This document shows positions 1-64,000 of a DNA stretch of 64,000 bases, one piece after another. Within the stretch, counting starts at the first letter, position 1. Each line of letters begins with the position of its first letter. The notes beneath the pieces are model-generated. The model searched no databases, was not told the DNA's origin, and saw only the letters and a program-made list of their open reading frames with translations. Position numbers and translations under genes: made by a program. The stretch is taken from the NCBI GenBank assembly GCA_003168335.1, contig PMSM01000002.1, positions 62,001 through 126,000 of the forward strand, in the 5' to 3' direction. Source of the stretch: Blastocatellia bacterium (GTDB lineage Bacteria > Acidobacteriota > Blastocatellia > Pyrinomonadales > Pyrinomonadaceae).

Positions 1-2
1 TC

Positions 3-1124
3 GGTACGATCTGGCCGCGAGAAAAATCTGATGTTGGAGCCAAGATTAGCGCGCAAATTAAAAAGATGGCGCTGTTGAAAAACAAGGTCGTCAGAGCGGG
101 CGAGGTCATCGCCACTCTTGAGTCGCGCGATCTCCAGGCTCAACGGGCCGAAGCGGTCGCAGCTCTAAATCAGGAACGCGCCAGCGAGCGCAGCGTAACC
201 ACCGGCACGATTCCGCAAACCAACGCGCAGGATCAGAAAGCTTTGCGGGATGCGCGCGCCAAAGCCATCACGGCGCGGGCGACCTTCGAACGTCGGCAGG
301 TGCTCTATCAGAATGGTGGCATCTCGAAAAAGGATCTGGAAGCGTCACAACTTGATCGGGCGACTGCCGAAAGCGAACTCCGCCTTGCTGAACAAACGAT
401 AACGCTGCGGGCGACGTCGCTTAACCCAAACGATCGCGCGCTCGCCGCCGCCAGAGTTGCGCAGGCGCAACAGCACCTGGCCACCCTCGACGCGCAGCTC
501 AGCTATGCCACCATTCGCGCGCCCATCACCGGCATCGTCACAGACCAATTTCAATACGAGGGCGAGTTCGCATTGGCGGGTGGAAAGCTCGTAACCATTG
601 CCGACATCAGCGAAGTGATCGTCAAGGCTCCCTTTGCCGACACGGTCGCGGCACAGCTCAAAGTGGGGGATCCCGCAGCGGTCTTGCCCACGGATACTTC
701 AAGTGAAGAAATGAAAGGTCGGATCACCTTGCTCAGCCGCTCGTCTGATCCAACCAATCGCACAGTTGAAGTATGGGTGACGCTGGCGAACGGTGCGGGC
801 AAGTTGCGATCGAATGGAGCGGCGCAGATCACTATTTCCGCCAACTCAAAAACCGATGCGGTTGTAGTTCCGACCTCAGCAGTGACGCTTGACGCCAGCA
901 ATGCCAATGAAGGAACAGTGATGGTCGTGGACGGTGCGTCGGTCGCGCACGAAACAAAAGTTACCGTTGGGATTCGCACCCGCGACCAGATGGAAATTAC
1001 CTCCGGCTTGCAGGGCGGCGAGACGTTGGTGATTGAAGGCAACTACTCGCTGGCCGACGGGACCAGGGTCGAGATTGCCAAGGATGAACCAGGGAAAGAT
1101 GAGAAAAAGCCGGAAGAGAAGTGA
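3..1124 (+). CDS. RND efflux periplasmic adaptor subunit (HlyD/MFP family), 5' end outside window
   Basis: The reading frame is open from base 3 through the first ATG at 66, so the gene starts left of the window. The visible part begins inside the first half of the lipoyl-like barrel (VGAKISAQI, then GEVIATLESRDL). An alpha-helical hairpin follows (about residues 40-140 of the visible part), then the second lipoyl half (ATIRAPITGIVTD), a beta-barrel and a membrane-proximal domain. The C-terminus is Lys/Glu-rich. Adaptors of this family bridge an inner-membrane RND pump and an outer-membrane channel. The pump gene follows 222 bp downstream on the same strand, so the two very likely form one export system. 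No TolC-like gene is visible. Substrate cannot be told from sequence. Confidence 0.9.
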   Translation, partial: GTIWPREKSDVGAKISAQIKKMALLKNKVVRAGEVIATLESRDLQAQRAEAVAALNQERASERSVTTGTIPQTNAQDQKALRDARAKAITARATFERRQVLYQNGGISKKDLEASQLDRATAESELRLAEQTITLRATSLNPNDRALAAARVAQAQQHLATLDAQLSYATIRAPITGIVTDQFQYEGEFALAGGKLVTIADISEVIVKAPFADTVAAQLKVGDPAAVLPTDTSSEEMKGRITLLSRSSDPTNRTVEVWVTLANGAGKLRSNGAAQITISANSKTDAVVVPTSAVTLDASNANEGTVMVVDGASVAHETKVTVGIRTRDQMEITSGLQGGETLVIEGNYSLADGTRVEIAKDEPGKDEKKPEEK

Positions 1125-1136
1125 GGTTGACTCTGT

Positions 1137-1336
1137 GGAGTGCGCCGGCAGAGCGAAGCGGCGACGGCGCTTTATGTCCGACAAACTTTAATTTGTCGCT
1201 TTGAGTAGCACAGGCTGCCAGCCTGTGCACAGACACTACAGGCTGGCAGCCTGTAGTACCGTAATCGACAAACTGAAGTTTGTCGGACAACAACATCCAA
1301 AGCGGTGTCGCCGCTTCGCTTTGCCACCGCACTCCA
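1137..1336. repeat. Nested palindromic (REP-like) element
   Basis: Three inverted repeats sit one inside another. The outer arms (about 1138-1172 and 1300-1336) contain GCGAAGCGGCGAC and its complement. The middle arms contain TCCGACAAACTT and its complement. The centre consists of CAGGCTGCCAGCCTG-type palindromes near 1210-1256. The middle module recurs at 21615-21648. The element occupies the whole gap between the adaptor and pump genes. Confidence 0.75.
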
Positions 1337-1346
1337 AAAGAAGATC

Positions 1347-4300
1347 ATGAATCTCGCCCGCCTGGTCTCGAACCAATCACGCGCCGTGCTGGTCTTTGTG
1401 GCCTTGATCTGCGCGGGTGGGTTATATGCAGCCTGGCAATTGCCAATCGCAATTTTTCCGGCAACCGATTTCCCTCGCATCGTAATCATTGTTGATAACG
1501 GCGTGGCGCCGGCGCCGCAGACGCTGGTCTCGGTCACCCGCCCCATCGAAGAGGCAATGAACGGGATTCCCGGCATTCAGCGCATCAAGTCGAAAACCTC
1601 GCGCGGCTCTTCGGAAATAAGTCTTTTCTTCAACTGGAATGTCGATATCGTTCAATCACTGCAATTGGTCCAGGCCCGCCTTTCACAGCTGGCCTCGACG
1701 TTGCCGCCGACGGCCAGGATTGAGCACGTCGAGCGGCTGACTTTCGCCGTCTTTCCCGTGACCGGCTACAGTCTGACCTCGGACACGCGCGACCTGGCCA
1801 GTCTACGCGACATCGCCACCTACACTATTCGTCCGCAACTCGCTCGCTTGCCCGGTGTCGCAACTGTGGGCGTGGCCGGCGGCAAGACGCGCGAATTCCA
1901 CGTCCGCGTCGATCCAGACCGTCTGGTGGCCCACAACGTTTCAGTCCAGCAGGTGGTTGAGGCGGTCCATAATTCGAACATCATCGTCTCTCCAGGTCTG
2001 ATTGAGGAAAACCATCAGCTCGAACTTGCGTTGATCAGCGGCCAGGCGACGAAGCCCGAAGATCTGAATGGAATCGTGGTGGCGACCGTCAACAATGCGC
2101 CTGTTACTCTTGCCGACGTTGCTACTGTCGGCGCCGGAGTTGAGCCGCAATACACCCTCGTCAGCGCTTACCCCGGCAAGCCGGCGGTGCTGCTGAATAT
2201 CAATCGTCAGCCTGATGCGAACACCGTTACCGTGGTTGACGAGGTGAAGGCGGAGTTGGCCGCGATGCGCGGGCAGATTCCCAAAGACATTACCATCGCT
2301 CCCTATTACGATCAGTCCCTGTTGGTGCGCCAATCAATGAACTCAGTCCGCGACTCGATCCTGATCGGCCTGCTTCTTTCCGTAGTGATACTTTTCGTCT
2401 TTCTGCGGAACTGGGGAACAACCTTCGTCGCGGTCCTGGTGATCCCAGTGACGGTGCTGGCGACGTTTCTGGCCATGTGGCTCGCGGGGCTGAGTTTTGA
2501 TCTGATGACTCTGGGCGGCGTCGCGGCGGCCATTGGACTGGTGATTGATGACGCGATCGTAGTCGTCGAGAACATCTACACGCATATGTCGCGCGGGCAG
2601 TCGCGCCGTGAAGCCGTGCAAAAGGCGATCTCGGAAATCACTGTGCCGATCATCGGGTCGACCGTTACTCCGGTCGTAGTATTTCTGCCACTGACATTGC
2701 TGACCGGCGTCACGGGCAGCTTCTTTCGTTCGCTGGCGCTGACTATGGCGGTGGCGTTGCTCACTTCTTTGGTGTTGGCGCTGACGCTGACTCCCGTACT
2801 GGCCGAACGATTTGTCAGAGCCAAACGACGTCCGGGCTGGAAGGAAAATCCCGACCGGAGAAGTGATCACAATGTGTTGGCCGACGAACGCGTGGAAGAA
2901 GAAGAACAGAGAGGCCGAATTCTCGGCGCCATCATCCGACGATATGATTGGGTACTTGGTCATGCGCTTAATAATCGCTGGGCCGTTCTGATTGTGGTTG
3001 CCGTCGTTCTCGCCGGCTCGTTCTTGCTTTACCGATCATTAGGCTCTGAGTTCCTGCCGGAATTCGATGAAAGCGCTTTCATTCTCGATTACTGGGCGCC
3101 ACCGGGCGCGTCCCTCACGGAGACCGATCGCCTGCTTCATCATGTTGAAGACCTGCTGCGACAGACGCCGGAGGTTGAATCCTATTCGCGCCGCACCGGG
3201 CTGGAGTTGGGACTGTTCATAACTGAGCCCAACCGAGGGGACTTTGCCGTCAAACTGAAGCCCGGACACAAGCGGAACACCGACGAGGTGATGGCCGATC
3301 TGCGGCAGAAGCTGGCGGAGTCAGAGCCTGCTTTGGAAGTCGAATTCGTCGGTATTCTCTCTGACGTGATCGGCGATTTGACCAGCTCGCCCGAGCCAAT
3401 TGAGATCAAACTCTTCAGTGAAGACGCAAATGCCCTGCACCAAAAGGCCGACGAGGTCGAGGCGGCGATCAAGAAGATTCAAGGTGTAGTCGACACCAAG
3501 AATGGCGTGATCGTCAGTGGGCCTGCCGTCACCTTCAACATTGATCCGCAGCGCGCCGCGCGTTTCGGGGTGACGGCCACAGACATCGCCAACACCGTAA
3601 CGACGGCAATGTCGGGTGACGCGGCTTCGTCAATTTTACAGCAAGGCCGCCTGATCACAGTTCGCGTCATATTCCCTCCCGAGGTGCGGACTTCGCTCGA
3701 CAAGGTGCGTGCTCTGCAAGTGCGGTCTTCGGCCGGGACGCTGTTTCGACTCGATCAGGTTGCCGACGTCAACTATGACAAGGGTCAGACAGAGATCGCG
3801 CGGGACGGGTTGCGCCAGACAGTTGCCGTCACCGGCAGACTGGAAGGCAAGGACCTCGGGACTGCGATCGCCGAGATCAAGAATCTGCTGAGCAGGGAAG
3901 TCAAACTTCCGCCGGGCATGACGATCGAATACGGTGGTCTCTATCAGGAGCAACAATCAAGCTTTCGCGAACTGGTGATTTCGCTCGTCCTGGCTATCGT
4001 GCTCGTCTTTCTGACGCTCCTGATCGAGTTTCGTTCCTTTGCGCACCCAATCGCGATCGTCACCGGGGCCGTGCTGGCTCTCGGTGGTGTTCTGCTGGGG
4101 CTTTTCATCACCCAGACGACGCTGAATGTAGTTTCGTTGATGGGAATGATCATGATCGTCGGCATTGTCGCGAAGAACGGCATCCTGATGCTCGATGCTG
4201 TTGAGGACCACCTCGCCGCGGGCGACACTGTGCGCGAGGCGTTGCTGCGATCGGGTCGCCGCCGTTTTCGGCCCGTGCTGATGACCTCGCTCGCGGCCAT

Positions 4301-4457
4301 GCTCGGGATGCTGCCGCTGGCGCTGGCGCTCGGCGCGGGCTCAGAACTCTTGCAGCCTTTGGCCATTGCGGTCATCAGTGGATTGGCAGTGGCGCTGCTG
4401 CTTTCTTTGGTGGTGACGCCGACTGTCTATACTCTGGTCAGACGCAAGCCATCGTGA
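1347..4457 (+). CDS. RND efflux transporter permease (AcrB/HAE1-type)
   Basis: Inner-membrane proton-driven efflux pump of about 1036 residues, the usual length for the family. The N-terminus has the first TM helix followed by the porter-domain start (AIFPATDFPRIVI). A TM block follows (SILIGLLLSVVILFVFLRNW to about residue 480). It carries the Asp pair in GLVIDDAIVVVENI expected for the proton relay, although the usual companion of this motif in the C-terminal half reads GIVAKNGILMLD. I chose the ATG at 1347 over 1305 because the 42 bases between them lie in the palindromic repeat arm and the family N-terminus begins at MNLARLV. It partners the adaptor gene just upstream. It overlaps or abuts the following PAP2 gene. 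Confidence 0.93.
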   Translation: MNLARLVSNQSRAVLVFVALICAGGLYAAWQLPIAIFPATDFPRIVIIVDNGVAPAPQTLVSVTRPIEEAMNGIPGIQRIKSKTSRGSSEISLFFNWNVDIVQSLQLVQARLSQLASTLPPTARIEHVERLTFAVFPVTGYSLTSDTRDLASLRDIATYTIRPQLARLPGVATVGVAGGKTREFHVRVDPDRLVAHNVSVQQVVEAVHNSNIIVSPGLIEENHQLELALISGQATKPEDLNGIVVATVNNAPVTLADVATVGAGVEPQYTLVSAYPGKPAVLLNINRQPDANTVTVVDEVKAELAAMRGQIPKDITIAPYYDQSLLVRQSMNSVRDSILIGLLLSVVILFVFLRNWGTTFVAVLVIPVTVLATFLAMWLAGLSFDLMTLGGVAAAIGLVIDDAIVVVENIYTHMSRGQSRREAVQKAISEITVPIIGSTVTPVVVFLPLTLLTGVTGSFFRSLALTMAVALLTSLVLALTLTPVLAERFVRAKRRPGWKENPDRRSDHNVLADERVEEEEQRGRILGAIIRRYDWVLGHALNNRWAVLIVVAVVLAGSFLLYRSLGSEFLPEFDESAFILDYWAPPGASLTETDRLLHHVEDLLRQTPEVESYSRRTGLELGLFITEPNRGDFAVKLKPGHKRNTDEVMADLRQKLAESEPALEVEFVGILSDVIGDLTSSPEPIEIKLFSEDANALHQKADEVEAAIKKIQGVVDTKNGVIVSGPAVTFNIDPQRAARFGVTATDIANTVTTAMSGDAASSILQQGRLITVRVIFPPEVRTSLDKVRALQVRSSAGTLFRLDQVADVNYDKGQTEIARDGLRQTVAVTGRLEGKDLGTAIAEIKNLLSREVKLPPGMTIEYGGLYQEQQSSFRELVISLVLAIVLVFLTLLIEFRSFAHPIAIVTGAVLALGGVLLGLFITQTTLNVVSLMGMIMIVGIVAKNGILMLDAVEDHLAAGDTVREALLRSGRRRFRPVLMTSLAAMLGMLPLALALGAGSELLQPLAIAVISGLAVALLLSLVVTPTVYTLVRRKPS

Positions 4458-4483
4458 CCGAAAACCAAACAAGGAGTAGAAAC

Positions 4484-5371
4484 ATGAGAAGTAACAGAAC
4501 ATCGAATTGCCTCTTCGGCATGGTCTTTTCTGCGATCCTTTTTTCCGCCGCGTTCAGCGCTCAAGCGCAGACACCCCTGGCGAGTCCGTCGCCGCAACCA
4601 TCAGCGACACCGACGCTGGAAAAACAGTTCTTCAAGAATATTTTGGGCGATCAGAAAGCGATCTGGACATCTCCGTTTCACCTTCGCGGTGGCGACGCGC
4701 GCTGGCTGGCGCCGCTTGGTTTGGGGACCGCGGCTCTCATCGCCACCGACCGAATGACCGGAGATGAGATGGCCGAGTCCAGCCAACAGTTGAATGCCAG
4801 CCGCATTATCAGTTATGCGGGATCGGGATATGCCGTCGGTGGTGTAGCAGCAACCTTCTATCTGGTCGGGCGAGTGACTCACAACGATCGCGCGCGCGAG
4901 ACCGGCCTCCTGGGTGCTGAAGCGTTGATTGACAGTGGGATCGTCGTAACCGTGCTCAAAGAAATCACCCAGCGCCGGCGTCCAACTGCGGCGCAAGGTC
5001 GCGGCGATTTTTTTGCCGGAGGATCTTCCTTTCCATCCGGACACAGCATCGCGGCGTGGTCGCTGGCTACGGTGATAGCCAACGAATACCACGATCGTCC
5101 TCTGGTGCAGATTACCGCCTACGGGATTGCCGGCGCGGTCAGCGTGGCCCGCTTCACGAGTCTCAACCATTACCTCTCTGACGTCCTGGTTGGCAGTGCG
5201 ATGGGTTACGGCATTGGGCGATATGTCTATCATGCGCACCACCGCCAGAGTCCTGGTGCAGGCGGCGATGAAGAGGAATCGCAGGAACGGTCGCGCGCGT
5301 GGCCGCTGATTGCTCCGCGTTATGACCGTCACGCGCGTGAGTATGGCGTCGCGCTGGCGTGGAGTTTCTAG
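4484..5371 (+). CDS. Secreted PAP2-family phosphatase
   Basis: Phosphatidic-acid-phosphatase type 2 superfamily protein, 295 residues. An N-terminal signal peptide (hydrophobic stretch ending SAQAQ) is followed by a Pro/Ser-rich linker and the three family signatures: KEITQRRRP, SFPSGHS and SLNHYLSDVLVGS, which supply the phosphate-binding Lys/Arg, the catalytic His and the second His/Asp. Such enzymes dephosphorylate lipid phosphates such as undecaprenyl pyrophosphate at the periplasmic face. The substrate here is not determined. Start: an AAGGAG at 4471-4476 lies 7 bases before the ATG at 4484. A GTG at 4454 overlapping the pump stop codon would also be possible but has no such site. Confidence 0.88.
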   Translation: MRSNRTSNCLFGMVFSAILFSAAFSAQAQTPLASPSPQPSATPTLEKQFFKNILGDQKAIWTSPFHLRGGDARWLAPLGLGTAALIATDRMTGDEMAESSQQLNASRIISYAGSGYAVGGVAATFYLVGRVTHNDRARETGLLGAEALIDSGIVVTVLKEITQRRRPTAAQGRGDFFAGGSSFPSGHSIAAWSLATVIANEYHDRPLVQITAYGIAGAVSVARFTSLNHYLSDVLVGSAMGYGIGRYVYHAHHRQSPGAGGDEEESQERSRAWPLIAPRYDRHAREYGVALAWSF

Positions 5372-5392
5372 GGTCGTGCCGAGAGCAATGAA

Positions 5393-5486
5393 GTCAGTAC
5401 CGGGAGCGGTAGCGACCGGGCCGCACGTTTCCCATGATCCGAGATTGGGAGGACATGACCCGGTCGCTACCGCTCCCGGTACTGAC
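5393..5486. repeat. Long inverted repeat between PAP2 and kinase genes
   Basis: Arms at 5393-5420 and 5459-5486 are complementary over about 28 bases (GTCAGTACCGGGAGCGGTAG on the left). They can form one long hairpin with a 38-base loop. A single-arm copy of the same sequence occurs at 33713-33745. It could end transcription of the efflux operon, but no U-tract follows. Confidence 0.75.
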
Positions 5487-5514
5487 CTCATACTCTGATC
5501 ACTGCTCACTGATT

Positions 5515-6906
5515 ATGTTCGATTCGGTTCGCATACGATTGACCCTTTGGTACGCCGGCGTACTGGCGTTGTCGCTGATCGCGTTTGCGGTGCTTGTTTA
5601 CTACGCGGCGGCGGGCATCTTCTATGCGCGGCAGGATGAGTTGCTGCGCTCGACCGCGGAAACTGTCGCGAGCGCATACGTGCAGGAGTTGGAGGAGGAA
5701 GATTCGGTGGCGAAAGCCAACGACGTCGTGTTGGCCCAGTTGGTCTTTCCGAATCGCTACGTCGAGGTTGCCGATGTCCAGGGGCGTGTAGTTGCCTGGT
5801 CGAGCAATCTCGCCGGTCACGTGTTGACAGTTCCAACGCAGACGCTCAGCGAAGCACGTCAGCGCGGCAGCAGCTTTGTGGTGCTGAATAATTTGCGAGT
5901 TGCCGTGGTGCCGCTATCGCCTGACCGCAACAAACAACTCGGGTTCGCTATTGTTGCCGAGCCGTTAAGCGTTGTCGCAGAGGGCCTCCGTCGTCTGCGG
6001 CGTAATTTCTTTGCCGGCGGTCCTTTGATCGTGCTGTTTGCTTCCCTGGGAGGTTATTTTCTCGCGCGCAAGAGTCTGGCGCCGATTGCCCTCATGAATC
6101 AACAGACGCAGCGCATCACGGCAGAAAATCTTTCGGCGCAGCTTGATGTGGCAAACCCACGGGATGAAGTCGGGCGGCTGGCGATTACCATCAACGCGCT
6201 GCTGGCGCGGATCGACGCAGCTTTCCAGGAGCAGAAACGTTTCATCGCCGATGCTTCCCATGAACTGAGGACGCCGATTGCCGTACTGCGTGGTGAAACT
6301 GAAGTTGCGCTGGAGCAGGAGCGCGCCACCGCCGAATACAAAGAGTCTTTGGAGTTGATTAAGGACGAAGCTGAACGGCTATCGCGCATTGTCGAAAATC
6401 TCTTCCTGCTCGCGCGGCAACCAATCGATGCGCCGTCGCTGGTGAAAGAACCGGTGTACGTGAATGAAGTCGTGGCCGATTGCGCCCGGGCGGCCCAGGT
6501 CCTGGCTACGCAAAAAGGATTGCGCCTCAAGGTCCAGTCCTCGCTCCCAGAGGTGAGCATGAATGGCGACGATGAAATGCTGAAGCGAATGCTGCTGAAC
6601 CTGCTGGACAACGCGGTGAAGTACACGCCGGCGGGCGGCGAGATTAGCGTTGCGCTAAGTTCCCAGAACGGCAACGCGATAATCACCGTTAGCGATACCG
6701 GCATCGGCATCCCGTCCGAAGATCAGCCGCGCATCTTCGATCGTTTTTACCGGGTCGACAAAGCGCGTTCACGCGCCCTGGGCGGCGCGGGCCTGGGTCT
6801 CTCGATTGCGCGCTGGATCGTTGAGGGGCACGGCGGATCGCTTTCGGTTTCGAGTTCGGTCGGTCGTGGCAGTACGTTTACTGTCGACTTGCCTCTGAAC
6901 GGATAA
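5515..6906 (+). CDS. Two-component sensor histidine kinase (HAMP, HisKA, HATPase)
   Basis: Membrane sensor kinase of 463 residues. TM1 lies at about residues 12-34, followed by a short periplasmic sensor region, TM2 (FFAGGPLIVLFASLGGYFLA, about 165-184) and a HAMP linker. The HisKA box is DASHELRTPIAVLRGE (the phosphorylated His). The ATPase domain shows the N box (NLLDNAVKYTP), G1 (DTGIGIP) and G2 (GGAGLGLSIA). The ATG at 5515 is chosen because the earlier in-frame ATG at 5434 lies inside the inverted repeat. No response regulator is adjacent in this window, which is unusual because kinases of this shape normally follow one. It may work with a distant regulator or control the upstream efflux/PAP2 genes (inference from position only). 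Confidence 0.92.
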   Translation: MFDSVRIRLTLWYAGVLALSLIAFAVLVYYAAAGIFYARQDELLRSTAETVASAYVQELEEEDSVAKANDVVLAQLVFPNRYVEVADVQGRVVAWSSNLAGHVLTVPTQTLSEARQRGSSFVVLNNLRVAVVPLSPDRNKQLGFAIVAEPLSVVAEGLRRLRRNFFAGGPLIVLFASLGGYFLARKSLAPIALMNQQTQRITAENLSAQLDVANPRDEVGRLAITINALLARIDAAFQEQKRFIADASHELRTPIAVLRGETEVALEQERATAEYKESLELIKDEAERLSRIVENLFLLARQPIDAPSLVKEPVYVNEVVADCARAAQVLATQKGLRLKVQSSLPEVSMNGDDEMLKRMLLNLLDNAVKYTPAGGEISVALSSQNGNAIITVSDTGIGIPSEDQPRIFDRFYRVDKARSRALGGAGLGLSIARWIVEGHGGSLSVSSSVGRGSTFTVDLPLNG

Positions 6907-7198
6907 AGCGAAGGGCCTGCCCGTCTCCGGAAACGGCCCCAGTCTCCTCAGCAGGGTTATCTCAGGCAGTCTCCCGCCAGATCGCGGACTGCTTCTCCTA
7001 ATTGGCACTTGCCTTCCTTCTAGTCAATCTGCGCCGTCCGTGATCTAACCCGCCGATTCCTGGTAGCAAAAATCTGGCAACGCATTGCAAATTTCTGGCG
7101 AGCTTCGCTATGCTGGGCACACTCTTGCGTTTGCCAGGCACAGGATACAGCTAAACTTTACGTGGGTTACTCAATGGATCGTTTCTGAGGAGTTACGA

Positions 7199-7357
7199 AT
7201 GAAGACCTTGACGAAGACTGCTTCTATTCTCGCTTTGCTGAACCACGTGCCTGGCTGTTCGAGCTATAACAGTGTGTCTGAAAAGAACCGCGTGTTCTTC
7301 AATAGCGCGGCAGAAGCCGAGCAAGCGGGCTTTCGCAAAGCGAAGCGCTGTTCCTGA
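7199..7357 (+). CDS. Small Ada-type metal-binding-like domain protein (52 aa)
   Basis: A short ORF with a good ribosome site (GAGGAG about 8 bases before the ATG at 7199). Residues 14-51 follow the pattern of the Ada N-terminal or 'sunset' metal-binding domain: NHVPGCSSY, then NRVFFNSAAEAEQAGFR and a final KRC. These modules bind a metal through His/Cys residues, alone or fused to DNA-repair or nuclease domains. Here only the module is present, preceded by a short hydrophobic start. The number of Cys residues is lower than in Ada itself, so alkyl-transfer activity is not expected. It may be a stand-alone module or the remnant of a longer gene. Confidence 0.55.
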   Translation: MKTLTKTASILALLNHVPGCSSYNSVSEKNRVFFNSAAEAEQAGFRKAKRCS

Positions 7358-7396
7358 ACCATTTACGATTTGCGCTTTTAGATTTAGGATTCATCA

Positions 7397-7648
7397 ATGG
7401 ACACCGCCACCCGAAAAACTATATCGATCGTCTGTCTTTGTTTCTCGCTTCTTTGGTTCGCCTTCATCGTGCTCTTCGAATCACACTACCTGATTGGCGT
7501 CTTTCGTAGCCACCCGACTTTTCGCGCCGTGATGAGAACGGTCTATGAAGAACAGATCGAAGGGATTAATTTCATCGTCCTGGTTGTCTATCTCATTCCC
7601 GGCCTCTTAGCGCTGGTGATGTATCGGCGATTCAAGAAGGGCTACTAA
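7397..7648 (+). CDS. Small two-helix membrane protein, unknown function
   Basis: 83 residues with two clear transmembrane segments (IVCLCFSLLWFAFIVLF at about 10-27 and FIVLVVYLIPGLLALVMY at about 57-75), ending in a positively charged tail. I recognise no family. It lies 39 bp after the Ada-like ORF and before a lipoprotein gene, all on the same strand. Confidence 0.6.
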   Translation: MDTATRKTISIVCLCFSLLWFAFIVLFESHYLIGVFRSHPTFRAVMRTVYEEQIEGINFIVLVVYLIPGLLALVMYRRFKKGY

Positions 7649-7781
7649 GCTACCACCTCCGACGTGTTCACGCTCTTCTATTCCAATTCATGATGACTAT
7701 CAAATGGAAATTGGCCAAAGCAGTAGCGCTCGACGCCGGGCACGGCTTTTTAGCTCTTAACTCAAAACGTGAGCATCTCTC

Positions 7782-7800
7782 AAGGAGCCCCCCCCCAATG
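7782..7800 (+). promoter_or_regulatory. Shine-Dalgarno separated from ATG by a 9-C tract
   Basis: AAGGAG at 7782-7787 is followed by nine consecutive C residues (7788-7796) and one A before the ATG at 7798. The spacing is 10 bases, at the long end of the useful range. Slippage in the C tract would change this spacing directly, so it could tune translation of the lipoprotein. Confidence 0.55.
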
Positions 7801-8403
7801 AAAAACTTGAATTCACTAATTGCCTTTGCAGTACTGGTTCTGGTTGTTGCCGGCTGTAGTAGCTCATCGAACAACAACAACTCGTCCAATTCTTCGAACA
7901 ACAACAGCTCGAACAACAACAATTCGAGTAACAGCAATTCCACTAATTCCAGCAAGCCTTCGAAAGATGCGCCGGCGGACTCAGAGGGTGTCTTTCACGA
8001 TGACAATGCTGGAATCAGACTGCAAGCGCCGAAAGGCTGGAAGACAAAGCTGGACGGTGAGCAACTGGTAATCACCGCTCCCGATAACTCGATGACCATG
8101 GTTTTCTGGGTGCCTGAGGGCAGTTTTGAATCGGCCATCAAGGACCTCGATCGCCAGCTCTCCAGAAAAATTAAGCGGATGAAAACGACCACGAACGGTA
8201 GCGAGAGTTCAACCAACGGAATGCCCATCTACACTGTAGCCGGCACCGGCGAGGTAGACAGCAACAACATCGAATGGAGTGTCGACATTATTAAGGCCCC
8301 GAAGAAGCCGACGATTGTGCTCTCAGTCGCTCAGCCCGGTGCGTGGGACAAATATTCGGCTGAGATCAAGGAGTTCGTCGCCAGCATCAAGCCAACGAGC
8401 TGA
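7798..8403 (+). CDS. Lipoprotein with Asn/Ser linker, unknown function
   Basis: 201 residues. The N-terminus is a lipoprotein signal with lipobox LVVAGC. A low-complexity linker of almost only Asn and Ser (about residues 20-53) follows, then a globular domain of about 140 residues with beta-rich character (GIRLQAPKGWKTKL, QLVITAPD, IVLSVAQPG). The globular part resembles small surface lipoproteins that fold like PsbP/Mog1, but I cannot assign it. The ATG at 7798 is chosen because it gives a clean lipoprotein signal and has an SD. The longer frame from 7690 has neither. Confidence 0.75.
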   Translation: MKNLNSLIAFAVLVLVVAGCSSSSNNNNSSNSSNNNSSNNNNSSNSNSTNSSKPSKDAPADSEGVFHDDNAGIRLQAPKGWKTKLDGEQLVITAPDNSMTMVFWVPEGSFESAIKDLDRQLSRKIKRMKTTTNGSESSTNGMPIYTVAGTGEVDSNNIEWSVDIIKAPKKPTIVLSVAQPGAWDKYSAEIKEFVASIKPTS

Positions 8404-8497
8404 CAGTCACGACGTCTCTGATTCTTAAGGCTTAGTCGCGAGCACGAACCAGGTGGGTTAATTACCAGCCTGGAACGCGTTGCTTGCCGTCATTCTG

Positions 8498-9115
8498 ATG
8501 ACATTGTCCGTTAATCTGCCAGACTGGTTTGGCGGCATCGACATTTACTTGTTCGATCAGCTTTTGAAGGGGCGAATCGTTCCGGGGATGCGAGTGCTCG
8601 ATGCCGGCTGTGGCACGGGTCGTAATCTGGTCTATCTGCTCAGGAGCGGCTTTCCGGTCTTTGGCGTCGACGAATCGAGCGCGGCTATCGGGCAAACCCG
8701 CCGGCTGGCTGCGGCGCTGGCCCCACATCTGCCGGCAAACAACTTTCGCATGGAACCAGTGGAGCGGCTGTCGTTTGCTGATCTAACCTTTGACGTTGTC
8801 TTGAGTAGCGCCGTCCTCCATTTTGCCCGGGATGAAGAACAGTGGAGTTCGATGATCAAAGAGATGTGGCGAGTGCTAAAGCCCGGCGGGATCTTCTTTG
8901 CGCGTCTGGCCTCAAGCATCGGCATGGAAGATCAGGTCAGACGAATTGCTAATGGACGTTACGACTTGCCCGATGGCAGCCAACGCTTTTTGGTAGACGA
9001 GGCGATGTTGCTCAGCGTAACCACGGCGCTGGGCGGGGAATTTATCGAGCCGATCAAAACGACGGTGGTGCAGAATATGCGCGCGATGACTACGTGGTGC
9101 CTGAGGAAGCAGTAA
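8498..9115 (+). CDS. Class I SAM-dependent methyltransferase
   Basis: About 205 residues with a Rossmann methyltransferase fold. Motif I VLDAGCGTGRNLVYL binds S-adenosylmethionine, the acidic end of strand 2 is in VFGVDES, motif IV is FDVVLSSAVLHF and the post-IV element is WRVLKPGGIFFARL. The family resembles the TehB/ubiE-like group of small-molecule methyltransferases; the acceptor is unknown. A TTG at 8480 in frame could also start the protein. The ATG at 8498 is preferred as the stronger codon. Confidence 0.85.
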   Translation: MTLSVNLPDWFGGIDIYLFDQLLKGRIVPGMRVLDAGCGTGRNLVYLLRSGFPVFGVDESSAAIGQTRRLAAALAPHLPANNFRMEPVERLSFADLTFDVVLSSAVLHFARDEEQWSSMIKEMWRVLKPGGIFFARLASSIGMEDQVRRIANGRYDLPDGSQRFLVDEAMLLSVTTALGGEFIEPIKTTVVQNMRAMTTWCLRKQ

Positions 9116-9136
9116 GGGGAAGTTGGGAGGCGGCAA

Positions 9137-9349
9137 ATGAGTAAAACCATCAGCGTAGTCTTTGGAGTTGTCCTCGGGCTGCTGAGCGTGTTCTTTCTTT
9201 TCTACACGGCCCGGCTCTTCTATGTGACGCGCGGGCTGACAGCGATCCGCACCGGCGGTCAGGGCGCGTACGTGGGTGCGGTGGTCTTTCCGCTGCTGGC
9301 GATATTGTTTGGCTGGAGCGCGTGGAGACTCTTGCGTTTGAAGAACTAA
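9137..9349 (+). CDS. Small membrane protein, unknown function
   Basis: 70 residues with two hydrophobic helices (VVFGVVLGLLSVFFLFYTARLF and GAVVFPLLAILFGWSAWRLL). The gene starts 21 bp after the methyltransferase, preceded by GGGAGG, so the two are probably co-transcribed. No family recognised. Confidence 0.6.
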   Translation: MSKTISVVFGVVLGLLSVFFLFYTARLFYVTRGLTAIRTGGQGAYVGAVVFPLLAILFGWSAWRLLRLKN

Positions 9350-9406
9350 TCGGTTCGCCCGAAACCGAAAAGATGTTTTGTTGGATTGTTAACTGAGGAA
9401 AAGAAA

Positions 9407-9982
9407 ATGCCCGACAAACGGAAGATTGTAACTAACTCATTACTTGTGTCTGGTTTGTTGTTGTCGGCGACCGCACTCTCTTGTTCCCTGGGCCAACGGT
9501 CAACTACAAACAACCAGTCCAACACTCCCACGCCAGCGCCATCGAAACCACAGGCCGAAACCACGAAACCTCAAGTCGAACCGGGCGCACTAAACCCGGG
9601 TGAGGCGACTGGTAGTTGCACCGCGAAGGGCGAGACCGTGGCGTTGAAGTACGCGTACGCCGGCCGCGGCGAGCGGTTCGGAGGTGAGAGCATTATTGTT
9701 TTGGTGACGGATAAACCCATTCCACCGGAAGCTTTGGCAGATGAGATCAAGTCGCAGACGATGTTGCTTGACGGGAAGATTCGCGGTCTGGAGTACGTGT
9801 TTTCGAAAGATGGCTACTGGGTCAGGTTCCATCCCAGCCAGTATCAGGAGAGCAAGTCGTCATCGCTCAAGGATTACTCGGTTGAGAACGACATCGTGAA
9901 GGGCAGCGATGAGGACAAAGGCGATCTGACTGACGGGAAGTACTCGCGGTCGGTCAAGTTCGTGGCGAAGATTAGTAAGTGA
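9407..9982 (+). CDS. Lipoprotein, unknown function
   Basis: 191 residues. Signal sequence with a Cys in LSATALSCSLG (probable lipidation site), then a Thr/Pro/Gln-rich linker and a soluble domain of about 140 residues. The start at 9407 has GAGG upstream and gives the signal peptide a basic N-region (MPDKRK). No recognisable catalytic motif. Confidence 0.7.
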   Translation: MPDKRKIVTNSLLVSGLLLSATALSCSLGQRSTTNNQSNTPTPAPSKPQAETTKPQVEPGALNPGEATGSCTAKGETVALKYAYAGRGERFGGESIIVLVTDKPIPPEALADEIKSQTMLLDGKIRGLEYVFSKDGYWVRFHPSQYQESKSSSLKDYSVENDIVKGSDEDKGDLTDGKYSRSVKFVAKISK

Positions 9983-10160
9983 GGTAAGCCGGCTCTTCGT
10001 CGCACAAAAACCAGCCGGAGTTCGGAGCTGATTGTTAGTGCCGTTTCGTGTGATTTCGTGGATCTATTCTTTGAGCAGGCAGAGGCGATCCACGAAATCA
10101 CACTAAGAATTGCCCACACTAGGCTCGCCTTCTTCAATCACGAACGAGCTGGTTGTTTAG

Positions 10161-11462
10161 TTATTTCTGGGACCCGACACCAGCTATGCGAACCAACCCA
10201 CCCATAAAGGGACGCAGAACTTCAGGAACAAGCACGGAACCGTCCGCTTGCTGAAAGTTTTCCAGCACCGCAATCCAGGTGCGGCCGACGGCCAGGCCTG
10301 AGCCGTTCAGCGTGTGCACAAACTCCGGCTTCGCTCCACCGGCGCGGCGAAAGCGAATGTTGGCCCGGCGCGCCTGGAACGCTTCATAGTTCGAACAGGA
10401 AGAAATCTCGCGAAAAGTATTCTGCGAAGGCAGCCAAACTTCGATGTCGTAGGTCTTGGCGTTGCTGAAGCCGAGATCGCCGGTTGAGAGCGCCACGACA
10501 CGATAGTGAATACCCAGACGCTGCAAAACGGTTTCGGCGTTGAGCGTGAGCGCCTCGAGCTCGGCGTAAGAATTCTCAGGCAGCGAGTATTTCACCAGCT
10601 CAACCTTTTCGAACTGGTGTTGACGGATCACCCCGCGCGTGTCCTTGCCGTAGCTGCCGGCCTCCGATCGAAAGCAGGGCGTGTAGGCCGCCCACTTCAT
10701 CGGCAACTGCGAAGCGTCGAGTATCTCTTCACGGTAATAGTTGGTCACCGGCACTTCGGCGGTGGGAACCAGATAAAACCCGCGCTCGTCTTCCAGTTTG
10801 AAAAGATCTTCGGCAAACTTGGGTAGCTGGCCAGTGCCGAAGAGTGAGTCGCGATTCACGATGAATGGCGGCAGGGTTTCCAGATACCCATGCTCGCGCG
10901 TGTGCAGGTCGAGCATGAAATCGATCAGCGCGCGTTCCAGGCGCGCGCCGGCGCCGTTTAAGATCGCAAAGCGGGCACCGGTAATCTTGGTCGCGCGCTC
11001 GAGATCGAGAATGCCCAGGGCCGTCCCCAGATCGACATGGTCCTTCGGCTCAAAACCAAATTCCGGTTTCGTGCCCCAGCGGCGAACTTCGACATTCGCT
11101 GATTCGTCAAGGCCTACGGGCACGCTTTCGTGCGGAATGTTTGGGAGCATTTCCAAGATCTTCCGCATCCGGGCCTCAGTTTGATCCCGATCGAGCTGAC
11201 CTTCGGCAACACAGTTCTTTAACGTCTTCACATCGCGGCGACGCTGAACGGCCTCGTCATTCTTCCCCGCTTTGATCAATTCACCGATTTCTTTGCTAGC
11301 CTTATTGAGATCGGCATTGTATGAATCCGAGATCTGGATAGCTTTCCGGCGCTCTTCATCGATGGCTTGGAACTCCAACAATAGATCAGTAGGAAAATTG
11401 CGGTCCTTCAGCTTTTGGAACACTGTGTTCAGATTTTCTCGCACGTAATTGAGATCGAGCAT
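10161..11462 (-). CDS. serS: Serine--tRNA ligase
   Basis: Class II aminoacyl-tRNA synthetase that charges tRNA-Ser and tRNA-Sec with serine; 433 residues, the normal bacterial length. The N-terminal long coiled-coil arm (about residues 25-105, rich in Lys/Glu) is followed by the catalytic core. Motif 2 is visible in [26 protein letters not shown] and motif 3 near [20 protein letters not shown]. The start [10 protein letters not shown] at 11462 is the family N-terminus. The frame extends further upstream but into the galU promoter region. It is divergent from galU with 43 bp between the start codons. Confidence 0.97.
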
Positions 11463-11505
11463 TTGTTCTAACCTTCGGGTTATGGTATCTAGAAACACTT
11501 CGATT

Positions 11506-12375
11506 ATGCCACAAAGAGTACGCAAAGCAGTTTTTCCTGCGGCCGGCCTGGGTACGCGCTTTCTGCCGGCGACCAAGGCTTCGCCGAAAGAAATGCTGCC
11601 GCTGGTCGACAAACCGCTGATTCAATACGTAGTCGAGGAAGCGGTCGCCTCAGGCATCGACTCAGTCATCATCGTTACCGGCCGCGGCAAGAGCGCTATC
11701 GAAGATCACTTCGATGTTTCCTTCGAACTGGAAGCTCTGCTGCGTGAACGCGGCAAGGAAGACGACTTGCGCCAGGTGCGTGAGATTACCGACATGGCGC
11801 GCGTCAGTTATGTGCGTCAGCGCGAGGCTCTCGGACTGGGCCATGCGATTCTACAGGCACGCGACCTGGTTGGCGACGAACCATTTGCCGTGATGTTGAG
11901 TGACGACATCATCGACTCCAAGACTCCGGCGCTGAAACAGTTGCTCGACGTTTACGAGAAATATGATGCGCCGGTGCTGGCCACGATGGAGGTAGCGGGC
12001 GAAGCGATCTCGCGATTTGGCGCGCTCGACGTGGAAGAAGTAGGCGACGGCGTCTATCGAATTAAGGACATGGTTGAGAAGCCGCTGCTCGCGCAGGCGC
12101 CTTCGAATCTGGCAATCATCGGCCGATATGTTTTGACGCCGGATATTTTTGACGAGATCGAGAACACGACGCCGGGCGCGATTGGCGAGATTCAAATTAC
12201 GGATGCGATGCGCGCGCTTTTGAAGAAGCGCGATTTCTACGCGGTCCGTTTTGAAGGCACTCGTTACGATGCGGGGGACAAACTCGGCTTCCTGATCGCG
12301 ACGGTAGAGCTGGCGTTGAAGCATGGCGAGTTAGCGCCTGAGTTTCGAGAATATCTGAGATCACTGAAGCTCTAG
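11506..12375 (+). CDS. galU: UTP--glucose-1-phosphate uridylyltransferase
   Basis: Makes UDP-glucose from UTP and glucose-1-phosphate for surface polysaccharide and sugar-nucleotide pathways. 289 residues, the usual size. The nucleotide-binding signature [19 protein letters not shown] lies at about residues 12-30, followed by [13 protein letters not shown] and FAVMLSDDI (metal-binding Asp region), then VEKP and [10 protein letters not shown]. The ATG at 11506 gives the conserved N-terminus ([11 protein letters not shown]). Its promoter must share the short gap with serS. Confidence 0.95.
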
Positions 12376-12410
12376 TCCGAGCACAGAGACACAGAGTCAA
12401 TTGTGTCAGA

Positions 12411-12474
12411 AGCCCGACCGTAAGGGAGGGCTGGCGGAGTTCACCGAGATCTAGTCCTCCCTTACGGTCGGGCT
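12411..12474. terminator. Stem-loop after galU, possible bidirectional terminator or REP-like repeat
   Basis: AGCCCGACCGTAAGGGAGG at 12411-12429 is the exact complement of 12456-12474, giving a 19-bp stem with a 26-base loop. It lies between galU and fabG. There is only a weak T run after it, so it may equally be a palindromic repeat of the kind seen elsewhere in the window. Confidence 0.6.
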
Positions 12475-12499
12475 TTCGGCGCTGTTTACGGAAAACCAT

Positions 12500-13258
12500 A
12501 TGTCTGATCAAAAACAGTTTGCCGGCCGCGTCGCCATCGTCACCGGTGCCACGCGTGGTATCGGCCGGGCCATCGCGCTGGAACTGGCGCGTCGCGGAAC
12601 CGACATCGCTTTTAACTATGCGAAGAGTGCCGACGCTGCCGACAGCTTGAAAGCAGAGATCGAAGCACTCGGCGCGCGCGCGTGGGCATCGCAGGGCGAT
12701 GTGGCCAACACCGAAGCCGCCGCGGAAATGGTGAAGCAGGTCAAGGATACTTTCGGCCGCATCGATTTTCTGGTGAACAACGCCGGCATCGTGCGCGACA
12801 CTTTGATCCTGCGCATGAAGGAAGCAGATTGGGACGCGGTGGTCGATACGAATCTGAAAGGGGCCTGGAACTTCGCGAAAGCTGCTTTGCGCGTCATGTT
12901 GCGACAGGACGAAGGCGGCTCGATTCTCAACATCACTTCGATCAGCGGCGTCGTTGGCATGGCCGGGCAGTCGAATTATTCAGCTTCTAAAGCGGGCATG
13001 ATCGGCTTAACGAAGGCTTTAGCGCGCGAGGTCGCCAGCCGCAAAATCACAGTAAATGCGCTGGCGCTCGGGATGGTTGCGACTGATATGGCCACGGCGC
13101 TCGACGGCACTTATCAAGCGAAAATACTCGAGCAGATTCCGCTGGGCCGGTTTGCCGAAACTGATGAAGTCGCACGCATCGCTTGTTTCCTGCTTTCCGA
13201 TGATGCGCGCTATATCACCGGCCAGGTCATTCAGGTTGATGGTGGATTGGCGATGTAA
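12500..13258 (+). CDS. fabG: 3-oxoacyl-ACP reductase (FabG-type SDR)
   Basis: Short-chain dehydrogenase/reductase of 252 residues, most like FabG, which reduces 3-oxoacyl-ACP with NADPH in fatty-acid elongation. Seen: cofactor-binding TGATRGIGRAIA, the NNAG motif, the catalytic Ser in NITSISG, YSASKAG with the catalytic Tyr and Lys, and a C-terminal GQVIQVDGGLAM. One oddity is NALALGMVATDM, where FabG proteins normally have a Pro (NAVAPG). No acpP, fabD or fabF is adjacent, so it could be a specialised SDR rather than the housekeeping enzyme. Confidence 0.85.
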   Translation: MSDQKQFAGRVAIVTGATRGIGRAIALELARRGTDIAFNYAKSADAADSLKAEIEALGARAWASQGDVANTEAAAEMVKQVKDTFGRIDFLVNNAGIVRDTLILRMKEADWDAVVDTNLKGAWNFAKAALRVMLRQDEGGSILNITSISGVVGMAGQSNYSASKAGMIGLTKALAREVASRKITVNALALGMVATDMATALDGTYQAKILEQIPLGRFAETDEVARIACFLLSDDARYITGQVIQVDGGLAM

Positions 13259-13265
13259 GCCATTT

Positions 13266-13416
13266 GCGATTTCCAATTGCCGATTCCTGATTGTTATTGT
13301 GGGCTCTCTGATCTGACCGACATTCGCCGGGGATACGCAGCTTTGAAAAATCGGTAATTGGAAATCGGAAATATGAAAGAAATGCGCCCCGCCAATTCTT
13401 GCGAACAGGCGGGGCG
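13266..13416. repeat. Two inverted repeats in the 474-bp gap after fabG
   Basis: Arms at 13266-13285 and 13349-13367 (CGATTTCCAATTGCCGATT type) form one imperfect hairpin. CGCCCCGCC at 13385-13393 pairs with 13408-13416, followed by AAAA. The second is GC-rich and compact. The rest of the gap (to 13732) holds a 71-codon frame (13473-13688) without a ribosome site or recognisable features, which I do not call a gene. Confidence 0.5.
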
Positions 13417-13732
13417 AAAACATCAGGGTAGGTTACAAGGGGTGGCTAGGCCAGACTTGAGAATCGTCACATATGGCCGATCCCGTGCTTCAAAGGTGGT
13501 GCTTTATTGACGGCGGTATGAAGTCTGCGGCCAAAAAAAGAAAACAAGCTGCCGCATCTGCTTTCAAAAGTCCACGCCCCGTCTTCGAAGTCCTCTGCCT
13601 TCGGAAACCCCTCACTGTCAAACAACTCAATGTGCTTGCAACGCCGAAATTATACTCGTCGAACGACTGCCGTCAAGAAAAATCGTAACAGGTTTGTGAC
13701 AAACAGCCGCGCTCACAGATGGAAATGTGTCC

Positions 13733-14947
13733 TTAACCTTGCGGCTTGCGCATCTCAGCGAGTCGATAGGCCTGACGCCTGACCGCTTCCGAAACATTCC
13801 GATTGAGCCCGATCGATTGCAGATCCTTCGTCCGAATTCGCGGGAGAATGTGGACCGCGGTGGCCATCGGTGTGCGCGGGTTGCGAGCCAGGTTATGAAT
13901 AATCGGATAGGAACGGGCCCACGCGCGATTCGTGCCGATTAGTCGTAAGACCTCTTCAGCGACCGAGCGCATAGTCGCGATGTTTTCAACTTCATGATCG
14001 GTGATGCGCGGGTTGTGCATGACGGCGGTGGCGACCATCTTGTTCGGGTCGCGGACGAGAATACCCCGGGCTTCGCGGTCACCCTTAATCCCCAGCTTGA
14101 CGCGATCCCTGACCGTCATAAACATGATGCGCCGAATCAGCGAGATCCGCTCCGGCGAAGCGTCACCTTCCAGGCGCTCAGCGTTGATGACCGCCTGGGC
14201 ATTGGCGGCCGTCTGCTCCGGCGTCTCGATCATCATTTCTTCGATGAACTCGCGTGCGAGCCACGAGTCATCAATGTCGGCATCTGAGACTTCGATATGC
14301 TGAGCGATCACCCAAGCGTCTTCAAAGGACATGGCGCCGGCCACCGGGGCCAACTCAGCGGATTCAAAAAACTCCGCCGCTGCGCTGTTTCCACGAGCAC
14401 GCAACTCCTGGGCGATTTGGCGCGCACCCCGTTCCTTTTCGAAAAACTCACGCCGCGTTTCCTTCGCTCGGCGCTCGGACTCGGCCGTGCGCGCCGGGTT
14501 CAGCAGGATGGCATCGATAATTTCCGGCGCCCGGATCAGACGCTGTTGGTTTAGGGTGATGAACTCAAGCAACGAAGCGTCCGCGGTAATGCGAGCCAGC
14601 AAAGCGATCGCTTCGTCGGGCGTGTTGCTGTTGCCGGCAACTGCTTCATGAATTTCACGAGAAGCCTTGGACAGGGAAGCAAAGTATCCCAGCACAGACG
14701 GCGCCGCATCACCCGCCTTCGCCACGCTCAAAAGGTCGCCGGGTTGTTGCGCGGCCAACGTGCCCTGCGCGGCGCGCGCCACGCCCGGATCATTATCGGT
14801 GCTGAGATGAACCAGAGCTTCGAGCAGATCAGCCTGCGGCAGCGGCAGCAATCCACGCGCAGCCGCCAGCCGCGCGGCCGCCGGCGCGTTGCCTGAGATG
14901 ATCGATTTAACGACGGGATTGGTAGATGTGATTTCAGTGGCCACCAA
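13733..14947 (-). CDS. Helical-repeat protein, unknown function
   Basis: 404 residues, almost entirely predicted helix, with Leu/Ala-rich repeating units typical of HEAT or leucine-rich-variant solenoids (for example LARNPRTPMATAVHIL, AVMHNPRITDHEVENIA and AVAGNSNTPDEAIALLARI, each with an N-P/T-P turn). The repeated 'N[ST]P-T-P-x2-[AV]' pattern places helix pairs about every 30-60 residues. There is no signal peptide and no enzyme motif. It looks like a conserved cytoplasmic scaffold protein; I do not know a function. Confidence 0.75.
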   Translation of the reverse strand: MVATEITSTNPVVKSIISGNAPAAARLAAARGLLPLPQADLLEALVHLSTDNDPGVARAAQGTLAAQQPGDLLSVAKAGDAAPSVLGYFASLSKASREIHEAVAGNSNTPDEAIALLARITADASLLEFITLNQQRLIRAPEIIDAILLNPARTAESERRAKETRREFFEKERGARQIAQELRARGNSAAAEFFESAELAPVAGAMSFEDAWVIAQHIEVSDADIDDSWLAREFIEEMMIETPEQTAANAQAVINAERLEGDASPERISLIRRIMFMTVRDRVKLGIKGDREARGILVRDPNKMVATAVMHNPRITDHEVENIATMRSVAEEVLRLIGTNRAWARSYPIIHNLARNPRTPMATAVHILPRIRTKDLQSIGLNRNVSEAVRRQAYRLAEMRKPQG

Positions 14948-14991
14948 AGACAGTGTAGCTCAAATGTAAACTGCGGGAGAACGCTCCAAAG

Positions 14992-16017
14992 CTAATACAG
15001 ATTAAAGTTGTATTCGAGCTGCATGAACATTGATACCTGTCTGCCTTCTTTCGTCGCAGGAACGAATCTGATCTTTCGTGCAGCTTGCGCAGCTTTTGAA
15101 GTGAGCCCATAGCCCAACGCTCGCGTTACGACAAGATTCCTGACCTCACCGTCGCCGCCGAACACACAGCGGATAACAACTGTTCCGGTAACTCCGGCTT
15201 TACGCGCTGCGTCGGTGTAAGTCGGCTCTGGTTTGCTCAAGATACGGACTTTCACGGTTACTTCTTTACCGTTGAAAGGTGACTCCTTAGGAGGTTGGGC
15301 GACTGTCGTTGATCCAGTTGAGCCATTAGCTTGCTGGCCGAAGGTACGCAGCTGGTCCAATTGTTCGCGCCAGACATCAGCATCGGGATCGCTCGGATTG
15401 ACGGCGAGAAACTTCTCCAGACTTGTGGCTGCTTCCCCATATTGTTTCAGAAAATAATGGGCCAGACTCTTCGTGATCAAGGCGGCAGCAAAATCCGGGT
15501 TGATTTGCAGAGCCTTGTCCGCCTCCTCAATAGCTTTCGGATACTCGCCCGCGCGGAAACTTACTTCCGCGATCGCGTAGCGTGGTTCGGCGCTTTGATC
15601 GCCAAGCTCGATCGCGCGGCGCGCTTTCGTAGTTGCTTGCTCCGGTTCGTTCCCCAGGATTAGGGCGTAAGCGAGCTTGGCATTTGCATCGGCCGAGTCG
15701 GGACGCAGACTGACCGAATGCTCAAGTGCGTCACGAGCCCACAGGAACGCGGAATCGCTGTAGTAGGCAAGGCCGAGAAAATACCACGCGTCTGCATCGT
15801 CCGCGTGCGCCTTGACGACCTCTCTCAAGATCTTGATTGCCGCCTGTGTTTGGCCTTGTTTGTAAAGCTCTATGCCGCGATCGCGACCTGCCGCAGCACC
15901 TTCGGTTGCAGGCTGCTGGGCATTCGCGCGAATGCACGAGCCAGAGACGCACACAAAGAGCGACAGAAAAAGCGCGACGCCTAAACGTTGGATCATGGGG
16001 CTGTGAGGCAACGGCAT
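14992..16017 (-). CDS. TPR-repeat protein with C-terminal TonB domain
   Basis: 341 residues. A signal peptide (ALFLSLFVCVSGS...ANAQQ) is followed by about five tetratricopeptide units (for example DADAWYFLGLAYYSDSAFLWARDALEHSV) and a TonB C-terminal domain from about residue 258 (SKPEPTYTDAARKAGVTGTVVIRC...). TonB-like C-terminal domains normally deliver energy to outer-membrane receptors, but in this lineage many periplasmic proteins carry one fused to repeats. Start at 16017: AAGGAGG lies 8 bases upstream. The next gene on the right has the same TonB-type end, so the two are probably paralogous neighbours in one operon. Confidence 0.85.
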   Translation of the reverse strand: MPLPHSPMIQRLGVALFLSLFVCVSGSCIRANAQQPATEGAAAGRDRGIELYKQGQTQAAIKILREVVKAHADDADAWYFLGLAYYSDSAFLWARDALEHSVSLRPDSADANAKLAYALILGNEPEQATTKARRAIELGDQSAEPRYAIAEVSFRAGEYPKAIEEADKALQINPDFAAALITKSLAHYFLKQYGEAATSLEKFLAVNPSDPDADVWREQLDQLRTFGQQANGSTGSTTVAQPPKESPFNGKEVTVKVRILSKPEPTYTDAARKAGVTGTVVIRCVFGGDGEVRNLVVTRALGYGLTSKAAQAARKIRFVPATKEGRQVSMFMQLEYNFNLY

Positions 16018-16090
16018 GTGGAGGTCCTCCTTGCGAGTTTCGTCACCCGGGTTTGGAACGCAAGATAACATCTTGCGCGACTCACTTCAC

Positions 16091-16798
16091 CTAAAAATAA
16101 AACTCGTGAGCCGGAGCGTAGGGCGGCAGCCCTTGACCATTCTTGAACTCGTAGGACAGAGTCGCAAACTGCGAAACGGGCTGACCATTGCGAACCGCGG
16201 GCATGAACTTGATTTGACGCGCGGCGTCGATCGCTGCTTCCGTCAGTCGATGCGGCAAAGGCTTCATGGGGAAGATATTCCTGACGGTGCCATCGGCCGC
16301 CAGCACCAGACGAAGGCGCACCTCTCCGTTGGCCTTGGCCGCACGGGCCTGATCGGGATAAGCAGCCGCGGGTGCATAGTACAAGCGAGCGCGTTCCTGG
16401 ACTTCACCTGAGCCGAATACCGTGCGGCTTTCTGGCGGGCTTACCGGCTGCGAGTACAGCAACATTGTTTCGCGACGTTCGCGCCACTTTTCCTGATCGG
16501 GCGGCGGGAGCTTAAGAATTCCGTCAATCGTGGCTCCGGCGCGGGCAAAGCTCTGGGCCAGGTCATCCTGCCACAGGCGGAGACGGTCACTGAATCTGGG
16601 TGGATAAACTTTCTTCGCCGGCCCGTGGAGAAAAAGGTCTTCGATGGCCGCGTACTGCTTTTGAAGTCTTGCTTCGAGTTGTTCAAGAGTGGCCTGCTGA
16701 GCCGAGGCGGTAGCGTGCCCGCCAAAGATCATCAAAGCGGCGAGGCTAATTACGAAAAGGGCGAGCAAGGATCGCGAGATTACTTTGGCGTTGATCAT
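16091..16798 (-). CDS. Secreted TonB-family protein
   Basis: 235 residues with a signal peptide (LLALFVISLAALMIFGG...SAQQ), an alpha-helical middle, and a C-terminal TonB-type domain (YPDQARAAKANGEVRLRLVLAADGTVRNI, then AARQIKFMPAVRNGQPVSQFATLSYEF). The pairing of a Tyr-Pro 'YP..A' entry and a final 'Y.F' strand is the family signature. The ATG at 16798 has GGGGGA 7 bases upstream. A TTG at 16813 would add five residues. It lies 28 bp after the secA stop codon in the same direction, so it could be read through from secA. Confidence 0.85.
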   Translation of the reverse strand: MINAKVISRSLLALFVISLAALMIFGGHATASAQQATLEQLEARLQKQYAAIEDLFLHGPAKKVYPPRFSDRLRLWQDDLAQSFARAGATIDGILKLPPPDQEKWRERRETMLLYSQPVSPPESRTVFGSGEVQERARLYYAPAAAYPDQARAAKANGEVRLRLVLAADGTVRNIFPMKPLPHRLTEAAIDAARQIKFMPAVRNGQPVSQFATLSYEFKNGQGLPPYAPAHEFYF

Positions 16799-16825
16799 TG
16801 GTCGGTCCCCCAAATCTGACGATTG

Positions 16826-19591
<2,766 letters not shown>

Positions 19592-19807
19592 AATCGTCTT
19601 ATCCTTGGCGGAACTGATCGAATCCTAGTATATTTCTAAATTGTCAGGCCATTTGCCGGATACTTTTCTTTTGCTTCTCACTCGTGCATAGGAAGAGATT
19701 CTAAGCTGGCAGCGCAGATGCGAGCAAGCGAGGTCAAAGGTCGCGAGATTGAGGCGACTGGTTTCGATGTTGTAATAAGGACGTTGTTTTAGAGGGAGAA
19801 AATTATT

Positions 19808-21193
19808 ATGCCCAGCCGTGATATTGGCCGCAACGTTCTGCCTTTGGAAGCCAGGCGACTGGCGAGTGGTTTCCTTCGAGAGTTCCGCTCCCAGCTCATT
19901 ACCGCAGCAACAATCGCTATCTTAAGTCAGCCACTCGTTGGTTTGTGGTTTCCCGCACGGGCGCAGGGACTGGGCCCGTATGACCGCAGCGGTGCTAAGG
20001 AAATGCTTGATTCCGCGAAAGACGACATTAAGAAAAACTACTACGATGCGGGATTCCACGGTATCGATTTGGATGCACAGTTCAAGGCCGCCGAAGAGAA
20101 GTTGAAGCAAGCGACTACCCGCGACCAATTGATGATTGCAGTCGGACAAACGCTGCTGGACTTCAACGATTCACATACTTTTTTTCTCCCGCCCGCCCGA
20201 GCCGCCAAAATAGATTATGGGTGGACCATGCAAATGGTGGGCGACACTGCTTATATGAAGGCAGTCAAACCCAGTAGTGACGCAGAGGCAAAAGGCCTGA
20301 AACCGGGTGACGCGATCCTATCCGTTGATGGTCATAAACCCAGCCGCGAAAACATGTGGAAGATGTACTACCGTTATTACGGATTGATGCCCGCGCGGAG
20401 CATTCACTTAACCCTTCAATCGCCCTCGGAGTCTCAACCGCGAGAGGTCGAGGTAATGGCAAAAATCGAACAAGGTCAGGCCGTGACCCAGTTGCAGGAG
20501 TTGTTTGTTCGGTATCTGCGAGAAGAGTGGGATCTCTATCACGACCGTTTCTATGAGAGTGGCAACGATCTAATGATCTGGCAGATGCCGACATTCGGCA
20601 TCTCGGAATCGCACGTCGATGGGATAATGGGCCGCGCCCGAAAGTTCAAAACTCTGATTGTGGATCTCCGAGGCAATGAAGGAGGCTATCAGGATTCTTT
20701 GCTGCGGTTGGCCGGTTACTTCTTTGATCATGATGTCCAGGTGGCAGTGCCAAAAAGTCGCAAGGAAATCAAACCGCTAATTGCCAAGACGCGTGGCGGC
20801 GATAGTTTCACAGGGCAGGTCATCGTACTGGTTGACAGTGACTCAGCATCGGCATCCGAGCTGCTTGCCCGCGTGATTCAACTCGAAAAGAGGGGGACGA
20901 TCATCGGCGATAAAACCGCCGGCGCGGTAATGACGGCCAAACACTACGAACATCAGACCGGAGTCGGAAGGATCCTGTATTTCGGCACCAGCGTAACAAT
21001 CGCCGATCTCGTTATGAGCGACGGTAAGAGTTTGGAGAAGGTTGGGGTTACTCCGGATGAATTATTACTGATCACCGGAAGCGATCTGGCTGCGAAGCGT
21101 GATCCGGTCTTGTCGCGTGCGGCAGCACTCGGAGGAGTTAAGCTTGATCCGGAGAAGGCCGGTACACTTTTTCCCGTGGAATGGCGAAGGTAG
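19808..21193 (+). CDS. Secreted S41-family (CtpA-like) peptidase with PDZ domain
   Basis: 461 residues. A signal sequence (residues about 25-52, ending ARAQ) is followed by a helical N-terminal domain (YDRSGAKEMLDSAKDDI...), a PDZ domain (about 150-215, GLKPGDAILSVDGHKP) and the S41 tail-specific protease domain (about 240-430). The nucleophile Ser lies in VLVDSDSASASELLA and a general-base Lys in IIGDKTAGAVMTAK. Such proteases clip periplasmic proteins from their C-terminus. The SD is GAGGGAG before the ATG at 19808. Confidence 0.88.
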   Translation: MPSRDIGRNVLPLEARRLASGFLREFRSQLITAATIAILSQPLVGLWFPARAQGLGPYDRSGAKEMLDSAKDDIKKNYYDAGFHGIDLDAQFKAAEEKLKQATTRDQLMIAVGQTLLDFNDSHTFFLPPARAAKIDYGWTMQMVGDTAYMKAVKPSSDAEAKGLKPGDAILSVDGHKPSRENMWKMYYRYYGLMPARSIHLTLQSPSESQPREVEVMAKIEQGQAVTQLQELFVRYLREEWDLYHDRFYESGNDLMIWQMPTFGISESHVDGIMGRARKFKTLIVDLRGNEGGYQDSLLRLAGYFFDHDVQVAVPKSRKEIKPLIAKTRGGDSFTGQVIVLVDSDSASASELLARVIQLEKRGTIIGDKTAGAVMTAKHYEHQTGVGRILYFGTSVTIADLVMSDGKSLEKVGVTPDELLLITGSDLAAKRDPVLSRAAALGGVKLDPEKAGTLFPVEWRR

Positions 21194-21458
21194 CAGCTAT
21201 CAGCGGAAGTCTAATGAGCGTTGGCTAATTTCTCAGCTTGACAGTCGTGGGCCAGGTCGCTAAGTTCGACACTTCCACGAATATCGATCTTTGCAAGGAA
21301 AGTAGAGGCGCGACCTTCAAGAGTAGCCGAGTCCGAAAGAACGGGAAGGGTTCGAAATAGGACTCAGTCGAAAGGGAGAGGTCGCCGAAACTTGCCCGTG
21401 CGTCTTCAGGCCGGGGCGAGTTGGTTGCTGTGGCTAAATCCGCAGGACTGTCACCGAG

Positions 21459-21514
21459 AGTGGCCCAGACTTCAGTCTGGGATTGAATAACCACAGACTG
21501 AAGTCTGTGCCACT
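21459..21514. repeat. Double palindrome in the S41-lysC gap
   Basis: CCCAGACTTCAGTCTGGG at about 21464-21481 and CACAGACTGAAGTCTGTG at 21492-21509 are each self-complementary and are also complementary to each other (GTGGCCCAGACTTC with its complement in the right arm). The 489-bp gap contains this element and the next one (21615-21667). I see no gene in the remainder. Confidence 0.65.
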
Positions 21515-21614
21515 GGTGAAGAGCTACGACCAGCGCCGCGCCGGATGTTTTACGGCGCAAAAGTTTCTCGAGATTGAGGGGCCAGTCGTATGCTTTGCGA
21601 TTGGCCCTTTTTAT

Positions 21615-21667
21615 TTATGTCCGACAAACTTCAGTTTGTCGGACATAAAGCGCCGCCGCTGTCGGCG
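21615..21667. repeat. Palindrome upstream of lysC, same module as at 1137-1336
   Basis: TTATGTCCGACAAACTTCAG at 21615 runs into its own complement, giving a near-perfect 34-base palindrome ending at 21648. It is followed by GCGCCGCCGCTGTCGGCG, which can also fold. The first module is shared with the efflux-operon element at about 1170-1290. It sits 16-35 bases before the lysC start codon and might affect translation. Confidence 0.65.
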
Positions 21668-21682
21668 CACTCCAAATTTGTT

Positions 21683-23089
21683 ATGAAACCGACGATCATG
21701 AAATTCGGCGGCACGTCCGTCGAAGACGCGAGTGCTTTTCGCAATGTCGCGGCGATTGTGAAATCGCACGTTCGTTTGCGACCGGTGGTCGTCGTATCAG
21801 CGATCGGCGGGTTCACTAACGCGTTGCTGGCGAGCGTCCAGCAAGCGATCGGAGGCGACGCGCGCGCGGCTACCAAATCCCTGGATCACTTTTTAGGGAG
21901 GCATGTCGCCATCGCTCTTGATTTGCTCAATCTGGAATCCCGCGTGGCGTTTGAATTGACAGTTGCGGTTGCCCGGCGCGAGATTCGCCAACTCCACAAG
22001 ATCATCGCCGTGCATCCCGTAACGCACCGGCCGCTGCAGGATGAAATAGTCGCCTCTGGCGAACAACTTTCCGCGCAACTGCTCGCGGCGGTGTTGCGCG
22101 AGCACGGCCTCGCGGCCCGTTACGTTGACGCCCGCCGTTGCCTCAAGACCGACGACAATTACGGGAGCGCCGCCCCGCTGCCGGAAACCACGCCGGCAAC
22201 GCGAGCGGAACTGATGCCCCTGCTTGCGTCAACCAGGATTCCCGTCCTCGGCGGGTTTATTGGCTGCACTGAAAAAGGGGTAACGGCTACGCTTGGTCGC
22301 GGCGGTTCGGATTACTCCGCGGCGATTATCGGCGCAGCGCTTGAGGCGCGCGAGATCCAAATCTGGACCGACGTCGCGGGCGTGTTGACGGCGGATCCTC
22401 GCATCGTGAGCAACGCCAGAACAATCCCGGTACTTTCATATCAGGAAGCTGCCGAGCTCGCTTATTTTGGCGCCAAGGTCTTACACCCTAAGACGATTCA
22501 ACCGGCAATCGACTGCCGGATTCCGGTGCGCGTCTGTAACTCGCGCGCACCGGCAGAAGCAGGCACGCTAATCGTCGCTGAATCTGAGGCTACGGCCCAA
22601 ACCGTCAAGGCCATCGCGTACAAGAACGGGATCACTACGGTGCAGGTGACTTCAGCGCGGATGCTCGGTGCTTACGGTTTCCTGCGCGCGCTGTTTGAGG
22701 TGTTCGATCGACATCGCACGGCGGTGGACGTGGTGACAACTTCAGAAGTCAGCGTGTCGCTTTCGCTTGACGATGCGAGCGCGCTGCCGCAACTCATTGC
22801 GGACCTGGAGCAGTTGGGCGCAGTTGAAGTCGAAGAACATCGCACTATCATTTCGATCATTGGTGAAGGCTTGCGCAACACGGCGGGCATTGCGGCGCGC
22901 GTATTCTCTGAGATTAGCGACATCAATGTGGCGATGATTTCAGTCGGCGCGTCCAGTGTGAACCTTACCTTTATGGTTGATGAAGCGCGGGCAGCAGACG
23001 CCATCAGGCGATTGCACTATGTCTGTTTTGAAAGGCCGGAAAGCGCCGGTAAGCGGGCTGGACTGGCTGCCGAGGAGGTCCCGGCTTGA
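21683..23089 (+). CDS. lysC: Aspartate kinase (aspartokinase)
   Basis: First step from aspartate toward lysine, threonine and methionine. 468 residues, monofunctional. The N-terminal amino-acid kinase domain begins MKFGGTSVEDASAF (phosphate/ATP loop). The middle contains GGFIGCTEKGVTATLGRGGSDYSAAIIG and an ADPRIV/ISYQEAAELAYFGAKVLHP stretch typical of the family. The C-terminus has two ACT domains (SVSLSLDDAS, and IGEGLRNTAGIAARVFSEISDINVAMIS) that carry amino-acid feedback regulation. The start MKPTIMKFGG at 21683 matches the family. It overlaps the next gene by 4 bases. Confidence 0.95.
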   Translation: MKPTIMKFGGTSVEDASAFRNVAAIVKSHVRLRPVVVVSAIGGFTNALLASVQQAIGGDARAATKSLDHFLGRHVAIALDLLNLESRVAFELTVAVARREIRQLHKIIAVHPVTHRPLQDEIVASGEQLSAQLLAAVLREHGLAARYVDARRCLKTDDNYGSAAPLPETTPATRAELMPLLASTRIPVLGGFIGCTEKGVTATLGRGGSDYSAAIIGAALEAREIQIWTDVAGVLTADPRIVSNARTIPVLSYQEAAELAYFGAKVLHPKTIQPAIDCRIPVRVCNSRAPAEAGTLIVAESEATAQTVKAIAYKNGITTVQVTSARMLGAYGFLRALFEVFDRHRTAVDVVTTSEVSVSLSLDDASALPQLIADLEQLGAVEVEEHRTIISIIGEGLRNTAGIAARVFSEISDINVAMISVGASSVNLTFMVDEARAADAIRRLHYVCFERPESAGKRAGLAAEEVPA

Positions 23090-24102
23090 GTGAGCAAATT
23101 GATGTTTTCAAGCTCACGCGCGAGCTGATCGATATTCCTTCGGTGACGGGCGACGAATTCCACCTGGGGACGTCTCTGGCGGAATTGCTCGGTCGACTGG
23201 GCTACCAGATTGAAGTGCAGGAAGTGGAGAGCCATCGAGCAAACGTCATCGCGACCACGGGCGATCAGCCGGCGGTCGTGCTCTCGACGCACATGGACAC
23301 TGTGCCGCCGTACATCCCGGCGGTCGAGGACGACGACTTTATTTACGGCCGCGGCGCCTGTGATGCGAAAGGAATAATCGCGGCGCAGATTGCCGCCGCC
23401 GAAAAACTCCGCGCGGACGGCGTGACTGAAATCGGTCTGGTCTTCACGGTTGATGAGGAAGTAACCAGCGCGGGCGCAAAAGCACTGAACGCGCACCCAC
23501 TGGCATCTGCGTGTCGCTACTTGATCAATGGAGAGCCGACTGACAATCGACTGGCCATAGGAACGAAGGGCTCTTTACAGGTAACGATTAAGACTGATGG
23601 GCGGGCGGCACACTCGGCCTATCCTGAGCAGGGCGATTCGGCGATCGAGAAGTTGCTCGACGTGCTGGCTGACGTGCGACGGATTGAGTGGCCTGAGGAC
23701 GAAACATTTGGCGGGACGACGTGCAACATTGGCGTGATTTCCGGGGGCACACGTGCGAATGTCGTTCCCGACGAAGCCCAGACAGTTTTGCAGATCCGTC
23801 TGGCGACCAACGCCCGAGAGGTAAAAGACCTGCTGGAGCGCGCAGTAGGTGGTCGGGCCTCGCTGCAGTATATGTCCGTTCATGATCCGATCAGGTTGCT
23901 GTCGCTCGACGGTTTTGAACAAACGATTGTACGTTTCACGACGGACATACCGTATTTGACGAACTGGGGCACGCCATTGCTGATCGGGCCGGGTTCGATT
24001 CTGGATGCGCACACTGAGCACGAGCGCGTGGCGAAGAGTGAGTTGATGCGAGCAGTTGAGATTTATTCCGCTCTGGCGAAGAGGCTTTTGGATCGTGAGT
24101 GA
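23086..24102 (+). CDS. dapE: M20-family metallopeptidase, probable succinyl-diaminopimelate desuccinylase
   Basis: Zinc-dependent M20 hydrolase of 338 residues. The metal and catalytic residues are visible: the His and catalytic Asp in VVLSTHMDTVPP, the bridging Asp in GRGACDAKGIIAAQ, and the catalytic and ligand Glu in VDEEVT, with the lid-domain motif GRAAHSAYPEQGDSAI. Context (dapB, dapA, dapD and an aminotransferase downstream) argues for removing the succinyl group from N-succinyl-LL-diaminopimelate. It is somewhat shorter than most DapE proteins, so a LysK/ArgE-type specificity is possible. It starts at TTG (23086), overlapping the lysC stop codon, with GAGGAGG about 8 bases before. Confidence 0.8.
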   Translation: MSEQIDVFKLTRELIDIPSVTGDEFHLGTSLAELLGRLGYQIEVQEVESHRANVIATTGDQPAVVLSTHMDTVPPYIPAVEDDDFIYGRGACDAKGIIAAQIAAAEKLRADGVTEIGLVFTVDEEVTSAGAKALNAHPLASACRYLINGEPTDNRLAIGTKGSLQVTIKTDGRAAHSAYPEQGDSAIEKLLDVLADVRRIEWPEDETFGGTTCNIGVISGGTRANVVPDEAQTVLQIRLATNAREVKDLLERAVGGRASLQYMSVHDPIRLLSLDGFEQTIVRFTTDIPYLTNWGTPLLIGPGSILDAHTEHERVAKSELMRAVEIYSALAKRLLDRE

Positions 24103-24129
24103 AGGCTAACTCAAACTCGGTAGGAAGCG

Positions 24130-24359
24130 TTCAATGAGTCCGCGAAGCGGACGGCAGAGTTTAGCCCCGGGGTGGAGTGAGCGGAGCGAACGGAACCCCA
24201 GGGTACCGGGACCATTACGGTTATGAGCCCGCTTTAGCGGGCGAAGGATTGTGTCGCCCGCTAAAGCGGGCTTTGGGATTACGAGGTACGTGATCCCCGG
24301 GTTCCGCTTCGCTCCACCCCGGGGCTACTATCTTTCATCCGCTTCGCGGATTCGTTGAA
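24130..24359. repeat. 230-bp nested palindrome in the dapE-dapB gap
   Basis: At least three inverted repeats are nested. The outer arms are 24130-24151 and 24338-24359 (TCCGCGAAGCGGA and complement). The next arms contain TAGCCCCGGGGTGGAG and its complement near 24306-24330. The centre is GCCCGCTTTAGCGGGC with its second copy GCCCGCTAAAGCGGGC near 24231-24275. The whole gap of 294 bp is filled by the element, so a very large hairpin or cruciform is possible. Confidence 0.8.
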
Positions 24360-24396
24360 TTGTTGAGACCTGACACGTGTTGAGGCAAGGCACTCA

Positions 24397-25107
24397 ATGA
24401 AACTGGCAATCATCGGATACGGCGCGATGGGTCAGCTGGTCGCGAAACTCGCGCGCGAGCAAGGCCACGAGGTCGCCCTGACCATCGATCTTGACGATGC
24501 AAATCGCGGCGTCGAAGACCTCGCGAATGCGTTGCGCGGTTGTGACGCAGCCATCGACTTTTCCGTCGCTGACACGGTTCTGAAAAACGCCGAGGCTTGC
24601 GCTCGCGCCGGGGTTCCGATCGTCGTGGGCACCACGGGTTGGCAGTCCCAGGTCGACGACGTTCAGCGCATCATGACTGAGCATAACGGCGCGCTGATCT
24701 ATGGCGCGAACTTTTCGGTCGGGGTGCAGGTGTTCTATCGGATCGCCGCTCGCGCCGCCGAGTTGTTTCGCGATCTTGAATCGTACGATGCCTTTATTGA
24801 AGAGGCTCATCACAAAAGAAAACGTGATGCGCCGTCGGGCACTGCGGTGCAACTGCGTAACCTTGTCGCCGCCGACCTCGGTCGCGACGTTCCGGTGAGT
24901 TCAACGCGAGCGGGTTATATTCCCGGCACGCATCGTCTCGGATTTGATTCCGCGGCGGATCAGATCACCTTGACCCACACGGCACGCTCCCGTGAAGGTT
25001 TTGCCGCCGGCGCACTGGTCGCGGCGGGCTGGATTGTCGGCCGCAAAGGCGTGTATGAATTTTCAGAAGTGTTTGATGAAATCATAAAAACACGTGGCGA
25101 CGTTTAG
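24397..25107 (+). CDS. dapB: 4-hydroxy-tetrahydrodipicolinate reductase
   Basis: NAD(P)H-dependent reductase of the diaminopimelate pathway, acting after DapA. 236 residues. Rossmann loop IIGYGAMGQLVA, then CDAAIDFSVADTV, GVPIVVGTTGW, the substrate-binding EEAHHKRKRDAPSGTA (catalytic His/Lys region), and HTARSREGFAAGAL near the C-terminus. Several DapB proteins have a glycine-rich GMGRMG loop; here it is GYGAMG. The stop codon lies inside a palindrome arm. Confidence 0.95.
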   Translation: MKLAIIGYGAMGQLVAKLAREQGHEVALTIDLDDANRGVEDLANALRGCDAAIDFSVADTVLKNAEACARAGVPIVVGTTGWQSQVDDVQRIMTEHNGALIYGANFSVGVQVFYRIAARAAELFRDLESYDAFIEEAHHKRKRDAPSGTAVQLRNLVAADLGRDVPVSSTRAGYIPGTHRLGFDSAADQITLTHTARSREGFAAGALVAAGWIVGRKGVYEFSEVFDEIIKTRGDV

Positions 25108-25173
25108 CGGCGGGCTACTGCCCGCCGAGTCGACGGCGGAGATAATTGGCGGGCAGTAGCCCGCCTCTAAACG
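25101..25173. repeat. Palindrome covering the dapB stop codon
   Basis: CGTTTAGCGGCGGGCTACTG at 25101 and its complement ending at 25173 (arms 25101-25126 and 25148-25173) form a 26-bp stem. The dapB stop codon TAG at 25105-25107 lies in the left arm. The element may act as an mRNA 3'-end stabiliser or attenuator between dapB and dapA. Confidence 0.7.
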
Positions 25174-25205
25174 AAAGCTGTGTAGGTGGAAAGGAACTGA
25201 GAACT

Positions 25206-26129
25206 ATGACGATGAAGGTTGACTGGATGCGTGGTTGCGCGACGGCCCTGGTGACGCCGTTCAAAGCCGATGGCGCGATTGACGAGCATCGCTTGCGCGC
25301 GCTGGTGGATCGGCAGATCACCGGCGGTGTTCGGCTGCTGGTTCCCTGCGGTACTACGGGCGAGAGCGCCACGATGACTGAGGCCGAAGACCAGATGGTC
25401 ATCGCGATCACGATCGAAGTTGCGCGCGGACGGGCCCGGGTGATCGCCGGTACTGGCAGCAACTCAACCGCGGCGGCAATCGAGTATTCGCAACGCGCAC
25501 GAGATTTGGGCGCCGACGCGGTGCTGCAAGTCGCTCCCTGGTACAACAAGCCGACGCAGGAAGGTTTGTACGCGCACTTTCGCGCCGTGGCTGAATCGAT
25601 TCCCGAGACGCCGATCATGCTCTACAACGTTCCGGGCCGCACGTCGTCGAACATCGCTGCGCCAACAGTTCTGCGGCTGGCTCGCGACTGCGAGAACATC
25701 GTTGCGGTCAAAGAAGCGTCAGGAAACCTGACGCAGATCATGGAGATTCTGCGCGAGCGTCCGGCCAACTTTTGCGTGCTGTCGGGCGACGATGCGGTGA
25801 CACTGCCGCTGATTGCGCTGGGCGCGGAAGGAATTGTTTCCGTGGCGTCAAACGAAATTCCCGATCTGATGTCGCGCCTGACTGAGCTGGCGCTCGCCGG
25901 GAACTGGACGGAAGCGCGGGCGTTGCATTACCGCATTCTGCCGCTGATGGAAATTAACTTCATCGAATCAAGCCCCGGGCCGGTTAAGGCAGCGATGGCG
26001 ATGATGGGTTTGCTGGATGAGAACTTCCGCTTGCCGTTAGTGCCGATTCAGGAAAATAGCCGCGCGCGAATTCGCGAGGTGATCGCCGAACTGGGTTTGA
26101 TAAAAGAGACTGCTCGTGCCAATGCGTAA
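25206..26129 (+). CDS. dapA: 4-hydroxy-tetrahydrodipicolinate synthase
   Basis: Condenses pyruvate with aspartate semialdehyde, the committed step toward lysine and diaminopimelate. 307 residues, TIM-barrel aldolase family. Seen: ATALVTPFKADGAIDEHRL, PCGTTGESATMTEAE, APWYNKPTQEGLYAHF, YNVPGRT (the Tyr that relays a proton) and the Schiff-base Lys in IVAVKEASGN. The ATG at 25206 gives the right family N-terminus; the upstream extension is repeat-derived. Confidence 0.96.
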   Translation: MTMKVDWMRGCATALVTPFKADGAIDEHRLRALVDRQITGGVRLLVPCGTTGESATMTEAEDQMVIAITIEVARGRARVIAGTGSNSTAAAIEYSQRARDLGADAVLQVAPWYNKPTQEGLYAHFRAVAESIPETPIMLYNVPGRTSSNIAAPTVLRLARDCENIVAVKEASGNLTQIMEILRERPANFCVLSGDDAVTLPLIALGAEGIVSVASNEIPDLMSRLTELALAGNWTEARALHYRILPLMEINFIESSPGPVKAAMAMMGLLDENFRLPLVPIQENSRARIREVIAELGLIKETARANA

Positions 26130-26136
26130 CGCAGAC

Positions 26137-26317
26137 TCTGGGCGGCCTGGCCGCCCGATGTGCGGAAAGGCTGCGCCTTTCCGAGAGCTAGGGTTCATTT
26201 TGTTTGGGAGGCTACGCCTCCAATTCCGGGAGTTCGAGGCGGAGCCTCGGAAAGAAGAACCGACGGGATCGGAAAGCCATAGGCTTTCCGCGCATCAAGC
26301 GGCACAGCCGCCTGCGT
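26137..26317. repeat. Cluster of six short hairpins, partly nested, in the dapA-dapD gap
   Basis: Consecutive self-complementary units: GGCGGCCTGGCCGCC, CGGAAAGGCTGCGCCTTTCCG, GGAGGCTACGCCTCC, CGAGGCGGAGCCTCG, CGGAAAGCCATAGGCTTTCCG and GCGGCACAGCCGC. The first CGGAAAGG arm also pairs with the last CTTTCCG arm, so an outer stem encloses the others. A 67-codon frame and a longer upstream frame in this stretch are repeat artefacts. Confidence 0.7.
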
Positions 26318-26356
26318 AGTCCCTTGGCTATTTTAATTTGGCGCAGGATCATCTTT

Positions 26357-27193
26357 ATGTCATTGCGTGAACAGATTGAAGCGTTGGCCGCCCGCGAAGG
26401 CGGCGATTATTCAGACGAAGACTTCGCGCTCTTCGCTGAATTCAAAGCCGCGCTCAATCGCGGCGAGATTCGCGCCGCCGAACGTGACCCGGACGGCAAG
26501 TGGCACACCAACGCGTGGGTTAAGCGCGGCATCCTGCTCGGCTTTCGCATGGGGTCAATTATTGAAATGACGCCGTCCGGCGCGGGCCTGCAATTCCTCG
26601 ACAAGAACACTTATCCAATCAGAAGGTTTTCGACCGCCGATCGCGTGCGCATCGTGCCGGGCGGATCGAGCATTCGCGATGGCGCTTACATTGCGCCCGG
26701 CGTTGTCTGCATGCCGCCGATGTTCGTCAACGCCGGCGCCTATGTCGATGAAGGCACAATGATCGACAGTCATGCCTTGGTTGGTTCTTGTGCCCAGGTT
26801 GGCAAGCGCGTGCATCTCTCAGCCGCAGCTCAGATTGGCGGCGTGCTCGAACCTGCTGGAGCGATGCCGGTGATCATCGAGGACGACGTAATCGTCGGTG
26901 GCAATTGCGGCGTTTATGAAGGCGCGATTGTCCGCGAACGCGCGGTGCTGGCCTCGGGCGTGATCATTACCGGCTCGACTCCGGTCTTTGATTTGGTGCG
27001 TGAAGAAATTTACCGGCGCAGCGCGGATTCGCCCATCGAGATTCCCGCGGGCGCAGTCGTGGTGCCGGGCGCGCGAGCTGTGCAGAGCGAAAAGGGACGC
27101 GAGTGGGGCCTGTCGCTGTACGCGCCGGTGATCGTGAAATATCGTGATGAGAAGACTGATGCGGCAACGCAACTGGAGGACTTGCTGCGTTGA
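26357..27193 (+). CDS. dapD: Tetrahydrodipicolinate N-succinyltransferase
   Basis: Transfers succinyl from succinyl-CoA to tetrahydrodipicolinate and so opens the succinylase branch of the pathway. 278 residues with a left-handed beta-helix made of hexapeptide repeats ([51 protein letters not shown]...). An N-terminal helical domain (residues about 1-90) is followed by the hexapeptide core and a C-terminal strand with VVVPGARAV. The ATG at 26357 is chosen as the family start; longer upstream frames run through the hairpin cluster. Confidence 0.94.
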
Positions 27194-27311
27194 GGGTTGC
27201 AAATTGGCACTGGTGCACCGTGTGAACTCCAATAATTGGCGAGCATGAGATATGCGGCAAAGAGGGCCGAACATTCTTTAGCCGTGTTCACGCGGCTTTC
27301 CCGCAGGGTTA

Positions 27312-27525
27312 CTAGACCGGGCGTTTGACGCCCGGTTCAGCACGCACCAGAATCGCAAAGCCCGCTTCAGCGGGCTTATGTCTGAGGCTCTAGCCGTGAC
27401 GCTAAAGCTGTTTGTTCAAAAGCACGCTGGAAGCGCGCTGAGGGAAAACGTACTTAGCTGACCCAGCGCTAAAAAGCGCTGGGCTATTAACCCTTCGGAA
27501 AAGCCGTCTGAAGACGGCTGTGGCG
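27312..27525. repeat. Series of palindromes in the dapD-aminotransferase gap
   Basis: GACCGGGCGTTTGACGCCCGGTT at about 27319-27337, GCCCGCTTCAGCGGGC near 27361-27376, CCCAGCGCTAAAAAGCGCTGGG near 27463-27484 and GCCGTCTGAAGACGGC near 27503-27518 are separate hairpins of the REP-like type. The whole 386-bp gap is built of them. No gene is seen here. Confidence 0.65.
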
Positions 27526-27579
27526 TGGGCATCGTACGCCAACGCAGGTGATGCATAAACCGCTAGTGGAGAATCAGTT

Positions 27580-28725
27580 TTGAAACAGTTCCAGCCACCA
27601 CCATTCCTGCGCGGGATCGAGAAGAGCATGATCCGAAAGATCTCGGATCGGGCCAAGCCAGGCAGTATCAGTCTCGGTCTCGGCGAACCTGATCTGCCGA
27701 CTCCCGATGTGATTCGACGTGAAGCCGCGCGCGTGATTGCCGAGGGGCAGAATGGCTATACGCTACAGGCGGGTTTGCCTGCGCTGCGCGAACGGGTCGC
27801 CGGCGACTATCCGCACATGAGCCTGTCGCCGGAGCAGGTGGTAATCACCGCGGGATCGCAGGAAGCTCTGTATCTCGTATTGATGACACTGGTCGAGCCG
27901 GGTGATGAAGTCCTGATTCCTAATCCCGGATTCATTGCTTATCCGGTGATCACGCGCATGACCGGCGGGCGCGCCATGCCGTACGAACTGCCGGCGAAGA
28001 ATGATTTTGGTTTCGACCTTGATAGTTTCAAGCGCCAACTGTCGGCGCGAACGAAAGTCGTGATTTGTATCAGCCCTTCGAATCCTACCGGACGCGCGTT
28101 GACGAAAGACGACCTGCGCGCGATGGCCGACGCAGTCACGGCGAGCGGCTCAGACGCTTTTATCGTCAGCGATGAAATTTATCGCGAGCTTTACTACACA
28201 CCGGAACGGCCGGCCTCGATCTCAGAATTCTATCCGCGGACGATCGTCGTAAATGGCCTTTCAAAGTCTATGCGCATGACGGGTTGGCGAATTGGCTGGT
28301 TGGCGGGAGAGGAAGCGGTGATGCGCACAGCGCTGGTGCTGCATGGATACGTCGTTACATGCGCTTCCAGCGTGTCGCAGAAAGCGGCGCTGGCGGCCTG
28401 GACCGATGAAGCCGCCGTGGCGCGGGACGAAATGCGCGCGATATTTCATCGACGACGCGATCATCTGCTGGGCTTGTTGCGTAACGAACTTGGTTTGCGG
28501 TGCGTGACGCCAGACGGCGCGTTCTACACGATGGTCGATGTGGGTCGTTATGGAGACGAATTGAGAGTTGCCGAAGCTGGTCTGGAACAGGGAGTGGTCA
28601 CAATTCCGGCCTCGGCCTTTGGCAGTGAGAGTGAAGGCTTTCTGCGCATTTCATTTTGTGCGGATGAAGCGAAATTATCGGAAGGTGTGCGGCGCCTGGG
28701 CGAGGCGTTGAAGTCGCTCGGCTGA
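27580..28725 (+). CDS. PLP-dependent aminotransferase, probable N-succinyl-diaminopimelate aminotransferase (DapC role)
   Basis: Fold-type I aminotransferase of 381 residues. Seen: SLGLGEPDLPTPDVI, the Asn/Pro pair in SNPTGRALTK, the PLP-phenol Asp/Tyr in IVSDEIYRELYY, and the Schiff-base Lys in VNGLSKSMRMTGWRIGW, with a substrate-binding Arg near FLRISFCADE. Its place between dapD and asd, with a dapE-like gene upstream, points to the aminotransferase step of the succinylase branch (DapC), but the family also includes general aspartate aminotransferases. The frame begins with TTG at 27580; an ATG at 27631 would remove the conserved N-terminus. Confidence 0.82.
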   Translation: MKQFQPPPFLRGIEKSMIRKISDRAKPGSISLGLGEPDLPTPDVIRREAARVIAEGQNGYTLQAGLPALRERVAGDYPHMSLSPEQVVITAGSQEALYLVLMTLVEPGDEVLIPNPGFIAYPVITRMTGGRAMPYELPAKNDFGFDLDSFKRQLSARTKVVICISPSNPTGRALTKDDLRAMADAVTASGSDAFIVSDEIYRELYYTPERPASISEFYPRTIVVNGLSKSMRMTGWRIGWLAGEEAVMRTALVLHGYVVTCASSVSQKAALAAWTDEAAVARDEMRAIFHRRRDHLLGLLRNELGLRCVTPDGAFYTMVDVGRYGDELRVAEAGLEQGVVTIPASAFGSESEGFLRISFCADEAKLSEGVRRLGEALKSLG

Positions 28726-28737
28726 AGGAAAGATTTT

Positions 28738-28828
28738 AACGCAGAGATCGCAGGGGTATTCGCAAAGGTACGCAGAGGAAAACCTTTGCGTCCTCTGCGG
28801 AACCCTCTGCGCCCTCTGCGGTTTAGAT
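28738..28828. repeat. Short repeats of the 'CTCTGCG' type before asd
   Basis: The stretch contains several copies of CCTCTGCG / CGCAGAGG in both orientations (ACGCAGAGA, TACGCAGAGG, TCCTCTGCGG, CCCTCTGCGC, CCTCTGCGG). Arms CGCAAAGG and CCTTTGCG pair. Such 'cgcagagg' spacer repeats are intergenic, not coding. Confidence 0.55.
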
Positions 28829-28854
28829 TTGTTTTGGCAAGAGGATCCGTTTCA

Positions 28855-29913
28855 ATGAACAGCAAGTTTCGCGTAGGTATTCTCGGGGCGACCGGCGTCG
28901 TCGGCCAGCGTTTTATCCAACTGTTGGAAGATCATCCGCAGTTTGAAGTCACTGCCCTGGCCGCGTCCGATCGATCGCAGGGGAAGACTTATCGGGCGGC
29001 CTGTGGGTGGCGTCTGCCTGGCGAAATGCCAGAGCGCGTGAAAGGGATTGTCGTGCATTCGCCGGCGCCCCCGCTCGATTGTGATTTCGTTTTTTCCAGT
29101 CTTCCGGGGGATGTTGCGGATGAAGCTGAAGAGAGTTTTGCCCGCGCCGGTTATCCTGTGATCAGCAATTCGTCCTCACATCGCATGGATGCGGACGTCC
29201 CTTTGTTGATTCCAGAGGTGAACCCCGAACATCTCGCACTGATTGAGAGCCAGCGTGCCGCTCGCGGTTACCAGAGTGGTTACCTTGTCACTAATCCAAA
29301 TTGCTCGACGATTGTGATTGCGATGGCCCTGGCGCCGCTCCATCGAAACTTTGGCGTTGCTTCATGTATTGCGACCACGATGCAGGCGATTTCCGGCGCC
29401 GGCTACCCCGGAGTGGCGGCGCTGGATATCACGGACAACGTCTTGCCGTTCATCGGCGGTGAGGAAGAGAAGATCGAAAGCGAGGCTATTAAGATTTTGG
29501 GTCGCGTCAACGAAGGTAAGATCGATAATGCAGACGTTCTGGTAAGCGCGCAATGCAACCGGGTAAACGTGGTCGACGGCCACCTGGCTGCGATGCGGGT
29601 GAAGCTGGCGCAAACAGCTTCACTGGATCAGGTTCGCGAAGCGTTCAATTCGTTTACGTCTCTGCCGCAGGAGTTGAAGCTGCATTCAGCGCCGGCGAAA
29701 CCAATCATCGTGCGTGATGAAGTCGATCGTCCACAGCCGCGTCTGGATCGCGACGCGGGAAACGGTATGAGCATTACCATCGGACGCATCGGCCCTGACA
29801 ACGTGCTCGATTATCGCTTCGTGGCTCTGGGTCACAATACGATTCGCGGCGCGGCGGGCGCGGCGATTCTCAACGCTGAGTTGCTGGTTGCGCGTGGGTA
29901 TCTGGGGACGTAG
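28855..29913 (+). CDS. asd: Aspartate-semialdehyde dehydrogenase
   Basis: Reduces aspartyl phosphate to aspartate semialdehyde, the link between LysC and DapA. 352 residues. The Rossmann loop GILGATGVVGQRFIQLLEDHPQF lies at the N-terminus, the active-site Cys in NPNCSTIVIAMAL, and the substrate-handling QAISGAGYPGVAALDI is clear. It belongs to the archaeal/fungal-like subgroup of Asd proteins, judged from the GEEEKIE(S)E segment. The ATG at 28855 is used because it is the family start and the upstream frame is repeat-derived. Confidence 0.93.
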   Translation: MNSKFRVGILGATGVVGQRFIQLLEDHPQFEVTALAASDRSQGKTYRAACGWRLPGEMPERVKGIVVHSPAPPLDCDFVFSSLPGDVADEAEESFARAGYPVISNSSSHRMDADVPLLIPEVNPEHLALIESQRAARGYQSGYLVTNPNCSTIVIAMALAPLHRNFGVASCIATTMQAISGAGYPGVAALDITDNVLPFIGGEEEKIESEAIKILGRVNEGKIDNADVLVSAQCNRVNVVDGHLAAMRVKLAQTASLDQVREAFNSFTSLPQELKLHSAPAKPIIVRDEVDRPQPRLDRDAGNGMSITIGRIGPDNVLDYRFVALGHNTIRGAAGAAILNAELLVARGYLGT

Positions 29914-29925
29914 CGGGGCGCGAAT

Positions 29926-30033
29926 TTGGAGTGCGGCGACTTGTCGCCGCTTTCTCCAACGAGCCCGCTCAATGTGCCATGGCCGCGACAAGGCGCGGCC
30001 TGACAAAGCGCTGACAAGTCAGCGCACTCCAAA
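29926..30033. repeat. Nested palindrome after asd
   Basis: Outer arms TTTGGAGTGCG (29926-29935) and CGCACTCCAAA (about 30023-30033) enclose hairpins GCGGCGACTTGTCGCCGC, GGCCGCGACAAGGCGCGGCC and GCGCTGACAAGTCAGCGC. 'GTGCGgcgac' resembles the outer module at 1138. Confidence 0.65.
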
Positions 30034-30046
30034 GAAACCCGCCCCC

Positions 30047-30682
30047 CTACCCTAGTGGCACCGCCCCGAACCACCCGGTGATCGCCGTCTTTAACTCTTC
30101 CAGTTGATCGTCAAAGAAATGACCCGCGCCTTCGATCACTTTTAATTCCGCCGGCGCGGGTACTTTCGCAACTAACTCACGCAGGCGGTCAACCCGGCCG
30201 AACTCGTCGCGACTGCCCTGAACAAACAGGATTGGCTTGCGACATTCTTCGAGAAAACTGAAATCATACTTATCTACCGGAGTGCCGATGCTGATCAATC
30301 GCCGGACGCGCTCGTCGACAAATCCAACTTCGAGGCCGACGCGCGCGCCGAAAGAAAAACCGCACAGGGTGATCTCCTGACCGGGATAGTTCTCAGCCAG
30401 ATAGTCGAGCCCCGCCCGCGCGTCATCGCGCTCGCCGCGGCCCTCGTCATGCTCGCCCGTGCTTTGTCCCACGCCGCGAAAGTTGATGCGCAAGGCCACC
30501 AATCCAGCGTCGTTCAGCGCGGCAGCAGCGCGGAAGACGACTTTGTTATGCATCGTGCCGCCAAAGAGCGGATGTGGATGCAGCACCAGAGCAGCGCCAC
30601 CAATCGGACCAAGTGGCGCTTTCAGAATGGCTTCCAATTGGCCGTGCGGCGACGCGATGAAAAGATTTCCCGTGGGATACAT
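30047..30682 (-). CDS. Alpha/beta hydrolase (COG2945-like)
   Basis: 211 residues with the alpha/beta hydrolase core. The signature LHPHPLFGGTMHNKVV at about 33-48 is characteristic of the COG2945 group. Nucleophile Ser in CGFSFGARVGLE (G-x-S-x-G), Asp in FVQGSRDEFGRV and His in IEGAGHFF. The physiological substrate of the group is unknown. The frame can be extended upstream to 30775, but the ATG at 30682 starts the family-conserved core (MYPTGNLFI). It is convergent with asd. Confidence 0.82.
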   Translation of the reverse strand: MYPTGNLFIASPHGQLEAILKAPLGPIGGAALVLHPHPLFGGTMHNKVVFRAAAALNDAGLVALRINFRGVGQSTGEHDEGRGERDDARAGLDYLAENYPGQEITLCGFSFGARVGLEVGFVDERVRRLISIGTPVDKYDFSFLEECRKPILFVQGSRDEFGRVDRLRELVAKVPAPAELKVIEGAGHFFDDQLEELKTAITGWFGAVPLG

Positions 30683-30801
30683 AAGAAGATTTTCAATTGC
30701 CGATTTGCCGGTTGTCAAAGGCGCGCCGGATCTTTCTGGTAGACTCAGGAGCGGAAGAATTGACTCGCGCTTCAAAATAGGATTAGTTTTCGATCATCGC
30801 T

Positions 30802-32397
30802 ATGAACGATCCCGAAACGGACAACCCCGAAGTTCCACTGGCCGGCTTATATCATATTAGCCGGGTCATCGCCGATACTGCCTCAGACGCGATTATCACC
30901 ATCGACGAAGAGAGCACGATGCTTTTCGTTAATCGCGCGACGGAGAAGATCTTTGGCTATTCCCGCGCCGAACTCCTGGGACAGTCCTTGACGATGTTGA
31001 TGCCTGATTATCTCAGGCATGTGCACAGTGCCGGCTTGCGAAACTATCTGACCGCGCGAGAAAAGCACGTTTCGTGGGAAGCAATCGAGCTTCCGGGCCG
31101 GCATAAAGAGGGGCGAGAAGTTTCACTGGAATTGTCGCTCGGTGAGTTCACCGAAAACGGCCGGCTCTTTTTCACCGGCATTGCGCGAGACATCACCGAG
31201 CGCCGCAAGCTCGAGCGGCGCCTCGCCTCGCAGTTTCAAATCGCGCGCACTGCGCGCCATGAAGCCGAAACAGCCAACCGCGCCAAAGACGAATTCCTGA
31301 CCACGATCTCGCATGAGCTGCGCACACCGCTGACTCCGATCATTGGTTGGATTCACATGATTCGCAATGGGATTCTGCCGGAGAAAGAAACGGCCCATGG
31401 TCTTTCGGTGATTGAGAAGAATGCGCACGCACTGAAACGGCTGATCAACGACTTGCTCGATATGTCGGCAATTCTCAGCGGTAAGATGCGCATGGAAGAG
31501 TTGCCGGTGTCGCTGGAACAGGTCGTGCGCGAAGCGGTCGAGACTGTTCGTCCGCTCGCGGCCGCCCGCAATGTTGATATCGCCGTCACCTTTCATGATT
31601 GGCAGGATGAAATCGTGAGTGGCGATCGCGCGCGTCTGGTGCAGGTCTTCTGGAACCTCTTGAACAACGCCGAGAAGTTTTCGTTTCCCGATGGGCGGAT
31701 AGAAGTCGATGTGGAAGCGAATGAGCTGGAAACAATTGTGCGCATCCAGGATGCCGGGCAGGGAATTGCGCCCGACTTTCTTCCGTTCGTCTTTGAACGC
31801 TTTCGCCAGGCCGATGGCTCGACAACCAGATTACACGGCGGGCTCGGTTTGGGATTGGCTTTGGTTAAGAGTTTCGTGGCAGCACACAACGGCACGGTGA
31901 CCGCTGAGAGCGAGGGGACCGGGCACGGCAGCCGCTTCACGGTGAGATTGCCCCGGCCCAGACCTCAAGTCGAGACGGTGAGTAATCAACCCGAAAGGGT
32001 CCCCCTGCAATCACCGCATGTCCACCTGATGATCGTCGAAGATGATCCGGATACGCTCGAGATGTTGCGCGCGACTCTGGAAGCTCGCGGTTTTCGGGTG
32101 ACTGCTTGCGAGTCGGCCGCGCAGACCCTCGAGATCGCGTCCGCGAATCAAGTTGATCTGATTATTTCGGATATCGGCATGCCGGAGATGGACGGATTCC
32201 AGATGATCAGGCAATTGCGCGAGGTCTCGGGTTATCAAACCATTCCCGCGATTGCTTTGTCCGGCTACGCCTCAGAGAAGGACGCGAAGGCGGCCCTGGC
32301 CGCGGGCTTTAACGCGCATGTGTCCAAGCCCGTAGACCCGGCGGAGTTGGTAATCATGGTGAACGGGTTGCTCGAAAAGACGTCCGGCGCCAAGTAG
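30802..32397 (+). CDS. PAS-domain hybrid sensor kinase with receiver domain
   Basis: 531-residue soluble hybrid kinase. PAS domain at about 15-125 (DAIITIDEESTMLFVNRATEKIFGYSR...), a coiled-coil link, HisKA with the phosphorylated His in TTISHELRTPLTPIIGW (about 170), HATPase with N box NLLNNAEKFSF and G boxes DAGQGIAP and HGGLGLGLALVKS, then a receiver domain from about 407 with the phospho-acceptor Asp in LIISDIGMPEMDG and Lys in HVSKP. There are no transmembrane helices, so it senses an internal signal or works with another kinase. No dedicated partner is adjacent. Confidence 0.92.
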   Translation: MNDPETDNPEVPLAGLYHISRVIADTASDAIITIDEESTMLFVNRATEKIFGYSRAELLGQSLTMLMPDYLRHVHSAGLRNYLTAREKHVSWEAIELPGRHKEGREVSLELSLGEFTENGRLFFTGIARDITERRKLERRLASQFQIARTARHEAETANRAKDEFLTTISHELRTPLTPIIGWIHMIRNGILPEKETAHGLSVIEKNAHALKRLINDLLDMSAILSGKMRMEELPVSLEQVVREAVETVRPLAAARNVDIAVTFHDWQDEIVSGDRARLVQVFWNLLNNAEKFSFPDGRIEVDVEANELETIVRIQDAGQGIAPDFLPFVFERFRQADGSTTRLHGGLGLGLALVKSFVAAHNGTVTAESEGTGHGSRFTVRLPRPRPQVETVSNQPERVPLQSPHVHLMIVEDDPDTLEMLRATLEARGFRVTACESAAQTLEIASANQVDLIISDIGMPEMDGFQMIRQLREVSGYQTIPAIALSGYASEKDAKAALAAGFNAHVSKPVDPAELVIMVNGLLEKTSGAK

Positions 32398-32581
32398 TGA
32401 TCGTGCATCGGCCCGTGCTGATTGATTTTCCCGCAGCCGTTAGGGCCGGCGATATCCTCCGTCACGTCCTTCTCGAGTTCAAAAATCAAAGGGTGTGCAA
32501 TTGAGGCCCGTTCGCCCGGAGCACACACGAAGGAGGGGCTATTCTCGCTGGGCCTGTAGCAGCAAGCCTGGTTTATCCAAA

Positions 32582-32872
32582 GTGTGGAGAGAATTAAGAT
32601 ACGCTTTGCTCTCTGTTGCGGCTGGCAGCTTAACGCTAGTGGTTCTTTATTCCATCGGTTGGTTTGCAGCGGATTATGATTGGGCACATCCTGGCAGTAT
32701 CGTGGGGGCCGTCGGATACGTGTTGGTGTCAATGCTAACACTCCCTCTTTTCGGTGCCCAGCAGCCTCCGGTTTGGTGGTTACTGATAACAACAGCTTTT
32801 GATATTTGGTTTTTGTCGTTACCGATCTACCTCATTACGTATTTGTGGCGGCACAAGAGCAGCTCTCATTAG
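32582..32872 (+). CDS. Small membrane protein (putative)
   Basis: About 96 residues from a GTG at 32582. Two to three hydrophobic helices (ALLSVAAGSLTLVVLYSIGWFA, IVGAVGYVLVSMLTLPLF, WLLITTAFDIWFLSLPIYLITYL). The frame extends to a GTG at 32495 without better support. No ribosome site is clear at either start. I recognise no family. It is the last plausible core gene before the half-tRNA at 33031. Confidence 0.42.
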   Translation: MWRELRYALLSVAAGSLTLVVLYSIGWFAADYDWAHPGSIVGAVGYVLVSMLTLPLFGAQQPPVWWLLITTAFDIWFLSLPIYLITYLWRHKSSSH

Positions 32873-33030
32873 GCGCTACCCTCATGCTTGGTGAGTCAAC
32901 TATGTCGTTACCCTCATTAGCATCTGACTGAAAGCGGCGGTCACATTCTTTAGCCGACTTCACGTTACGTCTCCGCGTCAGTACAATACTGAACCTGGCA
33001 CGCCTTACTTCATTGTTTTCGGTTTCAGGT

Positions 33031-33074
33031 GTGCCCCTGTAGCTCAACGGTTAGAGCAGCAGACTCATAATCCG
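33031..33074 (+). pseudogene. 5' half of a tRNA with CAT anticodon (truncated)
   Basis: The sequence has a tRNA acceptor strand (GTGCCCCT), a D arm (AGCTCAACGGTTAGAGC) and an anticodon loop CTCATAA, giving anticodon CAT. After TCCG the sequence stops matching: no variable loop, T arm or 3' acceptor strand follows. A normal tRNA of this class would continue for about 33 bases. The break marks a probable integration or deletion point. Confidence 0.65.
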
Positions 33075-33229
33075 AAATCGCCCTCAGCACACAGTTGCAC
33101 TGAATGATATGGAGAAGCAAAAGCGACGGAAACTCAGTTGCTCTGCTAGTCCATGCAACTCCATTAGTGCAGGTAGTCGCTACATTATCCGCTACAGTCG
33201 AAGGAACATGACTTATCGTCTCTAATGTT

Positions 33230-33582
33230 CGACTTGCCGGCGAAATGGCTTATCAAAGCCGGCGCGACAAACATCGAGCGACCGCCCGCGGGTTTCGCGT
33301 AATAAACGCGGCCGGCGGCGCATGACTTCGTCCTTGAGGTACCAGGTGAGGCGCGTCTCTTCGTCCTTCTGGACGTTGCGGGGCAAACTAACATCGCGCG
33401 ACCGCACACCGCGATGTACAACGATGGACCTGCGCGACGGGCATCTGTCAGCGTATTTGCAAAGCCCACGTCTTCGATGAACGTTCGGCGTCAACAGCGC
33501 GTGCAACGCGGAGGTCTTCGTCGTGGCGCCACATCCGATCGCGATGGAGTTCAATCTGTTCGGGGAGAGGCGGAGTAGTCAT
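33230..33582 (-). pseudogene. Frameshifted gene fragment, possibly YcaQ/AlkZ-like winged-helix protein
   Basis: The minus-strand frame starts MTTPPLPEQIELHRDRMW at 33582 but reads out of frame after ...AVDAER. Putting back one base restores FIEDVGFANTL, LYIAVCGR, RLTWYLKDEVMRR and RVYYAKPAGGRSMF in alternating frames, so at least three frame changes are needed. The recovered peptide resembles the N-terminal part of crosslink-repair YcaQ-type proteins (the 'GF..L' and 'W.LKD' landmarks). This assignment is tentative. The gene looks dead. Confidence 0.45.
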
Positions 33583-33712
33583 TGGGTTAAGGGCGGCGGG
33601 GTCAGCAAAAGGGAACTTCTGGTTGGATAGCGAACTCGAGAATCGGACAATCGCAAGCCTGACTCCAATCTCTTATTTTTCCGACGACGTGAAATATCCA
33701 CGAGCGTCGTGA

Positions 33713-33745
33713 TGAGGTCAGTACCCGGAGCGGTAGCGACGGGGT
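33713..33745. repeat. Single-arm copy of the 5393-5486 repeat
   Basis: GGTCAGTACCCGGAGCGGTAG followed by CGACGGGGTT matches the left arm at 5393-5420 with one inserted C and one change. The second arm is missing. It shows that the element family has members in both the core and accessory parts of the window. Confidence 0.6.
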
Positions 33746-33756
33746 TCCCGAACGGA

Positions 33757-34635
33757 TTAGTACATATTTCTGCCAGCGTTAGATGAAAGAGTCTTAGTAT
33801 CAGGATAGAGGAAAGTAAGTACGCCGAACCGACCTAACGGGACAGCCTGCTCAATAAAGATAACATTCCTGGCCTCATATTCTCGGACATAGCGAAACCA
33901 AGCTGCGGCCGTCGTTCCCGCCTCGAAGAATCCTTGCGAAGGCGGTCGTTCTCCGGCGAGAGCTCTCGCGGTTGGCGAATCTTCTGGCAGGTCTTTGATT
34001 GATTCGACCGTTTTTCGAAACCCGGCACCGAAAGTGTCGTTGGACAACCACTTCCAACCAAAATCTTCCTCGTTCCATTTAATGACGGCGCAAGGGACAA
34101 AGTCGGAAGTCGCGTAGCGAATCGCTGTGCTGGTAACCGACGTTCCAAACTGTTCACGGATCTTCAAAATGCCTTCCAATCCAGTCTTCTCACGCTTCGC
34201 GATCTGATTGAAACGCCCAGTTGGCATCAAAAGATTTGCCGCAAACAAATCCGCCTCGCGCTCCACGAGCAAATCAGATTCATATTCTGAAAATGAAGGG
34301 TGCGGGAGGGCGCGTCCCGTGCTCAAAGCATTCCTATGCTCATCAATGAAGTAATGACCAAGTTCGTGGCCCACCGTAAATCTTGCTCGTGGTGAATCCG
34401 TCTTTTCGATTCGATCGAGATTGGCGAAGATATGAAACCGACCGCCGCGGTACTCAAGCAAACCGTCAAACGCGTTCTCGTAGTGCCCGAAGCTTAGAGT
34501 TATTTCCTTCGTCCGTGCAATCGCCACTGGATCAATCTTCCCGCTCGGAAAATATTCATCCGCAACCGCCTCGGCAAGGCCGGCGATTTCCTCACTCCGA
34601 CTCGCAGAAAGAGCACTACGGATCCTTACGGTCAT
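33757..34635 (-). CDS. ImmA/IrrE-family metallo-endopeptidase
   Basis: 292 residues. The zinc-binding helix FTVGHELGHYFIDEH (HExxH, about residues 88-102) and a downstream Glu in EREADLFAANLLMP (about 126-138) match the ImmA/IrrE family, peptidases that cleave a DNA-binding repressor and so release mobile-element or stress genes. The C-terminal third (about 180-292) is of unknown type. It overlaps the upstream gene by 20 bases, so the two are translated together. Such pairs occur in phage-like and integrative elements, as toxin-antitoxin-like regulators. The actual target is unknown. Confidence 0.85.
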   Translation of the reverse strand: MTVRIRSALSASRSEEIAGLAEAVADEYFPSGKIDPVAIARTKEITLSFGHYENAFDGLLEYRGGRFHIFANLDRIEKTDSPRARFTVGHELGHYFIDEHRNALSTGRALPHPSFSEYESDLLVEREADLFAANLLMPTGRFNQIAKREKTGLEGILKIREQFGTSVTSTAIRYATSDFVPCAVIKWNEEDFGWKWLSNDTFGAGFRKTVESIKDLPEDSPTARALAGERPPSQGFFEAGTTAAAWFRYVREYEARNVIFIEQAVPLGRFGVLTFLYPDTKTLSSNAGRNMY

Positions 34636-34990
34636 TCGCTTTGTCTTCCTCTTCCGCGGCCTGACGATCTCGCTTCATTCGCTCTTCGATCTCCGAGCTG
34701 ATTTCGCCTCCCAGCCGCGCTGCTCTCGCCATTACATCCTGGGATTCCTGGTCCGGCAAGGATAAGGCTGAAACGCTTTTCGCTCGTTCGGTAGATCGCT
34801 TGAGGACCGTGTATGGATCCTTCAACGCGTTAGGAAGTTGTTCACTCTTCTCAGGAAACTCGTCTTGGACCCTTATCACTTCCTCGACTGTTTGTGGGAT
34901 TACCCAGCCATTGCGGAGAAGCGCCTCATGCACCAACTGCTCCAAGTTGCTACCTTCTTCGGAAGTCTTGTTCTTTTTGGATTTACCCAT
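34616..34990 (-). CDS. Partner gene of the ImmA/IrrE protein, unknown function
   Basis: 124 residues, highly charged, helical, with a Glu/Lys/Arg-rich C-terminus (EIEERMKRDRQAAEEEDKAND). No DNA-binding motif can be named. It overlaps the metallopeptidase gene by 20 bases and is preceded 18 bp upstream by a small HTH-like ORF, so a three-gene regulatory unit is plausible (inference). SD GTAAATCC... is not strong. Confidence 0.65.
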   Translation of the reverse strand: MGKSKKNKTSEEGSNLEQLVHEALLRNGWVIPQTVEEVIRVQDEFPEKSEQLPNALKDPYTVLKRSTERAKSVSALSLPDQESQDVMARAARLGGEISSEIEERMKRDRQAAEEEDKANDRKDP

Positions 34991-35008
34991 AGGTTTGTCT
35001 TCACTGTT

Positions 35009-35122
35009 CTAAGTATGGAGCCGCGCTTGCACATATTCCTCTATCTTCTGAAGAGCAGTCTTCCTAATGTGGCGGATGTAATCGTTAGTGGTTTTCAACT
35101 CGGCCGCCAATTCTCTGCTCAC
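35009..35122 (-). CDS. Small HTH (sigma-70 region 4-like) ORF
   Basis: From a GTG at 35122: 37 residues, including SRELAAELKTTNDYIRHIRK, a pattern of helix-turn-helix recognition helices as in sigma factor region 4. The frame is too short for a complete sigma factor. It ends 18 bp before the 124-residue gene. It may be a small regulator or the C-terminal remnant of a sigma-like gene. An upstream stop lies at about 35153-35155. Confidence 0.4.
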   Translation of the reverse strand: MSRELAAELKTTNDYIRHIRKTALQKIEEYVQARLHT

Positions 35123-35149
35123 ATTGTGCGGTAGAGGATGGTCACGAAG

Positions 35150-35878
35150 GGATCATATCGAACGCGAGCCCTCGCCCTACAAAGTCGAGATAGTTGCCGA
35201 TTGATCAAGTCGATCAACCCAGACGCTAACATTACAACCCTTGCGGGAAACATACTGCACGAGAACGTCATTGATGAATTGCTTCGCTGCGATCTGTTGC
35301 TGGGCTGCACTGACACTCAACATGCACGCGCCAAGCTCAGCGATCTGGCTCAGCATTATCTGCTTCCTTCGATCGATTTGGGAGTATTGATGGAAGGTCA
35401 AAACGCCAGGCTCATCTCCCAAGTTGCTGACGTGACGATCTACTCGCCAGAGGTTCCGTGTGCTTTCTGTAGCGGGCGAATCGATGGAATAGAACTTAGC
35501 AACGAATTGACGTCTGACGAGGAGCGCAGCAAACGTCAAATGGAAGCGAAGGAAGCGGCAGCTCGGGGAGATGATCCCGATCAGTACTGGAGACAACGTC
35601 CTCGGCAGTTGCATACGGTAGGCTATTTTACGACGATGCTGGGGGCTCTCGGCGCCGGTTATGCGGAAGGCTTGTTGACGGGAACATTTGGTCCGCCTCA
35701 TTCCTGGTTTCAGTTCGATATCGGCCGTGTGCGTCTTGGCGTCGTAGCTCCACCTCGACCGCGCGTAGCAAACTGCAATTGCGGAACGCACCTGGGTTGG
35801 GCGGATGCAGCGGCACCTTATCGAAATATCTCTAAACCTGATCATTGGCATTGCCGCGGGTTGCTTCTGAGGCGATGA
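35150..35878 (+). pseudogene. ThiF/E1-like adenylyltransferase remnant, frameshifted and N-terminally truncated
   Basis: The frame from 35138 gives NPDANITTLAGNILHENVIDELLRCDLLLGCTDTQHAR, then two zinc-type CxxC pairs (CAFCSGR and CNCGTH), fitting the middle and end of a ThiF/HesA/E1-type protein. The glycine-rich ATP loop of the family is missing. In the next frame just upstream, DHIERE-PSPYKVEIVA reads as the family sequence, and joins the main frame at about 35200 only if one base is restored. So the gene has lost its 5' third and carries a frameshift. The left neighbours are the ImmA/IrrE operon. Confidence 0.65.
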
Positions 35879-35966
35879 TGTGGCGCAAAGCGTTTTGGAC
35901 GGTCTTCAAATTAAATGGCCCCACAAGACGACTCATGCTGGCGGGAGGATAAGATTCAGCGCTCAT
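35832..35966 (-). CDS. Short ORF just downstream of an attC-like site (uncertain)
   Basis: 44 codons (MSAESYPPASMSRLVG...) beginning 34 bases after the attC-like site at 36000-36100, the distance typical for cassette genes. It overlaps the end of the ThiF remnant on the other strand. No family recognised. It may be a cassette gene fragment or chance. Confidence 0.25.
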   Translation of the reverse strand: MSAESYPPASMSRLVGPFNLKTVQNALRHIIASEATRGNANDQV

Positions 35967-35999
35967 AATCTTGTTGCCCCATTCGATTTCAAGATAGCC

Positions 36000-36100
36000 G
36001 CATAACGGTTGACCGGGCGCGGCGATTACATTCAACCTTTGATTCGATCAATCAAGTTGAGAAACACGCCCGCCGCGCTCCGGTCCAGCGACGTGTTTCT
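36000..36100 (-). other. attC-like site, family A (A1)
   Basis: Read on the minus strand: CGCTGGACCGGAGCGCGGCG at one side and CGCCGCGCCCGGTCAACCG on the other pair as inner arms, and the right end is GTTATGC, a common variant of the attC R' box (GTTRRRY-like). Both halves are present, so it can fold like an integron attC. It follows no intact gene (36101-36660 has only remnants), and precedes the small ORF ending at 35832. Confidence 0.6.
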
Positions 36101-36360
36101 GCGTCGCTTTATGATGGGTCGGAACCACCGATAAAGAATTCTTATCAAGCTACTGCCCAAGAGTCTTCCAGTTGGCGGTTCCCTTGTCTGCGCACGTCTT
36201 TCCAGTTGGGCAATACTCCAAACCAAAGACTGGGTGGATTTCCCAGTTGTTGTGTCGGCCTTTTTGGAGCGGGGGGGAGCCTTGCAGCCTGGTGCTTTTC
36301 AACAACGGCAACCCACTTGTGGATATCAGTTCGCCTGGCAACATGCTGGGGGCGATGTTC

Positions 36361-36393
36361 GGTAGTGCTCCGTTACACTAACGGAGCACTACC
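36361..36393. repeat. Perfect 15-bp hairpin with three-base loop
   Basis: GGTAGTGCTCCGTTA, CAC loop, TAACGGAGCACTACC. The stem is exact. It lies in a gene-free stretch of about 550 bp (36101-36657) in which I see no other element apart from gene fragments. Possibly a terminator or a small mobile palindrome. Confidence 0.7.
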
Positions 36394-36657
36394 TCCAAAT
36401 TCGAACTCTTGACATTAGATCCGATCGAAGAATAAAGTGCGCGGCAGAATCGTACAAGTTCTCGCTCTTTTCTCGAGCGTATTCGTACTCGGAGTGAGAA
36501 GGTGTTAGGGCCGACGCCCTGAGCTGCACTTGCCACGCATACTCCGTTGGTCAGTCTTAACTTCTTTCGACAAACGCGCTCATCGCGCCCCACTGGCCGG
36601 AGGCAAGGGTGTCATCAAAGTGCTGGTGATGTTGCGCTAGCCGTCCGTCCGGACTCC

Positions 36658-36882
36658 GAGTTCGGTTTGGCTGAGATTGAGCACGGCAACATCAGGGAAC
36701 GTCAGAAGGCAGGTATCGAAGCAGCAAAAGCTCGAGGGGTTTATACCGGCCGAGCTGTAGGTAGCACTAAGGCAAATCCAGGGAGAGCACGCGAGCTGAA
36801 GAAGAAGGGTCTGAGCATGGACGAGATCGCTACCGCTCTCGGCGTCAGCACGCGCACAGTTACGCGCTACCTGAGTGCCTGA
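36658..36882 (+). pseudogene. C-terminal fragment of a serine recombinase (resolvase)
   Basis: About 75 codons: LAEIEHGNIRERQKAGIEAAKARG fits the end of the resolvase catalytic domain, and GLSMDEIATALGVSTRTVTRYL is the C-terminal HTH. The upstream part in this frame does not resemble the catalytic N-terminal (no YxRVS motif). It is therefore a truncated gene. An intact relative of similar build lies at 43937-44596. Confidence 0.7.
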
Positions 36883-37077
36883 TCACGGTCCGAATCTCTG
36901 TCGGTATTCAACCGAGGTCCAAAAACACCGCCAACCAAGGGTGGAGCGCACGACGCGCGTCTGAACCCGTCCACCATTGGCCGGTTTTGAGGTGACCACC
37001 GAGGTTTGCACTTATCCCAGCTCCACCAAGAAGAATAGTCGGGAGCTTGGTCTTTCAGCAATTCGCGCGATGAGCGA

Positions 37078-37416
37078 ATGCTTCTCTCAAGGATCAAATT
37101 ACCGGCGCTCGTCATCAACGGGCGGCAGGATCCGATCATCCCGCCGGAAGTAGGTGAAATGACCCATGACGGAATCAAGAGTTCTAAGTTTCTGCTGCTG
37201 GATGATTGCGGCCACTTCCCGTTCTCCGAGCAGCCGGAAAAACGACTCAAGCTATGCTGGATTTTATCCGAGGTCGTTGATAGCGCCAGTTCGTGGACAG
37301 TCGCGTCACATCGCCGCAATCGTTTTAGTCTTGTTTTGCGCAGGGTGGGAATAAATGTCTCGATCACACTTCGACCATACATTTGTTGCACATTCTTTTC
37401 TTCCGCTCCAAGGTAA
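37078..37416 (+). pseudogene. C-terminal fragment of an alpha/beta hydrolase
   Basis: Residues about 5-65 (IKLPALVINGRQDPIIPPEVG, then LLLDDCGHFPFSEQPEKRLK) match the last third of alpha/beta hydrolases, carrying the catalytic Asp (GRQDPI) and His (CGHF), but the nucleophile Ser is absent. After about 37270 the frame runs into unrelated sequence. The fragment lies in the mosaic stretch between the resolvase remnant and a complete hydrolase gene. Confidence 0.6.
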
Positions 37417-37426
37417 CTTGTTACCT
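37411..37426. promoter_or_regulatory. Palindrome AGGTAAC-TT-GTTACCT upstream of a hydrolase gene
   Basis: Seven-base arms with a two-base centre, 109 bases before the hydrolase start codon. It has the size and symmetry of a repressor operator. Nothing else supports a function. Confidence 0.35.
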
Positions 37427-37534
37427 AGGGTAAAGACTGAATTGACTCGTGACTGATTAGATGTAGATGCATTCGTCAAACAACCTTGCAAAAACTCTGT
37501 GTGACTCGGTCCGACTGAACGAGGAGATTTATCC

Positions 37535-38443
37535 ATGAACAATTACGTCCACACTCTTATCTCGTTTGCGTTTCTGGGCTGCGCTGCAAGCGCTGCCTTT
37601 TCTCAGGGCTCTTCTCAACCGACTCAACGCAAGAGCTTTGAAGAGATAGTGGCGATGCCCGTCGTTTACCGCGTCCCCGGAATGGATGAGGTCCATGTTA
37701 GATCAAATTTGAAGTATACCAACGTTAACGATCCCAACCTGCTGATGGATGTGTATACTCCGCCAGGACTGGCAAGGGACGACAAGCGTCCTGCAGTGTT
37801 GCTTATTCATGGTGGCGCAGGCTCCGAAAGCAAACCCAAAGACTGGGGCGTCTATCGATCTTGGGGGCGTTTGATCGCCGCCTCTGGAATGGTGGGTGTG
37901 ACATTCACGCACAGGCTTGGCTTTCCGAATCCGTTTCTGGCCCAATCGGCCAGCGATGTCACTGCGGCTATTGATTACGTGCGCACGAACGCGGATTCGT
38001 TGAATATCGATAAGGACCGAATCTGTTTGGCTTCGTACTCTGCCGGAGGCCCAATGCTGAGCATGGCAATGCGTGACAAGCCTCCGTATATTCGATGCCT
38101 CGTTGCCTTCTATTCGTTCTTGGATATTCAACAATCCGAGTCTCACCGGAAATATGAGACCCCGGAAATGGTCAAAGCCTTCTCGCCTATTGGCTATCTG
38201 GCAAAGGACGCAACTAAGATCGCGCCTATGTTTATAGCAAGAGCTGGCTTGGACGAGATCCCGACGATGGATGATTCCATTGACCGATTTGTGCGCGAGG
38301 CGATTTCAAAGAATGCGCCGATTACATTTGCCAATCATCCTCAAGGTGTCCATGGGTTTGATAATCAGAACGACGATGAACGATCTCGCGAGATCATTCA
38401 GAGTGCGATTGCGTTCATGAAGTTCCATCTCGGAGTCAGATAG
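37535..38443 (+). CDS. Secreted alpha/beta hydrolase (esterase-like)
   Basis: 302 residues with a signal peptide (ISFAFLGCAASAAFSQ). HGG oxyanion motif in VLLIHGGAGS (about 90-99), nucleophile Ser in LASYSAGGP, catalytic Asp and His probably in ARAGLDEIPT and HPQGVHGFD. The nucleophile elbow is A-S-Y-S-A-G-G instead of G-x-S-x-G. Similar to BD-FAE/acetyl esterase-type enzymes. Its SD is GAGGAG (7 bases before the ATG at 37535). It is complete, unlike the hydrolase remnant just upstream. Confidence 0.82.
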   Translation: MNNYVHTLISFAFLGCAASAAFSQGSSQPTQRKSFEEIVAMPVVYRVPGMDEVHVRSNLKYTNVNDPNLLMDVYTPPGLARDDKRPAVLLIHGGAGSESKPKDWGVYRSWGRLIAASGMVGVTFTHRLGFPNPFLAQSASDVTAAIDYVRTNADSLNIDKDRICLASYSAGGPMLSMAMRDKPPYIRCLVAFYSFLDIQQSESHRKYETPEMVKAFSPIGYLAKDATKIAPMFIARAGLDEIPTMDDSIDRFVREAISKNAPITFANHPQGVHGFDNQNDDERSREIIQSAIAFMKFHLGVR

Positions 38444-38541
38444 GTCGCGGTGGCCCTTGTTTGGGTATTGTCAACTTAACTTCTGAAGAAACAGAATCAT
38501 CAATTCAGACAAGATGAATACAGATCTTGTCATCTGGTCAA

Positions 38542-39180
38542 TTAACGATTTGCATGAGTGGCAGTTACCTCTGCCCAGACGGCGAATCTCGCTTTCATCA
38601 CGACTCGGTAACCGCTCGCGCTGTACAGATGTCTCCCCACTCGAAAGTGTGAGGTAATGATTCCGAAGGCCGAAAGGAAACGTTGCGCGTGGCCCGGTGA
38701 CTTGAACCGTCTCATCACACGTTCCCGCAACCTGGTCGGCTGATGTGAATTCTCCGCTCGGTTGTTCTGATACTTCTGCTGAAGGTGTTCGACACCTGGC
38801 ATGACCTCAGCTTTCGCCGCGCTGTAGCTCTTCAGCTTGTCTGTGACGATCACCCGCGGGACATAGCGCAACCCCTTTAACAGCTTGCGGAAGAATTTCT
38901 TAGCTGCCTTCTTGGCTCTGTGGCTCTGGACCAGGATGTCCAATACGTCGCCATCCTGATCTACTGCACGCCAGAGGTAATGGAGGCGTCCGTTGATCTT
39001 TAGGAAAACTTCGTCGAGGTGCCATCGGTCGCCGGGACGAGGAGACTTGTGGCGCAAGCAGTTGGCGTAAGTCTGGCCGAACTTGAGACACCATTCACGG
39101 ACGGTCTCGTAAGAGAGTGCAACGCCGCGCATCGCTAACAGTTCTTCGACATCGCGGAAGCTCAGATCGAACCTAAACGG
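38542..39180 (-). mobile_element. IS6-family transposase, 5' end truncated
   Basis: The frame reads FRFDLSFRDVEELLAMRGVALSYETVREW, then DRWHLDEVFLKINGRLHYLWRAVDQDGDVLDILVQ (first catalytic Asp), VIVTDKLKSY (second Asp) and NNRAENSHQPTR (Glu), i.e. the DDE core of an IS6-type transposase. The IS6 N-terminus before FRF is replaced by unrelated residues, so about 25 residues and one terminal repeat are lost at about 39175-39180. The frame continues upstream to 39273 as an accidental fusion with the neighbouring gene. I could not find the other terminal repeat with confidence. Confidence 0.8.
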
Positions 39181-39499
39181 TCGCTTCGTCCCCAGGATTA
39201 TCGAGAAGCGTGATATCGAACACAACAGGTCGTGGGCCAAACCCCAGTTCGCCACCCTCTCCAACTTGCACAAAGAACTCTACGCCGTTCGCTTCAACAT
39301 TGTTACCATGTGGTCGAATGTTTTTGACATAGATCTCCGCCTTTCCGCGTCTTTTCTTCTTCTGCCCCGGTTCGGAGCCGGGTTCCCATTCACATGCAGA
39401 TATGTGGACGACAGATTCCATTGTGATCGGAGGCCAGTTGAAGTTCAACCAACCTGTGGCGATCGACGACCACCATACCCGGATAGTTCGACTAGCCAT
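39173..39499 (-). CDS. Small protein, unknown function; 3' end disrupted by IS6 element
   Basis: 108 codons (MASRTIRVWWSSIATGWLNF...); a mixed, beta-rich sequence with FFVQVGEGGELGFGPRPVVFDI near the end. The last codons run into the IS6 element and the present stop codon (39173) is at the junction, so the original C-terminus is probably gone. It sits immediately after the attC-like site at 39600-39706 in the minus-strand reading, so it may be a cassette gene. Confidence 0.45.
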   Translation of the reverse strand: MASRTIRVWWSSIATGWLNFNWPPITMESVVHISACEWEPGSEPGQKKKRRGKAEIYVKNIRPHGNNVEANGVEFFVQVGEGGELGFGPRPVVFDITLLDNPGDEATV

Positions 39500-39599
39500 T
39501 AGACACCTCCTACTTTCTCAAGTTTATTGAAATTGTCACGCCTCAACCAGGAGTCAGCGGAACAAAACGCTGGTCCCAGGAAAGGTATGTGAAATTTCG

Positions 39600-39706
39600 G
39601 CCCAACGTCCAAGTTGACCGGGCGGCGCGAATTCATTCAAGCTCCGCCGGACCAATGATGATGCAAAGAGCGCAACCGCCGCTCCGGTCCAACGATTTGT
39701 TCGAAG
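39600..39706 (-). other. attC-like site, family A (A2)
   Basis: On the minus strand: arm CGTTGGACCGGAGCGGCGG on one side pairs with CGCCGCCCGGTCAACTTGG on the other, and the end is CGTTGGGC, an exact GTTRRRY R' box. Its R'' end (TTCGAAC) is degenerate. It lies between the 77-codon ORF (39747-39980) and the 108-codon ORF (39173-39499), both minus strand, as expected for the 3' end of a cassette. Confidence 0.7.
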
Positions 39707-39746
39707 GCGAGCCGTTGAGCCGAACTCCGTTTACGTGGAGTTCCAT

Positions 39747-39980
39747 TTAGAGGTAAAAGTACGCGACTGATGTCATCTCAACGAGGTCTCCTAATGTACC
39801 CATCGCCGAAGGCTTGATTCTTGCACCGCCATCTTCTTCAGTTGTCTGCGCAAAACCAACATGGAATCCCATAAACATTGAGATATAACCATTCAATTTC
39901 GTAGATATCTCTTGTATCTTGGTTCTCTGCTCTTTAGAGCAGTAGATCGTTAGCGATGCTAACCATATCTGCGCCTCCAC
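39747..39980 (-). CDS. Small ORF, unknown function (probable cassette gene)
   Basis: 77 codons; the sequence includes TKIQEISTKLNGYISMFMGFHVGFAQ. Its stop is about 40 bases from the attC-like site A2. No family recognised. Weakly supported, but its position right before an attC is that of an integron gene. Confidence 0.4.
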   Translation of the reverse strand: MEAQIWLASLTIYCSKEQRTKIQEISTKLNGYISMFMGFHVGFAQTTEEDGGARIKPSAMGTLGDLVEMTSVAYFYL

Positions 39981-40053
39981 TCAAGTCATCGCGATTGGTC
40001 CGCGACTACCTCGACCCCATTGGTTGGCTCACTCAGCGCGTGAAATTGATTGA

Positions 40054-43000
40054 TTACTCAAACCGCCACCGAATTTTCTCAGCCGCCTTCCGCGCCTCGT
40101 ACCTCACGCTACTCCAAAATGTTCTCTTCTTATCCCCTTGCACTAATTCATCCAAAGCTCGCGCGCCCAACATTCGCCCTAGAACATGTTCCACGCTCCT
40201 GCGGACATCTTCATTTTCATCTCGGAGAGCAGCAATGAGTGGTACGATGGCTCGCCCATCGTCCATTTCTCCGAGAGCCTCTGCCGCGTTCCTGCGGACA
40301 TCTTCATTCTTATCTCGAAGAGCAGCAATGAGCGGCTCGACGGCCGGCCAAGCTCTGATTTGTTCTAGGGCATATTTAGCAAAGAACCCCCCTTTTCCAT
40401 CTCGAAGCGCAGCAATGAGCGGCTCGACAGCTCGCGCATCCCCTATTCGTCCCAGAGCCTCTACGGCGCGCCCGCGAACATCTTCATTCTCATCTCGAAG
40501 AACAGCAATGAGCGGCTCGACAGAAGGTGCGCCGATACTTTCCAGAGCATGTTGCGCGCTCCTGTGGACATTTTCATCTCGGAGAGCAGCAATAAGTAGC
40601 TCAACAGCTCGCGCATCTCTCATTTGTCCCAGAGCCCGTTCCGCTTGCATGCGCACTACCTGTTCTTCATCTTGAAGAGCAGCAATGAGCGGCTCGACGG
40701 CTCGCGTATTCCCTATTCGCTCTAAAGCATGTGCCGCGCTCGCGCGCACAAATCTCTCGCCGTCTCGAAGAGCAACAATGAGCGGCTCGACAGCTCGCGC
40801 ATCTCCTGTTTGTCCCAGAGCATTTGCGGCGGCCCACCGGACGGACATATATTCATCCTGAAGAGCTGCAATGAGCGGCTCGACAGAACTTTTGCCGATA
40901 CCGGCCAGGGCATCTAAACCCGCGCTCCAGGGCACACGTTTATTTTCATCTCGAAGAGCAGCAATGAGCGGCTCGACGGAATCTGCGCCGATACCTGCCA
41001 GAGCATGTTCCACGCTCCTGCGGACATCTTCATTTTCATCTCGAAGAGCAGCAATGAGCGGCTCGACAGAACGTGCGCCGCTACGTACCAGACCCTCCAC
41101 CGCGCGCCTGCGGACATCTTCATTCTTATCTCGAAGAGCAGCAATGAGCGGCTCGACAGCTCGCGCATCCCCTATTTGTCCCAGAGCCTCTGCGGCGCGC
41201 TCGCGAACATCTTCATTCTCATCTCGAAGAGCAGCAATGAGCGGCTCGACGGCGGGTGCTCCTACAAGTACCAGCGGCGCTATTCCCACGTATTGATATC
41301 GTGAATCATTGAGCGTTCTGATTATCAATTCGGCGGCGTTCCTGCTTCCCACAATGCCTAGAATGAGAATGCCGAGGATCTGAATATCAATCCTTGAATC
41401 CTTGAGCAGCAGCGCAAATGCCTCTGCAGCCTCTTCGCCGAGCGTCCGCGTCAGTTCGTGGATTGCGCGCTGTTGCGCCTCTGTCAGATTCAGCGTTGTT
41501 GCTCCTTCACGAAGAATCAGGTTCTTTGCCATCAATCCGCCAAATGCTTCGATCACGGTGCTGGAAAGCTCTGCAGGAGGATTCTCTACGCTTCTTAACA
41601 AGCCAATCGCAGCAAAAACGCGCTGTTCGTTTGAGCCGTCACCCAACACCTTGTGCACCAGTGCGCTGTAAAGCTTAGTGGACTTCCCCGCGCCAACAAG
41701 GCCGCCCATGTCAAACAATGTCTGCCACCACCAGACGTCTTCGCAGTGCGCCAGCGCCTCTTGCCATTTCGCTTCTGGATGAAGCGCATAAGCGGAGAAG
41801 AATTCCTGCACAAGCTGATGAACGAACTCAACGCTTGCTCTGAATTGCACCCGCACCAGAGTCGAAGCCCGGGCTTCACCTAAAACATCGTCAGGCAAGT
41901 AAGGCACGTCGCCTAGGCTCTTGCGGATCGCCGCCCGCGCTTTGTCCCATCCTGCTTCGTCCAAAAAACCAATGCGCTTCTCTTCGTGCATTGCCAGCGC
42001 CAAGGTTGCGAGCGCGTCCATTTCTACTTCAACAGGGACAATCTTCCAGTCGGGCTTATGCTTGCGTTCCTCAGGCTTTTCTTCTATCTCGCGTTGAATG
42101 AGGTTTTCGGCGAAGCTGCGAAAGAGCGCTCCGCGATTTCTCGTGTACAGCCCACTCTCGACGACCATCTTCAACCAGTAAGGATTTCGCCCGATACCCC
42201 CCTCGCCAAGCAGATTCTTCTTTCGCAACTCGTCGCAGTCGCGGTTTGCCTGTTCGGCGTTGTAAGGCTTATTTTCCTTCGAGGCTTTCTCGCGCCCGTA
42301 CACTTTCATGAACTCTCGAACACCATCATCATCCAGGTCGCAAACGCTAAGGACCTCCCCTACGCCCAATCTCTTCGCAGGATTTTCTTCGCCTCCGCGA
42401 CTGGTAAAGATAACGCTGCACGCGCGTTTACCTATGAGCCGCCCCCGCCAGCCTTCGACAAATCCGCCGTACAAACTTCCCTCAACTTCATTGGCGCCGT
42501 CTATAAAAAGCGCGACGCGACGGCGCGTGCCGATGAGCGGTTTTGGTCCAAGCCGATCTCTGAAAATCTTCTCGCACCATTCATTCACGTCGCCGCCTGA
42601 ATAAGCCGAGCGCGCCTCGATAAACAACGGCACAGTGAAGCGCACCACGAGCGGTTTCCACAGGATGAATGATGCAAGCCACACAATGGTGAAAACTGGT
42701 GCAGAAAAAGAGAGCATTGCAGTGCCAATCAGCAGAGCAAGCCACATCAAACAATCGAGCAAAAGAGCGCGTCGCGCGAGGCGATACGTCAGAGCTTGCA
42801 ATGCAGTAGTCTTCCCCGCACCGGGTTCGCCCAGCAGAACAACGGGCTCACTGCGCTTCAAGAAAGATTCCAGCAGATCGAGCACCGGTTGTGGCGATTC
42901 TTGACTTGCTCCCTGGGCCTTGATCGCTCGCAGAGCGACATATCTTGCCGCTTGAGGCTTCCAATGGGAGAAATCCCTATTGTGCAGAACATCGTATAGG

Positions 43001-43236
43001 AGTACGGATTCCTTCCAAAGCCGGAAGTATGGGGCGATAAGAAAAGGCGGCGATTTTTTTGCTAGGCCGACGATCAAGTCGGTGATCAAAGCAGTAGCAG
43101 AGGTGCCAAGTATGACCTGCCATAACACTTGTGAATCCACGGTCGGGATTTCCGGCTTCAGTTTAGCTGACGAACGAGGGGCGATTTGAAATCGTTCAGT
43201 ACGCGCTTTATATACCTTGCTTTCCCAGATATGCAA
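40054..43236 (-). CDS. NACHT NTPase with C-terminal HEAT repeats
   Basis: 1060-residue STAND-type protein. A TM segment lies near residues 38-58. The P-loop VVLLGEPGAGKTTALQAL is at about 132-149. A hydrophobic hairpin (about 160-198) follows, then PLFIEAR and the Walker B region RVALFIDGANEVEG (about 240-253), and a sensor-type SVIFTSR. A helical 'winged' region ends with FVHQLVQEFFSAYAL (about 480). The last 400 residues contain 12 HEAT units of about 31 residues built on VEPLIAALRDENEDVR. Proteins of this build act as sensors that oligomerise when a ligand is bound to the repeats; several bacterial NACHT proteins are anti-phage defence proteins. Target and effector are unknown here. I see no separate nuclease or other effector domain. 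Confidence 0.85.
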   Translation of the reverse strand: MHIWESKVYKARTERFQIAPRSSAKLKPEIPTVDSQVLWQVILGTSATALITDLIVGLAKKSPPFLIAPYFRLWKESVLLYDVLHNRDFSHWKPQAARYVALRAIKAQGASQESPQPVLDLLESFLKRSEPVVLLGEPGAGKTTALQALTYRLARRALLLDCLMWLALLIGTAMLSFSAPVFTIVWLASFILWKPLVVRFTVPLFIEARSAYSGGDVNEWCEKIFRDRLGPKPLIGTRRRVALFIDGANEVEGSLYGGFVEGWRGRLIGKRACSVIFTSRGGEENPAKRLGVGEVLSVCDLDDDGVREFMKVYGREKASKENKPYNAEQANRDCDELRKKNLLGEGGIGRNPYWLKMVVESGLYTRNRGALFRSFAENLIQREIEEKPEERKHKPDWKIVPVEVEMDALATLALAMHEEKRIGFLDEAGWDKARAAIRKSLGDVPYLPDDVLGEARASTLVRVQFRASVEFVHQLVQEFFSAYALHPEAKWQEALAHCEDVWWWQTLFDMGGLVGAGKSTKLYSALVHKVLGDGSNEQRVFAAIGLLRSVENPPAELSSTVIEAFGGLMAKNLILREGATTLNLTEAQQRAIHELTRTLGEEAAEAFALLLKDSRIDIQILGILILGIVGSRNAAELIIRTLNDSRYQYVGIAPLVLVGAPAVEPLIAALRDENEDVRERAAEALGQIGDARAVEPLIAALRDKNEDVRRRAVEGLVRSGARSVEPLIAALRDENEDVRRSVEHALAGIGADSVEPLIAALRDENKRVPWSAGLDALAGIGKSSVEPLIAALQDEYMSVRWAAANALGQTGDARAVEPLIVALRDGERFVRASAAHALERIGNTRAVEPLIAALQDEEQVVRMQAERALGQMRDARAVELLIAALRDENVHRSAQHALESIGAPSVEPLIAVLRDENEDVRGRAVEALGRIGDARAVEPLIAALRDGKGGFFAKYALEQIRAWPAVEPLIAALRDKNEDVRRNAAEALGEMDDGRAIVPLIAALRDENEDVRRSVEHVLGRMLGARALDELVQGDKKRTFWSSVRYEARKAAEKIRWRFE
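40170..41275. repeat. Twelve near-identical DNA repeats encoding HEAT units
   Basis: On the + strand, variants of GCAGCAATGAGCGGCTCGAC recur at about 40222, 40325, 40414, 40507, 40582, 40681, 40769, 40867, 40960, 41050, 41143 and 41230, spaced 75-102 bases. They are coding repeats of the HEAT region. The high nucleotide identity permits unequal recombination. Confidence 0.9.
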
Positions 43237-43283
43237 GGTTTAGATTTCCAGCAATTCAACTAAGGACGAAAGGACGATCCTGA

Positions 43284-43967
43284 ATGTGCGGACGCTATAC
43301 TCTTCGAACTCGCGGTAGCGCAAAGCTCTATGGAGTGCCCGCTTCACAGCTTCCTCTGTTGGTCCCACGCTACAACATAGCTCCGAGCCAGGACGTTCCG
43401 GTAATAGTCGCGCGCGGCGCTGAGCGAGAGATTGATCTGTCTCGATGGGGACTCATTCCGTCGTGGAGCAAAGAACCGAAGGGATTCATCAACGCCCGCG
43501 CCGAAACGCTAGAAGATAAGCCAAGTTTTAGTGAATCGTTTCAAAGACGAAGGTGCTTAATTCCCGGGGACGGCTTCTTTGAGTGAGCGCGCGGCGGACG
43601 ATCGAAACAACCCTACTACTTCCAAATGAAGGATGAATCGCAATTCGCCTTTGCCGGCATCTGGGACAAATGGGAACGGGACGACGTGTCGATAGCCTCG
43701 TGCGCGATTATTACCACCACTCCTAACGAACTACTGGCCACGATCCATGATCGAATGCCGGTGATCCTTAGCACTGAAGTTCAAGAGAGTTGGCTGCGCG
43801 AAGATGCTAAAACCGCAGAGTTGAAAGAGCTGCTCGTTCCGTTCCCAGGGTCTGAGATGAAGAGCTTTCCAGTGAGCTCCCGGGTGAATCGGCCGCAGGT
43901 TGACGATGCGCAGTTGGTTGAACCAATAGATATCAGTCAGGAATTGACAAGCGGGATGCTCTTCTGA
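43284..43967 (+). pseudogene. SRAP (YedK/HMCES)-family protein with in-frame TGA
   Basis: The first part (MCGRYTLRTRG..., catalytic Cys2, FINARAET) runs to GDGFFE and then meets TGA at 43584-43586. The same frame continues directly with ARGGRSKQPYYFQMKDESQFAFAGIWDKW and includes the catalytic His region IHDRMPVIL, ending at 43967. The family normally has GF(Y/F)EW here, so the TGA replaces the Trp codon TGG. SRAP proteins crosslink to abasic sites in single-stranded DNA. The gene is probably inactive as written, unless the stop is a sequencing error. Its end overlaps the resolvase by 31 bases on the other strand. Confidence 0.85.
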
Positions 43968-44596
43968 TCGGCTAACATTCTTTGTACAGATGAACGCCCT
44001 ATATTGAGTCTTCGCGCAATCGCGGCTTTACTCAACCCTTTGCCCTTGGCGTGCAGCTTTCTAACTTCTCTCGCGTGAAGCCTGGCAGTTGCTGGTCGCC
44101 CATGCTTACCGCCCCTCGCCCGCGCTTCTTCAATGCCAGACTTGACGCGCTCCCGGAGGATGTCGCGCTCAAACTCAGCAAACACGGAAAGCAAGCCTGC
44201 CATTGCCCGACCCGACGGTGTGGTGAAGTCCAAAGCCTCCGTTAGAGAGACAAAACCAACACCCAGCTCGCGGAGTTCGTTCAGGGTAACAACCAGATCG
44301 GGAACGGATCGCCCCCACCGGTCGAGTTTCCAAACAACGATCAGATCAATGTCTCGCCGCCGTGCCGCCTGCATCAACGCCTCCCGTTGGGGGCGAATCT
44401 TGGCACCTGAACCAACCTCGGTAAGTTCAATCGCGAGCTGATACGATCTTGCCCTGACGTACTCGCGCATCGCTTTAAGCTGGTTCGGCAGCGTTTGCTG
44501 GTCTTGAGTAGAGACGCGCGCATAAATACCGGCACGTAACTCAGTCTTCGTGCGCTTCGGTTTGCGCAGCGCTCTCGTTTTGCGTTTTGCGGTCAT
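43937..44596 (-). CDS. Serine recombinase (resolvase/invertase family)
   Basis: 219 residues. The catalytic Ser is in YARVSTQDQ (about residue 29), followed by the conserved Arg motifs IVVWKLDRWGRSVPDLV, LLSVFAEFERDILRERV and a C-terminal HTH (LSKAAIARRLNIGRSSVQRML). It is complete, about the size of Tn3-type resolvases. It could resolve cointegrates or invert DNA. It is not an integron integrase, which would be a tyrosine recombinase. Confidence 0.88.
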   Translation of the reverse strand: MTAKRKTRALRKPKRTKTELRAGIYARVSTQDQQTLPNQLKAMREYVRARSYQLAIELTEVGSGAKIRPQREALMQAARRRDIDLIVVWKLDRWGRSVPDLVVTLNELRELGVGFVSLTEALDFTTPSGRAMAGLLSVFAEFERDILRERVKSGIEEARARGGKHGRPATARLHAREVRKLHAKGKGLSKAAIARRLNIGRSSVQRMLADQKSIPLVNS

Positions 44597-44892
44597 AAGA
44601 GTGGGTGCCCAAAAACCCTATAAAATGTGGCCGTAAGAAGCCCTTATTCTATGGGGCTTTCAAAGCGACAGATTCACATGCCCGAAAGCTATAGTTTTTG
44701 GACATCTCTAAATATAGCACAAAGGCATTGCGTGCGGAAGGGTTAATAAGTAAAGGAGGAGCGGTAAAAGTTTGCGATTCAGGCGTGACTATCCTTTGGG
44801 AAAGTGGGATAGAACGGCAGGCTTTATAGGCCCTCCCAAGCTGGAAGGTTTGGTTGTAGGGTTCGACCACCAAGACAAGCGAGCTTAACCCA

Positions 44893-45408
44893 TCACGAAA
44901 CTGCTGATCCATCGGCCGCACCACTTCTGCTCGCCGAACGAATGTAAATCAAGTAGATCACGATGAAGGCGTTAACCGCCAGCACAATCACCCGCAGCAC
45001 GGTTACCCGTTTGACGATTTCGAAGATTTCAATCGGTACGTAGATCCCTCCTGAGACAATCGCAAACCACTCAGCCCACGTTCTTATATGCCAGAGGCCC
45101 CAAGCCTCTACGAGACGCGCTGCGGAGTAGACGAATGCCATGCTCGCAAGGAACCACAAGCGCGAATCGTTCGTGTGTCTCGCGGCTTCAATAAAGATCT
45201 GTGGATAATGACGCGCGGGATTGAGGTGCGCGTGACGAACCAACTCTTCGGCGGTTGATTGTACGTCGTGATGAAGAAAATGAAGCAGCCCGAAGCCGGC
45301 CAACAATACCAGTAGTCCCTTGAATGCTTCGAAGATGGCAATCGAGCGGACGCCGCGCGCGGCCGGAGCCGTAACATTACCTGAGTGCTCTTTGGTTTTC
45401 AGGGCCAA
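44893..45408 (-). CDS. DUF2127-family membrane protein
   Basis: 171 residues, about four transmembrane helices (FEAFKGLLVLLAGFGLLHFLHH, LASMAFVYSAARLVEAWGLW, WFAIVSGGIYVPIEIFEIV, VIVLAVNAFIVIYLIYI), the layout of DUF2127 proteins. Function unknown. It begins 35 bases from a B-family attC-like end, so it probably is a cassette gene. Confidence 0.75.
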   Translation of the reverse strand: MALKTKEHSGNVTAPAARGVRSIAIFEAFKGLLVLLAGFGLLHFLHHDVQSTAEELVRHAHLNPARHYPQIFIEAARHTNDSRLWFLASMAFVYSAARLVEAWGLWHIRTWAEWFAIVSGGIYVPIEIFEIVKRVTVLRVIVLAVNAFIVIYLIYIRSASRSGAADGSAVS

Positions 45409-45442
45409 CGACTTCTCTGAGCGACTTCGCTGCTGCGATAGA

Positions 45443-45642
45443 TATCAACGTCCGAGAAATGTATGTTGAATGTCAGGTGGCGTCTCTAGAATGAGCCCGG
45501 TGGCTCATAAGGACGGCGACGATGACAGTTCTTGGCGTTTGTTGCCTTGCTTCTATTCCAATCTGAAATAGAAGTCAACAAACTCTGGCGGTAGAGGAGA
45601 TGTCTACGCTTGACTCCGTCTTTCATACCCGAGTTGTTGGGC
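45443..45642 (-). other. attC-like site, family B (B1), 3' end of the VOC cassette
   Basis: On the minus strand it starts with the R'' box GACGCCCAAC (45636-45645 on +). The first 10 bases of the VOC cassette (GTTGGGCGTC, from the neighbouring site at 46036-46045) are its exact complement. It contains the hairpin GTTTGTTG...CAACAAAC with inner CTTCTATT/AATAGAAG and ends with GTTGATA at 45443-45449. About 200 bases, longer than classical attC sites. Confidence 0.7.
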
Positions 45643-45658
45643 GTCTCAGGGGGCATAT

Positions 45659-46015
45659 TTATCGCGCCATAGTTTTGTCGAGCGCTTCTGCGAAGGCGAT
45701 GTGATTTCCATCTGGGTCCACAATCATTAGTGTTTTCAATTGCGCATCTGAGCTTCTTTGCGATGCGTCAATGCCGAGCTTCTCCACGTGGGCCACGACT
45801 TCTTCAATGCCGCTTACCACAAGTGTGCAGGAACCGGATCCTGCTCGCTCAGGTAATTGGTAAACCTGTAGCCAACCACCGTGAGGAAACTTCCATTCCG
45901 CCACCTCCGGCAAAGGTGTCGAATCCGCGGTTCTCCCAAGGAGTGCTTCATACCAGGTTACGGCCGAGGCCAAATTCTTTACGGCAAGACTGGCGATTGC
46001 GTTGTCGAACGACAC
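45659..46015 (-). CDS. VOC-family protein (glyoxalase/bleomycin-resistance type)
   Basis: 118 residues, one VOC unit (beta-alpha-beta-beta-beta). VKNLASAVTWYEALLGRTADSTPLPEVAEWKF opens the fold, and DPDGNHIAFAE closes it with the typical metal-ligand Glu. VOC proteins are common in integron cassettes. Substrate unknown. It is flanked by A3 and B1. Confidence 0.85.
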   Translation of the reverse strand: MSFDNAIASLAVKNLASAVTWYEALLGRTADSTPLPEVAEWKFPHGGWLQVYQLPERAGSGSCTLVVSGIEEVVAHVEKLGIDASQRSSDAQLKTLMIVDPDGNHIAFAEALDKTMAR

Positions 46016-46038
46016 TCTGATTACCTCTCATTTAAGAC

Positions 46039-46140
46039 GCCCAACGGTTGAGTTAACCGGGCGCTGAAACAACCTTGAAATCATCCAGGTTCTCGATGAA
46101 AGCCGCGCTATTCGCGCTCCGGTCGAATGACTTGTTGGGC
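46039..46140 (-). other. attC-like site, family A (A3), best conserved
   Basis: Both outer boxes are perfect: minus-strand GCCCAAC (R'') at 46134-46140 and GTTGGGC (R') at 46039-46045. The inner arms GACCGGAGCGC and GCGCCCGGTTA pair, leaving a 50-base terminal region. The R'' arm GCAGCCCAAC is the complement of the first 10 bases of the glycosyltransferase cassette (47494-47503). This is the classic layout of an integron attC. Confidence 0.82.
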
Positions 46141-46164
46141 TGCGCGTAGAAAGAAACAAGCCGC

Positions 46165-47463
46165 CTACCGATGCAGCACTTGTTCAATTGCATCACACGC
46201 TCGTTTCGTACCATTTTCCTCTCGCACTTGTTGCCCGACCTTTGCTGCCTGTTCGCGGTAAGTAGGATTATCAAGCAACTCTGACAGTTCACTGACAACG
46301 CGAGGAACTGTGAAGCGAGCGGGTGAGAGCGTGCGCCCCACTCCAAGCCGCACGCACCGACGCGCATTGTCCGGCTGGTCTTGTCCAGAGGGAACAATAA
46401 GCATCGGCTGACCTGCTCTTAACGCTTGTCCGGTCGTGCCAATGCCGCCCTGATGAACAATGCAGCTTGCGCGCGGCATCACTAAACTATGCGGCGCGTA
46501 ATCAAACGCGGCAATGCCATCAGGTAATTTTGTTTGCGGTAGATTCCGCTTGTCGCCAATCAGCAGTAATGCCCGCTTTCCGAGTTTCTGCGCGGCTTCA
46601 ATGCTGACGCGGTAAAAATTCTTAGCAATCCACACTAGCGATGAACCAAGCGTGAACAAAATAGGCGGCTCGCCTTCATCCAGAAAGCGCAACAATTCGG
46701 GCGGAGGCGGCTGTCCATCTTTACGATCATAAAAGGGAAAGCCGGTGATAATTGTGTTTGATGGAAAGTCGGGTTGAATCTGGGCAAGTAGTTTCGAGAA
46801 CAACGCAAGCACGCGCGTTGGCGAATGTTGCCCTTCAAAGATCGGGTTTCCTGTGCGCGGCAAACCTAGTTCTTTACGCAATTGCTGAATCGGCTCGACC
46901 CATGATTTTGTCGTCCACTTACCTAAACCGAAGAGCGTTCGCGCGATAAACGGATGAGTTGCGGCAAGCGTCCTAAGCGGCGGAAACTGCGGTGGGGTTG
47001 GGGGATCGTAGGCAGAAGCAAAGGCGATAGGGAAAAGCACGGATGAAATCCATTTAATGCCCGTTATCTCTGCGACAAGCGATGCTGATAATGGAACTAC
47101 ATGCGACACAAGCAAATCGGCTCCGCCCTCTGCCGTCACAGCAGCAAGCGTATCGGCATAGGTTTCGCGCAGGTGCGGGACGAGCAGTTCTCGAAAAAGG
47201 TAAGCCGGACCACCGCGCATATCCGACACGCGACGAATGATTTCAGCGGACGTTTCAGTGTCGGGCGGCGAAAGGTCAGGGCGCACCGGATGAAAAGCGA
47301 TTCCCGCCGCCTCAACTTTCTCGCGGTAAAGCAGCGACGTTGCGATTACCGAAATGTAACCGCGCTCCTGCAACTCAAGCGCAAGCGCCATATGCGGATG
47401 AAGATCGCCAAACGATCCCCAAGTGGTAAAAACCACTCTTTTCGTTGCGCCGAACTGTGACAT
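46165..47463 (-). CDS. Glycosyltransferase, GT1 (UGT/macrolide glycosyltransferase) family
   Basis: 432 residues. The two-domain GT-B fold begins with VVFTTWGSFGDLHPHMALALELQERG. The GT1 donor-binding signature is in HQGGIGTTGQALRAGQPMLIVPSGQDQPDNARR (about 340-372). Such enzymes transfer a sugar from a nucleotide-sugar to small acceptors such as antibiotics, sterols or flavonoids. The acceptor is unknown. It lies in a cassette between B2 and A3; a glycosyltransferase of this size is at the upper limit for a cassette. Confidence 0.87.
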   Translation of the reverse strand: MSQFGATKRVVFTTWGSFGDLHPHMALALELQERGYISVIATSLLYREKVEAAGIAFHPVRPDLSPPDTETSAEIIRRVSDMRGGPAYLFRELLVPHLRETYADTLAAVTAEGGADLLVSHVVPLSASLVAEITGIKWISSVLFPIAFASAYDPPTPPQFPPLRTLAATHPFIARTLFGLGKWTTKSWVEPIQQLRKELGLPRTGNPIFEGQHSPTRVLALFSKLLAQIQPDFPSNTIITGFPFYDRKDGQPPPPELLRFLDEGEPPILFTLGSSLVWIAKNFYRVSIEAAQKLGKRALLLIGDKRNLPQTKLPDGIAAFDYAPHSLVMPRASCIVHQGGIGTTGQALRAGQPMLIVPSGQDQPDNARRCVRLGVGRTLSPARFTVPRVVSELSELLDNPTYREQAAKVGQQVREENGTKRACDAIEQVLHR

Positions 47464-47496
47464 CTATGAAACCTAATTTCCAGCAAACTGTGAGCA

Positions 47497-47640
47497 GCCC
47501 AACGTTTGAGACATGTATGTTGAATGTCAGGTCGAGTCTCTACAATGAGTCGCATGGCTCATGAGGAGATCGACGATGACAGTTCAAGCGCAAATGTCAG
47601 TTTACTCTCAAGTATTTGTCCCGCGCGACTACGACTTTTT
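47497..47640 (-). other. attC-like site, family B (B2)
   Basis: On the minus strand it ends with GTTGGGC (47497-47503), and the glycosyltransferase cassette begins directly after it. The family-B segment (ATGTATGTTGAATGTCAGGT and GACGATGACAGTTC on the + strand) is present; the far part diverges from B1. The R'' end is not obvious. The 286-bp gap to the next gene contains nothing else I can name. Confidence 0.6.
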
Positions 47641-47748
47641 CGGGTAGTGTCCTAATAGTGTGTTGCTGACTTGCGAGGGTGATAATATATTTGACTGACC
47701 AATCAAAACGCAGTCCGCGCAGGAATATCGACGAGTTATTGATAGCCA

Positions 47749-48282
47749 CTATTTGTCGGGCTTTACCAACTCCGGTGTGACCCAGACCACAAAGCTCAAC
47801 TTCTGGCCCTTATATTCGCCCGTGATCTCCCAACAGCCGGGAGTGGGTAAATAGACACCTACCATCATCGCGATATATACGTCGTGCGCCTCGCTCGCCA
47901 GAATTGGGGGAGCGTCCCCATCGAGCCGTCTTCCTGTGACCTTTAGGTCCGGTCCTTCTCTGCGCCGATCATAATCTACGCTCCACCAAGTGGTCTTTGA
48001 GGTCAGAGGCCCACTCCGGGGCCCTTGGCCAGGTTCGGGCCCTCTCCATCCCTCCCAGACGCCTGACTTAGGAAGTTCGATCCACAGCTTTTCTGTACCC
48101 CACCAAAAGCCGAGCGCGTCGTCATCCAGTTTATAAGAAGCGGGAGGCATGAATGTGTTCGCCGGCGCGACCGTAACTCGACATGAAGCCGGCGGCACGA
48201 GAGCCCGTTTAGCAGAATTCTGCCGGCATATTGCCGTCAAAGCCACCAATCCAATCAATAGCATTAGTCGCAAAACAGTCAT
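47749..48282 (-). CDS. Lipoprotein-like secreted protein, unknown function
   Basis: 177 residues. N-terminal signal (LRLMLLIGLVALTAIC, with the Cys as possible lipidation site). The region GFWWGTEKLWIELPKSG and the C-terminal YLPTPGCWEITGEYKGQKLSFVVWV resemble a conserved bacterial domain of unknown function with a 'PGCWE[IV]TG' motif. It begins with a good SD (AAGGAGG) directly beside the A4 half-site, so it may be a cassette gene. Confidence 0.7.
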   Translation of the reverse strand: MTVLRLMLLIGLVALTAICRQNSAKRALVPPASCRVTVAPANTFMPPASYKLDDDALGFWWGTEKLWIELPKSGVWEGWRGPEPGQGPRSGPLTSKTTWWSVDYDRRREGPDLKVTGRRLDGDAPPILASEAHDVYIAMMVGVYLPTPGCWEITGEYKGQKLSFVVWVTPELVKPDK

Positions 48283-48296
48283 TGCCAGATCCTCCT

Positions 48297-48350
48297 TGCA
48301 GTTGACCGGGCGCGGCGCTTACATCCAACCTCGCATTCCTGAAGCCCATC
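48297..48350 (-). other. attC-like half-site, family A (A4)
   Basis: Only the R'-proximal half is present: minus-strand GCGCCGCGCCCGGTCAACTG, identical in pattern to A1. The opposite arm and the GTTRRRY box have been lost or have diverged. It lies between the DinB stop and the 177-residue gene. Confidence 0.5.
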
Positions 48351-48924
48351 ATCGTTGTCGGTCTCGCAAGATGGACAGATACTCGCTCCACGGGCCCGTC
48401 GCCTCCTTGTACACCTTTGCCATCGTTCGCGCTATCTGCGTCACGTGGTCCAAGTCGTGTACTACCCACGTCGCCAGCAGTTGGCCGAGCGTGACGCCTC
48501 CAAGTTCGGGATGCAGCCCCCGGCGACCGAGGTCGACGTCCGTTAGATTCATCGCAATCAGCGCCGCGACGTTTTCGCGCCGCAGGTCGGCAAAGGTCGT
48601 CAGCAATTCTACGAGGCTCTTGCCCTGACTCTCCGTGAACTGGGCCATTCGGTCGAATGGTTCAAATGCCCGTGTCTCGCCTGCCAGAATGTGCCGCGCC
48701 CGCGGGATCCAATCTGTGCGCTCGCCATGAATGAGGTGCCCGATCACGTCATAGGGCGACCAAGTGCCGTCGCCCTCAGTCGCGCGTACCAACGTCTCGG
48801 GTAAGCCCGCGAGCAATGCGCCCATGGCGGCGGGCGTTCGCTCGAGAATCGTGATGGCATCGTCCAGATTGAATCCGTCAGCTTCCATTGCCGTCGTCTC
48901 GCCAGTTAAGCCATGGTTAAGCAC
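48349..48924 (-). CDS. DinB-family protein
   Basis: 191 residues with a four-helix bundle. The metal-binding His pattern is visible: DVIGHLIHGERTDW (about 60-73) and VVHDLDHVTQIAR (about 151-163). DinB/YfiT-like proteins are metal-dependent and bind or transform thiols such as bacillithiol; many members are uncharacterised. The ATG at 48924 or 48888 could be the start; 48924 is kept as the longer form. It is a cassette-type gene. Confidence 0.83.
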   Translation of the reverse strand: MLNHGLTGETTAMEADGFNLDDAITILERTPAAMGALLAGLPETLVRATEGDGTWSPYDVIGHLIHGERTDWIPRARHILAGETRAFEPFDRMAQFTESQGKSLVELLTTFADLRRENVAALIAMNLTDVDLGRRGLHPELGGVTLGQLLATWVVHDLDHVTQIARTMAKVYKEATGPWSEYLSILRDRQR

Positions 48925-48948
48925 CTCGTAACCTAGTTGGATTCAGAT

Positions 48949-49105
48949 GGCCAGCGTTTGAGAAATGTATCTTGAATGTCAGGTCGAATCTTCGTTTGGT
49001 GTCCTGCTTCTATTCCAATCTGAAATTATCTGAAATAGAAGTCAACAAACCTGGCGGCAAGTTGTCTGCGCTTCACTCCGACTGGAAGATCGAGTTCAAA
49101 ATATC
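48949..49105 (-). other. attC-like site, family B (B3)
   Basis: Minus-strand end ACGCTGGCC (a degraded GTTGGCC). The + strand shows GTATCTTGAATGTCAGGTCG, then the hairpin CTTCTATTCCAATCTGAAAT..AGAAG, interrupted by a duplicated TATCTGAAAT, then GTCAACAAACCTGGCGG. The segment CTGGCGGCAAGTTGTCTGCG also aligns with B1. The rest to 49183 has a short GGCCCTTCGGGCC hairpin. Confidence 0.55.
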
Positions 49106-49183
49106 CGTCGCGGTTAGGTTTGACCTCACGCGTGCGTGGCTCTTGCATGACGGCCCTTCGGGCCTTAGCTCAAGCAGACTGAT

Positions 49184-51415
49184 CTACAGAACTTCAAAGG
49201 CAACCGTTTGCGTGACGCTGGTTCCGGCCAGGCTGTCCGTGATCGTGACCCGCAAGTCGTACCGGCCCGGCGCCAGAGTCTGGAGGGCCATGTCTTCTCC
49301 GAAGGGAATTCGCTCGGGGTCGTCACCGCCCTGGTTCAATTTGCGCGGTGGTGATGCCAGCATCACTTGTCCATCACGCAGCACGTTGGTCTGGGCGGTC
49401 AAGCTGGGCGCGCCCGATGCATCGCGTTTCGCATTGTAGATGAACATCCAGTAGCCCATCCGCGCCCGTCGCGAAAACCGGTGATCGACGCTGAACTGAA
49501 TCTGCGGACCGGCATCCTTCTTCTTCGCATTCTCCAAAACCTGCCCACCCAACAGCACGCTGCTGGTGTTCAACTGACGGGTGGTCAGGTCGGGAATCAC
49601 CACCCATTGCATAGCGCTGCCGACACGCCCGCTCTTTTCATCGCGGACAGCCACTCGCACCTGGTAAATGCCGGCTGCGAGCGGCGTGTGCTGATTGTAG
49701 ATCACTCCGGCAGCATCGGATTCTCCGGTGAGTGGATTGACGTTTAGTTGATTCTTGAAACTCGCAGCAATCTTTCCTTTGTCATTAAGAACCACAGCGG
49801 CAATCTTGATCGTAGCCGGCTGCCTGCCGTCGTCACCAAAGCTCAAACCGCGATTCGCGATCTGGATCGATGAAGTCAGAACCGTTTCGTTCTTCGGCGT
49901 ATTCAGATAAGTCAGCGAGAGCAGCGTTGGTAAACCGCTGCTCGGATAATAATCGCTGAGCGCGGCTCCCAGTTCGGTTTCAGGCGTCTTCACTTTCTGG
50001 TTGCCGGGGGATTTTTCCGTTGGCGAGACAGCGGCCGTGTCGGCGGCTGATGTGGGCCCTTCAACATAACCACGCGGCGCCCGCACGGTGAGCTCGGGGT
50101 GGCCGGTAACCGTCACCTTAACGTGGCGGAACTTCGGCGCCTTTTCGTCATCCTTATCGGGACGCCAGGCCAGTAAATAATAATTCGAGGTTTCGTCGAG
50201 AACCTTGTCGACCCAGCGATCAAAGTAGTTCTGGTTGCGCAGCGCTCGCCCCCCGGTGTCTCCTGCCAGTGCATTCATTGCATTCTGATAAGCGGAGACT
50301 TCTCCGATCATGGCCATCTGCAAGCCGGGATCTGCAGACCCGATCTGCGGTTTGCTGTTGTCGGCGTCGGCCACTCCACCGGCACCCAAACCGCGCGCGT
50401 CAATCGTATAGATCACCACCCCCGCGCGGGTTGCCGCATCGATGATCTGCTCGAGCTTCTCTGGTAGGTTTGGGCCGTTCATTCCCGTGTCCATCAGAAA
50501 ACCGTCGGATACAAAAAAGGCCAGCTTTCTTCCGGGCGCCCGCGCTGACGAACGCATCAGGGATTCGAGCGAGGCATACATGTTCGTGGTAATTGCACCC
50601 GCCTGCATCAGTACGGCGCGGGCGCTGTTCTTGACCTCGGTTTCGCAAGTCGCCTTCAAGGCCGCGACCAGTGTGGAATAGCCAGGAATGTTTTTTGGCG
50701 GTAGGTTCTGCTTCAGACACTCGCCCATATAGAATGCCTGAACCTTGTTGTCTGATTTACTATTCTGGATGCTGAGGGCCAGGTATTCCGTCATCTTCGT
50801 GCTGCCGGTTCCGAAACCCTGCACGCTGTAGGGAACATAAGTGAGCCGCCCCATCGCCGCGTCGAGCACCACCTTGTTATTTGTGAACTGCTGCAGGAAT
50901 CCGATGTGGCCGCTGGCCGAGGTGAAGGCGACTGAGTCCTTTGAACTCATTTCAGCGTCGAGAAAGTGTCGCAGCATTTGTTTCGTGCGGTTCAAGCTGT
51001 CGAGCGAAAGGTGCAGGTCGTCAATAAAGAAAACGATGTTGCGGCCGCGAACTGTTTGCCGAATTGCCGGCGACTTCGCGGCCGCGGCGCCAGCGTCAGC
51101 GCGATTCGCCAGTTGTTCTTCTCTGGAACTGCCGGCCGTTACCCGCTCGAAAAAACTGATCGGGCGCGGCTTACCGTCAACCGTCAATTCAAACTGGCTG
51201 CGTTCCAGCCCGTCAACGAAATGCCCGTCCTTGTCGATTACCGTAAACGCGGTCTGCACCAGGTCGGTGTTGATGCGTAGCACATCGCCGTCCTGAGCTT
51301 TAGGTTGTGGCAACTGGGCATTTACTACCGGAACCGATCCAGTCGATCCGTTAAGCAGAGTGGCAAGGCAAATACAAGATATTAGAAATGACGTTGTGCG
51401 TTGGCGAAAATTCAT
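49184..51415 (-). CDS. VWA-domain protein (VWFA-related, acidobacterial type)
   Basis: 743 residues. A signal peptide (SFLISCICLATLLNGS) is followed by an N-terminal beta-domain (VLRINTDLVQTAFTVIDKDGHFVDGLERSQFELTVDGKPRPISFFERV), then a von Willebrand factor A domain with the metal-site start FFIDDLHLS (about 127-135) and IDARGLGAG, then a long C-terminal beta-rich half. The pattern 'TDLV....V.D..G..V..L....F' matches the VWFA-related family typical of Acidobacteriota. Role: probably adhesion or a secreted signalling or scaffold protein; not known. The MIDAS Asp-x-Ser-x-Ser reads DLHLS, weaker than the consensus. The ATG at 51415 is preferred over a GTG at 51424. Confidence 0.85.
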   Translation of the reverse strand: MNFRQRTTSFLISCICLATLLNGSTGSVPVVNAQLPQPKAQDGDVLRINTDLVQTAFTVIDKDGHFVDGLERSQFELTVDGKPRPISFFERVTAGSSREEQLANRADAGAAAAKSPAIRQTVRGRNIVFFIDDLHLSLDSLNRTKQMLRHFLDAEMSSKDSVAFTSASGHIGFLQQFTNNKVVLDAAMGRLTYVPYSVQGFGTGSTKMTEYLALSIQNSKSDNKVQAFYMGECLKQNLPPKNIPGYSTLVAALKATCETEVKNSARAVLMQAGAITTNMYASLESLMRSSARAPGRKLAFFVSDGFLMDTGMNGPNLPEKLEQIIDAATRAGVVIYTIDARGLGAGGVADADNSKPQIGSADPGLQMAMIGEVSAYQNAMNALAGDTGGRALRNQNYFDRWVDKVLDETSNYYLLAWRPDKDDEKAPKFRHVKVTVTGHPELTVRAPRGYVEGPTSAADTAAVSPTEKSPGNQKVKTPETELGAALSDYYPSSGLPTLLSLTYLNTPKNETVLTSSIQIANRGLSFGDDGRQPATIKIAAVVLNDKGKIAASFKNQLNVNPLTGESDAAGVIYNQHTPLAAGIYQVRVAVRDEKSGRVGSAMQWVVIPDLTTRQLNTSSVLLGGQVLENAKKKDAGPQIQFSVDHRFSRRARMGYWMFIYNAKRDASGAPSLTAQTNVLRDGQVMLASPPRKLNQGGDDPERIPFGEDMALQTLAPGRYDLRVTITDSLAGTSVTQTVAFEVL

Positions 51416-51463
51416 TGGCAGCACACCTTAGGATTTAGCGCTCGGGGGCCCGAATTCTATCAC

Positions 51464-51679
51464 CTAAGCGGCCAACTCGGCGACGATTCTGGCGACATGT
51501 ATCTTCGTGGTATCGAGGAAGGGAAATCCGTTATGTTCAAGGTCGCGCAGGATCAGGGGCAACCCAGTCCCGCCGAGGATGAGGGCTTGGATATCATCTT
51601 CTGCTCTCATCCGATCGACTATTGTAAGCAGGTGTTCGCGTGTCTCTGTCAGAAAGATGTTGTTGAGCAACTCTTTCAT
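51464..51679 (-). pseudogene. C-terminal fragment of an aspartate/glutamate racemase-family protein
   Basis: 71 codons. ALILGGTGLPLILRDLEHNGFPFLDTTKIHVARIVAEL fits the end of Asp/Glu racemases, with LDTTKIH as the conserved 'DT..[LI]H' region. The usual second catalytic motif GCTE reads GGTG, so catalytic Cys and Glu are both lost. The N-terminal 150 residues are missing. It begins 10 bases from an attC-like site (A5), which suggests a cassette rearrangement cut it. Confidence 0.6.
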
Positions 51680-51688
51680 GTACTTCTG

Positions 51689-51793
51689 GTGAACGGCGGA
51701 GTTGACCGGGCGGCGCGACTACATTCAAGCCTCGCCGGACCATTGATGATGCAAACCGCGCAACCGCCGCTCCGGTCCAACGATTTATGCCCC
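51689..51793 (-). other. attC-like site, family A (A5), 3' end of the 51801-52376 cassette
   Basis: Minus strand: R'' arm GGGGCATAA (51785-51793 on +) is the exact complement of the first 9 bases of that cassette, TTATGCCCC, at 52400-52408. Inner arms CGTTGGACCGGAGCGGCGG and CGCCGCCCGGTCAACT pair. The R' box reads GTTCACC (51689-51695), less canonical. Confidence 0.75.
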
Positions 51794-51800
51794 GTTTGGA

Positions 51801-52376
51801 TTACCCGCCGTAGTCTTTGCACTGAGGCTTCGCTGTTTCGAGCAACTTCGGCATCGAATGGCCATTGAGTTTCTGAGCGTCGATACGATATTCGCCTCCA
51901 AGCCGCCGATACTTTCCTTTGTCTGCTACATAAGTCGAGAGTCCACCTTCCGAGGCACTGATGTGGCCATAGGTAACGATCGTCGGCAGGCCATTGGATG
52001 ATTGATAAGTGTAAATGTATTGCCCGTTGATCTCGCCGAGATATTTCAATGGCTTGATTGCATAAAGCCGCCACATGCAATTTCCGGTCGCGCCGCAAAC
52101 CGTTGGTACAAAGTAAATGGGTGCGCGTTGGTTCTGCAGAATGATTGCATAAGCGCGATCGCCATACGTAGTGGGACCGCCACGGTCTTCCGATTTAATA
52201 GCGCGCTGAACGATCTTGCTTAGAGAAGCATTAGGAAAAGAGTCTGTCCGCGCGCAATTGAAATCAAAGGTAATCAACTTTCGAGTTTTAAGTGAGCGCC
52301 AACGATGATCCTCCGCGGTCGCTCCTGCAGCCAGTGACAAGGCGAGCAGAGCGGTTCCGAATAGTACCTTGGCCAT
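51801..52376 (-). CDS. Secreted protein, unknown function (cassette gene)
   Basis: 191 residues from the ATG at 52376 (201 from 52406). Signal peptide (VLFGTALLALSLAAGATA). The mature part has two Cys pairs and beta-rich stretches (QRAPIYFVPTVCGATGNCMWRLYAIKPLKYLG). No family assigned. It is the clearest case of a complete cassette: site B4 right upstream, A5 downstream, and matching ends. Confidence 0.7.
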   Translation of the reverse strand: MAKVLFGTALLALSLAAGATAEDHRWRSLKTRKLITFDFNCARTDSFPNASLSKIVQRAIKSEDRGGPTTYGDRAYAIILQNQRAPIYFVPTVCGATGNCMWRLYAIKPLKYLGEINGQYIYTYQSSNGLPTIVTYGHISASEGGLSTYVADKGKYRRLGGEYRIDAQKLNGHSMPKLLETAKPQCKDYGG

Positions 52377-52402
52377 CGCGTCACCGTGATTCAGAAAAAG
52401 GG

Positions 52403-52560
52403 GCATAACGATTGAGATATGTATGTTGAAAGTCAGGTCGAGTTTCTAGAATGAGCGAACGCAACCCAGAAGGCAATCGACGATGACAATACAGACTCAA
52501 GTCTCGGCGTTTGGCGCTTTGCTTCTATTCCAATCTGAAAGGGAAGTCAACAGAAACAAA
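52403..52560 (-). other. attC-like site, family B (B4)
   Basis: Minus-strand end GTTATGC (52403-52409), then the cassette above begins. On the + strand GTATGTTGAAAGTCAGGTCG, GACGATGACAATACAG, the hairpin CTTCTATTCCAATCTGAAA.. and GTCAACAGAAAC are recognisable. The remainder of the gap up to 52708 has no gene that I can name. Confidence 0.6.
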
Positions 52561-52708
52561 GGCCAAGCCCTCCCAGTTCTAGCGTTGTCCTTATCACGGC
52601 TCTTGGTGTGATGTCCCGCGGGCCGCATGATTCCCGCATAGCTAACAGCATGTTACCTACAGTTGATGTAGAATTACGAAGCCTCAAAGAAAAAATGGGG
52701 GAGGACTC

Positions 52709-53047
52709 ATGGCAGCTACAATTTCACGGGATGAGCTGAAGATGAAGCTTGATCGCGGAGAACAGTTTCGACTTGTCGAGACTTTACCGGCGGCTACGTA
52801 TCATCACGCGCATTTACCTGGCGCGATCAACTTGCCGCCCGACCAGGTGATGCAACTCGCTCCGAAGCTTTTGCCGGACAAAGCGGCTGACATTGTGGTT
52901 TACTGCGCCAGTCCCACTTGAAATGCTTCCGAGAACGCCGCCCGTGAACTGGCGGCGCTGGGTTATGCGAACGTTCGCGACTACGCCGAAGGCAAACAGG
53001 GCTGGATTGACGCAGGGTTACCGACTGAGAGTGAGCACAAACATTGA
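52709..53047 (+). CDS. Rhodanese-like protein with in-frame TGA (recoded Sec or nonsense mutation)
   Basis: The gene starts with a strong SD (GGGGGAGGA, 6 bases before the ATG at 52709). DELKMKLDRGEQFRLVETLPAATYHHAHLPGAINLPPDQV is the rhodanese N-terminal region, and IVVYCASPT has the active-site Cys. The next codon is TGA (52919-52921). The frame then continues without break as NASENAARELAALGYANVRDYAEGKQGWIDAGLPTE to a TGA at 53045-53047, which is what the family shows. By analogy to related proteins a Cys (TGC/TGT) is expected at the TGA. A hairpin (52936-52957, 7 GC-rich pairs, loop of 8) begins 15 bases after the TGA. Either a Sec codon with SECIS, or a simple nonsense mutation. Confidence 0.7.
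52936..52957 (+). promoter_or_regulatory. Hairpin with SECIS-like placement after the TGA
   Basis: CGCCGCC (52936-52942), loop CGTGAACT (52943-52950), GGCGGCG (52951-52957). The apical loop begins 22 bases after the TGA and has G as second loop base. The known rule for bacterial SECIS is a loop 16-37 bases after the UGA with a G among its first two bases, so both conditions are met. No bulged U in the stem was found. GC-rich hairpins also arise by chance in this gene. Confidence 0.35.
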
Positions 53048-53223
53048 CTGGCCTCATGACTCAGCGAGACACGACTGCCTGGACGCAACAGGCAAGTTGC
53101 GACTGAGACAATTGCTAACCCGTGACACTTGCTGCAAAGAGCAAAGCGAACATTGCCTTCGAGAATCTCTTCATATCGCACCTCCAGCTGGTAACTAAAT
53201 TCATCTTGGTCGTTAAAGGAAGC

Positions 53224-53265
53224 GCCAAACGTCCGAGCTGACCGGGCGCGGCGATTATACCGCGA
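53224..53265 (-). other. attC-like half-site, family A (A6)
   Basis: Minus-strand TATAATCGCCGCGCCCGGTCAGCT with end GTTTGGC at 53224-53230 (a degraded box). The opposite arm is not found to the right. It lies 9 bases from the stop codon of the DUF5715 gene, and marks the right edge of the array. Confidence 0.5.
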
Positions 53266-53274
53266 CTCGTCGGG

Positions 53275-54561
53275 TTACTTCCTCTTCTTCGCTGTTCGCG
53301 ATTTGGTCTCGGCCTTCGCCTCGGTCTTCTCAGCTTGATTTGTTTCCTTCTCAGATCCGCCGGCGTCTTCTAATGACGCTGTGATCAGATCGTCACTCGG
53401 TCGTTGTCCGTCAATAAACGCAAACACGTGGTAGTTGGCGCCCCGTTCGCGAATGACTTCAATGCGGCCCTCATCCTTAAGGCGCGCGAGTTCGATCATC
53501 AGAAAATTCTGTTCGGCGCCGCTCATATAGCGATAATCGATGTCGAAAGCGAGACCCGTCGAGTGCGGCGGCGTATCAATGAGCACGGCATACCGGTTAA
53601 CTTTGCGCAATGCGCGCTGGTATTGTTCCGGCCGAGTCAGAGAGCTTACAGGTAACGGACGATCGAACTTATCGTGGTACGCCTTTGCTATCTCTTCAAG
53701 AATCTTCAGCGCCTGCGGTCTAAGCGAGCTAAGCAGATAGACCTTCAGCGCCTGCCGGTCAGATGGGTCGTCGAGGTTAAGAGATCGTCCACGGAAATTC
53801 CTTGCGAGCGTTTGTAGCGACTCGTAATCGCGCAACAGTTTCGGCTGGCTCTCCGGCGAACCTGAAGATTGCCCGTAATGTTGCTCATAGTATTGATTAA
53901 GCTGCGCTTTCTCTGCGTCGTTCGATTTCAGCTCCTGCTGTCGCGCGGTGATTTCTTTTTGCAGCTCGTCTTGTTTCGTACTGTCGCCCTTTTTCAGCGC
54001 GCCCAACTGAGTCTGCAAGACCGAAATCTGCCTTTGCAGCTTCGCATGCGCAGATTCCAGCCGGACATAGGCATCGCTCAATCCGGCTTCATCGTTAAGT
54101 TCGAGGTTCTGATTGGCCACATATCGGGTGAACGCGCTACCATCCACCCTGGCCCCGACTCCGAAAAGAATGTAGGTGTCGGTGACCGCGGGCACCGACA
54201 CCACCTCGCCGCGCTCGATCATCGCCGCGAGATCCACAAAGTCCTGACAGCGTTGCAGGTTGAATTTGCGAACCTCGGCGACCTGGGTAGCCAAAAACCA
54301 ATGCCGATCTTCGTAGTGGCGGAGCTCTGGTGGAATTTCAAGCGCGACATTTCCGGTGTCGCCTCGATCTTCCTTTACCTTTTCCAGGCTCCGCGTCCAA
54401 AGATCAGGATCGGCGCGGCGTTCGCCGGGTATATCGGACAAGTCGGATTGGCGAAGGGCCCGACGTTTTAGCACTCCGAAGTGAATGAGTGCCCACGCAC
54501 CAGCAGCTATCGCTACAGTGGCAACGAGAAGCAGTAAGAGATGTCGCGCTCGTCTACTCAT
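53275..54561 (-). CDS. DUF5715-family protein, M15-type D-Ala-D-Ala peptidase-like
   Basis: 428 residues. N-terminal membrane anchor (LLLLLVATVAIAAGAWALIHFG). A coiled coil (about 165-225, KLQRQISVLQTQLGALKKG...) precedes the C-terminal domain with SLTRPEQYQRALRKVNRYAV, then PPHSTGLAFDIDYRYMSG (His and Asp as zinc ligands) and NYHVFAF (third ligand). This arrangement follows M15-like peptidases that act on peptidoglycan cross-links. A Lys/Glu-rich tail follows. Periplasmic role in cell-wall remodelling is inferred. Confidence 0.8.
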   Translation of the reverse strand: MSRRARHLLLLLVATVAIAAGAWALIHFGVLKRRALRQSDLSDIPGERRADPDLWTRSLEKVKEDRGDTGNVALEIPPELRHYEDRHWFLATQVAEVRKFNLQRCQDFVDLAAMIERGEVVSVPAVTDTYILFGVGARVDGSAFTRYVANQNLELNDEAGLSDAYVRLESAHAKLQRQISVLQTQLGALKKGDSTKQDELQKEITARQQELKSNDAEKAQLNQYYEQHYGQSSGSPESQPKLLRDYESLQTLARNFRGRSLNLDDPSDRQALKVYLLSSLRPQALKILEEIAKAYHDKFDRPLPVSSLTRPEQYQRALRKVNRYAVLIDTPPHSTGLAFDIDYRYMSGAEQNFLMIELARLKDEGRIEVIRERGANYHVFAFIDGQRPSDDLITASLEDAGGSEKETNQAEKTEAKAETKSRTAKKRK

Positions 54562-54910
54562 TGAGGTCGGAGAAAACCTAAACGTTCACGGCAATCTCAC
54601 GATTTGGATATTCCGGAAACTCCACCTTTTGAATTTTCTCGAACGGTATTGGCGGCATTGTCGTTACTGTTCCTGCGGCATACTCTACTGATGCGCCCCT
54701 CCGTCTCTCTCTACCATCGTCATCGCTTCCCTGCCGGACGGCATATGTGGGTCGCGACCGCGATGATAGTCCGATTACATCTTTCCCGGTTTAACCTGAC
54801 AATCCCGTTGACAAAAGCGATTTAGGCTACACAAAAGTCCTAAACTGTCCTTTCTATGTCATGGCGGCCTTGTCCTCCTCGCCTCTATACTTCGGTGCAT
54901 GGAGGAAAAC

Positions 54911-55915
54911 ATGAGTCCAAAGCGGATCGGCTTTTTGGGATACGACGGCTTGCAGGCTCTCGACCTGGTCGGGCCGCTGGAAGCTTTCATGACAGCGGTG
55001 GACGATGAGAGTGATAGGAACGGAAAGCAGCAAGTTCGCTACGAAGTTCTGGTCATAGGCTTGACCAAGGAGCCGTTCACAGCTGAGACAGGAATTGTCT
55101 TCCGTCCACATAAGACTATTGACAACGTTTCGGCTCTGGACACTCTTATCATTCCGGGCGGTAAGAGTCTGCGCAGCGGCGAAACAAGTGGAAGAATATC
55201 AGAGTGGTTAATGAAACGCTCAGACAAGATTCGGCGCATCGCTTCAGTGTGCACCGGCATTTACGCGTTGGCTCCGACCGGCCTGCTCGACGGCAGACAG
55301 GTCACAACTCACTGGCGCTTTGCGCGTGATCTCGCGCAACGCTTTCCCGCCCTGAAAGTGGATGCCAATGCGCTCTTCATCAAAGACGACAAGTTCTACA
55401 CGTCGGCGGGAATTACTTCGGGTATAGATCTCTCGTTGGCGCTGATCGAAGAAGATTATGGTTCGACTGTCGCCCTATCTGTCGCGCGTGAGCTCGTGGT
55501 CTATCTGAAGCGCCCGGGCGGGCAGGAGCAATACTCTGAGCCTCTACAATTTCAAATCCAGAGCACCGACCACTTCGCAGATCTCATTACCTGGGCACGG
55601 ACTCATCTGCGCCAGGACTTGTCGATCGAAACTCTCGCCGGAAAAGCGCACCTCTGTCCACGCCACTTCAGCCGCCGTTTCAGGGAGGAGTTCGGCGTGA
55701 CTCCGGGCATGTTTGTCGAGACGTTGCGGCTGGATGAAGCGCGACGCCGGCTCGCGGAACATAACAGTACCATTGAGGCTGTGGGGGACTCAGTCGGTTT
55801 CAAGAGCGCCAGAGCCTTTCGCAGAACGTTCGAAAGAAGGTTCGGCGTTAATCCCAGCAGTTACCGGAGCAGGTTTTCCTCGAAGCCCGGAGGGGCGTCG
55901 CACCGGGAAAAATAG
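54911..55915 (+). CDS. GlxA-family transcriptional regulator (DJ-1/PfpI plus AraC HTH)
   Basis: 334 residues. N-terminal DJ-1/PfpI-like domain (RIGFLGYDGLQALDLVGPLEAF..., then IASVCTGIYALAPTGLLDGR with the Cys typical of the nucleophile elbow, although catalysis is usually not found in regulators). C-terminal AraC domain from about 220 (LSIETLAGKAHLCPRHFSRRFREEFGVTPGMFVETLRL..., RFGVNPSSYRSRF). It probably regulates the serine hydrolase gene that follows 7 bases downstream. The ATG at 54911 has GGAGG 6 bases before. An ATG at 54899 is also possible. Confidence 0.9.
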   Translation: MSPKRIGFLGYDGLQALDLVGPLEAFMTAVDDESDRNGKQQVRYEVLVIGLTKEPFTAETGIVFRPHKTIDNVSALDTLIIPGGKSLRSGETSGRISEWLMKRSDKIRRIASVCTGIYALAPTGLLDGRQVTTHWRFARDLAQRFPALKVDANALFIKDDKFYTSAGITSGIDLSLALIEEDYGSTVALSVARELVVYLKRPGGQEQYSEPLQFQIQSTDHFADLITWARTHLRQDLSIETLAGKAHLCPRHFSRRFREEFGVTPGMFVETLRLDEARRRLAEHNSTIEAVGDSVGFKSARAFRRTFERRFGVNPSSYRSRFSSKPGGASHREK

Positions 55916-55922
55916 GAGACAT

Positions 55923-57482
55923 ATGAACAACCACAAAACGAGTGGTCGGGCGAAGGTTTGCCAGACATCGCTAGCAAATCTACGGAATCTCATTCTAGTT
56001 GTTGTCTGCTATCACATCAGCCTGGCTGCAACACCGCTGCCGCAAGCGCCTGCCTACTGGCCGACGAATGATTGGCGTTCGTCGACGCCAGAGCAACAGG
56101 GCATCGACTCAGTTAAGTTGGCTGAGGCTCTGGATTACATTCGCCAGCATGACATCGACATTCATAGCCTCTTGCTGGTGCGCAACGGCTATATCGTACT
56201 CGATGCGTATTTTTATCCTTACGATCCAAAGAGTCTCCATGACGGGGCTTCGGTCACCAAAAGTGTTACCTCCACCCTCATCGGTATTGCCATAGACCAG
56301 AGAAAGATCAAATCAGCACGTCAGGCAGTGCCCGAGATATTCGCTCAAAGTTCTATTGTCAATCAGGATGAGCGCAAAGCGAAGCTCACTCTGGAAAGTC
56401 TTCTCTCGATGACCTCAGGACTCAAGTGCCAGCCAGGAGAGAATGAGCTAACCCTGCACCAGATGATGGAGTCGAAGGATTGGGTGCAGTTCATGCTCGA
56501 CCTGCCGATGGCTCAGGAACCGGGCACCAGGTTCGTCTATTGTAGCGGCGGGATGCACTTACTCTCGGGAATCGTATCAAAGGCCACAGGCATGACTGCC
56601 TTCGATTTCGCGCGGCGGGCGCTTTTCGAACCGCTTGGAATTCATGAGGCTGTTTGGCCGGCCGATCCCCAGGGCGTAAATTACGGTTGGGGTGATCTTC
56701 ACCTTCATCCACGCGACATGGCGAAGATTGGCTATCTATATCTCAACCACGGAATGTGGGAGGGCAAACAAATTGTCTCGGCCAACTGGATTGCGGAGTC
56801 CACACGAGTGCACGCCCAAACCGGCTCAGACAGCGACTATGGATATGGCTGGTGGGTTCGTCCGAAGGACAAGCTTTATGAAGCGGTGGGTCGAGGGGGC
56901 CAGCGAATCACTGTCCTTCCCGAACTGAATCTCGTCGCCGTGGAGACTGGCGGCGGCTTCGAACCCGGTGATGTTGGGGCGCTCCTGATCAAGGCGCTCA
57001 AATCTGATCGACCGTTGGCTGCCAATCCCGCGGGTGTCGCCCGACTAGAGGCGGCGCTGCGAACCAGCACCCTTCCGCCCGCATCCAAGGCCGCTCCCCG
57101 TTTACCTCAGATGGCAGCGAAAGTCTCGGGCAAGACTTATGAAATGAGCCCGAACCCGATTGGTCTGCAGAAGATGTCCCTAATGTTTACGCCGCGCGCG
57201 GAAGCATCCGTCCGGCTCACGTTTGTCGACGGGCGAAGTGAGATTCGACAGATCGGTCTGGATGGCGTTCCGCGTATATCTCCAAATGGAAGATACGGCC
57301 TTCCGGTAGCGATCAAGGGACTGTGGCAGGGCGAGACTACCTTCGTGCTTGATTATGATGAAGTCGGAAACATTAATGACTTCCGCTTCGCGCTCAACTT
57401 TCACGATAACGAAGTGAGGGTAGATCTAAGCGAGAGGACCGCAGACGTGACCGTTAAGTTTACCGGCACGACGAAGGATTAA
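55923..57482 (+). CDS. Secreted serine hydrolase, class C beta-lactamase family
   Basis: 519 residues. A signal sequence (LRNLILVVVCYHISLAATPL) precedes a penicillin-binding-like serine hydrolase domain: SxxK motif in GASVTKSVTS (catalytic Ser/Lys), second motif FVYCSGG in place of the usual YxN, and GRGGQRI as the third (KTG-like) motif. Such proteins are mostly esterases or peptidases, and only some are beta-lactamases. A beta-rich C-terminal extension of about 130 residues follows. SD AGGAG lies before the ATG at 55923. Probably co-transcribed with the GlxA-type regulator; the frame running into that gene is not coding. Confidence 0.85.
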   Translation: MNNHKTSGRAKVCQTSLANLRNLILVVVCYHISLAATPLPQAPAYWPTNDWRSSTPEQQGIDSVKLAEALDYIRQHDIDIHSLLLVRNGYIVLDAYFYPYDPKSLHDGASVTKSVTSTLIGIAIDQRKIKSARQAVPEIFAQSSIVNQDERKAKLTLESLLSMTSGLKCQPGENELTLHQMMESKDWVQFMLDLPMAQEPGTRFVYCSGGMHLLSGIVSKATGMTAFDFARRALFEPLGIHEAVWPADPQGVNYGWGDLHLHPRDMAKIGYLYLNHGMWEGKQIVSANWIAESTRVHAQTGSDSDYGYGWWVRPKDKLYEAVGRGGQRITVLPELNLVAVETGGGFEPGDVGALLIKALKSDRPLAANPAGVARLEAALRTSTLPPASKAAPRLPQMAAKVSGKTYEMSPNPIGLQKMSLMFTPRAEASVRLTFVDGRSEIRQIGLDGVPRISPNGRYGLPVAIKGLWQGETTFVLDYDEVGNINDFRFALNFHDNEVRVDLSERTADVTVKFTGTTKD

Positions 57483-57725
57483 TGAGTTTCGAGCTGGACC
57501 AGGGGGACCATGCGTGCTTTTACACAAAAGTTACATGTAGGCCAGAGAACTCCGCTGCTTCGCGAGACGCTAAACAGCCTGGAGCAACAAAATCTGAAAA
57601 ATAAGCCAGCAAGCCTTTCCACCGCTGCTCCGAATCGTCGATAAGCGTTAACGTCCACTTGCAGGTCTGCTGGAATTGACTCCGCTCTTCGATATTGTGA
57701 GGAGCGCGTAGCCAATCATTCCCGC

Positions 57726-57905
57726 TCACGGTCCGAAGTGCCGGCGGTATTCGCCGGAAGTGATGAAAGCTTTGACCATCTCAGCTTGAGTGAAGTTACC
57801 GTTGAATTGGTTCAACTTACTGACCCAAAAATCGTAACCGACATAGTTAGAATCAGGCGGGTCGTTTGGATTTCTTCTCAAGTAGCCAAAGTATTCCATC
57901 TGCCC
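57726..57905 (-). pseudogene. C-terminal fragment of a DUF4214 protein
   Basis: 60 codons, MEYFGYLRRNPNDPPDSNYVGYDFWVSKLNQF...SGEYRRHFGP. It is the same C-terminal motif as the last 40 residues of the next gene (QYFGFLRRDPDTIGFNNWV...YSDEYRHRFGP). There is no upstream part of the gene. It is a partial copy, downstream of and in the same direction as the large gene. Confidence 0.6.
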
Positions 57906-58022
57906 GAAGCTGCGATTCATCTCTCGCGGCGGGAACGCAGCGTTGGGGGTTACTCGCAGCCACGCACGTACGCGCGCTCCCGGATCCGCCGCGGTTCCTG
58001 CCTGTGCCTGACGATGGACTGC

Positions 58023-61000
58023 TTACGGCCCAAATCTATGGCGGTATTCATCCGAGTAGATGAAGCCGAAGATCATGTGCCGGGAGTTTGCCGGGTCGCT
58101 GGTCAGCGTCGTCACCCAGTTGTTGAAGCCAATCGTGTCCGGGTCGCGCCGTAAGAACCCAAAGTACTGGGTCCTCACAAACGACCGGATGAAGAACTGG
58201 TCTACCACTACCTGCGCCTCCACAATCTCGCGCAACACCTGTGCGCGCGACTTCTGATTACCATCCAGCGCCGCAATCAACGCGCTCATGTTACTGAGCG
58301 TAACTCCCGCATTCTGCTCCAGCGCATTCACATAATCAAAATTCGACAGGCCATCGTAGTGATTCTTGAACTCCGTCCGCTGCACAAAGGCGTCTATGTA
58401 AGCCGCTTTACTTAGAGCTTCCGACGCCGGCGACTGCGCCCCGCCTATTTGGGCCAAGTCCGGCATAAACTCCGCATACGTGGATGGCCGGGCAAATCCT
58501 ACTTCATAGAAACGGTAGACCCAATCACCGCGGTCGCGAAACTCCTCAGATAGGAAGAATCCGGTCGCGACGTGCACCCGGTCACACTCGGGATGAGCAT
58601 TCTCGCCGAAGCCCCCGTTGGGACAGCCATTCAGCGTCCCCAACCAGTTCGCAAATCCGATCGAATCAGGCTCACGGTTAAGCAGGTCGTGATAAAGTTG
58701 GCGGATGAAGAAGTCGTTCGAATCGAGCGGGTTCGGCCCCTGTACCAGGTCGTTATCCAGAATCGTCACTGTCGCCGTGCTCTGCGCCCCGAGCGTCGTC
58801 CCCGTCCCCACCAGATTGCTCAGCGTGACTGTGAACACCTCACTGCCCTCAACGTAGGCGTCCTCGTTGATCAGGAGCGTGACCACCTTACTGGTCTCGC
58901 CATCGGCGAATGTAACAGTGCCGGAAGTGGTGGTGTAGTCGCAACGCTGCGAAGCCATGCCGGTGGCAACGTTGCATGGCGTCAGGCCGCTCGCGTCGCT
59001 CGTCGAATAACTAACCGAAACGGCGCCGACGCTGCTGCCTGTGCGCGTGATCGCCACTTGAAGGCTGTTGGCGCTCTCGTCGACGTTGTAGTTCGACTGG
59101 CTCAACGCGATCAGGGCGCCGTTGATCGTAAAGCTTTGCGGCACGTCAGCGGCCGCGTTGTAGTTCGTGTCGCCGGCCTGCTTCGCGGTGATCGTGCAAG
59201 AGCCGGGACCGGTCAAATGAACAGTTGTACCGACGACCGTGCACTGTCCGCTGGCGGCAAAGCTGACCGCCAAGCTGGAGCTTGCGGTCGCGCTCACCGC
59301 GAAGTCTGCATCGCCAAACGTCTTGTTCGCCAAAGCGCCAAAGGTGATCGTTTGATTTGATTTGGCGATGGTGAAGCTTTGCGGCACGTCAGCGGCCGCA
59401 TTGAAGTTCGCGTCGCCTCCTTGTGACGCAGTGATCGTGCAAGAGCCCGCGCCGGTCAAGTGAACAGTCGCACCGGCAACCGTGCACTGACCGCTGGCGG
59501 CAAAGCTGACCGCTAAACCTGAAGTCGCGGTCGCGCTCACCGCGAAGTCCGCATTGCCAAACGTCTTGGTCGCCAGACCGCCGAACGTGATCGTTTGATT
59601 GCCCTTCGAGTTGGTCAAGGCAAAGTTCACCGTCGGCAAACTTGTGCCGATGCTGGCGACGACATTATAGGGACCACCGGCCGTGCCGTTGGCGGTAAAC
59701 GTTGCCGACGTCGCCACGCCGCCGGCGTTTATCGTCGCCGTGTTGACGTTGCCCGCGAAGGTGCCGCCGGCGCCGCTGGACGGTGCGGTAAAGGTAACCA
59801 CACCGCCCGCGACCGGTTCAGAGAATCCGCTGCTTACAGTTGCCACTAAGGGCGAACCAAACGCGCTCAGGATTGGTGTGCTCTGCCCACTTCCGCTGGT
59901 CAATGCAATCGTAAAGCCGCGCGACTCGAACGCGCCGATGTCCACGGTTGTGTTCGTGATGCGCGCGAAGCCGGTGCCACGCTGATCAGTAAAGGGTGGG
60001 CCACTGAAAGGTGGATTAGTAATGAAGGCGTTGCTGCCTGTGTTGATCGCCGGACTGCCCGGCAAGAGTGCGTGCGTCTGTGTCGAGCCGCCGTTGCTGG
60101 CAAGCGGGGCAAGACCGGGATTGGCAATGCCGACCTGATTGTTGTTGACTCCGTTAGTGAGTCCTCCTGAGAAGGCGACGGAACCGATCAAATTAAACGA
60201 GCTTGCGGCGTCAACCGCGCCGTTAATGTTATCAGCAGTGGTGCTCGGGCTGGCGCCCTGGAAGTTGCCGGCCACGATCGTATTACGCAGAATGACTGTG
60301 CCGCCAGATCTGTTGATACCGCCGCCAGCGTTCGTGGCACGGTTATTGGTCAGCGTCACGTTGGTCAGCGTGATCGTCCCACCTTGAGCGTTAATGCCGC
60401 CGCCAAGGGAACCGCTATTACCGGAGAAGGTGCTATTGACCACGGTGACGGGAGTCGCGCTGGCAGAAATTAAAATAGCTCCGCCGACGTTAAGAGCCGT
60501 ATTATTGGCGAATAAGCAGTTGGTAATGCTGGCCGTACCATTTCCAATAAAAATCCCTCCGCCTGCGCTGTCCGTCGAATTGTTAGAGATGGCAACGCTA
60601 TTCAACGTAACGAGACCACCTGCGGTAGACATTCCTCTGCCGGAATTCCCAACGACAGAACCGCCAGTCATCAAGAGCGTACCGCTATTATTGAAGATGC
60701 TGTCGACCGACGCAGTATTGGGCTGACCCGCCAAGGTGCCGCCGATGTTGCAGTTGTTGAGTGTCAGGGACCCATTGTTGAAGATGCCGCCGCCGTTGTT
60801 CGGTGCGCTATTGCCATAGACGTTGCAGTTGGTCATCGTCAGCGTGCCATCATTGAGCAAACCACCGCCGCTGTTAACACCAGTCACCTTGCCATTGGCA
60901 ATCGTCAGGTCAGTAATGGATACCGTGTTGCCCCCCTGAATGTTGAAGACGCGGAAGTTTGGCGTGCCTCCAGCCGTGCTGCGCTGCACAGTCAGCAGGT

Positions 61001-62591
61001 TCGCCCCCGGTCCCGTGATGGTCAGGTTCTTATTAATCAGTAACTCGGCACTTGTCAGCGTGATCGGACTCGTGACCTGACTCATATCGAAAGTAACCGT
61101 CGAGCCATCGCATGCATCGGCGATGGCCTGGCGCAGACTGCCCACGCCGCTATCGGCGTTGGTGGTCACGATTGGGTTGCTAGAACATAAGATTATGAGG
61201 CTGTACTGTCGAGCGCCCTGGCAGCCGACGGCGTCGGTGGCTCGGACCTGGAAATTGAAGAGTCCAACCTGTGTGGGCGTCCCGGAGATTGCGCCGGTCG
61301 CCGGGTTCAGTGTCAGGCCGCCCGGCAGCGACCCGCTCCAGATCGCGAAGGTGTACGGGGCGGTTCCGCCGCTGCCTGAGACCGTCTGGTTGTAAGGGGT
61401 CCCGGCAGTACCGGGGGGCACTGTGCTGGGACTCAACGCGATGGCGGGACAACCGGGGCTGGCTATCGAGATAGAGTAAGACCGGTTGCCGCTGCAGCCG
61501 CTGGCGTCGGTGGCTGTGACTGTGAAGCTGAACGTGCCCGCCGTGGTGGGCGTTCCTGTGATCGCGCCGGTTGATGAGTTGAGTAACAGGTTGCTCGGCA
61601 GTGACCCGATCGAGATCGCGAAGGTGTTCGGGGAGGTTCCGCCACTGGCTGAGACAGTCTGGTTGTAAGGGGTCCCGACACTACCGTTCGGCAACGAGGC
61701 CGGGTTCACCGTGATGATGGGGCACACCGTCGTGCCGCACGAGTTGACGTTATTGGTATCCAAGGTCACGGCGCCGTTTCGCGCCAGGACCTTACCGGTC
61801 GTGTTGGTGCCGGTGCCCAGTGAGATGCTCGTGAGCGCTAGAATGTCCCCGACAAACGAACTCCCGGCGCCGAGCATCGCGGAGCTGCCGACCTGCCAGA
61901 TCACTCTGTCGCAGTTGCTTCCGCCATTGATGACCGTCACGCTGGAGCTGCTCGCGGTGGTGAGGGTGCTCCCGATCTTGAAGACGAACCGCGCATTGGA
62001 GTTCCCCAGGGCGTCCAGGGTGAGTGCCCCCGTCAACTGGGCGGAGGCCGAAAAACAATAGATCCCGGGCGTCAGCGTTAAGCCACCCAGGTCCTTACCT
62101 GTCAGGTCGACAGTACACGGGGTAGCCGCAGTGTTGTTGTATGCAGTGGTCAGATCATTCTGTGCCTGCATCGCGACTGCATCGTTCGAGTGTATCGCTC
62201 CTCCAGTCACGACCCCCGGAGGGAAGCCAGTGACCGCGCTGCCTGGGCTGACGCCAACGTTACCATTGACCGTAGTCGCGCCTGAATTGGTCACCGTCGA
62301 GCCGCCTACGACCCCGAAGTTCTCCGCTGTGCCCAACGTTACGACGGGGGGCGAAACGGCGAGGCTCGTCCCCGAGACTGCTAGCGGCTGCATCACCGAA
62401 TTCACCGAGAGCCTTCGCTCGACGGCTGTGGTTGCGCGCTCACCACTCTTGGCGCCCTTCGCCCCTGCCAACACTGCCGACAGGGCAGCCGCCACGATCA
62501 GCACCAGCAACACGGACAAAAGAGTCAGCTGGCGAAGGAAAAAACGACGGCGACGATTATCCTGGCGAGACGAACAGACGAGGGAACGCAT
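58023..62591 (-). CDS. Large secreted surface protein: ice-binding-like, Ig-like, beta-helix, Calx-beta and DUF4214 domains
   Basis: 1522 residues. A signal sequence (LTLLSVLLVLIVAAALSAVLAG) is followed by a DUF3494 ice-binding-like domain (about 75-290, GTAENFGVVGGSTVTNSGATTVNGNVGVSPG), two putative-Ig (He_PIG-like) units (about 295-470, SLPNGSVGTPYNQTVSASGGT...), a right-handed beta-helix region (about 475-920; repeats such as NNGGGIFNNGSLTLNNCNI), two Ig-like/MBG-type repeats starting NQTITFG (about 1040-1195), a Calx-beta unit (about 1200-1305), and a C-terminal DUF4214 domain (about 1310-1522). Likely exported and anchored or secreted; adhesion or ice/surface binding is inferred. Confidence 0.88.
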   Translation of the reverse strand: MRSLVCSSRQDNRRRRFFLRQLTLLSVLLVLIVAAALSAVLAGAKGAKSGERATTAVERRLSVNSVMQPLAVSGTSLAVSPPVVTLGTAENFGVVGGSTVTNSGATTVNGNVGVSPGSAVTGFPPGVVTGGAIHSNDAVAMQAQNDLTTAYNNTAATPCTVDLTGKDLGGLTLTPGIYCFSASAQLTGALTLDALGNSNARFVFKIGSTLTTASSSSVTVINGGSNCDRVIWQVGSSAMLGAGSSFVGDILALTSISLGTGTNTTGKVLARNGAVTLDTNNVNSCGTTVCPIITVNPASLPNGSVGTPYNQTVSASGGTSPNTFAISIGSLPSNLLLNSSTGAITGTPTTAGTFSFTVTATDASGCSGNRSYSISIASPGCPAIALSPSTVPPGTAGTPYNQTVSGSGGTAPYTFAIWSGSLPGGLTLNPATGAISGTPTQVGLFNFQVRATDAVGCQGARQYSLIILCSSNPIVTTNADSGVGSLRQAIADACDGSTVTFDMSQVTSPITLTSAELLINKNLTITGPGANLLTVQRSTAGGTPNFRVFNIQGGNTVSITDLTIANGKVTGVNSGGGLLNDGTLTMTNCNVYGNSAPNNGGGIFNNGSLTLNNCNIGGTLAGQPNTASVDSIFNNSGTLLMTGGSVVGNSGRGMSTAGGLVTLNSVAISNNSTDSAGGGIFIGNGTASITNCLFANNTALNVGGAILISASATPVTVVNSTFSGNSGSLGGGINAQGGTITLTNVTLTNNRATNAGGGINRSGGTVILRNTIVAGNFQGASPSTTADNINGAVDAASSFNLIGSVAFSGGLTNGVNNNQVGIANPGLAPLASNGGSTQTHALLPGSPAINTGSNAFITNPPFSGPPFTDQRGTGFARITNTTVDIGAFESRGFTIALTSGSGQSTPILSAFGSPLVATVSSGFSEPVAGGVVTFTAPSSGAGGTFAGNVNTATINAGGVATSATFTANGTAGGPYNVVASIGTSLPTVNFALTNSKGNQTITFGGLATKTFGNADFAVSATATSGLAVSFAASGQCTVAGATVHLTGAGSCTITASQGGDANFNAAADVPQSFTIAKSNQTITFGALANKTFGDADFAVSATASSSLAVSFAASGQCTVVGTTVHLTGPGSCTITAKQAGDTNYNAAADVPQSFTINGALIALSQSNYNVDESANSLQVAITRTGSSVGAVSVSYSTSDASGLTPCNVATGMASQRCDYTTTSGTVTFADGETSKVVTLLINEDAYVEGSEVFTVTLSNLVGTGTTLGAQSTATVTILDNDLVQGPNPLDSNDFFIRQLYHDLLNREPDSIGFANWLGTLNGCPNGGFGENAHPECDRVHVATGFFLSEEFRDRGDWVYRFYEVGFARPSTYAEFMPDLAQIGGAQSPASEALSKAAYIDAFVQRTEFKNHYDGLSNFDYVNALEQNAGVTLSNMSALIAALDGNQKSRAQVLREIVEAQVVVDQFFIRSFVRTQYFGFLRRDPDTIGFNNWVTTLTSDPANSRHMIFGFIYSDEYRHRFGP
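59130..59605 (-). repeat. Two near-identical Ig-like coding repeats in the large surface gene
   Basis: Two copies of a unit of about 78 codons, beginning NQTITFG[GA]LA and ending FNAAADVPQSFTI / YNAAADVPQSFTI, lie in tandem and are very similar at DNA level. Unequal crossing-over between them could change copy number. Confidence 0.75.
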
Positions 62592-62817
62592 AGGGCTTCT
62601 CCGAGGGCGAAAAGTGCGGCGGGCACTTGTGGGCTAAAATCCGGTTTCAGGAGATGCTGTGTCAACTCTGCCGAGGAGACTAACAGCGCAAAATTGCGCG
62701 CAAAAAAAAGGGGCGAGCCGTAGGTTTACTAAAATAACATCTCGCTCGGATCCGGTTAAACGACCGACGAGAGTATTCTTGACCTCTTGGGTTGTCAATA
62801 TATATTTGCCCCTCTAA

Positions 62818-62879
62818 CGCTATCTTGCGCCTCTACGCTATATTGCGCTGACGGTATACTGCGTTGGCGGTATATTGCG
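62818..62879. promoter_or_regulatory. Four iterated 12-mers (CGSTATMYTGCG)
   Basis: CGCTATCTTGCG, CGCTATATTGCG, CGGTATACTGCG and CGGTATATTGCG at 62818, 62836, 62852 and 62868; spacing 18, 16 and 16 bases. Each has CGC/GCG ends and is nearly symmetrical, like operator or iteron boxes. They lie about 230 bp upstream of the large gene's start codon (minus strand). The surrounding 1 kb (62592-63614) has no other gene I can support except the tRNA fragment. Confidence 0.45.
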
Positions 62880-63120
62880 TCAGGGAATGGCAGCACTCCG
62901 TTGGCAAATCCCTGAGTTTTGCGTCTAGACATTTAAGATTTGCAGCTGCGCGGGGAGGGTTCGATTCTAGGCAGGCAGTTTATGCGTCCTATTAAGAAGA
63001 GGTGCTGTTACTACAAACGCGCGTCCATTAAACGTCCAATAAGAGTTCCCGGCAGTCCTTCAAGTGCGGTAAAGTGCTACCCATGCTGCGAAGTTCCGTT
63101 GAATTACAATTGGTCCCTTC

Positions 63121-63164
63121 TCTTTCACGGCGGCGACACGGGTTCGACTCCCGTACGGGACGCC
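63121..63164 (+). pseudogene. 3' fragment of tRNA-Glu (attachment-site type)
   Basis: TCTTTCACGGCGG begins in the anticodon loop (CTTTCAC, anticodon TTC) and continues through the variable loop, a T arm (ACGGGTTCGACTCCCGT) and acceptor strand ACGGGAC, ending GCCA. The 5' half, including the D arm, is absent, although GTCCC at about 63112 resembles the start of the acceptor strand. Junctions at the anticodon loop are typical of att sites of integrating elements. Confidence 0.65.
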
Positions 63165-63614
63165 AACATTCTTCAGCATTTTTGAGATCGGCGTGGATAT
63201 CTCGCGGCTGGCGCGTTTCTTAATGGACTCTTGTGGGCCAACGTAGACCTGGATACGGTGAGAAACGTGCTCACAACCTTGTTCTGCGCGTTCCGTTTTC
63301 GTGCTTAACAACTTGCGCGCCGTCATCCTAAGATCGCAACGGCAAAGCCGTCATGGAATGGCTTCAAGCTTTGTTGATTCAATTCTTGGTTAAGTCCAAA
63401 CGCTCACTTTTGATCCCCAAACGTTTATGAGCTGTCGGAGGATCGTTGAGATGAGATCGCGCCAAAACTGTACAAATACCCTCCTGTCTCAGCTTTAGTA
63501 GCTCCCACTATCTCCGATGTAGTTCTTGAACTTTCGCCCGTCGTGATCTTAGCAACACAACTTAGATCACGACCCTTTCGCCTTGGTATAGCGCGCCCAA
63601 AGTAATAGGACTAG

Positions 63615-64000
63615 AATGAGGCGCTATATCCGTCGGCGGCTACCGTTCTCAATGGCACGTTTAGCAGTGCCCGAGAGGTAATCATCCCCTCCTCCGGAAC
63701 GAAACTCGGTCGTTACGAAATCCTCGCGCAACTTGGCGCGGGCGGGATGGGCGAGGTGTATCGCGCGCGCGATGAGAAGTTGAATCGCGACGTGGCAATC
63801 AAAATATTGCCGGAAGCCTTTGCGCAGGATCCCGATCGGCTCGCCCGGTTCAAACGCGAAGCGCAAGTGCTGGCCTCTCTGAATCATCCAAACATTGCTT
63901 CAATATATGGACTCGAAGAGTCGCACGGCTTTATGGCATTGGCGATGGAACTGGTTGAAGGCCCAACCCTCGCCGATCGGATCACTGCTGGCCCCATTCC
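63615..64000 (+). CDS. Serine/threonine protein kinase, N-terminal part (runs off the window)
   Basis: The reading frame has the kinase start GTKLGRYEILAQLGAGGMGEVYRARDEKLNRDVAIKILPEAF, with the Gly loop (GAGGMG), the catalytic Lys (VAIKIL), and ends at GPTLADRI. Pkn-type kinases with this beginning are common in Acidobacteriota. The frame is open after a TAG at 63612-63614 but contains no ATG, GTG or TTG before the glycine loop. An ATG in another frame at about 63652 gives only nine codons. Either an unusual start codon is used or the 5' end is damaged. Confidence 0.75.

Follow-up and report, generated by a model that had tools for sequence, protein, structure and literature searches.

Does the TGA codon that interrupts a rhodanese-like gene in this Blastocatellia genome encode selenocysteine (Sec), or is it a nonsense mutation in a gene that is decaying? 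An earlier note on this DNA had raised both readings and had considered decay a serious one, pointing to a second interrupted gene nearby. We take up the question here for the window, that is, the whole stretch of 64,000 nucleotides that was analysed, and follow it from the frame itself to its homologues, the selenocysteine machinery of the genome, the hairpin downstream of the TGA and the likely chemistry of the product. The features concerned are collected in Table 1.

Table 1. Coordinates of features in the window and the basis on which each is assigned.
Feature	Position	Strand	Basis or remark
Predicted Sec rhodanese gene	52709-53047	+	112 residues including Sec71; translation, PF00581
Probable ribosome-binding site GGAGG	52700-52704	+	4 bases 5' of the ATG; from sequence
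Cys66 codon TGC, where the rhodanese active-site loop begins	52904-52906	+	invariant in 28 aligned homologues
In-frame TGA, codon 71, predicted to be read as Sec71	52919-52921	+	TGA/Cys counts in homologues
Candidate SECIS-type hairpin	52936-52957	+	7-bp stem 52936-52942/52951-52957, loop CGTGAACT, G at 52944
SRAP gene	43284-43967	+	in-frame TGA 43584-43586, codon 101; otherwise complete SRAP domain, 234 bits
Lysine riboswitch	21295-21534	+	69.9 bits; just 5' of the next entry
Probable aspartokinase gene	21590-23089		amino-acid kinase and ACT domains

A rhodanese gene interrupted by a single TGA

The gene starts at the ATG 52709-52711 and ends at the TGA 53045-53047, as read from the sequence and its translation, and its frame is interrupted solely by the TGA at codon 71; in the mechanical list of open reading frames, it appears as 70 residues only. 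The read-through protein matches PF00581 from residue 7 to residue 101 (E 9.4e-15; 55.4 bits, cut-off 22.2), and this match over the domain, together with the rhodanese fold of the model described below, places it in the rhodanese superfamily. The gene is rhodanese-like, as had been claimed, and the part behind the TGA continues as an ordinary domain with no further stop before the terminal one. The TGA had been placed six residues after the active-site Cys, which needs amending, as codon 71 lies five residues past Cys66 (C-x4-U) and is the sixth only when the Cys itself is counted. The window neighbours, namely a DUF5715 protein, an AraC/DJ-1 regulator and two proteins without a Pfam match, give no functional hint for the rhodanese. 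Elsewhere in the window, a lysine riboswitch precedes what is probably an aspartokinase gene, an ordinary arrangement.

Codon 71 in homologues

Of 162 genomes of the class, 17 hold close copies of the gene (59-99% identity), 23 in all when the gene itself is counted, and every one of the 23 has one TGA at codon 71 and no other stop. A paralogue in the window genome, 80% identical, has kept the TGA as well. The gene is patchy, with no match at E 1e-10 in three of the six other genomes of the genus. Nine genomes in a phylum sample of 396 have a match at E 1e-18; of the seven among them not yet counted, six carry the TGA, each together with selB, tRNA-Sec or both, and the seventh (G444) has Cys at position 71 and a tRNA-Sec, with no selB found.

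A single scan of named species genomes gave 84 relatives, and we work with the best 80; these and the class set overlap through shared contigs. Codon 71 in the best 80 of 84 is TGA in 43, TGC in 27 and TGT in nine, and in the remaining one it lies beyond the match and is unreadable, so that the 79 readable loci hold no residue other than Sec or Cys at this position. The Cys expected here in the earlier note is thus present in 36 of these relatives, and the alignment of homologues that it had proposed as a check returns TGA or Cys only. An in-frame UGA that is conserved, with Cys in other homologues, is the pattern looked for in a selenoprotein gene, and it is the pattern found. Since Cys at position 71 was written into one of the three search patterns, the Cys share may be inflated; the TGA loci cannot stem from that pattern.

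The 43 TGA loci in the best 80 of 84 all come from records with MAG in the title, with no cultured strain among them. They span several Acidobacteriota groups and also carry the labels Armatimonadaceae, Abditibacteriaceae, Gemmatimonadetes, Chthoniobacterales, Thermoleophilaceae, Actinobacteria, Dehalococcoidia, Chloroflexi, Dormibacteraeota and Desulfobulbaceae. In four relatives labelled Chloroflexi or Dehalococcoidia (L155, L156, L157 and L161), the first loop Cys is also TGA, giving U-x4-U. Resolution of the tree is poor, with 40 of 79 inner branches open; on it, Sec and Cys exchange at least six times, at least one exchange is forced by starred branches, and gain and loss are not separable.

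Some relatives are longer than the window protein. Both U-x4-U relatives whose translations were inspected have an extra C-terminal part, and a TGA relative in genome G246 (L097) sits in a 446-residue frame, the C-terminal half of which we take to resemble an ion channel. In L158, a relative with one TGA, Pfam matches the rhodanese domain alone in the 200 residues scanned. Four distant Cys relatives from Proteobacteria (L163, L165, L168 and L169) have about 100 extra N-terminal residues, presumably resembling an ArsR-type regulator.

Selenocysteine machinery

The window genome, 5.16 Mb in 14 contigs and 96.6% complete, contains the whole set of genes expected of a bacterium that makes selenoproteins. 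The search for selA, selB, selC and selD that had been proposed as a check finds all four: selA at 530 bits, selB at 381 and selD at 360, each over its curated cut-off, and a tRNA-Sec at 67.3 bits, also over its cut-off, with anticodon TCA according to ARAGORN. When the E-value is set loosely, the models for selB, selD and tRNA-Sec hit every one of 14 control genomes, and thus only matches over the cut-offs are counted. A second tRNA-Sec-like match (C9:297776) scores 47.6 bits against a cut-off of 47. The selD of the window genome (contig C7, locus L088) is a selenoprotein gene itself, with an in-frame TGA at plus-strand coordinate 2400 in the motif CSGU, which we take to be the usual place of Sec in selD.

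Across the class, 13 of the 17 genomes with the TGA gene have selB and the other four (75-83% complete) have tRNA-Sec. Since 131 of the 162 class genomes have selB, its co-occurrence with the TGA gene is necessary but weak evidence. Two TGA genomes (G185 and G355) have no tRNA-Sec at E 1e-9, yet both have selB; in G418 and four class genomes, tRNA-Sec is present and selB is not found.

The hairpin downstream of the TGA

The 7-bp hairpin with a suitable loop G that had been noticed soon after the TGA is indeed there, with a gap of 14 nt between the TGA and the stem and of 21 nt between the TGA and the loop. The loop (52943-52950) has 8 nt, with G as its second base, and the hairpin has a folding energy of -13.5 kcal/mol (-20.4 for a 51-nt fold). 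The bSECIS rules set out in a recent review (PMC13188914) are a loop of 3-9 nt, a stem of 4-16 bp, a G within the first two loop bases, a distance of 16-37 nt from the UGA and a free energy of at most -7.5, and the window hairpin lies within all of them. In a simple count over both strands of the window, however, 97 of 2230 TGAs are followed by some hairpin that obeys these rules and seven, the rhodanese one included, by one that is equally stable; the hairpin alone is thus weak evidence. When its codons are resampled, it proves only mildly more stable than the resulting sequences (z -1.54, fraction 0.067), and the mean z over 24 loci, one of them a duplicate (L087), is -0.88. We therefore set aside the folding stability of a single hairpin as proof of a SECIS element, as it is not decisive against codon-resampled sequence. 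What exceeds chance in these comparisons is the conservation of the hairpin across homologues, not its stability in a single sequence.

This conservation is seen first of all at the level of codons. In the class genes, codon +7 after the TGA is GCC and codon +8 is CGT in all 23, and codon +9 is GAA in 21 of the 22 that have Glu, whereas Arg residues conserved in other parts of the gene are encoded by four to five different codons. The pooled synonymous difference pS in 22 genes is 0.037 at +7 to +9 against 0.707 upstream, with 0.791 downstream of the TGA outside the hairpin, and of 108 five-codon windows, the eight with the lowest pS all start at +3 to +10. L087, which is the same gene as L033, is left out of the codon, stem-pair and pS counts for this type, and L053, with a frame break behind the hairpin, out of the pS and pN counts. 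Second, the loop motif goes with the TGA. Among the best 80 of 84 relatives, GCC-CG[T/G]-G stands at the hairpin spot in 34 of 34 TGA loci with at least 45% identity and in none of the 20 Cys loci; below 45% identity, it is found in none of nine TGA loci and none of 16 Cys loci, and the nine distant TGA loci presumably have other hairpins in its place. Third, the pairing itself is kept, being formed in 94.4% of the alignment cells, and slid versions of the stem do worse. Three of the seven stem pairs show changes on both sides and three never vary, which is why covariation is modest; the outermost pair is unpaired in nine of 23 genes. Taken together, the codon and pairing data indicate that selection acts on the hairpin as RNA, beyond what the protein needs.

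Alternative readings of the TGA

Three other explanations of the TGA have to be weighed. The one that survives best, though very improbable, is that the UGA is read as some other residue, by a near-cognate tRNA or under a changed code, or that it serves as a regulated stop that yields a 70-residue product. Against this, TGA also terminates the rhodanese gene itself and, by mechanical count, 15 of the 41 long frames of the window, the genome holds a complete Sec system and, in the best 80 of 84 relatives, Cys is the sole exchange partner and the loop motif accompanies the TGA.

Second, a nonsense mutation in a decaying rhodanese gene has only a minute probability. It was suggested by the SRAP gene of the same window, which also has an in-frame TGA, but that TGA is unrelated. 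The residue at this place is Trp in five other SRAP genes, two of which belong to the window genome, where they are open frames; the interrupted SRAP gene is an ordinary broken or misread copy with no bearing on the rhodanese. The rhodanese TGA, on the other hand, is at the same place in all 23 close copies from 17 genomes, with pN/pS of 0.16-0.18 behind the TGA against 0.27 before it (22 genes), so that the nonsense reading fails on a TGA that is kept together with codons under purifying selection behind it; the conserved hairpin and Cys as the only alternative at codon 71 (best 80 of 84) argue the same way, and decay is not the serious alternative that it had seemed.

Finally, a read error or assembly artefact has a next to negligible probability, since, although the TGA relatives all come from MAGs, the codon recurs in many assemblies (43 named-record loci among the best 80 of 84) and in the paralogue of the window genome.

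We thus return to the selenoprotein reading, which the comparison upholds: the UGA is conserved, Sec and Cys exchange at its place, the predicted SECIS hairpin is conserved beyond the needs of the protein and the machinery is complete. On these grounds, UGA codon 71 is almost certainly decoded as Sec, and we infer that this insertion takes place in the cell.

A second type of Sec rhodanese

Close to selB, the window genome encodes another type of Sec rhodanese, with the motif YCTUP (contig C14, locus L002, 801-1130 on the minus strand, TGA 939-941); its domain scores 77 bits with NF041203, below the cut-off of 115. Its UGA lies two residues past the loop Cys, against five in the type of the window gene. 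The second-type hairpin has five pairs and a 5-base loop that starts 21 nt behind its own UGA, and the loop start GCC-N-G is invariant in 27 of 27 genes, in an alignment made without L064 (a spurious pattern match) and L087. The two types align gap-free from the loop Cys on with their UGAs three residues apart, and the hairpin thus follows the UGA rather than the protein. Four Cys relatives of the second type (L055, L060, L061 and L072) lack GCC-CG[T/G]-G at the hairpin spot. In two loci (L026 and L033, from genomes G060 and G130), both types occur one after the other, with about 100 bases between them. A covariance model of the second type, run on the window genome, recovered the known gene near selB at 6.4e-7 and otherwise only matches at 0.089 or above; as a route to further selenoproteins, it gave no list.

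Active-site loop and predicted mechanism

An AlphaFold2 model built from 28 sequences has a mean pLDDT of 88.7 and a rhodanese fold, with a strand at 61-65, the loop at 66-72 and a helix at 73-83. Among solved structures, it comes closest to 6mxv (E about 1e-9) and to BH2092 of Bacillus halodurans (3nhv, likewise about 1e-9, and 3o3w); aligning it to 6mxv by HMM takes an insertion of two residues. BH2092 superimposes on the model with a TM-score of up to 0.84 at 26-27% identity and carries C-x4-C in the aligned loop, with Cys instead of Sec.

Classical rhodaneses, as described in PMC8533005, have a six-residue loop that begins with the catalytic Cys and ends with Arg, Thr or Ser, a last residue that helps in splitting thiosulfate. 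In the present family, the sixth place of the loop is Sec or Cys and not one of these three, and we therefore favour, with some reserve, a predicted Cys66-Sec71 redox pair over a thiosulfate enzyme. The sequence of events that we propose is as follows. SelB and tRNA-Sec(UCA) would decode the UGA under the direction of the hairpin 15-36 nt past it, to give a single-domain rhodanese of 112 residues with Sec at codon 71. Sec71 would then lie in the active-site loop, five residues past the invariant Cys66 and just before the next helix, where the two most likely form a reversible selenenylsulfide. The protein may thus act as a thiol- or selenol-dependent reductase or as a persulfide carrier, and not as a classical thiosulfate:cyanide sulfurtransferase.

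Relation to known selenocysteine rhodaneses

Sec rhodaneses are already known from other bacteria, as the earlier note had stated. Table 1 of the 2026 review (PMC13188914) has five predicted prokaryotic forms, UxxS, UxxG, CxU, UxxG and UxxxxU for forms 1 to 5. The window protein, with U71-N-A-S74, fits form 1 (type sequence WP_010941598.1) by its motif and differs from forms 2-4, which are UxxG or CxU, and from form 5, UxxxxU. No NCBIfam model takes the window protein above its cut-off. The best profile is that of TsoB (NF045694; 45.3 bits over residues 5-111, missing the cut-off of 805), a rhodanese/DsbD fusion-like protein with UxxxxU, of which the window protein shares the x4 loop spacing; unlike TsoB, which has two Sec, it has Cys at the first position and a single domain. 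The CxU family rhodanese_LYCAU (NF041203) has related CxU Sec rhodaneses in the class, one of them the gene close to selB in the window genome, but the window protein scores 38 bits against its cut-off of 115 and has Sec five, not two, residues past the loop Cys.

For the phylum, four selenoproteins of three families in Acidobacteria are given in a 2006 survey (PMC1794560), and three known and no new selenoprotein genes in one Acidobacteriota genome in a 2025 study (PMC12013277); no Sec rhodanese from Acidobacteriota was found in the portions of the literature searched. What we describe is thus a branch of an already known group, centred on Acidobacteriota and without an NCBIfam model above cut-off.

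An arsenic neighbourhood in part of the family

The counts in this section refer to the best 80 of 84 relatives. In eight of the 34 TGA loci with at least 45% identity, the flanks (up to 4 kb) contain a gene for an ArsM-like methyltransferase. In all eight (L102, L103, L106, L107, L108, L110, L113 and L116), the Sec rhodanese comes first and the ArsM-like frame begins 139-302 bases after the TGA; in L116, this frame is called as three pieces. The same 34 loci have ArsS in four, a TIGR04283 glycosyltransferase in five, TIGR04282 in three and a fatty-acid hydroxylase in six. One representative each was scored for ArsS (448 bits with TIGR04167, cut-off 300), TIGR04283 (219, cut-off 182) and TIGR04282 (167, cut-off 134); the ArsM-like representative is below the cut-off of every arsenic model, the best being 348 of 500 (NF040538). 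None of the 20 Cys loci with at least 45% identity has any of the five neighbour genes, and the 16 distant Cys loci have the hydroxylase in six, ArsS in three and the glycosyltransferase in three. Arsenosugar-type genes or the hydroxylase also lie near L163 and L165. We also weighed whether the ArsM-like neighbours end in Sec (CC-TGA), but gave this up, as one of the six ends inspected has TAG.

The ArsM-like clusters with hydroxylase, glycosyltransferases and ArsS are possibly an arsenolipid or arsenosugar cluster in Acidobacteriota. One could go further and see in the C-x4-U rhodaneses a dedicated organoarsenic selenoenzyme branch, for instance reductases that use a selenol on methylated or thiolated arsenicals and would feed ArsM, ArsS and the arsenosugar glycosyltransferases, with stand-alone copies doing the same for arsenic made elsewhere; we consider this unlikely, if conceivable. 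Neither rhodanese copy of the window genome is in an ArsM-type cluster, and a search of that genome for ArsS gave nothing over cut-off. The arsenic link is thus a clue for some members of the family rather than a function for this gene.

Concluding remarks

The Sec rhodanese is widespread in Acidobacteriota genomes, and standard gene callers halt at its TGA. The gain is a clean set of TGA genes and Cys relatives with a near-invariant hairpin that is predicted to direct insertion. Furthermore, the recurring ArsM/ArsS neighbourhood offers a first testable lead to a function for a group of selenoproteins that reviews list as predicted only.
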